Below are positions 1 to 34,454 of a DNA stretch of 34,454 bases, piece after piece. The translations under genes were made by a program, and so were the position numbers. Positions within the stretch are counted from its first letter, which is position 1. Each line of letters starts with the position of its first letter. The notes beneath the pieces are model-generated. The model had not been told where the DNA came from and searched no databases. It was given only the letters and a program-made list of their open reading frames with translations. This stretch comes from Acidobacteriota bacterium (lineage in GTDB: Bacteria > Acidobacteriota > Terriglobia > Acidiferrales > UBA7541): positions 1 to 34,454 of the forward strand of contig QHYE01000068.1 in the NCBI GenBank assembly GCA_003224055.1, in the 5' to 3' direction.

Positions 1-2131
<2,131 letters not shown>

Positions 2132-2338
2132 AAATCGTATCCTTTGGCTCCGCGTTGGAGCGGTAGCGATTGCTCGGAGAACCTGTCTCTGCTTCGAGAT
2201 GGAAGAAAAGAGGCGAGAGCTGCTTCAAGACGAGGCGCGATGGACTACACCACGAGAAAACTCCGGCACTACTTCAGCCGGACGCCTGGCGACAGACTCC
2301 GTGTGGAATGTGTCAGTTCGTGAGAACGCAGTGGATAC

Positions 2339-2367
2339 CGCCCAATTTGTATCGAAACGAATGGGCG
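2339..2367 (-). promoter_or_regulatory. Hairpin directly after rpsO in the rpsO-pnp spacer
   Basis: Two arms pair across this stretch: CGCCCA with TGGGCG, then one bulged A, then TTTGT with ACGAA (one G-T wobble), closing a six-base loop. It begins one base after the rpsO stop codon. No U-run follows on the minus strand, so it is not a standard intrinsic terminator. In enterobacteria the rpsO-pnp spacer holds RNA structures cut by RNase III and used in PNPase autoregulation. A processing or mRNA-protecting role here is inferred by position only. Confidence 0.55.
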
Positions 2368-2368
2368 A

Positions 2369-2629
2369 TTACTTGCGCAGGCTAAGACGATCAACAATCT
2401 CGCGGTACCGATCCGGGTCGCGGCGGTTCAGATAGTCCAGCAATCGGCGGCGCTTATTGACCATCATGATCAAACCGCGGCGCGATGCATGGTCTTTCAC
2501 GTGGGACTTGAGGTGCGTGGTCAGATAGTTGATCCTCTCGCTGAGAAGCGCAATCTGCACTTCGGGCGAGCCTGTGTCCTTGACATGGGTTCGGAACTGT
2601 TCGATCAACACTGATTTCGGTGCGCTCAA
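2369..2629 (-). CDS. rpsO: 30S ribosomal protein S15
   Basis: Primary 16S rRNA-binding protein of the small subunit platform. The 86-residue product carries the family hallmarks: [16 protein letters not shown] near the N-terminus, [15 protein letters not shown], and [11 protein letters not shown] near the C-terminus. I chose a TTG start at 2629 because it gives the usual length (~86-89) and is preceded by GGAGAGG at good spacing. The in-frame ATG at 2677 would add a 16-residue Arg/Glu-rich extension unlike other S15 proteins. The gene lies upstream of pnp on the same strand. No promoter with clear consensus was identified in the 137 bases between this start and the stop of the next gene. Confidence 0.95.
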
Positions 2630-2766
2630 GGCCCCTCTCCGTCTTCCCCTGAAATTTTCCTCTTCTCTTCGACCCATTCAGGCTAACACAACTTTGTTGA
2701 AGGTGTAAAGGAATGTCAGATCATCGACGGCGAGCCAAATTTGGCGTACGTGTTTCGCTCCAGAGG

Positions 2767-3135
2767 CTAGCCCTTTGCAAGGTTCTTGATTTGCTTCGCT
2801 AATTTCTCGATCTGTTGCGTCTTCTTGATCACGGGAATTGAAAACGTGGAATTCGCATCCATTTTATCGACTTGCTCTTTCAATTCGACGACCATGTCAT
2901 AGAGCTTCGCAACGTCCGCGCGGAGTTCCTTTCGGTGCTCCAACTCGATAGCCTTCCTGTCGATCGTAGTGGGATCGTCCAATCCCGGAGGAGCATTGGG
3001 ATCGCGCCCATTCGGATACGGAAAAGGCTTGATCGCAGGTGCAGCCCCTTGCAGCCAGCTGAGCAGAGGTTCCACGGGCAAGACTACGGCGGTGCCGAGA
3101 AAGGTGGTCAACATGTGACGTCGTGTCTCCGTCAT
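2767..3135 (-). CDS. Small exported protein of unknown function with coiled coil
   Basis: I do not recognise a family. The start at 3135 is supported by GGAGG five bases upstream, giving 122 residues; a longer frame to 3210 has no such support. The N-terminus TETRRHMLTTFLGTAVVL resembles a twin-arginine signal (RR, then a hydrophobic run), suggesting Tat export, although a Sec signal is also possible. A Pro/Gly/Asn-rich linker follows (about residues 31-55). The rest, about 60-122, is charged and helical with heptad-like spacing (KAIELEHRKELRADVAKLYD) and a Lys-rich end, probably a coiled coil. It is transcribed divergently from the DUF2911 gene. No catalytic motif is visible. Confidence 0.6.
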   Translation of the reverse strand: MTETRRHMLTTFLGTAVVLPVEPLLSWLQGAAPAIKPFPYPNGRDPNAPPGLDDPTTIDRKAIELEHRKELRADVAKLYDMVVELKEQVDKMDANSTFSIPVIKKTQQIEKLAKQIKNLAKG

Positions 3136-3262
3136 CGGAACCTCCGAAATCGGTGTCTCCAAAAAGTGGGGGCAAAAACTACGTTTAGCCCCTTTTCCCG
3201 GCTTTCGCAAGCTTCACCATCGGATGGCGTGAGACTAGTCTCTGCGGCGGCCGTCTTATGAG

Positions 3263-3290
3263 GGTGAATGCATTCCGTATTGCGTTCACC
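3263..3290. repeat. 28-base imperfect dyad upstream of the DUF2911 gene
   Basis: GGTGAATGC and GCGTTCACC face each other across ten bases; eight of nine positions are complementary and the ninth would be a G-U pair in RNA. It sits about 50 bases upstream of the DUF2911 start in a 203-base divergent spacer. It could be a regulator-binding site or a leader hairpin. No trans-acting partner can be named from sequence. Confidence 0.4.
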
Positions 3291-3338
3291 GGGCAAATTA
3301 GGTTCAATGCTGGGGCACAGCTCAAGGGGGAAGAAGAA

Positions 3339-3881
3339 ATGAGAAAGCAATTCGCGGTTTTGGCGGTAGGTTGTCTGACACTGGGGTTCATGGCGGCGCT
3401 GGGATCCGCGCAGGCGGACAAAGCAGCGCGGCCGAGTCCGGCGGCGAAGGCGACGTGCACGCTTGCGGATGGCAAGACGATTACCGTGGATTACTCGAGT
3501 CCGCGGGCGAAGGGGCGGAAGATTTACGGTGGTTTGGTGCCGTACGGCGAGGTGTGGCGCACGGGGGCGAATGAAGCCACTACTTTCGTGACGACATCGG
3601 ACCTGATGGTGGGCGGTACGCACGTTCCCGCGGGGAGTTACACGATCTTCACGATCCCCAACAAGGACAAGTGGACGCTGGTTATCAGCAAGAAAACCGG
3701 TGAGTGGGGGACAAACTATCCCGGTCCTGAGAACGATTTGGCGCGCATCGAAATGAAGGCATCGGCCTTGCCCGCTGCGGCCGAGAATTTCACGATCGCG
3801 TTTGACAAGACATCCGGAGGATGCGCTCTTCGGATGGACTGGGAGTCCACTCGAGCTTCGGTGGAGATCGCAAAGATGTAA
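3339..3881 (+). CDS. DUF2911 family secreted protein
   Basis: A 180-residue exported protein of the DUF2911 family, whose biochemical role is unknown. Start at 3339 follows a GGGGGAAG ribosome site and gives a Sec signal peptide (MRKQFAVLAVGCLTLGFMAA, cleavage likely after AQA near residue 26). The mature part has the family's typical blocks: a Tyr-Ser-Ser-Pro-x-x-Lys-Gly-Arg segment, YGEVWRTGANEATTF, an AGSYTIFTIP strand and W-T-L-V-I-S-K followed by GEWGTNY. It stands alone, between divergent and convergent neighbours, and ends at a strong terminator, so it is probably monocistronic. Such proteins are frequent in Acidobacteriota and Bacteroidota. Confidence 0.88.
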   Translation: MRKQFAVLAVGCLTLGFMAALGSAQADKAARPSPAAKATCTLADGKTITVDYSSPRAKGRKIYGGLVPYGEVWRTGANEATTFVTTSDLMVGGTHVPAGSYTIFTIPNKDKWTLVISKKTGEWGTNYPGPENDLARIEMKASALPAAAENFTIAFDKTSGGCALRMDWESTRASVEIAKM

Positions 3882-3911
3882 CCGCGAAACGATTCAAGCG
3901 AACTGCAGAAG

Positions 3912-3943
3912 AGAGCGCCGTTCGATAGAGCGGCGCTCTTTTT
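3912..3943 (+). terminator. Rho-independent terminator after the DUF2911 gene
   Basis: AGAGCGCCG pairs perfectly with CGGCGCTCT across a ten-base loop and runs into TTTTT, 30 bases after the stop at 3881. It points in the plus direction. On the other strand the U-rich tail is weak, so it probably ends the convergent transporter transcript poorly or not at all. Confidence 0.88.
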
Positions 3944-3975
3944 GCTTCAGGAACAAACAGCGGATTCCCGTTGTC

Positions 3976-4938
3976 TCAGGGGCTCTGTTTCAGAAGCGTG
4001 GTACCCCGATCCACCAGCATGACGGCTCCAATGACCAGGGCAGTGGAAAGGAGGACGTTGAGTGTGACCGCCTCGCCGGCGACGAGCCATCCGAGGAGGA
4101 CGGCAACGATCGGATTGACGTAGGTGTGGGTGGCGACAAGCGTGGGCGAGTAGTGTTCGAGGAGCCAGTTATAGGCGGTGAAGGCCACCACCGAGCCGAA
4201 AAAGATGAGGTAGCCAAGAGCCAGCCACGAACGAGTGGTGACAACGGCAAACGAGAAGCCGCGATACTCGCCGGCGATGGTGCCGGCCAGAAGCAATTGA
4301 AGAGAGCCGGCCAGCAGAGATAGCGTTGTGAGCAGGTGCGGATGGCCGGAGAGATGCGATTGCCGGGAATACACAATCCCCACGGACCAGGAAACCGCGC
4401 CAACAAGGATGGCGAGCGAGCCGAGGAATACACCGGGGCCCGCGATGAGAGCGCTTCTCCCCATGAGGAGGCCCACGCCTCCGAATCCCAGAACGAGGCC
4501 GGCCAGCAGCGTTGCATTGGAGCGCCAGCGCTTGGCAGCGATGGCAAAAAGCAAGAATACCCAGAGAGGCTCGCTGGCGATGAGGAGAGAGGCGAGGCCT
4601 GAAGGAACCTTCTGCTCCGCCCAGTGCAAGGAGCCGTGGCCACCGAGAAAGAAGAAAGCGCCGATGATGAAGCTGGCGCGGACTTGCGCCCAGGTGGGCC
4701 GCAGGCGCTTGGCAAGGCACCACGCCAGAAGAATCAGGCCGGCGATGAGGTGCCGGATTCCGGCGGTGTAGAGCGGGGGGATGGTCTCCACGGCGTAGCG
4801 GATGGCGAGATACGTGGAGCCCCAGATCAGGTAGATCGAGAGAAAGGAAAAGAGCACCATGGCGCGATTCAGGCGGGGGCGCGCCACGGCCGGGCTGGTT
4901 GCAAGTTCCGCTACGACGGTTGCTGATTTCGCAGACAT
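3976..4938 (-). CDS. EamA-family (drug/metabolite) inner-membrane exporter
   Basis: A 320-residue transporter of the drug/metabolite transporter superfamily, with two EamA repeats and about ten membrane helices. The first helix has FSFLSIYLIWGSTYLAIRYAV, in the family signature W-G-S-T-Y/F. The second repeat begins near GSLAILVGAVSWSVGIVYS. Family members export amino acids, metabolites or toxic compounds; the closest named relative by pattern is E. coli YedA, but the substrate cannot be read from sequence. Start at 4938 follows AAGGA. It diverges from a CGNR-type regulator with a 142-base shared spacer carrying GTAATG/CATTAC repeats, so control by that neighbour is likely. Confidence 0.9.
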   Translation of the reverse strand: MSAKSATVVAELATSPAVARPRLNRAMVLFSFLSIYLIWGSTYLAIRYAVETIPPLYTAGIRHLIAGLILLAWCLAKRLRPTWAQVRASFIIGAFFFLGGHGSLHWAEQKVPSGLASLLIASEPLWVFLLFAIAAKRWRSNATLLAGLVLGFGGVGLLMGRSALIAGPGVFLGSLAILVGAVSWSVGIVYSRQSHLSGHPHLLTTLSLLAGSLQLLLAGTIAGEYRGFSFAVVTTRSWLALGYLIFFGSVVAFTAYNWLLEHYSPTLVATHTYVNPIVAVLLGWLVAGEAVTLNVLLSTALVIGAVMLVDRGTTLLKQSP

Positions 4939-4991
4939 GGAGTCATCCTTGAACCGCAGCGCGAGTTATCCCAAGGGCCGGAACGATCCGG

Positions 4992-5020
4992 TTGTCGTAA
5001 TGGATTATCACTGCTATACT
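4992..5020 (+). promoter_or_regulatory. Predicted promoter of the CGNR regulator gene
   Basis: TTGTCG (4992-4997) and TATACT (5015-5020) match the -35 and -10 elements at 4 of 6 and 5 of 6 positions with an ideal 17-base spacer. On the opposite strand, GATAAT (complement of 5005-5010) could be the -10 of the divergent transporter, though its -35 is unclear. Confidence 0.6.
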
Positions 5021-5076
5021 CATTACCGGATTCTAGCTGATTTTCTGTATCGAGTCAACTTACTTTAACCCATTAC
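4997..5076. promoter_or_regulatory. Possible operator: three GTAATG/CATTAC half-sites in divergent spacer
   Basis: GTAATGG at 4997-5003, CATTAC at 5021-5026 and CCATTAC at 5070-5076. The first two form an inverted pair that brackets the predicted -10, and the third lies just before the regulator start. This is where an autoregulating repressor would bind. The assignment to the adjacent CGNR protein is inference. Confidence 0.45.
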
Positions 5077-5080
5077 AGCA

Positions 5081-5659
5081 ATGACACAACGCGACATTTT
5101 TCAGGCCAAAGGGTTCGGGAACGCGGCGCCCTGGATCGACCTGGCCAACAGCGAAGAATGGGATGGCTTCGGGAAACGCACGGAGCATCTTGCAAACCCC
5201 CAGTGGCTGACTGCGTTTCTTAAACATTGGAAGCTGCATCCCGCGCCGTCGAGCGCTGTTCCCCGCCGCGAATTGGCGGAATTGCGCAGCCTGCTCCGCC
5301 GAGTCGCCGAAAAACTGGCCGCCGGACGTTCGCCGGGTTCCGCAGAACTTTCAAAATTGAACCAAGCATTGAAAGTACCGGCTCGGCAGAAACTCGTCCA
5401 GAACCAAATTGGGTTCCGCACCGAACTCGTACCGGTGAAGAGCGATTGGAGCTGGGCGATCGCACGGATTGCCGCCTCGCTGGGAGAAATGCTGGCGAAG
5501 GGCGATTTGCAGCGCATCAAGATTTGCGCGAATTCGGACTGCCGATGGATTTTCCATGATCCCACGAAAGCGAGAATCAAGCGCTGGTGTAACGACCGCA
5601 CCTGTGGCAACCGCGCACGGGTTCGACGTGCGCGAGCGGCACGACGGCGAAACGCGTGA
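5081..5659 (+). CDS. CGNR zinc-finger transcriptional regulator (ABATE-like domain)
   Basis: A 192-residue protein with an N-terminal ABATE-like domain (WIDLANSEEW... early, LRRVAEKLAAGR mid-protein) and a C-terminal CGNR zinc finger. The finger has ICANSDCRWIFHDPTK (two Cys) followed by WCNDRTCGNRARVRRAR (two more Cys) and an Arg-rich tail suited to DNA binding. The family is predicted to act as stress- or ligand-responsive transcription factors. The divergent EamA exporter is a common partner for small one-component regulators, so it probably controls that transporter and itself. The start at 5081 gives a full-length product. Confidence 0.87.
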   Translation: MTQRDIFQAKGFGNAAPWIDLANSEEWDGFGKRTEHLANPQWLTAFLKHWKLHPAPSSAVPRRELAELRSLLRRVAEKLAAGRSPGSAELSKLNQALKVPARQKLVQNQIGFRTELVPVKSDWSWAIARIAASLGEMLAKGDLQRIKICANSDCRWIFHDPTKARIKRWCNDRTCGNRARVRRARAARRRNA

Positions 5660-5709
5660 CGAGAAAGATGCCGCAGATCGTCAGGCTCGCGGACTAATGG
5701 TCTCAAATG

Positions 5710-6321
5710 TCAGGAATTCTTTGTGCGGACCAGCGATAAAAACTCGTCGCGGGTCTGTTTATTGTGGCGGAAACCGCCAAGCATGGCGCTGGTCACGGCC
5801 GAGCCGTGTTGCTTTTCAACGCCGCGCATCTGCATGCACAAGTGGCGCGCCTCGATGATGACGCCGACACCTTCGGGGCTGATTTTGTCTTGAATGGCCT
5901 CCGCGATCTGGCTGGTCATGCGCTCTTGAATCTGCAGGCGGCGGGCAAACATGTTCACCAGGCGGGCGATCTTGCTGAGCCCGAGCACACGCTTGTTCGG
6001 CAGGTAAGCGACATGGGCTTTGCCGAAGAACGGGAGCAGATGGTGTTCGCAGAGGCTGAAGAACTCGATATCTTTCACGATGACCATCTCGTCGTAGGCG
6101 ACGGTGAAGGTGGCGCCGTTGAGAAGGTGGTCAATGTTCTGATGATAGCCGCTGGTGAGAAATTTGAAGGCCTTTTCGAAGCGCTCCGGGGTCTTGCGCA
6201 GTCCCTCGCGATTCGGGTCTTCGCCAACCAGTTTGATGATTTCGCGCACGTGGCAGGCGATCCTCCGCGCGTCAAGCTCCTTGCTGTCATTGAGCAGGAT
6301 TTCTTCGGTGGGTTTGGTCAC
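5710..6321 (-). CDS. folE: GTP cyclohydrolase I
   Basis: Converts GTP to 7,8-dihydroneopterin triphosphate, the first step to folate, tetrahydrobiopterin-type pterins and deazapurines. From the GTG at 6321 the product has 203 residues. Zinc ligands are C91 and H94 in [11 protein letters not shown] and C162 in RHLCMQMRG, the pattern of the zinc-dependent type IA enzyme. [10 protein letters not shown] and the terminal TRDEFLSLV are also typical. I preferred GTG 6321 because it overlaps the upstream stop as GTGA and has AAGGGA in front. A frame to 6468 would add 49 low-complexity residues read from inside the upstream gene. Its operon partners are two PTPS-type genes, so the product is likely used for a reduced pterin. 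Confidence 0.95.
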
Positions 6322-6758
6322 GGCCGATTCCCTTCTGGATTGTCCCCTGCGTACTCGAAACTGTTCTTCCCGGTCTCTGCGACTCGAATGCGTTCGAGCC
6401 TGGCCTTGGGGAAAGATTTCAGGCGTCGAAAGATCTCGATACACACATTCTCGGTGGTAGGCACACAATCGCGAAACGCCGGGATATCTTCGTTGAGCGA
6501 CTTATGATCGAAGTCTTCGAGCACATGGTCCGTCACGAAGGCGTCAAGGTCCGCGAGATTCGCGATCATGCCCGTGGCTGGGTCCACGTCTCCTGACAGG
6601 CTGACCTCCAAGACATAATTGTGGCCGTGGCCGTAAGGATTGCTGCATTTCCCAAAGACGCGGTTATTCTCCTCTTTACTTAGATGCGCGGTATGCAGCC
6701 GATGTGATGCCGAAAAACGGTACCGGCGGCCGAGTTCGACCTTGAGCGCGCTGCTCAT
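6318..6758 (-). CDS. 6-pyruvoyl-tetrahydropterin synthase / QueD family protein, copy B
   Basis: A 146-residue T-fold enzyme, second of two tandem paralogues. Zinc ligands: H19 (FSASH), H44 and H46 (GHGHNY). Catalytic Cys is C38 in VFGKCSNP, with D84-H85 and the pterin-anchoring glutamate E128 also present, so it should be active. The Cys-to-HGH spacing (C, five residues, HGH) is that of the animal-type PTPS rather than the C-x3-HGH of E. coli QueD. The segment [11 protein letters not shown] followed by [10 protein letters not shown] closely resembles mammalian PTPS as I recall it. ATGA overlap with copy A and GTGA overlap with folE indicate translational coupling. Annotation pipelines often call this 6-carboxytetrahydropterin synthase. 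Confidence 0.87.
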
Positions 6759-7186
6759 AGCTTCCCTGCCGCAGCGGCACCGTTGCGATAACAATCGGCG
6801 AAAAGGTCCGGCGATTCGTAGAGGCGCACGTGGTGCAATCTGCCGCGCGTGATCTTGGGATCGAGGAGTCGCCAGAGCACCTGCGCGATGTTCTCGCAGG
6901 TTGGGATCTGGCCGGCGAGCTCAGGGACTTCGTAGTTCAAATGGCGGTGGTCCATGCGCTGCATCACTTCGCGCTCCAAAATCTCCTTTAATTCTTTCAG
7001 GTCGAGGACCATGCCTGTTACCGGGTCCGGCTCGCCAGCAACGGTTACCTCCAGCGTGTAGTTGTGGCCGTGGCCATGGGGATTGTTGCACTTCCCAAAG
7101 ACGCGGCGATTCTCCTCCGCCGAGAAATTCGGGTTGTGGTAGAGGTGCGAAGCGGAAAACTCGATTTTTCGTGTGATCAGAACCAT
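6755..7186 (-). CDS. 6-pyruvoyl-tetrahydropterin synthase / QueD family protein, copy A
   Basis: A 143-residue paralogue directly upstream of copy B. Zinc ligands H14, H39 and H41, catalytic C33 (VFGKCNNP), D79-H80 and E124 are all in place. The block CNNPHGHGHNY is nearly that of human PTPS, and C-x5-HGH spacing again argues for pyruvoyl-tetrahydropterin synthesis from dihydroneopterin triphosphate over queuosine. No queC, queE or queF lies nearby. Sequences of the two copies agree in the core but differ in helix surfaces and C-termini, so they may form a mixed hexamer or have split specificities. It lies 36 bases after the glycosyltransferase gene, likely the same transcript. Confidence 0.88.
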   Translation of the reverse strand: MVLITRKIEFSASHLYHNPNFSAEENRRVFGKCNNPHGHGHNYTLEVTVAGEPDPVTGMVLDLKELKEILEREVMQRMDHRHLNYEVPELAGQIPTCENIAQVLWRLLDPKITRGRLHHVRLYESPDLFADCYRNGAAAAGKL

Positions 7187-7222
7187 TGCGCCTTAGCCGC
7201 TGTGGAGTAGCCAGAACTCCAT

Positions 7223-8275
7223 CTATTTTAACCTACCCCCGGCTTGCACGGGGTATTCGCGGCCTTTCCATTCGACCGTACCTCGGGCGTGACGCCGGTA
7301 GGAGGCCCAGAGCACGCCTGCGTACAACCCAACTGCGGGTACGTAATAGAGGATGAGCGAAAAGGGGAATTGGTTACGGGTCAACTCGGATCCATAGTTG
7401 ATCTGGCGGAAAATGAGGAGCCATGCGCCGGCAAACAGGGCGAAGGGAAACTTGATCCCCAGCAGCAGAACTAGAACCACAATCCATGGGAACGTGGAGT
7501 CCATTTCGCGGAGAACAGCTTTGGGCGTCCCACCTATCAGCTTGTAGAGATTTTTCGTCCAGCCTTCCCACATCGAAGCGAAAGAGCGGTACATCCGGAC
7601 GCGGACGATTCCCTTGCCGGAATGAAACACGAGGCGGTAGCCCGCTGATTTGACGCGCTGCGCGAGGGCTACGTCTTCCAGGACTTCTGCGGTAACGCTG
7701 GCGTGGCCGCCGACGGCATCGTAGGCGTCGCGCCGAATCATAAGAAATTGGCCGTTGGCCGCGGCGTCTGGAGAAGCAGGATCATTCACCGCGTCGTAGC
7801 TGAATTTTCTGGCCAGCCGGCAATAAATGAAGGGAATCAAGGCTTTCTCGTACCACTTTTCCATGACTTGCTCCGGCGAGAAAGAAACGAGGGCGGCATT
7901 TGATTCTTGAGCAGCCTGCAAGGCTCTCGCGGCGGCTCCGGGTTCGTGCTCGGCGTCGGCATCGGTGAACAGCAACCACGGATTTGTCGCTTCTCTAGCA
8001 CCGAGAGCAACCGCATGGTTTTTGCCGACCCAGCCTTCAGGAACGCCTTGCGTTTCCAGAAGGCGAAGGTTCGGGACAGTGGCCATGAGCCCGCGAACAA
8101 TTTCTGCAGTTTTGTCGGTCGATTGGTCATTCACGACGAGAATCTGGCTGATCTCGGGCTGGCAAGCCAGCGAATCGATGCACGCAGCGATGGATGCCTC
8201 TTCATTACGCGCGGGAACGATGGCGCTGATGAGGGCAGAACGGCTGGTGGCGGCAGTGGCCGGTGCGTTAGGCAT
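7223..8275 (-). CDS. Membrane-associated family 2 glycosyltransferase (CrtQ-like)
   Basis: A 350-residue GT2 enzyme transferring a sugar from an activated donor to a probably lipid acceptor. Visible motifs are SAIVPARNEEASI near residue 16, VVNDQSTDKT, the donor/metal-binding LFTDADAEHE (DxD-type), ANGQFLMIRRDAY, and the EDVALAQRVKSAGY block. Then come RVRMYRSFASMWEGWTKNLY, two or three C-terminal membrane helices, and a VEWKGREY tail. The EGWTK and VEWKGR(E/Q)Y features match, from memory, the staphyloxanthin glycosyltransferase CrtQ, and HpnB-type enzymes are also related. The acceptor is unknown. No clear ribosome site precedes the ATG at 8275. It is the first gene of an apparent operon with the two PTPS genes and folE. 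Confidence 0.87.
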   Translation of the reverse strand: MPNAPATAATSRSALISAIVPARNEEASIAACIDSLACQPEISQILVVNDQSTDKTAEIVRGLMATVPNLRLLETQGVPEGWVGKNHAVALGAREATNPWLLFTDADAEHEPGAAARALQAAQESNAALVSFSPEQVMEKWYEKALIPFIYCRLARKFSYDAVNDPASPDAAANGQFLMIRRDAYDAVGGHASVTAEVLEDVALAQRVKSAGYRLVFHSGKGIVRVRMYRSFASMWEGWTKNLYKLIGGTPKAVLREMDSTFPWIVVLVLLLGIKFPFALFAGAWLLIFRQINYGSELTRNQFPFSLILYYVPAVGLYAGVLWASYRRHARGTVEWKGREYPVQAGGRLK

Positions 8276-8321
8276 GTGTTGGTTGCGATTGAGGGTTGTT
8301 TCCGTTCTGGAGCCGATGGGC

Positions 8322-8327
8322 TAGTAT
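8322..8327 (+). promoter_or_regulatory. -10-like box just upstream of the TlpA-like gene
   Basis: TAGTAT lies eight bases before the ATG at 8336. A convincing -35 is absent (TTGTTT at 8296 is too far). No ribosome-binding site precedes the ATG. If used, transcription would start at or very near the start codon, giving a leaderless mRNA. Confidence 0.35.
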
Positions 8328-8335
8328 AGCATTTG

Positions 8336-8878
8336 ATGGAAATCGGTCGAAAAATCGTGACATGGGGCGCAGTTCTGGCCGCGCTGGGAGTTTTGGTGCT
8401 TTTTGCCATGCCGAGCTACCGGCAGGGCGAAGACTCGATTGCCGGTAAACCCGCGAAGGAGTTCTCGTTGGAGATTTCCGGGAAGCCGGGGCGCCTCTCG
8501 GACTACAAGGGCAAGATTGTCGTGCTGAATTTTTGGGCGACCTGGTGCCCGCCCTGCGTGGAAGAGACCCCCGGTCTGAATCGGCTGCAGAAACACATCG
8601 CCCCACGCAACGGCGTGATCCTAGGCGTCGCTGCCGACGAGGACGCCGCTGCTTATGAGAGATTTCTGCGCGACCAGGGCGTGACCTTTCCCACCTACCG
8701 CGACCCGGCTACCAAGGATAATCACTCGCCGATCGCTCAAACCTACGGCACCTCGATGTATCCCGAAACGTACGTCATCGATCGCAACGGCAAGATAGCG
8801 CGCAAATTTATCGGCTTTCAGCAGTGGGATTCGCCGGAAATGCTCGCGTACTTCGACGCAATTCTCGGGCAGACCTAG
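8336..8878 (+). CDS. Membrane-anchored TlpA/ResA-like thiol-disulfide protein
   Basis: A 180-residue thioredoxin-fold protein facing the periplasm. Residues 7-25 form an uncleaved or lipid-free N-terminal membrane helix. The active site is WCPPC with C71 and C74 after VVLNFWAT, and the cis-proline region is MYPETYVID. The segment DEDAAAYERFLRDQGVTFP is the usual AhpC/TSA-TlpA insertion. Such proteins reduce disulfides for cytochrome c maturation or copper-site assembly. The ATG at 8336 was preferred over the adjacent TTG at 8333. It diverges from the glycosyltransferase and converges on the copper ATPase with only 38 bases between stops. Confidence 0.9.
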   Translation: MEIGRKIVTWGAVLAALGVLVLFAMPSYRQGEDSIAGKPAKEFSLEISGKPGRLSDYKGKIVVLNFWATWCPPCVEETPGLNRLQKHIAPRNGVILGVAADEDAAAYERFLRDQGVTFPTYRDPATKDNHSPIAQTYGTSMYPETYVIDRNGKIARKFIGFQQWDSPEMLAYFDAILGQT

Positions 8879-8916
8879 TTTTCTTCCTGAACACGCAATC
8901 CGGACTCAACCCGGCA

Positions 8917-11337
8917 CTAAAGAGAGACTTTGCGCAGCCGCAATGCGTTGGCAATGACGGAAACGGAGCTGAAGCTCATCGCGGCGCTGGCGAGCATGGG
9001 ACTGAGCAACAAGCCATAAGTTGGATAGAGGACGCCCGCGGCGATGGGAATGCCGATGACGTTGTAGAGGAACGCGAAGAGAAGGTTTTGCTTGATGTTG
9101 CGGACCGTCGCGCGGCTTAGCTTGCGGGCGCGAACGATGCCGCGCAGGTCGCCCTTCACCAGCGTGATACCGGCGTTTTCGATGGCTACGTCGGTGCCGG
9201 TACCCATGGCGATTCCGACGTCGGCTGCGGCTAATGCTGGTGCATCGTTGATTCCGTCGCCAGCCATCGCTACAGCGCGCCCTTGCTTCCTGAGGCGTTG
9301 AATTACCTCTGCCTTCTGTTGTGGCAGGAATTCAGCCTCGATTTCCTGTATGCCGAGGGAGTTTGCAACCAAAGTGGCGGCCTCGCGGCGGTCGCCCGTC
9401 AACATCACAATTTTTACTCCGTCCGCCTGCAGCGCGCGGACTGCTTCTGGAGTGGATTCCTTGATTTGATCCGTCAGCAGGATGGCACCGGCCGCTTTTT
9501 GATTTATGGCGACGTGAACGATGCTGACCGATGAAGCGTTGCTAGTGAGCACTCCCAGTTTTCGCCCGGCCGGTAAATCGACGTCGCGCGATTTAAGGAA
9601 CTTGCCAGTTCCCGCGATCACTTCCAGACCTTCCACGCGGGCCTGCACGCCGGCACCGGGAAAGGATTGGAAATCCGATGCCGTCGCCAAAGGCAAACCT
9701 TTCTCCTGCGCAGCCCTGACGATTGCGCGCGCCAGAGGATGCTCGCTCGATCGTTCAAGACTCGCGGCGAATCGGAGCAAGTCATCGGCCGAGAGTGAGT
9801 TCTCGCCGAAGACCACAACGTTACCAACGCTTGGCTTGCCTTCAGTGAGCGTGCCAGTCTTGTCGATCGCGAGGGTGTCCACTTTGGCAAGGGTTTCAAG
9901 AGCTTCTGCGTTGCGGACGAGAACGCCTGCGTGTGCTCCGCGGCCGACGGCGACCATGATGGACATCGGAGTCGCGAGGCCGAGTGCGCAGGGGCAGGCG
10001 ATGATCAGGACTGCTACTGCTGCGACCAAACCGTTCGCCAGGCGGGGCTCGGGACCAAAAAAGGCCCAACCAAGGAACGCGAGCATCGCGGCCACGACGA
10101 CCGCAGGAACGAAATAGCCGGAAACTTTGTCGGCCAGGCGCTGCATCGGTGCGCGACTGCGCTGGGCTTCGCTGACGAGCTTCACGATTTGCGCCAACAT
10201 GGTTTCACTGCCAACGCGTTCCGCTTCCATCACAAAACTTCCGCTGGTATTCAGCGTGCCGCCGATGACTTTGTCGCCTGCGGTTTTTTCGACCGGCATG
10301 GGTTCGCCAGTAACCATGGATTCATCAACAGCGCTGGCACCTTCGCGAACCACTCCATCGACGGGCACACGCTCGCCGGGGCGAACCCGCAAGCGGTCGC
10401 CGGGCTTTACCTGATCGAGCGCAACATCTTTTTCTGTTCCATCCAGAGCGAGCCGATGGGCTTGCTGGGGCGCGAGATTGAGCAGTGCGCGAATTGCTCC
10501 GCTGGTTCGCTGTCTGGCGCGCAATTCCAGAACTTGCCCCAGCAGGACCAGCGTCGTGATCACGGCTGCCGCTTCGAAATAGACTGGGACGGCGCCGTGC
10601 ATGTCCCGATAGGAAGCCGGGAAGAGCCCAGGGACAAGAGTTGCAACAACACTACTTAAATAGGCCGCGCCGGTGCCCAGGCCAATCAACGTGAACATAT
10701 TTGGACTGCGATTTACAAGCGATCCCCAGAAGCGTTGAAAAAACGGCCAGCCTCCCCACAGCACCACGGGCGTAGCAAGAAGGAATTCGATTCCGTTTCT
10801 CACAGTTGGTGCAAGATGCACGCCGAGCGCTTCGCCAAACATGGACAGGAGCAAAAGCGGCAACGACAACGCAGCGCTGATCCAGAAGCGCAGGCGCATG
10901 GAGTCGTATTCGGGATCGGCTTCCACTTCCGCGAAAACATCCATGGGCTCGAGTGCCATGCCGCAGATCGGGCAAGTGCCTGGGCCGATCTGCACGATTT
11001 GCGGATGCATCGGACAGGTGTAGCGCGCAGTCTTCGAGGAAGCACTTGCTGGCGCTGTCGGCCCGGAATGCTTATTTACATCGTCTACCGGCGGGGACGA
11101 ATGATGTTCCATACCGGCCATTCCGGGAGCGGCGAGGGATTTCTCCGGATTCTTTTCGAATCGCTCCGCGCACCGGGCCGAACAGAAGTAGTAGTTCATG
11201 CCCCCGTGCTCGACTTTGGCAGCAGATTTCTGGGGGTCGACCATCATGCCGCAGATGGGGTCCTTTACCTTCGGAGTGGCCGGGAGAACCGGCAAACCGG
11301 GGAGAGGCGGTTTGGGAACGGGAGAGGAATCTGACAT
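8917..11337 (-). CDS. copA: Cu(+)-exporting P1B-type ATPase with YHS and metal-binding N-terminus
   Basis: An 806-residue copper pump. Instead of a classical HMA domain, the N-terminus has a YHS domain (about 24-70: DPICGMMV then [12 protein letters not shown]) and a heavy-metal-binding domain (about 105-130: [18 protein letters not shown]), separated by a Met/His-rich linker. The ATPase core has the transmembrane metal site C448-P-C450, the phosphorylated D492 in DKTGTLT, and GDGIND at 693-698. In the last helices YN and MSFSS give the P1B-1 (monovalent copper) signature. The ATP-driven export would move Cu(+) out of the cytoplasm. A divergent small HMA-like gene begins 73 bases upstream of its start. 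No copper-responsive repressor gene is visible in the window. Confidence 0.94.
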
Positions 11338-11398
11338 GGCTCAATATTAGATGAATTGAGGTTGCATCCGGCTATGTCTCGGAATTCGCGGCGGCTGG

Positions 11399-11404
11399 TA
11401 TAAT
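11399..11404 (+). promoter_or_regulatory. Perfect -10 box six bases before an ATG
   Basis: TATAAT (11399-11404) is separated from the ATG at 11411 by only six bases, and no recognisable -35 is seen 16-18 bases upstream. The geometry places transcription initiation at or next to the start codon, predicting a leaderless mRNA. Confidence 0.5.
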
Positions 11405-11410
11405 GCCGCC

Positions 11411-11632
11411 ATGACACTCGTCGAGGTTACCTACGAAGTGCAGTCTCCACTTACGCCGGAGCAGCTCCGCAGGCTCGGCGAATTCGCAAACACCTACGGC
11501 TTGCGCCGATTCCGGGTCGACGAAGCGAACAACCAATTGTCATTTGAATATGACGCGTCGCGATTGCGCGAGACGCAGGTCGAGCACGTGCTGGCGCAAG
11601 CGCGAATCGCGGTGAATCGCAAGGTCAACTAG
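11411..11632 (+). CDS. Small HMA-like protein lacking the CxxC metal site
   Basis: A 73-residue protein. Predicted order is strand (VEVTYEV), helix (TPEQLRRLGEFANTYG), strand (RRFRVD), strand (NQLSFEYDAS), helix (ETQVEHVLAQA), strand (RIAVNR), the beta-alpha-beta-beta-alpha-beta plan of heavy-metal-associated (Atx1/CopZ) domains. The FEYD segment and its position resemble the V-x-Y-D of HMA proteins. The loop that should hold CxxC has no cysteine; there is none in the whole protein. It is divergent from the copper ATPase. It may be a degenerate metallochaperone, a regulator of the pump, or an unrelated ferredoxin-like fold. The gene itself is likely real given the TATAAT in front. Confidence 0.65.
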   Translation: MTLVEVTYEVQSPLTPEQLRRLGEFANTYGLRRFRVDEANNQLSFEYDASRLRETQVEHVLAQARIAVNRKVN

Positions 11633-12180
11633 ATGGGCAGTTTTCGTGGATTAGATTCGAGTCGATAGGGCGAAAAAGCGGATCGCATTTACGTCGGCGG
11701 GACAAAAAAGTGGGGCCCCCGCTTGGGAACCGAGAGCCCCGGAAGGCGCGTTCCGTTGCTGGCGTCGTTTTCACACCAGCGCGTGGGGTCATCCATCCTA
11801 GCTTCCCTCTCAGAGGCAGGTGGGAACGATCTGCAAAAAGTGACAAGCAAGCCCCTTCCCCCTCGCTTGTCTCTCTTTACATCTCGTCATGTGGAACGCG
11901 CCCACGCCTGCCCTATTGCACGGCCTGCACCAATGTATTTCCCGGGCTAGTCGCCGTTAAGTTGCTTCTTATCTTTACGTTGATTCGTTCGTTCGAACAC
12001 GCAACCGCGCCAAATCCGTCCTCTTGATTCATATTGGAACTGCTTGCAGTCTGAAAGGGGAAGGCCGCTCAGACTTGCGTCGCCAATTCTCCCACTGAGC
12101 TGGTTCTAGAACCCGGGTAACGGTATTCGCAGGCTTTGCGAGCTATCGGTTTTTTTCCCCCGTGCCTACAGAATGCATCC
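11633..12180. other. 548-base stretch without a convincing gene
   Basis: Open frames exist on both strands (for example 11710-12027 plus, 11625-11846 minus) but neither resembles a protein family or has a ribosome site. Features seen: a GC-rich block near 11712-11750 with a GGGGCCCC core, and the dyad AGTCTGA (12048-12054) / TCAGACT (12069-12075). Base composition turns pyrimidine-rich around 11850-11880. It may hold an untranslated leader, a small RNA or decayed sequence; nothing firm can be assigned. Confidence 0.5.
12048..12075. repeat. Inverted repeat in gene-poor region
   Basis: AGTCTGA and TCAGACT are exact complements across a 14-base loop, and flanking GC pairs extend the stem past one bulged base. 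It lies about 105 bases upstream of the Cys-rich protein start. There is no U-run after it, so it is not a clear terminator. Confidence 0.35.
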
Positions 12181-12507
12181 ATGCCACGGCCATTCCGCAA
12201 TGGTGTTCGTCGGTGGATCTTCACTCGCAAACTAGTTTGCGCGGCAGTAGCGCTCTTCGCCTGCTCCGCCACCGTTCTGGCGGACACCCCGGCGCTGCTT
12301 TGCAGAATCCGTGTGAGCGGATGCTACTGCCATTGCGCGGAATCGCATTTGAGTACTGGGTGCGTGAAGATGTGCGATTCGAAGAAATTCGCGTCGCGCT
12401 GGTGGACGAAGACTTGCGCCAAACCCCACATGCAAACGCCAGCCAATAATTCGAACGCCGGCCCGCGATTCCCGCACCCGGGGCGCGCAGAGCATGCCCA
12501 GCGTTAA
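12181..12507 (+). CDS. Small cysteine-rich secreted protein of unknown function
   Basis: A 108-residue protein from the ATG at 12181. The signal peptide is clear: basic RNGVRRWIFTRK, hydrophobic LVCAAVALFACSATVLA, with cleavage expected after A34. The mature chain has seven cysteines at 41, 48, 50, 52, 61, 65 and 79, including a CYCHC cluster and G-C-x3-C, then SRWW and a Pro/Asn-rich tail. The spacing suggests disulfides or a metal site, but I recognise no named family. The opposite strand has an overlapping frame without such features, so the plus-strand reading is preferred. No Shine-Dalgarno sequence is visible. It converges on the glycosyltransferase at 12559. Confidence 0.6.
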   Translation: MPRPFRNGVRRWIFTRKLVCAAVALFACSATVLADTPALLCRIRVSGCYCHCAESHLSTGCVKMCDSKKFASRWWTKTCAKPHMQTPANNSNAGPRFPHPGRAEHAQR

Positions 12508-12558
12508 AATTAGTTTTAAGTTTTTGGTTCCAAGCAATGAGTTCGGGTGTGCTGCGCC

Positions 12559-13746
12559 CTACAAAGCGCGAGTAGCGGAGTGTGCGGGCTTTGATGGAGG
12601 AGAATCGGCAGAGGTTTCGCCGAGGAGCTTTGCGAGAATTTCCGGGATTTCAAAGATGGCGCGGTTTTCCTGCGCCGCCACATTTTTCCTGAACTCGGCC
12701 AGGTCTGCAGGCTCGAGCATCCGCCGAACTCCGGCGACCACCTCTCGAAAACTCTTCAGCACGATGCCCACACGCTTCTCTTTGACCCATTCTGCGTTGT
12801 AGCGCTCTTGCGGAAGCGTCCACGCATTGCATTCGATCAGCACTGGGAGTTTCCGGACCATGGCTTCCGCAATGCTGCCGGGGCCGGGCTTGCCGATCAA
12901 AAAATCTGCGGCATGCATCAATTTGTGCACTTCCTTTGTGAAGCCAATAATGTGTACGGGCATTTTCCACGGGCGAGCACGCAGCTTTGCGGCCAACTCT
13001 TCGTTGCGGCCGCAGATCAGCATGAGCTGCAGCGGCAGATTCGCGGCGTCCAAGCGGTCGGTGATGTCATACATGACTTTCGAACCATGCCCGCCGAAGA
13101 GAACGATTGCCGTAGCGAGATCTGGGCGCAGCCCCATCTGTTTGCGCAGCTCCGCCACATCGTAATTTTCGGCCACGTAGAAATCGGGGCGCAGGATCAT
13201 TCCTGAGGTTCGAAAGATATGAGAGTCGTCGTGTCCAAGTGCGCGAGCCTGCTCGGCGGCCTTTTCTGTCCCGGCAATGACGTATTGCTCCGAGATGGGC
13301 TCAATCCAAAAGCGCGGCGGAAAGTCTGCCAGGTCTGTGATGAGAGTGACAAAGGGACGGCCGGGGTAGACGTTCGTCCAGCTCTCACAGATCTGTCGAT
13401 TGAAATGGGGAATCACGGAAACGAGAAGGTCTGCCGGATGAGCGCGCCAGAACCTTTCGAGCAAACGGACTAACGGCCGATGAAACAGACGGATGGCTGT
13501 CTGCAGCACGCGAAGGAGGCCGGTGCTGCCGAGCGTCCAGCCATTTTGCAGCAAAATGTTGTACTGCTGCTGGATGCGGATTCCCGTGAGCTTGCGCAAC
13601 ACATCGAGCCGGTCCGTGAGGTCCTGAAACTGGATGAGCTCGATCTGCCAGTCGCGCTTTTGTTCCGAAACGATGGTTTGCAGGGCTACGGCGGCATTGC
13701 GATGTCCCCCGCCGCCGTCGTGGAAAACGACGTGCACTCTTTTCAT
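12559..13746 (-). CDS. MGDG-synthase-like glycosyltransferase (GT28 type)
   Basis: A 395-residue GT-B enzyme of the monogalactosyldiacylglycerol synthase / MurG superfamily. The N-terminal acceptor domain begins MKRVHVVFHDGGGGHRNAA, with the glycine-rich GGGGH loop at residues 11-15. The C-terminal donor domain has IVLFGGHGSKVM, LMLICGRNEELAAKL and IGKPGPGSIAEAMVRKLPVL, the usual nucleotide-sugar site. HFNRQICESW and VTLITDLADF are also MGDG-synthase-like. It would transfer a hexose from UDP- or another NDP-sugar to diacylglycerol or a related lipid on the inner membrane. The start at 13746 was chosen because a 36-residue upstream extension is unlike the family. It diverges from a PHP-PAP2 pair. 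Confidence 0.82.
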   Translation of the reverse strand: MKRVHVVFHDGGGGHRNAAVALQTIVSEQKRDWQIELIQFQDLTDRLDVLRKLTGIRIQQQYNILLQNGWTLGSTGLLRVLQTAIRLFHRPLVRLLERFWRAHPADLLVSVIPHFNRQICESWTNVYPGRPFVTLITDLADFPPRFWIEPISEQYVIAGTEKAAEQARALGHDDSHIFRTSGMILRPDFYVAENYDVAELRKQMGLRPDLATAIVLFGGHGSKVMYDITDRLDAANLPLQLMLICGRNEELAAKLRARPWKMPVHIIGFTKEVHKLMHAADFLIGKPGPGSIAEAMVRKLPVLIECNAWTLPQERYNAEWVKEKRVGIVLKSFREVVAGVRRMLEPADLAEFRKNVAAQENRAIFEIPEILAKLLGETSADSPPSKPAHSATRAL

Positions 13747-13909
13747 TGGCCCGATTCTGACACAGGGAATGAGCATTCGACCAGAGCACACTGCATGCCA
13801 TGTGGATAAGCTACTAAGCCTCTTGTGTTCAATAAGTTCCATGGACACATTCATATAGATTTCGTGACTTCTTCATAGACTGTTCATATCTGTAGCCGAA
13901 GATGGAGTC

Positions 13910-14794
13910 ATGCGATGCGACCTCCATGTTCACTCGATCGCCTCCGGAATGTTCACCGCGCCGGTTCTGGACCGGATTTGCCGGGAGTCGTACAGCGACC
14001 CCAGGGAAGTCTATAACCGACTGAAACGCCTGGGGATGTCCATCGTTACGCTGACCGACCATGACTCCATTGAGGGAGCAGAAGTTCTCCGCCGGCACCC
14101 GGACTTCTTCCTGAGCGAAGAGGTCACCGTTCGAATGCCCAGCGGCACGGAGATGCACCTGGGCGTTTATGGCCTGACCGAGCGCGACCACGTGGAAATC
14201 CAGCGCCGCCGAACCGACTTCATCGCCCTGCTGATGTACCTCACGGAACGGAAACTGTTCTTCAGCGCGAACCACATCTTCTCGGGGCTCACGGGGCGAC
14301 GCGAGGCTCAAGATTATCGGTGGTTTGAATCGTACGTGCCTGCGTTCGAAACGCGGAATGGACAGATGTGGCCGGAAGCAAACGCCAGCGCCACGAGGCT
14401 TGCAGCGCGTCTGGGAAAAATTGCCATTGCAGGCAGCGATTCGCACACCATCGCCGGACTGGGGCGAACCTATACCGAAGTGCCGGGTGCACGAACCGCG
14501 AAGGAGTTCCTGGCGGGCTTGCGCGCGGGCCAGGGACGCATCCAGGGAGAGCACGGGAGTTGCCTGAAGCTCACGCTGGACGTGTACAGCATCGTGAAAT
14601 CGCTCTTTTACGATAAGCCGTGGACTCTCCTGGCTTCGCCGCTGGCAGTACTGGTTCCGGCATTCACTCTGAATCACTGGATCCACGAAATTCGTTTCTG
14701 CCAGAAATGGACTGCTCAGCTGAAGAGCGGCGAAAGGCGCCGGCGAATGTTGTGGGACATGGATTCGAGTTTCGAGGCCAACTGGGCAAGTTGA
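13910..14794 (+). CDS. PHP-domain metal-dependent phosphoesterase
   Basis: A 294-residue protein with the full PHP metal-site series: DLHVHS at residues 4-9, TDHDSIEGA, a mid-protein Glu in LSEEV, ANHIFSG, and the terminal GSDSHT. Family members hydrolyse phosphoesters such as nucleotides or histidinol phosphate; this one has no attached polymerase domain. The C-terminal ~90 residues include a possible membrane-associated hydrophobic stretch (WTLLASPLAVLVPAFTL) and a basic region, not standard for stand-alone PHP enzymes. GGAG lies a few bases before the start. The PAP2 gene begins nine bases after its stop, so the two are co-transcribed, and both are phosphatases. Confidence 0.85.
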   Translation: MRCDLHVHSIASGMFTAPVLDRICRESYSDPREVYNRLKRLGMSIVTLTDHDSIEGAEVLRRHPDFFLSEEVTVRMPSGTEMHLGVYGLTERDHVEIQRRRTDFIALLMYLTERKLFFSANHIFSGLTGRREAQDYRWFESYVPAFETRNGQMWPEANASATRLAARLGKIAIAGSDSHTIAGLGRTYTEVPGARTAKEFLAGLRAGQGRIQGEHGSCLKLTLDVYSIVKSLFYDKPWTLLASPLAVLVPAFTLNHWIHEIRFCQKWTAQLKSGERRRRMLWDMDSSFEANWAS

Positions 14795-14803
14795 GGTGAC
14801 GCC

Positions 14804-15355
14804 ATGGCGGTGGCACGCAGCGTCTGGGGATACATCGAACTCCGCGATCAGCGCTTGATGCGGAGGATGAACCGCTGGCGCGCACCGCGCTGGTTTCGGA
14901 TCTGGATGATTGCCGCGACTCGGATGGGGGACGGCTGGATCTGGTACGGACTCGGAATCATGCTTTTTTTCTTTGGCGGACCGCAGCGGTACTCGGCAGT
15001 CTGCGCGGCCGGCACCGCAGCGGTTGCGGGGATTTTTGTTTTCAAGGCGCTGAAGAAGCTCAGCCACCGCCTCCGGCCCCGCCAGATCGAGCCGCACTGC
15101 TGGTCGAAGATATTGCCTCCCGATCAATTCTCCTTTCCATCGGGCCATGCGATGACGGCATTTTCCATCGCGCTGGTCTTGAGCTATTTCTATCCCGCGC
15201 TGGAAGGAGCGCTGTTTTTCCTGGCGCTTAGCATTGCGTTGTCCCGCATCGTGCTGGGGATGCATTTCCTCAGCGACGTGCTCGCCGGAATGGTCCTCGG
15301 TGTGACGCTGGGATGCTCCTCGATCACGGCTTTCTCCTCCTTCGGCCTCTTGTAG
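14804..15355 (+). CDS. PAP2-family membrane phosphatase
   Basis: A 183-residue lipid phosphatase with the three PAP2 signatures: KKLSHRLRP (motif 1, K-x6-RP), PSGHA (motif 2) and SRIVLGMHFLSDV (motif 3, SR-x5-H-x3-D). About five membrane helices are visible. Likely substrates are phosphatidic acid, phosphatidylglycerophosphate or undecaprenyl pyrophosphate; sequence does not decide. GAGGTGA precedes the ATG. It is directly downstream of the PHP gene and opposite an MGDG-synthase-like glycosyltransferase, where making diacylglycerol from phosphatidic acid would supply that enzyme's acceptor. That link is inference. Confidence 0.9.
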   Translation: MAVARSVWGYIELRDQRLMRRMNRWRAPRWFRIWMIAATRMGDGWIWYGLGIMLFFFGGPQRYSAVCAAGTAAVAGIFVFKALKKLSHRLRPRQIEPHCWSKILPPDQFSFPSGHAMTAFSIALVLSYFYPALEGALFFLALSIALSRIVLGMHFLSDVLAGMVLGVTLGCSSITAFSSFGLL

Positions 15356-15491
15356 TCGAGCAAGGTTCATCCATTCTGTTCTGTTGTTTGCTTGCGGATA
15401 GAAGTTGCGACATTGCGGAAGTCTTCGCATCCCAAGAGATAATTCGGCACACGCAACGGAATTGGAAATCGAGGAATGTGTTCAAGCCCTG

Positions 15492-15497
15492 TATAGT
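15492..15497 (+). promoter_or_regulatory. -10-like box just upstream of the UbiA-type gene
   Basis: TATAGT ends seven bases before the ATG at 15505, with no good -35 at standard distance. The GGGG between them might instead be a weak ribosome site, so a leaderless transcript is only one reading. Confidence 0.4.
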
Positions 15498-15504
15498 GGG
15501 GCAA

Positions 15505-16440
15505 ATGTCAGAGACGACCGTAACGCTTCCCGGAGAAAAGAGCCGGCGGCAACACGTTTCAGGCTTGAGTTTTCTGATCCAAGTGTCCCGGCCCGGTTTG
15601 TGGTCGACTACGGCGATGTTCTACCTTATGCCGCTCGGGCATGCGGACTTCCTGCGTTCGGGCAGGCTGTGGCTGGGATTGTTTTTTGTTTTATTCCCCT
15701 TGGGAATGCTGCTCTACGGCGTTAATGACATCGTTGACACCGAAGGCGATCTCTTGAATCCGCGCAAAGGCACGTTCTTGTTTGGTTCGCGCGGCGCGCG
15801 GGATCAGCTTGCAGCTTTGCGGTGGCAGATTGCCTTCGTACAAATTCCGTTTCTGGCTGCGTTTTACTTCCTCGTTGGGCCACGCATCTTGTGGTGGTAT
15901 GCGACGCTGCTGCTGGCCGTCGGCCTCTACAACGCGCCGCGCTTCGGATGGAAAGGCCGTTCTCCGTTCGATGTGCTGATTCAAGCGAGCTATCTGCTCG
16001 TTTTCGTCCTGAGCAGCTGGCTTAACAGGTCACCGCAGCTCCCCTGCCAAGCCTTCGTATTTGGCGTGCTGTTTGCGATGCATTCGCACGTCTTTGGTGA
16101 AGTGATGGATATCGAACCGGATCGCTTGAGCGGCCGAAGCACGACGGCGACGCTAATCGGCCGAGTGCCCGCTAAACTTTTCATTGCGGGGCTCCTGACC
16201 ATCGAAACGGCTTTAGTCTACTTCTATTTTCGAGACTGGATCATTGCCGGCTTCCTGGCGATCGGCGCTTTGTGGTTTGTTCTGGATGCAGGGGTACTCT
16301 GGAAAAATCGGCCCTACAGCCCGGTGGAAATGCGTCTCTTCCTCTGGGGATGGAACATTGCTGCACTGCTAGGCATATTCTGGAACTGGTCTCACGGCAC
16401 GCTGACGCGCTTGAATCTTTTTTCCGGACTGCAGCAGTGA
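15505..16440 (+). CDS. UbiA-family prenyltransferase
   Basis: A 311-residue integral membrane protein with about eight or nine helices. The first Asp-rich motif is N84-D-I-V-D-T-E-G-D92 (NDxxDxxxD) and the second is in GEVMDIEPDRLSGRSTTATL. Both bind the magnesium-diphosphate of a polyprenyl donor. The aromatic or other acceptor is not evident; quinone, carotenoid/chlorophyll-like and phospho-sugar acceptors all occur in this family. The longer frame back to 15313 overlaps the PAP2 gene and has no UbiA similarity, so ATG 15505 is taken. The stop overlaps the GTG of cutC, indicating coupled translation. Confidence 0.87.
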   Translation: MSETTVTLPGEKSRRQHVSGLSFLIQVSRPGLWSTTAMFYLMPLGHADFLRSGRLWLGLFFVLFPLGMLLYGVNDIVDTEGDLLNPRKGTFLFGSRGARDQLAALRWQIAFVQIPFLAAFYFLVGPRILWWYATLLLAVGLYNAPRFGWKGRSPFDVLIQASYLLVFVLSSWLNRSPQLPCQAFVFGVLFAMHSHVFGEVMDIEPDRLSGRSTTATLIGRVPAKLFIAGLLTIETALVYFYFRDWIIAGFLAIGALWFVLDAGVLWKNRPYSPVEMRLFLWGWNIAALLGIFWNWSHGTLTRLNLFSGLQQ

Positions 16441-17138
16441 AGCGAAGATTCTTGCTCGAAATCAGCGTTGAAACACTGGAGGCGGCGCTGGCCGCTCAGC
16501 GCGGCGGCGCAGATCGTATCGAACTCTGCGGGAACTTGAACATCGGAGGAGTTACGCCCAGCATCGCACTGATGCGGGCGGTACGCGCTCAGCTGCGAAT
16601 TCCTATCTTCGGAATGATCCGGCCGCGTGGAGGAGAGTTCGTCTATTCGGAGGCTGAATTTGCAGAGATGAAGAGCTCCATCGGCGAGGCCAAGCAAGCA
16701 GGAATGGATGGGGTGGTCGCAGGCATTCTGACGAGTGAGGGTTCGGTGGATATGGAGCGAACGAGGGAACTTGTCGCGATGGCGCGGCCTCTTCCCCTGA
16801 CCTTTCATCGTGCGTTCGATGATTGCGGGGATTTGCGCCGAGCACTCGAGGAGGTCATTCCGACTGGCGCGAGCAGAATTCTGACATCCGGTGGCGCCCA
16901 GAGTGCTCTCGAAGGAGCTGCGATACTGGCCGGACTCGTCGCAGCGGCCGGAAACCGCATCACCATCGTTCCCGGCGCCGGGATTAGCGCCTCCAACATT
17001 GCGATGGTCGTGAAGGAAACGAGAGCGAGAGAATTTCACTCCGGACTGGGCACAGTGCTTCCGTACGGAAGCCGTGACTACGAGAGATTCGAAGCCGAAG
17101 TGGGGAAAATGACCGAGCAGATCGCGCGCCTGCCTTAG
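16437..17138 (+). CDS. cutC: CutC family TIM-barrel protein
   Basis: A 233-residue CutC homologue, close to the family's usual length. The N-terminal LLEISVETLEAALAAQRGGADRIELCG, then GGVTPS, PIFGMIRPRGGEFVYS, and FHRAFDD with LTSGGAQSA are the diagnostic blocks. CutC was first linked to copper tolerance in E. coli, but later work questioned this, so the reaction is unknown. The GTG start overlaps the UbiA stop as GTGA; a longer frame from 16272 lies wholly inside the UbiA gene. A copper role would fit a genome neighbourhood containing a copper ATPase about 5 kb away, but the two are not in one operon. Confidence 0.9.
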   Translation: MKRRFLLEISVETLEAALAAQRGGADRIELCGNLNIGGVTPSIALMRAVRAQLRIPIFGMIRPRGGEFVYSEAEFAEMKSSIGEAKQAGMDGVVAGILTSEGSVDMERTRELVAMARPLPLTFHRAFDDCGDLRRALEEVIPTGASRILTSGGAQSALEGAAILAGLVAAAGNRITIVPGAGISASNIAMVVKETRAREFHSGLGTVLPYGSRDYERFEAEVGKMTEQIARLP

Positions 17139-17214
17139 GAGTCTTTCCAAATCAAGAGAACAAAGGGCGGCCGCTGCGGCGAACGGCCGTGAAAAAAAAT
17201 GGTTGAGAATCTCC

Positions 17215-18396
17215 TCAGGCCTTTTGCGCCTGGCGGCGGAGGAATGTCGGCACATCCAAATCATCCGCCGGAACTTCGTGGCTCACCTCGCGGACATTTT
17301 GTTGCACCTGATGAACTACGTTTGAAGTGGCGTGGTGCACGGGTTCTTCTGAAATCTCGCGCCCAGCCTTCCAGGTCTTCGGAAGGAATGACTGCTTCTG
17401 AAGAATGTTTTTCTTATTGGCGTCTTTGAAGCCTGCCGCGATTACGGTGATCTTGACGCTGTCCTTCATGTTGTCGTCCTGCACGGCGCCGAAAATGATA
17501 TTCGCGTTTTCGTGCGCCGCTTTCTGAATCACGCTGGAAGCTTCGTGAACTTCGTGCAGCGTCAGACTTGAGCTGCCGGAAATATTGATTAGGATCCCTT
17601 GCGCGCCCTGGATGGAATTGTCTTCCAGGAGCGGGCTGGCAATCGCGCGGTTCGCCGCGTCCACGGCGCGGTTCGTGCCGGTTGCCACGGCAGTGCCCAT
17701 CACGGCGTAGCCCTGGCCATGCATGATGGCTTTCACGTCCGCGAAGTCGCGGTTAATGATGCCGGGCACGGTAATGATATCCGAGATGCCCTGCACCGCC
17801 TGACGCAGGATGTCATCCGCGATACGGAAGGCATCGAAGAAGCTGGTGCCGCGCTCGACGGTGTCCATCAAGCGCTCGTTGGGGATGACAATGACGGTGT
17901 CAACGGCGCCGATGAGTTCTTGAAGGGCCTGCTCGGCTTGCATCATGCGGCGCTTGCCTTCGAAGGCGAACGGTTTCGTTACCACGGCAACGCTGAGCGC
18001 GCCCAGTTCGCTCGCGAGCGAGGCGACCACAGGCGCCGCGCCGCTTCCCGTGCCTCCGCCGAGGCCGGAGGTGATGAAAATCATGTCCGAGCCTTCGAGC
18101 GCCTCGATAATTTTCTCCGTGTCCTCGAGAGCAGCCTTGCGGCCGACCTCGGGGTTTGCGCCGGCGCCAAGGCCCTTGGTGAGCTTCGCGCCAAGCTGCA
18201 ATTTCACGGGCGCCTGCGATAGTTTCAGCGCCTGCAAATCGGTATTCGCGGTGATGAATTCCACCCCTTCGAGCTTGGCGCGAATCATGCGATTCACCGC
18301 GTTGCACCCGCCCCCGCCCACACCGATGACTTTGATCTTGGCCGGCTGAAGCTCCTCGCTGAAGCTCATCCGGATTCCTGCGTCTCTCGCTGTCAT
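17215..18396 (-). CDS. ftsZ: Cell division GTPase FtsZ
   Basis: The tubulin homologue that forms the Z ring. The 393-residue product has the nucleotide loop [12 protein letters not shown] near residue 26, the tubulin signature GGGTGSG at 113-119, and the T7-loop region [12 protein letters not shown]-terminal linker of about 50 residues ends in DVPTFLRRQ (381-389), the peptide that binds FtsA and other anchors. ATG 18396 is preceded by GAGGAAAGC; an internal ATG at 18369 with AGGA is also plausible and would start at MSFSEE. It is the last gene of the dcw cluster, 45 bases after ftsA, with no clean intrinsic terminator behind it. Confidence 0.98.
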
Positions 18397-18441
18397 GCTT
18401 TCCTCAACCTTCTCCAGTTCGCCGGCGGCTCCTGGGCAGGG

Positions 18442-19656
18442 TCACGAGGCGCCCGCGAACATGGACTTCAATTTGGATACAAGATTTCCTGCGCGCTGCG
18501 GCGAGCTGCGCCGCACCTTCGCGCCGTACAGCACAAGCCCGACGACTGTTGCATACTCCGGCCGCGCCACCTGTTCCGGCAGGTCAGCCAATCCTTTTGG
18601 TTCCGCGACGCGCACCGGAAGATGAAACGACTGTTCGGCGAGTTCATCCAGGCCATGGAGTCTCGCGCCGCCGCCCGCCAAAACGAATCCAGCGGGAATC
18701 TGGCCGTCAAGCCCGGCGCGCTGCAAATCGTCGCGAATGAGGGAGAGCAATTCCATGGCGCGCGGCTCGATGATGTCCGTAAGCATATGCGCGAAGATCG
18801 TGCGCGGCGGACGATCGCCGACACTGGCGATCTCGATCGGGCCATCGGCCTTCATGAAGGCGGATGCAGCGCAGCCGTGGCGGCGTTTAATTCTTTCCGC
18901 CTCGGGAATCGGCGTGCGCAATCCGACGGCGAGGTCATTCGTAAAATGATCGCCGCCAATGGCAACCGCACTCGTATGGCGTACCACACCACCGCCGTAA
19001 ACGATCACTTCGGTGGTGCCGCCGCCGATGTCCAGCAAGCAACAACCGAGATCGCGCTCGTCCTGCGTGAGGGAGGACTCTGCAGAAGCAAGAGGTTCCA
19101 ACACCGTGTCGCTGATCAGAATGCCTGCCCGGTTCGCGGCAGTGACAAGATTTTGCGTGGCGGCCACCGACGAAGTGACCAAGTGAACGTTGGCTTCGAG
19201 CCGCTGGCCGACCATGCCGATGGCATCGCGAATACCGTCCTGCGCGTCCACCCGGAATTCGTGGGGGAGAACGTGCAGAACTTCGCGGTCTTCGGGAAGG
19301 GTAATATTGCGAGCGGCATCCACAGCGCGGCGCACGTCATCGCGCTCAATGTCGCGCGGCCGGTTACCCAGAGTGATTCCTGCGCGGCTGTTGACGCCGC
19401 GCACGTGGCTTCCAGCCACGCCGATCAGCGCTTCTTCGACGGGCACGTTTGCCACGCTCTCGGCTTCTTCCACGGCGCGGCGAATCGAGCTGACTGTGGA
19501 ATCCAGGTTAACGATCAGACCTTTGCGAAGTCCCTTGGACTCGGCAGCCCCCAGCGCCAGGAACTTCACAAGTTCGCCTTCTACTTCGGCGATGAGAACG
19601 GTAGTCTTCGAGCTGCCGATGTCCAGCCCCACCAGGTATTTGTCTTTCTTCGCCAA
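18442..19656 (-). CDS. ftsA: Cell division protein FtsA
   Basis: Actin-like membrane tether of FtsZ. The 404-residue product has the first phosphate loop VGLDIGSSKTTVLIAEV, the SHV-containing 1C subdomain (GVAGSHVRGVNSR), the second phosphate segment LLDIGGGTTEVIVY, and the adenosine motif FVLAGGGARLHGL. The C-terminus LVSKLKSMF looks like the expected membrane-binding amphipathic helix. It sits between ftsQ (21-base gap) and ftsZ in the canonical order. Confidence 0.97.
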   Translation of the reverse strand: MAKKDKYLVGLDIGSSKTTVLIAEVEGELVKFLALGAAESKGLRKGLIVNLDSTVSSIRRAVEEAESVANVPVEEALIGVAGSHVRGVNSRAGITLGNRPRDIERDDVRRAVDAARNITLPEDREVLHVLPHEFRVDAQDGIRDAIGMVGQRLEANVHLVTSSVAATQNLVTAANRAGILISDTVLEPLASAESSLTQDERDLGCCLLDIGGGTTEVIVYGGGVVRHTSAVAIGGDHFTNDLAVGLRTPIPEAERIKRRHGCAASAFMKADGPIEIASVGDRPPRTIFAHMLTDIIEPRAMELLSLIRDDLQRAGLDGQIPAGFVLAGGGARLHGLDELAEQSFHLPVRVAEPKGLADLPEQVARPEYATVVGLVLYGAKVRRSSPQRAGNLVSKLKSMFAGAS

Positions 19657-19677
19657 GCCGCCGCTCCTGCGATGAAT

Positions 19678-20589
19678 CTATCTTGTTTTTCTTGCTGCCG
19701 CGCCCGTGCTCGTGTCTGGATTCACGACCACTTGCCTCATATACTGTAAATCGATGGACTGCACGCGGCCGGTGTTCGCCTGCCACTGCGAAAAATTGTC
19801 CACGAGCATTTTGTACTTGCCGGTAAACTCGCCCGCGCCGAAATGAATCGTTACGGCCTGCGAATCCGTGGGACCCGCCAGCCCGGTCATCACGACACGC
19901 AAATCCTTGGGATTCGAAAGATCGAGCTCGCTGACACCTTCGGAGGACCCGGCGCGCACGAGATCGATGCCCTTCGTAAACTCCTGGTAAACCTGCATGC
20001 GTTTCTCGCGCTGGTCGCGGGGCACATCTTCCGAAACGCCGCTGACGATCGGAAAACGCAGATCCTCGCCCTGGGGCCTTTCGAGGATGACGCCGTGCGC
20101 ATCAATCAGCGCCAATTCGTTCCCGTTGCGCGCGAAGGCGACGGGCGTCCGTTCGGTCAGCTCGACGCGAATCCGGTTCGGCAGAATCCGTTGCACGCTG
20201 GCGGATTCGACCCAGGGAATTTGCTCGATCTGGCTGCGGCGAGTGTCCAATGCAATGCGGAGGACGCTGCGGTTTTGATCGTGAACAAACTGTTGCACCA
20301 CGGCCTCGCGGCTGACGATGTGATTGCCGGTCAATTCAATCTGATCCGGCTTAAGCAGAAGCATCGTGGGCGAATACAGGAGAAAACGCATGCCATAGCT
20401 GGCCGCCGTCACGCCCGCCACTCCAACGAAAGATAAAACCAGCAACCGGCGATAAAACGGCCATCCCCGCCCGGAAAATTTCTTGCGGCGGATTTCAACC
20501 GGTTTTTGTCGGCGCAGATAGCGCGGCTCGTCGTCGGCGATCAGCTCGGGCCGATACGAATCGGCATCCGCCGCCGCATTCCGATGCAT
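19678..20589 (-). CDS. ftsQ: Cell division protein FtsQ/DivIB
   Basis: Bitopic divisome protein that binds FtsL/FtsB. A basic cytoplasmic tail of about 60 residues (YLRRQKPVEIRRKKFSGRGW) is followed by one membrane helix (LLVLSFVGVAGVTAASYGM). Then comes a POTRA domain (PDQIELTGNHIVSREAVVQQF) and the FtsQ beta-rich region with NRIRVELTERTPVAFARNGNE. I chose ATG 20589, six bases after the murB stop with AAGG in front (303 residues). A TTG at 20607, overlapping murB, would add six residues and cannot be excluded. Confidence 0.94.
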   Translation of the reverse strand: MHRNAAADADSYRPELIADDEPRYLRRQKPVEIRRKKFSGRGWPFYRRLLVLSFVGVAGVTAASYGMRFLLYSPTMLLLKPDQIELTGNHIVSREAVVQQFVHDQNRSVLRIALDTRRSQIEQIPWVESASVQRILPNRIRVELTERTPVAFARNGNELALIDAHGVILERPQGEDLRFPIVSGVSEDVPRDQREKRMQVYQEFTKGIDLVRAGSSEGVSELDLSNPKDLRVVMTGLAGPTDSQAVTIHFGAGEFTGKYKMLVDNFSQWQANTGRVQSIDLQYMRQVVVNPDTSTGAAARKTR

Positions 20590-20594
20590 GGCCT

Positions 20595-21503
20595 TTACGC
20601 GTTCCAAACCACCACCTCGTTCTCCAGCTCGATGCCGTACGCCTTTTGTACGCGCTCGCGCACATCGGCGATCAGCGCCAGCATGTCCTTGGCGGAAGCT
20701 TTGCCTGCGTTCACGAAGAAATTGGCGTGGCGGTCGCTGACGCGGGCGTCGCCCACGGACAGTCCTTTGAGTCCGAGTTCATCAATCATGCGTCCGGCGG
20801 ATGCGCCAGGAGGGTTCTTGAAGATGCAGCCGGCGCTTTTCTGTCCCAGCGGCTGGCTGGATCGCCGTTTTTCGTTGCAGATACGAATACCTTCGAGGAT
20901 TTCTTTGAACGGTTTGGAGGGTAGTTCCAATGTCACCGCGAGCATCATATCATCAGGCGCAAAAGAAGTGTGCCGGTATTCGAAAGAGATTTGATGCCCG
21001 CGGAGAATTTCAATCTTCCTTTCGGCAGCACGGTATAGCTTCACCTCACGGACGTACGTCCCGATCTGCATGCCGTAAGCTCCGGCGTTCATGCGGAGAG
21101 CACCGCCGACGGTTCCGGGGACTCCGATCAAGCCCTCCATTCCACCAAGATCATGCTTCGCGCAATACGTAACCGTGCGGCCTAGGTCCGCCGCGGCGTC
21201 CACGTGCGCCAACTTGCCTTCGAGAATGATGGCAGGCTCCGGAGGGACGAGCTGCAGTACAACCCAGGGCAATTCGCCGTCGCCCACCAGCAGGTTCGAG
21301 CCACCGCCCAGGAACTTGTGCGGAATATGGCTATCGTCGAGCAGCCTCAAGAGACACGGAATGCTCTCATGCTTGTGGATACGAAGCAGATCGGTGGTGC
21401 CGCCGATACCGAGGTAAGTCAATTCCGCGAGAGAAGTTCCCTGGCGAAGCTCGACATCGAGCTTTGCGAGTCCGGCGACGATTTTGGGATCGCTAATGCG
21501 CAT
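20595..21503 (-). CDS. murB: UDP-N-acetylenolpyruvoylglucosamine reductase MurB
   Basis: NADPH/FAD reductase converting UDP-GlcNAc-enolpyruvate to UDP-MurNAc in the cytoplasm. The 302-residue protein has the FAD-binding [33 protein letters not shown], and the active-site block [10 protein letters not shown] containing the proton-donating serine. The compact length and missing insertion place it with type II MurB enzymes. The start overlaps the end of murC by 11 bases. Confidence 0.97.
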
Positions 21504-22899
21504 GGTGCGCCGGATGCTCCGTTCCGAGCAGGACCATCAGCTCGTTGCTCGCGCGGCTGACGCTGCCTGCACCGATGGTCAAGATGGCGTCACCAGGGCG
21601 CGCCTGCTTGAGCAGAAAGCCGATGCCTTCCTGCATCGAGCCGAAATAATGAACATTCTTGTGGCCGGCTTCCCGAATGGCATTGCCGAGCGTCTCGCTG
21701 GTCACACCTGGGATGGGCGCTTCGCTGGCGGCGTAGATGTCGGTTAACACGAGGACATCGGCTTGGTTGAAGGCGCGGGAGAATTCGTCCCAGAGATGCT
21801 GTGTACGTGTGTAACGATGCGGTTGAAAGAGAACCAGCAGCCGATTGAACTTGCAGCCGCGCGCCGCTTCCAGCGTGGCGCGGATTTCCACCGGGTGGTG
21901 GCCGTAGTCATCGACGACGGTGATGTCGTTCACGACGCCCTTGATGTCAAACCGGCGGCCCACCCCGGCAAATTTGGCGAGACCTTCGCGGATCAGATCA
22001 GAGGCAACATTCAGATAGAGCGCCACCGCAGATGCAGCAGCAGCGTTGCGCACGTTGTGCATTCCCGGCGGATGAGCCAGCTGGAAGACGCCGAGATCGT
22101 CGCCTTTGTACGTGAGCCGAAATTCGCTCTGGAGACCCTCTAGCTTCACCTCGCTGATAACCAGGTCGGCCTGGCTCGACGTTCCGTAAGTAATGATCGG
22201 CCGCTTTACGTCGGGAAGAATGGCCTGCACGTTGGGCTCGTCAATGCACAGAATCGCCGCGCCGTAGAATGGCACGCGGTTCACGAACTGAATGAAAGCG
22301 TCCTGAATGTCTTGCAGCGATGAGTATTGATCGAGGTGTTCACGGTCAATCGTCGTCACTACGGCGACGACTGGCGCCAGCATCAGGAAGCTGCGGTCGC
22401 TCTCGTCGGCCTCCACGACAAAGTATTCGCCTTTGCCCAGCCGGGCGGTTGTGCCCGCCTGATTCACTCTCCCGCCCACGACAAAGGTCGGGTCGAGATG
22501 GGCTGCCGCCAGTACGGAGGCGACCATCGAAGTTGTCGTCGTCTTGCCGTGCGCGCCGGCCACAGCAATTCCATATTTCAGCCGCATCAGTTCCGCAAGC
22601 ATCTCCGCGCGCGGAATCACCGGAATTTTGCATTTGTGCGCTTCGACGACTTCGGGATTGTCCGCTTTTACCGCGGAAGAAGTCACGACGACGTGCGCAC
22701 CATCCGCGTTCGAAGCCTTGTGACCCTCGAAAATGGTCGCGCCGAGATTCTGCAAGCGTTCGGTGATCGTCGAAGGTTTTACGTCGGAACCCGATACGGA
22801 ATAGCCAAGCGTGAGCAGCACTTCAGCAATGCCGCTCATGCCGATGCCGCCGATACCGACCAGGTGAATGCGCTGAAAATTACGAAAAGAAACCATCAT
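21493..22899 (-). CDS. murC: UDP-N-acetylmuramate--L-alanine ligase MurC
   Basis: First Mur ligase, adding L-alanine to UDP-MurNAc. The 468-residue product has the N-terminal Rossmann motif [16 protein letters not shown], the ATP loop [11 protein letters not shown], the central EADESDRSF block and the family's [13 protein letters not shown] 22899 overlaps the murG stop (ATGA), and its own end overlaps murB, so murG-murC-murB are translationally coupled. Confidence 0.98.
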
Positions 22900-23993
22900 G
22901 AGCCTGCCCTCTGCCGAATTTCCTGCACGTTTGCGGCCTCTTCAATCAAATTGACGATGTCGCGCGCGGCATGAGGGCGGGCGAGTCCGCGCGCAGCGGT
23001 GGAAAGTTTTTCGATCTCGTGAGGCTGGTCGAGGAGAGAGAAAATTTCAGCCGTCAACTTCTCCGCCGTGAGTTCCGCTTCGGAGATAAGCCGGCCGGCG
23101 CCCGCGCGCGCCATCTCTTGGGCGTTGCGCAATTGATGGCTGTCCGTTGCTCTTCCAAAGGGAATAAAGATGGCGGCTCGGCCCGCGGCTGCGACTTCCG
23201 CTGCGGTGATGGCTCCTGCTCGGCAAACGATCACATCTGCCCAGGCAAAGCGCTCCGCCATGTTCGACAGGAAGGGGACAACCTCCGCGTGAAATTCGCG
23301 CCGCGCGTACGCGGTGCGCACCGCATTATAATCGCGCTCGCCGGCTTGATGCACGATGGCGAGTTCGTTCTTGCGTCCCGCCAGGCGGTCCATCGCATCC
23401 ACAAAAACCCGATTGATCGGCAGCGCGCCCTGACTGCCGCCGGTAATCAGCAGCCGAAACGGTTTTTCTGGCCTGCGCGATGCAATTAAAAAAAACTCCG
23501 GCCGCACGGGACACCCGGTAACAATTGCCTTGTGACCCCAGATTTGTGCAGAAATTTCATAGCCGATTGCAATTCGTTTTGAGATTCGCGCCAGCACCTT
23601 GTTCGTAAAACCCGGCTCGGCATTCGGTTCGAAGATGATATTTGGCACTCGCCCAAGCCAAGCCGCCAAAAGCATCGGCCCGGCAGCGTAGCCACCGACT
23701 CCGAATGCCGCGATGGGTTTGTGCTTCCGCAGTACGCGGCGCGCATCCCGCATTGCGGGAACGAGCATCGCCAGATTCTTCAAAAGCGTCGCGCCACCCT
23801 TGCCTTTCAATCCGGCCACGCGCAGCGTTTCCAATGGCAGCCCGGCCTGCGGCACCAGTTTCATTTCAATTCCGCGTTGTGTTCCCACCAGCACGACTTC
23901 TCTCTCGGTCCCTCTCGAAAGCCATTCCTGGGCAATCGCCAGCGCCGGAAAAACGTGTCCGCCCGTGCCGCCGCCTGCGATCAGCAATTTCAC
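22896..23993 (-). CDS. murG: Lipid II synthase MurG (UDP-GlcNAc transferase)
   Basis: GT28 enzyme that transfers GlcNAc to lipid I at the inner face of the membrane. The 365-residue product has [18 protein letters not shown] at the N-terminus, [13 protein letters not shown], the donor-domain [11 protein letters not shown], and [23 protein letters not shown]. The start is GTG, with AGGAG upstream, 16 bases after ftsW. Confidence 0.97.
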
Positions 23994-24009
23994 TTGGCGC
24001 GTCCGCTCC

Positions 24010-25128
24010 TCATGCCTCTGCCGCTTGCTGCGAGATATTCAGCAGCACTCCGGTTGCCAGCAGCATGGCGAGCAAACTCGATCCGCCGTAGCTGATGAAT
24101 GGGAGCGGAATTCCTTTCGTCGGAACCATGCCGAGCACCACCGCGAAATTGATCAACGCCTGGCTCAGCACCATGGCCGTGATGCCCAACGCCAGCAGGC
24201 GTCCGAACCCGTCCGGCGCAGCGAACGCCGCGCGCATGCCGCGCCAGCCATAAACGACAAAGAGAGCGATCACAATTACTGCGCCGATAAAGCCGAGCTC
24301 TTCAGAAATTACGGCATAAATAAAATCCGTGTGCGCTTCCGGCAGGTAGAAGAGCTTCTGCTTACTTTCCATTAACCCTACTCCTGTAAATCCTCCAGAA
24401 CCCACGGCGATCAGCGACTGCAGCAGTTGAAATCCGGCGCCTTGCGGATCCGAGGCAGGATCGAGAAATGCCATGAGCCGCGCCTGGCGATACGACACTT
24501 GGGAGATCAAGAGGTACAGAATCGGCACGGCCGCCAGTGCGCCGGCAGTGACCCATTTCCACGAAAGGCCCGCGACATAGAGAATCGCCGTGGAAAATAA
24601 AACAATTTCCACGGAAGTGCCCAGATCGGGCTGCAGCAGAATCAACACCACACAAAACAATACCGGTCCCGCCGCGGGAAGAATCGTCTGCAAAAAATCT
24701 TCTTTGCAGAATTCCATCCCGCCTTTGCCGCGCCGCCTCAGGTCAAGAAACCACGCCAGATACAGTATGACGGCAAGCTTTGCGAGCTCCGAAGGCTGGA
24801 CCCCGATAGGGCCAAATTTGATCCAGCGATGCGTTGCGTGGGACTTATCGAGGAACAAAGTTCCAACGAGCAGCACCAATATAATGCACACGACCGGGTA
24901 GACCACCGCCGGTTCTCGCAGCTTGCGATAGTCAGTGCGCATGAGCACAAACATTCCCAATAAACCAATCACCAGCCACGCCGCCTGCCGCAGCAGAAAG
25001 ATGGAAGAGTGGCCGTACTGATGTTCCGCGGTGACTGCGGAGGCGCTCAAAATCATCACCGCGCCGAAAAGGCACAGCACCACCGTCACTCCGAACAGCC
25101 AGCGATCACCTTCGAGTCGTCTTGGCAT
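24010..25128 (-). CDS. ftsW: Septal peptidoglycan glycosyltransferase FtsW (SEDS)
   Basis: SEDS-family polymerase acting with the transpeptidase FtsI at the septum. The 372-residue, about ten-helix protein has the family features FLLRQAAWLVIGL, KLAVILYLAWFL, LLQPDLGTSVEI, and near the C-terminus the SxGGSS-like LPFISYGGSSLLAMLLATGVLLNI. It starts six bases after the murD stop. Confidence 0.96.
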   Translation of the reverse strand: MPRRLEGDRWLFGVTVVLCLFGAVMILSASAVTAEHQYGHSSIFLLRQAAWLVIGLLGMFVLMRTDYRKLREPAVVYPVVCIILVLLVGTLFLDKSHATHRWIKFGPIGVQPSELAKLAVILYLAWFLDLRRRGKGGMEFCKEDFLQTILPAAGPVLFCVVLILLQPDLGTSVEIVLFSTAILYVAGLSWKWVTAGALAAVPILYLLISQVSYRQARLMAFLDPASDPQGAGFQLLQSLIAVGSGGFTGVGLMESKQKLFYLPEAHTDFIYAVISEELGFIGAVIVIALFVVYGWRGMRAAFAAPDGFGRLLALGITAMVLSQALINFAVVLGMVPTKGIPLPFISYGGSSLLAMLLATGVLLNISQQAAEA

Positions 25129-25134
25129 GCCAGG

Positions 25135-26526
25135 TCATCCTCTCCCGGAGCTCGTACTTGCGGCTTGCCGCTCCAATTGGTGCACCAAATCCTTGAAGAC
25201 ACGGCCGCGGTGCTCGTAGTTATCAAACTGGTCGAAGCTGGCGCACGCCGGTGCGAGAAGCACGACGTCCCCGGGCCGCGCCACATGCGAAGCAATCTCT
25301 ACCGCGCGTTGGATCGTTCCCGCGCGCTCGATCGCCACGCTTCCGGCGATTTGTTTTTCAATTTTCTCCGAAGCCGCACCGATTAGCAGCGCAAGAATCG
25401 CCTTTTCGCGCAACGGCTTCTGCAAAACAGTGTAATCGCTGCCTTTATCTTTTCCGCCGAGAACGATCAGGATCCGCCCGGAAAATACATCAAGCGCCTT
25501 GACAGTCGCATCGACGTTGGTCGCTTTCGAATCGTTGTAATAGCGCACCCCGCCAATCTCCGCAACGAACTCCAGACGATGCTCCACGCCTGCGAACGAA
25601 CGCACGCCGCTGGCGATCTCCGCCGCCTGCGCACCGGCGAGGCGCGCTGCCGCCACCGCGGCCAGCACGTTTTCAACGTTGTGGGCGCCCGCGAGCGGAA
25701 TGTCTTGCAGCTTCAGGACGAACTCGTCCTTTCCGTCTTGACGGAACACGATTTCGTTCTCTCGAACAAACGTGCCCTGGGCGACGCGCTGCTTCCGGCT
25801 GAACCAGAACACCTGTGGCTTTGCAGGCGCGTAAGGTCGAGTTGCCGAATCATCCGCGTTCAGTACCGCGCTGTCCGACTCCGTCTGATTTTCAAAGATT
25901 CGTGCTTTCGCAGCGCCATAGGCCTCCAGCGTGTGGTGGCGATCGAGATGGTCCGGCGTGAGATTCAGAAATACGCTGATGTCGGCTCGAAACGTATCAA
26001 TCAATTCGAGTTGGAAACTGCTCAGCTCTGTCACGGAAATCGTTTTGTCGCTCGTCTGCTCGCCTTGGGAAATCAGCGGCGTGCCGATATTCCCGGCGAG
26101 AATCGTGGGGACTCCCGCATCTCTCAAAATGTGCGCGATCAGCGAAGTCGTCGTCGTCTTGCCATTCGAACCCGTGATGCCGATCATGCGCCCCTTTAAG
26201 AAGCGATCCGCCAGTTCGATCTCGCTCCAAATCGTGACGCCTTTGGCCCGGGCTGCTTGCAGCAACGGGGCGTCAGCCGGCACTCCTGGACTTGGAATGA
26301 CCAAATCCTGATCCAGAAACGTTTTCTCTTTGTGGCCGCCCAGCTCCAGTTGGACCCCGGCGGCGCGCAAGGACTTAGTCGCTTCGCCAATTTCGTTTTC
26401 CGATCGCGCATCCGTCGCCGTCACCTTGGCGCCGCGCCCCGCGCAGAATTGCGCCGTTGCCACGCCAGTCCTTGCCAGTCCCACGACCAGCACGCGCTTG
26501 CCTCGCAATTCGAACGGATTTGCCAT
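25135..26526 (-). CDS. murD: UDP-N-acetylmuramoyl-L-alanine--D-glutamate ligase MurD
   Basis: Second Mur ligase. The 463-residue product has the N-terminal VVGLARTGVATAQF, the ATP loop GITGSNGKTTTTSLI, ELSSFQLE, LTPDHLDRH, and the C-terminal domain blocks VEHRLEFVAEIGGVRYYNDSKATN and LGGKDKG. All are MurD-specific. It follows mraY by 34 bases. Confidence 0.97.
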   Translation of the reverse strand: MANPFELRGKRVLVVGLARTGVATAQFCAGRGAKVTATDARSENEIGEATKSLRAAGVQLELGGHKEKTFLDQDLVIPSPGVPADAPLLQAARAKGVTIWSEIELADRFLKGRMIGITGSNGKTTTTSLIAHILRDAGVPTILAGNIGTPLISQGEQTSDKTISVTELSSFQLELIDTFRADISVFLNLTPDHLDRHHTLEAYGAAKARIFENQTESDSAVLNADDSATRPYAPAKPQVFWFSRKQRVAQGTFVRENEIVFRQDGKDEFVLKLQDIPLAGAHNVENVLAAVAAARLAGAQAAEIASGVRSFAGVEHRLEFVAEIGGVRYYNDSKATNVDATVKALDVFSGRILIVLGGKDKGSDYTVLQKPLREKAILALLIGAASEKIEKQIAGSVAIERAGTIQRAVEIASHVARPGDVVLLAPACASFDQFDNYEHRGRVFKDLVHQLERQAASTSSGRG

Positions 26527-26560
26527 CTCTCTCGCAAAATCCTCTGTACAAAATGTCCCG

Positions 26561-27694
26561 CTACCTCAATTTCAGCGTCGTCAGCGCAAACAGCGCAAAA
26601 ACCAGCGCCGCAATCCAAAATCGCACAATTACCTTCGATTCGCTCCAGCCCATCAATTCGAAATGGTGATGAATCGGGGCCATGCGGAAGATGCGCTTTC
26701 CCCGCAGCTTGAATGATCCCACCTGCAGAATCACGGAAAGCGCTTCAATCACGAAAATCCCGCCGACAAAAAAGAGCAGAACCTCCTGTTTGATAATCAC
26801 CGCTACTGTGCCGAGCGTTCCCCCCAGCGACAGAGAACCCACATCGCCCATGAAAATCTCCGCGGGGTGCGCGTTGTACCAGAGGAAACCAAGCGAAGCG
26901 CCGACCAGGGCTCCGCAAAACACCGTGAGTTCTCCAACACGCGGGATGTACTGAATCTCAAGGTAGGTAGCCCATCGTGAGTTGCTGCTCACGTAGGTCA
27001 GCACGGTCAGCGCTCCCGCCGCTATCACCGTACAGCCAATGGCAAGCCCGTCGAGACCATCCGTCAAGTTCACGGCATTTGACGAGCCCACAATGACGAC
27101 GCACACAAAGAACAGGAAGGGAAGAAATGCGAGCGGCCAGAAATGTTTCACCCCGATGAGCGAATGGATCACCAGATCCGGATGCAGCCGCTTTAGAAAT
27201 GGAATCATGAGCTGAGTCGAATACGCATATCGCGTAGCGAGAATCAGCAAGGAAATCCCAACGCCCAGGCTGACCAGGATTTGAAAGTAGATCTTTTTCT
27301 TCGCGGTAAGTCCGAGGTTGCGCTGCTTCGATACCTTCGCGTAGTCATCGATGAACCCGATGATGGCGAAACCGAACAGCGCGAAGAGCGAAAGCAGGAT
27401 AAATGGATTCGTCAGATCGGCCCAAAGAAGAACTGGCACCGCCGTGGACAGTACGATGAGCACGCCGCCCATCGTCGGCGTGCCCGCTTTCTTTTTGTGT
27501 TCTTCGGGTCCCTCTTCGCGGATAAACTGGCCGATCTGCAGTTCCCCCAGACGCCGGATGAGCCAGGGCCCAAACACCAGTGCAAGAAACATTGCCGTGA
27601 GGCTCGCGTACACCGTGCGGACAGTGATGTAGCGAAAAACGTTCAGCGGGCTGAAGTAGCGCTGCAAGACGTGGTAAAGGAGGTAGTACAGCAT
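26561..27694 (-). CDS. mraY: Phospho-MurNAc-pentapeptide transferase MraY
   Basis: Polytopic enzyme making lipid I from UDP-MurNAc-pentapeptide and undecaprenyl phosphate. The 377-residue protein from ATG 27694 has KKAGTPTMGGVLI, GFIDDYAKV (catalytic Asp pair), NAVNLTDGLDGLAIG, FMGDVGSLSLGG and the MAPIHHHFEL loop, all conserved. The ATG is one base after the murF stop; a longer frame from 27748 lies inside murF. Confidence 0.98.
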   Translation of the reverse strand: MLYYLLYHVLQRYFSPLNVFRYITVRTVYASLTAMFLALVFGPWLIRRLGELQIGQFIREEGPEEHKKKAGTPTMGGVLIVLSTAVPVLLWADLTNPFILLSLFALFGFAIIGFIDDYAKVSKQRNLGLTAKKKIYFQILVSLGVGISLLILATRYAYSTQLMIPFLKRLHPDLVIHSLIGVKHFWPLAFLPFLFFVCVVIVGSSNAVNLTDGLDGLAIGCTVIAAGALTVLTYVSSNSRWATYLEIQYIPRVGELTVFCGALVGASLGFLWYNAHPAEIFMGDVGSLSLGGTLGTVAVIIKQEVLLFFVGGIFVIEALSVILQVGSFKLRGKRIFRMAPIHHHFELMGWSESKVIVRFWIAALVFALFALTTLKLR

Positions 27695-27695
27695 T

Positions 27696-29135
27696 TCAGT
27701 GTCTGAGCTCCTGCCCCGAGAATTCGCCCGGCGCTGCATGCTGGGCAATCAGCGATTCGACGATGCGCTCCATCTTCACTCCGCGCGAGCCTTTCACCAG
27801 TAACAGGTCACCGGATACCAAGACACCTCTCAGAAACTCAGCCGCTTCTTCCGGCGTTTCGAAAAATTTCGTGTGAGATGCTGAAAAGCCGGACGCCACA
27901 GCGCCATTTACAAGCTCGGCCGCATCGCCCGAGACACCGAGGATCCAATCCAGCTTGCCGGTCTCTGCCGCAAACTTTCCCGCTTCCCGATGTAGTTCCT
28001 TTGAAGCCGCGCCAAGTTCGCGCATTTCTCCCGCAGCAAGAATCCTTCGACGATAATTGGGCGTGGCCGCCAGTAGTTCCGTCATCGCTTGCAGCGCCGC
28101 GGGACTCGAGTTGTAACTGTCGTTGATCAGTGCCGCTCCGTTCGAAAACTGCAAGAGTTCTCCACGCATCGCCGGGGCGCGCAAAGTGCGAAAAACGCTT
28201 TGCGCTTCCGCCGCGCCGATGTCCCAAACGCTCGCAGCCGCCAGCGCCGCCAGCGCGTTTGAAATCGCGTGATGCCCCGGCACTCTCAATTCCAGCCGAA
28301 CACGGCCCTCGGGGCTGACGTAGTCAAAGGCCGACCCAAACGCTCCACGGTCTTCAATCTCCTGCGCCATAAAAAACGCCGGCTTTTCTATGCCGTAGGT
28401 CACAACCCGTCCGGGAGCGAATCCTCCAAACGCCGCTACGCGCGGATCGTCCGCGTTCAGCACTGCGGTCGATTCGTGCCCATTCAATCCTTCGATCAAT
28501 TCGCGTTTCGCGAGCGCGATCTCATCGACCGACGAAAAAAACTCCAGGTGCGCCGGCGCCACTCGCGTCACCACTCCAACATCGGGCCGCGCAATCGCCG
28601 CCAGCCGTTTCAACTCGCCGACCCGCGACATGCCCATTTCCAGCACTGCCGCCTGATGCGTTTCCTCGAGACGCAGCAACGTCAGCGGAAGTCCGTACTC
28701 GTTATTCAGATTTCCTTCCGATTTCAGGACCCGCAGCTTCGCGCCCAGCAATGCCGCCAGGATCTCTTTCGTAGTGGTCTTCCCGACCGAACCTGTGACC
28801 CCGGCAATTTTCCCGCCCCAGGCTTGGCGTACTGCGCTCGCCAATTGCTTGAGCGCTTCGAAGGTTTCGACCACGGCGATGCAGCGGCTGCCGATCTCGC
28901 CCGCAAATCGCGAGAACTGGCTCTCCGCCACCACCGCCGCGATTGCTCCACTCCCCAGCGCGCTGCCCACATGATCGTGTCCATCGTGACGCGGTCCGTG
29001 GATGGCGATGAACAGCTCTCCGGCACGAACCGTGCGAGAATCAATCGAGACGCCGGCCACCCGGGCCAGGGGGTCGAGTGCCGTCCCCGGCCGAGTACCC
29101 AAAGCGCCAGCCACCTGTGCAATCGTCCACCGCAT
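27696..29135 (-). CDS. murF: UDP-MurNAc-tripeptide--D-alanyl-D-alanine ligase MurF
   Basis: Last cytoplasmic Mur ligase, adding D-Ala-D-Ala. The 479-residue product has DSRTVRAGELFIAI, the ATP loop GVTGSVGKTTTKEIL, NLNNEYGLPLTLL (MurF-specific), EMGMSRVGEL, and NDSYNSSPAALQAM in the C-terminal part. GAGG precedes the ATG. A 151-base spacer to murE, the widest inside this cluster, contains no recognisable gene or terminator. Confidence 0.97.
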   Translation of the reverse strand: MRWTIAQVAGALGTRPGTALDPLARVAGVSIDSRTVRAGELFIAIHGPRHDGHDHVGSALGSGAIAAVVAESQFSRFAGEIGSRCIAVVETFEALKQLASAVRQAWGGKIAGVTGSVGKTTTKEILAALLGAKLRVLKSEGNLNNEYGLPLTLLRLEETHQAAVLEMGMSRVGELKRLAAIARPDVGVVTRVAPAHLEFFSSVDEIALAKRELIEGLNGHESTAVLNADDPRVAAFGGFAPGRVVTYGIEKPAFFMAQEIEDRGAFGSAFDYVSPEGRVRLELRVPGHHAISNALAALAAASVWDIGAAEAQSVFRTLRAPAMRGELLQFSNGAALINDSYNSSPAALQAMTELLAATPNYRRRILAAGEMRELGAASKELHREAGKFAAETGKLDWILGVSGDAAELVNGAVASGFSASHTKFFETPEEAAEFLRGVLVSGDLLLVKGSRGVKMERIVESLIAQHAAPGEFSGQELRH

Positions 29136-29286
29136 AAGTTCCTCAAAGGATTCTTGTTAACGGCACTCCCTACGGCTCGTGGTGTTTTCAACGTTTTGAG
29201 GGCTCCTCCTTTCGAGAGGTCCGCAACTGGCTCGCCCAGTCTTGCCGGGACCCCAGCGCCCTCGCCACACCTTCAGAACAAGCGCG

Positions 29287-30900
29287 CTAGGTGCCAAACC
29301 CAGAACTGCCTCGCGGCCCTTCGAAACCACGATCGCGGAGGGCGCGGCGCGCCATTTCGCGATCGTCAAATTCGAGTGTGCGGTCGGCGAGAATTTGATA
29401 ATTCTCGTGACCTTTTCCTGCGAGCAGAACCATGTCTCCCGCGCGGGCTTCGTCCATCGCCAGGCTGATCGCCTTTTCGCGATCCGGCTCGATCAAATAC
29501 TTGCCCGCCGTCTTTTGCAGGCCCACGATGATGTCGCTGATGATTTTCAGTGGATCCTCGCTCCGCGGATTGTCGCTGGAGAGAATCGTCAAGTCGCTCA
29601 GCCGTCCCGTCACCTCACCCATCACCGGCCGTTTGGTGCGGTCTTTTTCTCCGCCGCAGCCGAAGAGCGTAATGATGCGGCCTTTCGGATTCAGTTCGCG
29701 CGCCGTACGAATCAGGTTCTCCAAGGCATTATCCGTATGCGCATAATCCACAATCACTAAAAATGGCTGTCCAAGATCGATCCGTTGAAATCGTCCGGAG
29801 ACGCTTTCTAGATTCCGGATACCCGTTTCGAGGATGTCATTCGACAGTCCAAGCGCCTGTGACGCTCCAATCGCCGCCAACAGGTTGTAAACATTGATGC
29901 GGCCCACCAGCGGCGAAACCACATTCAGCTTTCCGTTCGGCGTCTGCGCTGTAAACGTCAGGCCCTCGAATGTCAGTTGAAATTTCTTTGTTGTGATGTC
30001 CGCGTTCGATTCCAGTCCATAAGTGAGAGTCTTTTTCGCCAGCCCCGCCAACCGCTTTCCGAATTCATCATCGCCGTTCAGCACTGCGACTTCGGGAGCG
30101 CCCGCGCCTGTACCTGCGAAAAGCCTCTTTTTTGCATCAAAGTAATCCTCAAACGTCTTGTGAAAATCCATGTGCTCGCGCGTCAGGTTGGTGAAAACCG
30201 CGGCCTGAAAATGGCACCCCCACAGGCGATCCATTGCGAGAGAGTGCGAGCTGGCCTCAAGTACCGCGTGCTTGCCGCCCGTGTCGCGAATTTCAGCGAA
30301 AAATCCCTGCAGGTCCACGGATTCAGGCGTGGTGTTCGGCGCGGGATAGTCGCCGATAGGCGTGTGATAGGCGATCGTTCCGAAGAGCCCTGTCTTTGCG
30401 CCCGAGGCTTTTACAATCGCGTCGATCACGGACGTCGTAGTGGTCTTGCCATTCGTGCCAGTCACGGCTACGAGTTGCAGCGCATTCGCCGGGTGCCCAA
30501 AGAAATTCGCGGCGGCAATCGCCAGTGCCTTGCGTTCTTCCTGAACTTGAATCCAGGCCACCGTGCCCAGCAGATTGCCAGGCGCTGGCGTTTCGCTGGC
30601 AATGGCAATCGCTCCCCGTTGCACCGCGTCTTGCACAAATGCGTTTCCATCTGCCTTTGCGCCACGCAACGCAAAAAACAGCGCCCCAGGCTGCACCTTC
30701 CGCGAATCACATGTCACTTGGCGAATTTCTAGTTTGCTCGCAACTGAAGGCACGGTCGTCTGTGTGCCCTCGAACAACTCCACCAGTTTTCTGCGAAGGA
30801 GTGCTTTCTTCTGGTAGGCAAACGGATTCAGAGGTGTGTCAACTTGGTTCGTGGCGTCGCCCCGTGCTTGCTCTTCCTCTTGGCTCAATCCAATTTTCAT
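29287..30900 (-). CDS. murE: UDP-MurNAc-tripeptide synthetase MurE (meso-DAP type)
   Basis: Third Mur ligase, adding the diamino acid. The 537-residue protein has CDSRKVQPGALFFALRG, the ATP loop GTNGKTTT at 148-155, TTPESVDLQ, LEASSHSL, and D443-N-P-R446. The DNPR tetrad selects meso-diaminopimelate in known enzymes, so the cell wall is probably of the Gram-negative DAP type. ATG 30900 gives an N-terminal extension of about 35 residues rich in Glu/Gln/Lys ahead of the usual first domain. The start is one base after the ftsI stop. Confidence 0.97.
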   Translation of the reverse strand: MKIGLSQEEEQARGDATNQVDTPLNPFAYQKKALLRRKLVELFEGTQTTVPSVASKLEIRQVTCDSRKVQPGALFFALRGAKADGNAFVQDAVQRGAIAIASETPAPGNLLGTVAWIQVQEERKALAIAAANFFGHPANALQLVAVTGTNGKTTTTSVIDAIVKASGAKTGLFGTIAYHTPIGDYPAPNTTPESVDLQGFFAEIRDTGGKHAVLEASSHSLAMDRLWGCHFQAAVFTNLTREHMDFHKTFEDYFDAKKRLFAGTGAGAPEVAVLNGDDEFGKRLAGLAKKTLTYGLESNADITTKKFQLTFEGLTFTAQTPNGKLNVVSPLVGRINVYNLLAAIGASQALGLSNDILETGIRNLESVSGRFQRIDLGQPFLVIVDYAHTDNALENLIRTARELNPKGRIITLFGCGGEKDRTKRPVMGEVTGRLSDLTILSSDNPRSEDPLKIISDIIVGLQKTAGKYLIEPDREKAISLAMDEARAGDMVLLAGKGHENYQILADRTLEFDDREMARRALRDRGFEGPRGSSGFGT

Positions 30901-30901
30901 C

Positions 30902-33079
30902 CTAATGCCTGGCCCTCTGGTGCGGCTTCGCGATCTTTGGTGCCGTTGTCCCGAATTGCACGGTGATCTTGGCCCCGTGTCTGACTCTTGCTCCCGCCGC
31001 TGGCGCTTGATTGGTTGCAAGGCTCGTGCCAACCAAAACCGGCTCCAGCCCAAGGCGAATGCAAGTCTCGGTCACCTCACGCATCGTCTTGCCGGAAAAG
31101 TCTGGCACCTCGATATCGCCCCCTTCGTCCACGGCCACGGTCACGGAAGGCCTCTCGTCCTTGTGCTCCTTCGGATTAGGTGCGGAAATCCCCGCCGGAG
31201 GTTGGTCGGGCAGACCGGAAAAATCCGTGGGCGTGAAATCTTGCAGCGTGGCGCTATCTGCCACGTCACGGTTCTTGTATGCAGCTTGCATCAGTCGCGG
31301 TGACACCGGAACATCTCTCGGCACATCCAGGTATGGCAAGACTTGCTCGGCGATGCGCTTAAAAACCGGCGCAGCCACCTGCCCCCCTTCGTGCTGCCCC
31401 ACCGGTGAATCCAGAGAAACAAGAATGGTCACCGCCGGATTGCTGATCGGCGCAAAGCCAGTGAAAGAGGCAATCAACTGTGTCGGCGAATATCTTCCCG
31501 TAGCAGGATCGATTTTTTGCGCGGAGCCCGTTTTCCCCGCAGCAGTCCATCCATCCAGTCGCGCCAAAGGCCCCGTGCCATGCAATACAACGCCTTCCAT
31601 AAGTTGCCGAAGTGTCGCCGCTGTCTCCGCGCGGATGACGCGCCGGGGCTCTGCCGGCGTCAGGACGCCTTCCGCAGGCAACGCCTTGTCACCGCGCCGC
31701 AATTCCGCAATCACGTGCGGCTTATAGAGCAGGCCGCCATTCGCTATCGCGGACACCGCGCTAGCCAGTTGGATCGGCGTCACACCGACTTCCTGCCCCA
31801 TGGAAATCGACCCGATGGAGATCGCCGACCAATTCTCGAGTCGCCGTAGGATTCCCTTGCTCTCCCCCGGCAAGTCCACGCCTGTCGGCTGGCCAAATCC
31901 GAATGCGCGAATGTAGTCGTAAAATTTTGGCGCGCCCAGGCGCAGCGCGATCTTGATGGCGCCGACGTCGCTCGACTGTGCCAGAATGTCGGCGACGCTC
32001 AACAGCCCAAACGGTTTGTGGTCGCGGATGCGGTGCCCGGCCACATAGACCGCGCCGTTTTCGCAATCGAACACTTCTCCTGGCCGCGTAATCCCCTGAT
32101 CAAATGCAGCCGCCAGTGTAATCAGTTTGAATGTCGAGCCTGGTTCGTAGAGTGCGCTCACTCCGCGGTTCATCCGCGCTTCTGCGGGAGCATCCGAAGC
32201 GGTGTTCGGGTTGAACTTCGGCCAATTCGCCAGCGCCAGGATCTCTCCGGTGCTGGGATTCATCACCACCACCGTCCCAGCAATCGCGCGCGTCTTGGCG
32301 ATTGCCGCTCCGAGTTCTCGCTCCGCTATGTACTGAACTTTTTCATCCAGCGTGAGAACCACATTCGCCCCACGCTCGCGCTGCGCTTCGCCGCCGTCGA
32401 ACCAGCGTTGCCGCGCGTCGGCCATCACAATGATTTTTTCGCTCTTGCCGCGAATCTGACCGTCGAGTGCGTACTCGATTCCGCCCAGCCCTTTTTCGTC
32501 GAGGTCGACGAACCCCAGCACGTGCGCGGCAAGATCGCGTTTGGGATAAAACCGCTGGTTCTCTTTCTGGAAGTAAATGCCTTTCAAGTTCAGCGCTTCG
32601 ACGGCTTCCCTCTTCTCCGGAGGAAGCTTGCGCGCAATCCACACAAAGGTGGCGCCGGATTCGAATTTTGCTTCCAGTAGATCCCGCGGAATGTTCAACA
32701 CGCCCGAGAGCAGCGCCGCGGCTTGCGCTTTGTTGTCGCCCAGTTCGCTGGGTATCGCGAAAGTGGAATCCACCTGCAGGCTCATCGCCAGCGGGTGCAT
32801 GTTGCGGTCGTAGATGGCCCCGCGCTTCGGCGTGATTTCAATCACGCGCCTCTGCTGCCGCTGCGCGCGGGCCATGTATTCGCTGTGGCGGAAAAGCTGC
32901 AGGTAACCCAAGCGCCCGAACACCGCTACCATCCATACCACGGCCACGGCGCCGACAATCAGCAAACGTTTTGCTTGTACTTGGCCGCGGTCGCCCTTCG
33001 AGTTGAATGTTCTATGCCGGCCCTTCGAATCGGCCGCCAAGCGGCCTGCTGGAGCGACGTGAGGACGCTTTCTTAGCAT
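30902..33079 (-). CDS. ftsI: Septal transpeptidase FtsI/PBP with C-terminal PASTA domain
   Basis: Class B penicillin-binding protein cross-linking septal peptidoglycan. The 725-residue product has a basic cytoplasmic tail, one membrane helix (LLIVGAVAVVWMVAVFGRLGYL, about 38-60), and the dimerisation segment ITPKRGAIYDRN. The transpeptidase domain follows, with catalytic S315 in STFK, SSD as the second motif, and KTG at 516-518. After a Pro/Lys linker, a single PASTA domain (about 655-715: IEVPDFSGKTMREVTETC, LGLEPVLVG) ends the protein. PASTA is absent from E. coli FtsI but common in Gram-positive PBPs and seen in Acidobacteriota. It lies between ftsL and murE. Confidence 0.96.
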   Translation of the reverse strand: MLRKRPHVAPAGRLAADSKGRHRTFNSKGDRGQVQAKRLLIVGAVAVVWMVAVFGRLGYLQLFRHSEYMARAQRQQRRVIEITPKRGAIYDRNMHPLAMSLQVDSTFAIPSELGDNKAQAAALLSGVLNIPRDLLEAKFESGATFVWIARKLPPEKREAVEALNLKGIYFQKENQRFYPKRDLAAHVLGFVDLDEKGLGGIEYALDGQIRGKSEKIIVMADARQRWFDGGEAQRERGANVVLTLDEKVQYIAERELGAAIAKTRAIAGTVVVMNPSTGEILALANWPKFNPNTASDAPAEARMNRGVSALYEPGSTFKLITLAAAFDQGITRPGEVFDCENGAVYVAGHRIRDHKPFGLLSVADILAQSSDVGAIKIALRLGAPKFYDYIRAFGFGQPTGVDLPGESKGILRRLENWSAISIGSISMGQEVGVTPIQLASAVSAIANGGLLYKPHVIAELRRGDKALPAEGVLTPAEPRRVIRAETAATLRQLMEGVVLHGTGPLARLDGWTAAGKTGSAQKIDPATGRYSPTQLIASFTGFAPISNPAVTILVSLDSPVGQHEGGQVAAPVFKRIAEQVLPYLDVPRDVPVSPRLMQAAYKNRDVADSATLQDFTPTDFSGLPDQPPAGISAPNPKEHKDERPSVTVAVDEGGDIEVPDFSGKTMREVTETCIRLGLEPVLVGTSLATNQAPAAGARVRHGAKITVQFGTTAPKIAKPHQRARH

Positions 33080-33154
33080 GACGAATTCAGATCGGCGATC
33101 ACTCCGGTCGGATAACGTTTAGATTGACAGCAAACTCGTCGGTGAGGCGAATGT

Positions 33155-33571
33155 CTATTGCGCGCGATTCGGATGCACATAGCGCGCAGCTGCCACTTCA
33201 GCGCCACTCGGTGCGTCGTATTCCTGCATCTGCGTCGGCAACGGTTCAGTCAATCCAAGCTGCCGCCGCGCAATCACGTCGATGCGCATCGGGTTCCGCA
33301 GGCTCGCGATCTCCAGCTTCAGTGAAGAGTTCAGCGCCGCCGCCTCGGTCTGCCTGCCCCTCACGTCTTCGAGTTGAAAACTCAGGTCGATGCAGCGGAA
33401 GTGCTGGTAGATATACAGCATGAAAAATGCCGCGACGATTCCGCCCAGCCCCACCGTCCGGTAGTAATTCCGCATCTTCACCGGCTCGACGTGCCGCACC
33501 AGCCGCGAATTATCAATCCTCTTGACCGTCTGAAACTCCAGCATCGCTGCTGTTCTTTTCTTTCTCGCCAT
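33155..33571 (-). CDS. ftsL: FtsL-like cell division protein
   Basis: A 138-residue bitopic protein: basic cytoplasmic tail, one membrane helix (about 38-58: TVGLGGIVAAFFMLYIYQHF), then a periplasmic coiled coil (about 60-95, ending LEIASLRNPMRIDVIARRQLGL). The R-IDVIARRQLGL block is the typical FtsL ending. Sequence conservation is low in this family, so position between rsmH and ftsI is the main support. ATG 33571 follows the rsmH stop by two bases; an upstream frame to 33592 overlaps rsmH. The tail after residue 110 is unstructured. Confidence 0.85.
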   Translation of the reverse strand: MARKKRTAAMLEFQTVKRIDNSRLVRHVEPVKMRNYYRTVGLGGIVAAFFMLYIYQHFRCIDLSFQLEDVRGRQTEAAALNSSLKLEIASLRNPMRIDVIARRQLGLTEPLPTQMQEYDAPSGAEVAAARYVHPNRAQ

Positions 33572-33573
33572 GA

Positions 33574-34454
33574 CTACACTCTTTCCGCACACCGCAGCTT
33601 CGCGCTTCGCGAACGCGGGTTGCCCAACATCTCTTCCTCACTGGGCTGGATGACATGTTTCGTCAGCACGCGGAGCGTTCCTGCTCGCTCTCCCTCTTGA
33701 AACGCATGCTTCACCAGGCGGTCTTCACGCGAGTGGTAACTCAACACCACCCAGCGGCCGCCCGAATTCATTGTGGCGGGGGTCCGAGAAAGAAACTGCC
33801 CGAGTTCCTCCATCTCTCGATTCACCGCTATCCGCAGCGCCAGAAACGTTTTTGTTGCGGGATGCAGTCTCTGCCTTCCCCATTGCTTTCGGGCCCCTGC
33901 CACAGTCGTTGCCAAGTGCGCGGTATCCCGTATCGGTCGCGCTCTCACGATCGCCTTGGCGATCCTTCTGGAATCGTGCTCATCCGCTTCCCGGTAGAGC
34001 AGGTCGGCGATTTCTTTTTCCGACCAGCGATTCACAATCTCGTCTGCCGTCAGTTCGTCGTTGGCAGTGTCCATCCGCATGTCCAGCGCAGCGGCCTCGC
34101 GAAATGAAAATCCCCGCGCGGCTTGATCAAGCTGCATGCTCGAAACCCCCAAGTCGGCCAAGACCCCGTCCGCCGGCGGAATCCCCAACTCTTGCGCGAC
34201 CTCCGCAATCCTCGAGAACGGCGACTGCACCAGCCTCACCGTCTCTCCGAAACTCTTTAGGCGTTCCCGCGCCAGTTCCAACGCCTGTGCGTCCCGGTCC
34301 AGGCTGATCAGTCGCCCGGAAGGGCGCCCGGACAACGTCCCGGAAGTGAGCCTTCTTGCGATCGCTTCCGAATGCCCGCCCGCTCCCAGCGTTGCGTCGA
34401 TGTACGTTCCGTCCGGCTTTACGCGCAACCATTCGAGCACCTCTTCCAACAGCA
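33574..34454 (-). CDS. rsmH: 16S rRNA (cytosine(1402)-N4)-methyltransferase RsmH, 5' end cut by window edge
   Basis: SAM-dependent methyltransferase of 16S rRNA C1402 (formerly MraW). The visible ~292 residues have the SAM-binding YIDATLGAGGHSEAIARRL, LADLGVSSMQLDQAARGFSF, LDMRMD, and FLALRIAVNREMEELGQFL with VLSYHSREDRLVKHAF near the end. Codons at the edge read V-L-L-E-E-V, so the true start, usually only a few residues earlier, is outside the window. It heads the dcw cluster as seen here; mraZ may precede it. Confidence 0.97.
   Translation of the reverse strand, partial: LLEEVLEWLRVKPDGTYIDATLGAGGHSEAIARRLTSGTLSGRPSGRLISLDRDAQALELARERLKSFGETVRLVQSPFSRIAEVAQELGIPPADGVLADLGVSSMQLDQAARGFSFREAAALDMRMDTANDELTADEIVNRWSEKEIADLLYREADEHDSRRIAKAIVRARPIRDTAHLATTVAGARKQWGRQRLHPATKTFLALRIAVNREMEELGQFLSRTPATMNSGGRWVVLSYHSREDRLVKHAFQEGERAGTLRVLTKHVIQPSEEEMLGNPRSRSAKLRCAERV

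Follow-up and report, generated by a model that had tools for sequence, protein, structure and literature searches.

PTPS has been studied in depth as a homohexamer that forms its active site between subunits, and a 1995 paper by Burgisser et al. is said to name in its title the "intersubunit catalytic triad motif" of this enzyme. Heteromers in which paralogs carry unequal sets of catalytic residues occur elsewhere: trypanosome deoxyhypusine synthase is one, and plant PDX1.2, as far as the available excerpt describes it, is another. Both are like the case presented here in that the catalytic residues are not the same in the paralogous subunits, and unlike it in having other folds. For the animal-type PTPS, the accessible part of PMC7546909 describes six identical monomers and six sites, each sitting between three adjacent monomers. 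QueD (PTPS-I) and the dual PTPS-I/III proteins of COG0720 belong to the same protein family, in which C-x5-HGH is the PTPS-II motif (available sections of PMC5041015). Within the literature that we searched, which covered few subscription papers, we found no account of a heteromeric PTPS or of PTPS in Acidobacteria. Can the two halves of a PTPS site be carried by two genes?

The window (the whole stretch of 34,454 nucleotides that we analyzed) carries an operon of four genes on the reverse strand, with the following features.

7223..8275, minus strand: GT2 membrane glycosyltransferase gene, 350 aa, operon gene 1 (Pfam Glycos_transf_2, 1.2e-23)
6755..7186, minus strand: PTPSa, 143 aa, PTPS-II paralog, proposed Asp-His subunit (Pfam PTPS, 2.7e-36; rat PTPS 1b66, 1.4e-39; Asp88-His89 in 150/150 pairs)
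6755..6758, minus strand: ATGA overlap of the PTPSa stop and the PTPSb start (sequence reading)
6318..6758, minus strand: PTPSb, 146 aa, PTPS-II paralog, proposed zinc/Cys42 subunit (Pfam PTPS, 6.5e-31; human PTPS 3i2b, 9.4e-39; Cys42 in 149/150 pairs)
6318..6321, minus strand: GTGA overlap of the PTPSb stop and the FolE start (sequence reading)
5710..6321, minus strand: FolE, GTP cyclohydrolase I, 203 aa from the GTG at 6321 (Pfam GTP_cyclohydroI, 3.1e-76; TIGR00063, 258 bits against a cut-off of 181.6)

Coordinates, strand, and junctions bear out the 4-base overlaps that the original prediction had described between PTPSa, PTPSb, and FolE. The membrane glycosyltransferase that it had placed 36 bases upstream is likewise there: GT2 ends at 7223 and PTPSa starts at 7186, and the GT2 protein has, besides its Pfam match, two C-terminal hydrophobic segments by simple hydropathy (near residues 265-283 and 305-323). 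FolE is the single match in the genome, and no other GTP cyclohydrolase I was found there. These data confirm that the GT2-PTPSa-PTPSb-FolE operon is real.

The two PTPS copies of the window, 42.7% identical to each other, were expected to be of the animal type rather than QueD, and the comparisons agree. Their nearest solved structures are the mammalian enzymes (E values above), and entries named 6-carboxytetrahydropterin synthase match at 9e-10 or weaker. Each chain has the C-x5-HGH motif, as CNNPHGHGH in PTPSa and CSNPYGHGH in PTPSb; the former can also be read as C-x3-HGH, the latter cannot, and neither has the Glu three residues before HGH that marks PTPS-III (ExxHGH). Against the QueD model TIGR03367, PTPSa scored 70 bits and PTPSb 66.2, below the cut-off of 89.25, versus 106.3 for the C59 QueD copy; against the broad family model TIGR00039 all three fell under the cut-off of 125.5. 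QueD differs from the tandem in motif spacing, and also in sitting with queE and queC. As originally claimed, the residues shared with the rat and human enzymes are all in place within one chain in each window copy (zinc ligands His23/48/50, Cys42, Asp88-His89, and Glu133). In many relatives, this full set is missing from one or both chains, and here, in contrast to the animal-type enzyme with its identical monomers, two paralogs appear to share the residues.

The original prediction had proposed surveying relatives for the four-gene order. Among the named Acidobacteriota loci, which are the best 80 of 471 confirmed and represent the nearest relatives found with PTPSa, PTPSb came next after PTPSa in 76/76 loci with enough downstream sequence, FolE followed in order in 72/72 with enough sequence, a divergent thioredoxin-like gene lay upstream in 70/70, and GT2 was upstream in 73/75 by a script filter whose two misses (L039 and L075) have GT2 matches that do abut PTPSa. 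The gene order is conserved far beyond chance, and the operon is widely conserved across the window's class of Acidobacteriota.

The main new result, unnoticed in the original prediction, is the complementary decay of PTPSa and PTPSb in relatives. We compared 158 PTPSa/PTPSb pairs, of which 150 were distinct after identical core columns were dropped (133 of these from the class); the a/b labels were assigned by gene order or best match in 145 of the 150 and by the residues themselves in 5 unlinked pairs. PTPSa retained Asp88-His89 in 150/150 distinct pairs and had lost Cys42 in 33, all 33 of which have a Cys-bearing PTPSb partner. PTPSb retained Cys42 in 149 and had lost Asp88 and/or His89 in 54, with two PTPSb unreadable at positions 88/89. 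For 24 of the 150 pairs, 12 from the class and 12 from outside it, no single chain has the whole triad and yet the triad is whole across the pair; not one of the 150 is missing either half. In 7 of the 54 PTPSb losses, His89 is kept and Asp88 alone is changed, to E, G, or Q; 3 of these are among the 24 pairs. The triad is complete in each of the two chains in the window, in 82/133 class pairs, and in the four genomes of family f25. Class pairs with one incomplete copy comprise 29 with an intact PTPSa and 8 with an intact PTPSb, and which copy is incomplete differs by lineage. Cys42 was replaced by A, E, N, R, D, G, H, S, K, L, or a gap, and His89 by R, Q, L, E, Y, C, T, W, or G; since the lost positions vary in this way, no single new residue took over. 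On a tree of 193 rows, from which the catalytic columns were left out and in which 9 rows, the window among them, stand for the named loci after thinning, class PTPSa (71 rows) showed 2 changes at Cys42 and 0 at Asp88/His89, and class PTPSb (70 rows) 0 and 17, respectively.

Outside the class, we read all 34 genomes with a match. Six of them (five of f22 and one of f16) encode both PTPS domains in one open frame, with Cys42 missing from domain 1 and His89 from domain 2, and in f22 Asp88 is missing from domain 2 as well. Such one-frame fusion gives indirect support for a PTPSa:PTPSb complex. In five other genomes (f42, f74, and f87), the copies are unlinked and the residues are still split in the same way, the Asp-His copy having also lost His48 and Glu133. 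On the tree built without the catalytic columns, these five Asp-His copies group with PTPSa (the clade has an SH-aLRT of 92, and the inner node joining the outside copies one of 43), but domain 1 of f16 is placed elsewhere, on a long branch. Where a single PTPS-II copy was detected, it was complete in 17/17 genomes; "single" here means one match at an E value of 1e-20 or better, so that a diverged partner could be missed, and G154 and G229 were also listed with one match before a second copy was found. G154 (f46) breaks the pattern, with one complete copy and one lacking Cys42 and Asp88-His89.

Because the PTPS triad is reportedly called intersubunit in print, a PTPSa:PTPSb hetero-oligomer with composite active sites is the simplest reading of these losses and, judged from residue patterns, probably the best explanation. 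FolE would supply 7,8-dihydroneopterin triphosphate, and PTPSa and PTPSb would assemble into one mixed PTPS with working sites at PTPSa:PTPSb contacts. At each site, Asp88-His89 would come from PTPSa, and PTPSb would contribute the rest (zinc ligands, Cys42, and Glu133). The predicted product, most likely 6-pyruvoyl-tetrahydropterin, may be reduced further by an SDR, which in some relatives is encoded next to the operon. PTPSa of f6 retains the zinc ligands and Glu133, which this model does not require. The window's own pair may work as a heteromer by extension from its relatives, both copies being intact there; homomers are possible in the window, in the 82/133 class pairs, and in f25 because both chains are complete. 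More broadly, we lean toward an obligate two-gene PTPS for 6-pyruvoyl-tetrahydropterin in Acidobacteriota, in which an ancient Asp-His lineage would serve zinc-Cys partners. Complementary decay would have been repeated (the 17 changes in class PTPSb) and would extend to unlinked copies, the chains would have become joined in some families, and the enzyme would feed a reduced pterin that is possibly GT2 modified in the window's group.

Is the operon's product a reduced pterin that GT2 glycosylates, as first suggested? This proposal and the PTPSa:PTPSb heteromer are mutually compatible. The 36-base spacing and the linkage of GT2 to PTPSa in 38/40 loci of six class families other than f6 and f3 favor it, as do both genomes of genus g6, in which the tandem is missing and no GT2 comes close (28% identity at best), and G154, in which a GT2-like gene lies between two PTPS genes. 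However, the locus has no GT2 in any of the 20 genomes of f6 or in the single f3 genome read, so that the expected conservation of GT2 next to PTPS holds in the six families and fails in these two. The protein also weakly resembles lipid and carotenoid glycosyltransferase models (155.6 of 379.25 bits for HpnB and 154.1 of 600 for CruG, both well below the cut-offs) in addition to having hydrophobic segments. Finally, the pteridine glycosyltransferase of Chlorobium tepidum is described as GT1/GT4-like in the part of PMC5683033 available, whereas the window gene is GT2 by Pfam and has hydrophobic C-terminal segments; the Chlorobium enzyme would be a functional analogue only if GT2 acts on pterin. 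We consider a glycosylated product unlikely.

Rather doubtful, too, is the view that each paralog is a homomeric enzyme in its own right and catalyzes a different reaction, PTPSa freed of Cys42 and PTPSb of Asp88-His89 and each retuned to a substrate or product of its own. The paralogs are indeed old and distinct (their 42.7% identity, with conserved positions of their own such as Arg24 in PTPSb and Tyr25 in PTPSa), the many class pairs with both copies complete fit this view, and a Cys-to-Glu change alters the product of Plasmodium PTPS (accessible text of PMC2229834), the same loss of the active-site Cys being seen here, to Glu, in 6 PTPSa. Unlike the Plasmodium change, however, the PTPSa replacement is varied rather than a new conserved set and is accompanied by a Cys-bearing partner in every case; the identical split recurs in fused and unlinked pairs, and no pair is missing either triad half. 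A catalytic copy paired with a pseudoenzyme in a regulatory or structural role would suffice for the 29 and 8 class pairs with one intact chain and for G154, but is improbable given that neither chain is complete in 24 pairs and that the incomplete copy is not the same one across lineages.

Replacement of FolB by the tandem in folate synthesis, in the manner of PTPS-III, is a further alternative. FolB was not found in the window's genome, tandem-bearing genomes mostly lack it, and 15/20 genomes with FolB over the cut-off have two or fewer PTPS-family matches. Moreover, G006, G022, G054, and G085 have the tandem without FolB or any further PTPS-family match (G088, also with two PTPS-family matches, lies outside the genomes read for such exceptions). 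However, neither tandem copy has ExxHGH, five f6 genomes have FolB and the tandem together, and g6 has neither. The genome's own QueD has the dual-function CExxHGH motif, which likely accounts for the missing FolB. Because this motif tracks FolB absence, being present in QueD of 11/11 FolB-less genomes read versus 0/9 with FolB (four of the nine being f8 proteins that are possibly not QueD orthologs), we rate replacement by the tandem as a slim prospect overall, though it may apply in G006, G022, G054, and G085. A queuosine role for the tandem, discounted from the start, is rejected because the search for que genes elsewhere in the genome found a separate queD-queE-queC cluster on another contig (QueC and QueD above NCBIfam cut-offs; QueE matching QueE models below theirs).

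In 16 of 61 class loci, which we selected from 101 genomes, and in 6/67 named loci with enough sequence (best 80 of 471), the gene immediately downstream of FolE encodes an SDR. The Chlorobium sepiapterin reductase 2bd0 ranks third among the PDB matches of this neighbor (E value, 5.9e-35), and its NCBIfam matches are generic only; it may be a sepiapterin reductase. In the window, no SDR adjoins the operon, and the genome has 28 SDR matches, the best 38% identical to the neighbor SDR of relatives. Among tetrahydrobiopterin (BH4) users we searched for the aromatic amino acid hydroxylases alone (PF00351), with 0 matches in the 95.6% complete genome. Aromatic amino acid hydroxylation is thereby rejected as the use of the pterin, which is therefore without a known user.

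The operon is a pointer to a reduced-pterin pathway as yet unstudied in a major phylum of the soil, and the window's genome has no recognized user of the pterin. For annotation, the pairs are a warning that PTPS activity is not predictable from either gene alone. The two halves of the PTPS site appear to be split over two genes, with losses repeated many times, and given these repeated losses the assignment of residues to subunits can be read from sequence alone. The arrangement is a clean example of how the products of a gene duplication come to depend on each other.

The operon comprises four genes, each assigned by Pfam, NCBIfam and PDB comparisons:

8275-7223, minus strand, GT2
7186-6755, minus strand, PTPSa
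6758-6318, minus strand, PTPSb
6321-5710, minus strand, FolE

Reading of the sequence confirmed the operon described in the original prediction, and the 36-base GT2-PTPSa gap and the two 4-base gene overlaps matched exactly. As had been proposed, PTPSa and PTPSb are of the animal type; both resemble mammalian PTPS much more closely than they do the QueD entries. Alignment to rat PTPS revealed intact triads (Cys42 and Asp88-His89) in both, and the differences of PTPSa from the rat enzyme at the tabulated active-site positions are R24L and T106C. The proposed interpretation, a reduced and perhaps glycosylated pterin pathway, was partly supported.

The PTPSa scan returned 471 loci. Among the best 80 of these, wherever flanking sequence sufficed, PTPSb (76/76) and FolE (72/72) lay downstream and a divergent thioredoxin-like gene upstream (70/70); GT2 was upstream in 73/75 by filter, and the remaining two also abut. 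FolE followed the tandem in all 61 class genomes selected from a set of 101. Both genomes of genus g6 lacked the tandem and had one PTPS-family match each. An AhpC/TSA (TlpA-like) thioredoxin gene (8333-8878) diverges upstream of the window operon and recurs in nearly all loci read, GT2-less ones included. An ABATE/CGNR zinc-finger regulator gene (5081-5659), convergent with FolE, is retained at the locus in some near relatives.

The same genome (4.53 Mb, 95.6% complete), in which the window is contig C53, carries a third PTPS-family gene on contig C59:

L004:2334-2741, QueD, adjoining queE and queC

This QueD passes its model (106.3 bits versus a cut-off of 89.25). A neighbor scores above the threshold of a QueC model, and QueE models match the QueE gene at scores under their cut-offs. 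Because these genes stand apart from the operon, queuosine synthesis does not require the tandem, in agreement with the product first envisaged. FolE occurs once in the genome and FolK is present; neither FolB nor an aromatic amino acid hydroxylase was found in this 95.6% complete assembly. The C59 QueD motif, CENVHGH, fits CExxHGH, which excerpts of PMC5041015 give as the signature of PTPS-I/III enzymes serving both queuosine and folate. CExxHGH was present in 11/11 proteins read from FolB-less genomes versus 0/9 from FolB-bearing genomes, the nine being five QueD of family f6 (C[SA]RLHGH) and four f8 proteins whose orthology is uncertain. On the simplest reading, QueD performs the folate bypass. 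This does not account for four genomes (G006, G022, G054 and G085) that have the tandem and lack FolB and any further PTPS-family match, although their assemblies may have gaps. The PTPS-family protein at four loci of FolB-bearing f8 genomes (L098, L099, L100 and L101) carries CR[HYF]LHGH and, following the Asp-His motif, a long insertion.

The co-location of GT2 with the PTPS genes held at 38/40 class loci outside f6 and f3, both misses being contig ends, but failed within these families, GT2 being absent from the locus in 20/20 f6 genomes and 1/1 f3 genome among the 61. What might GT2 glycosylate? Its hydrophobic segments and weak HpnB/CruG likeness argue for a lipid. Its linkage to the tandem argues for a pterin, as does their joint absence in g6, where no close GT2 was found in either genome. 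The Chlorobium pteridine glycosyltransferase, however, is characterized in excerpts of PMC5683033 as GT1/GT4-like, whereas the window enzyme is a GT2. Beyond the class, a GT2-like gene lies between a complete and a catalytically dead PTPS gene in G154 of family f46 (L219, about 3258-5205). An SDR immediately follows FolE at 16/61 class loci (11/15 f5, 4/16 f10 and 1/1 f11); its third PDB match is Chlorobium sepiapterin reductase (2bd0, E 5.9e-35), a level to be read beside 44 other SDR sequences also at ≤1e-25.

Catalytic residues scored by alignment to rat PTPS decayed in complementary fashion. Class PTPSa kept Asp88-His89 in 133/133 pairs, but in 21 of them, comprising every f6 genome read (20) and the single f3 genome, Cys42 was replaced by A, D, E, G, N or S. 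Class PTPSb kept Cys42 in 133/133 pairs, and Asp88 and/or His89 were replaced in 41. On a tree of 193 rows with catalytic columns excluded, class PTPSa underwent two changes at Cys42 and none at Asp88/His89, and class PTPSb none at Cys42 and 17 at Asp88/His89. Within and outside the class, 24/150 distinct pairs are complete only as a pair.

Of the 70 phylum genomes with a strong match, 34 lie outside the class, and all 34 were read. Both PTPS domains share a single open frame in f22 (five genomes) and f16 (one), where domain 1 lacks Cys42 and domain 2 lacks His89. The copies are unlinked and split in the same way in f42, f74 and f87 (five genomes), and there the Asp-His copy additionally lacks His48, a zinc ligand, and the pterin-binding Glu133. 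A tandem with split residues occurs in f61 (one genome), tandems with both copies complete in f25 (four genomes), and one complete copy with one dead in f46 (one genome). Where a genome had one detected copy, that copy was complete in 17/17, although a diverged second copy could lie below the search threshold. One clade of the tree (SH-aLRT 92, inner node 43) contains class PTPSa together with f22 domain 1, copy 1 of f25 and the Asp-His copies from f42, f74, f87 and f61, and the Asp-His subunit thus looks old; f16 domain 1 falls outside this clade on a long branch. The Cys partners of that subunit belong to more than one lineage.

In PTPS, one subunit supplies Cys42 and a different one supplies Asp88-His89. 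The title of Burgisser et al. (1995) refers to an "intersubunit catalytic triad motif." Each of the six active sites lies between three adjacent monomers, according to excerpts of PMC7546909. PTPSa and PTPSb may form a mixed particle. If the triad is so divided, one class of site would be complete, with zinc, Cys42 and Glu133 from PTPSb and Asp-His from PTPSa, and the other would be free to decay. The decay pattern in the sequences is the one that such a PTPSa:PTPSb particle would predict. These comparisons make a two-gene, composite-site PTPS quite likely, with our confidence slightly reduced because the one-copy control may overlook a diverged partner and because 3 of the 24 pair-only-complete cases lose Asp88 alone from PTPSb. 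For the window's own intact pair, we infer a heteromer from its relatives. An obligate two-gene PTPS, with an Asp-His subunit and repeatedly decayed Cys partners, is on balance probable. A composite-site PTPS would be a new form of a known enzyme.
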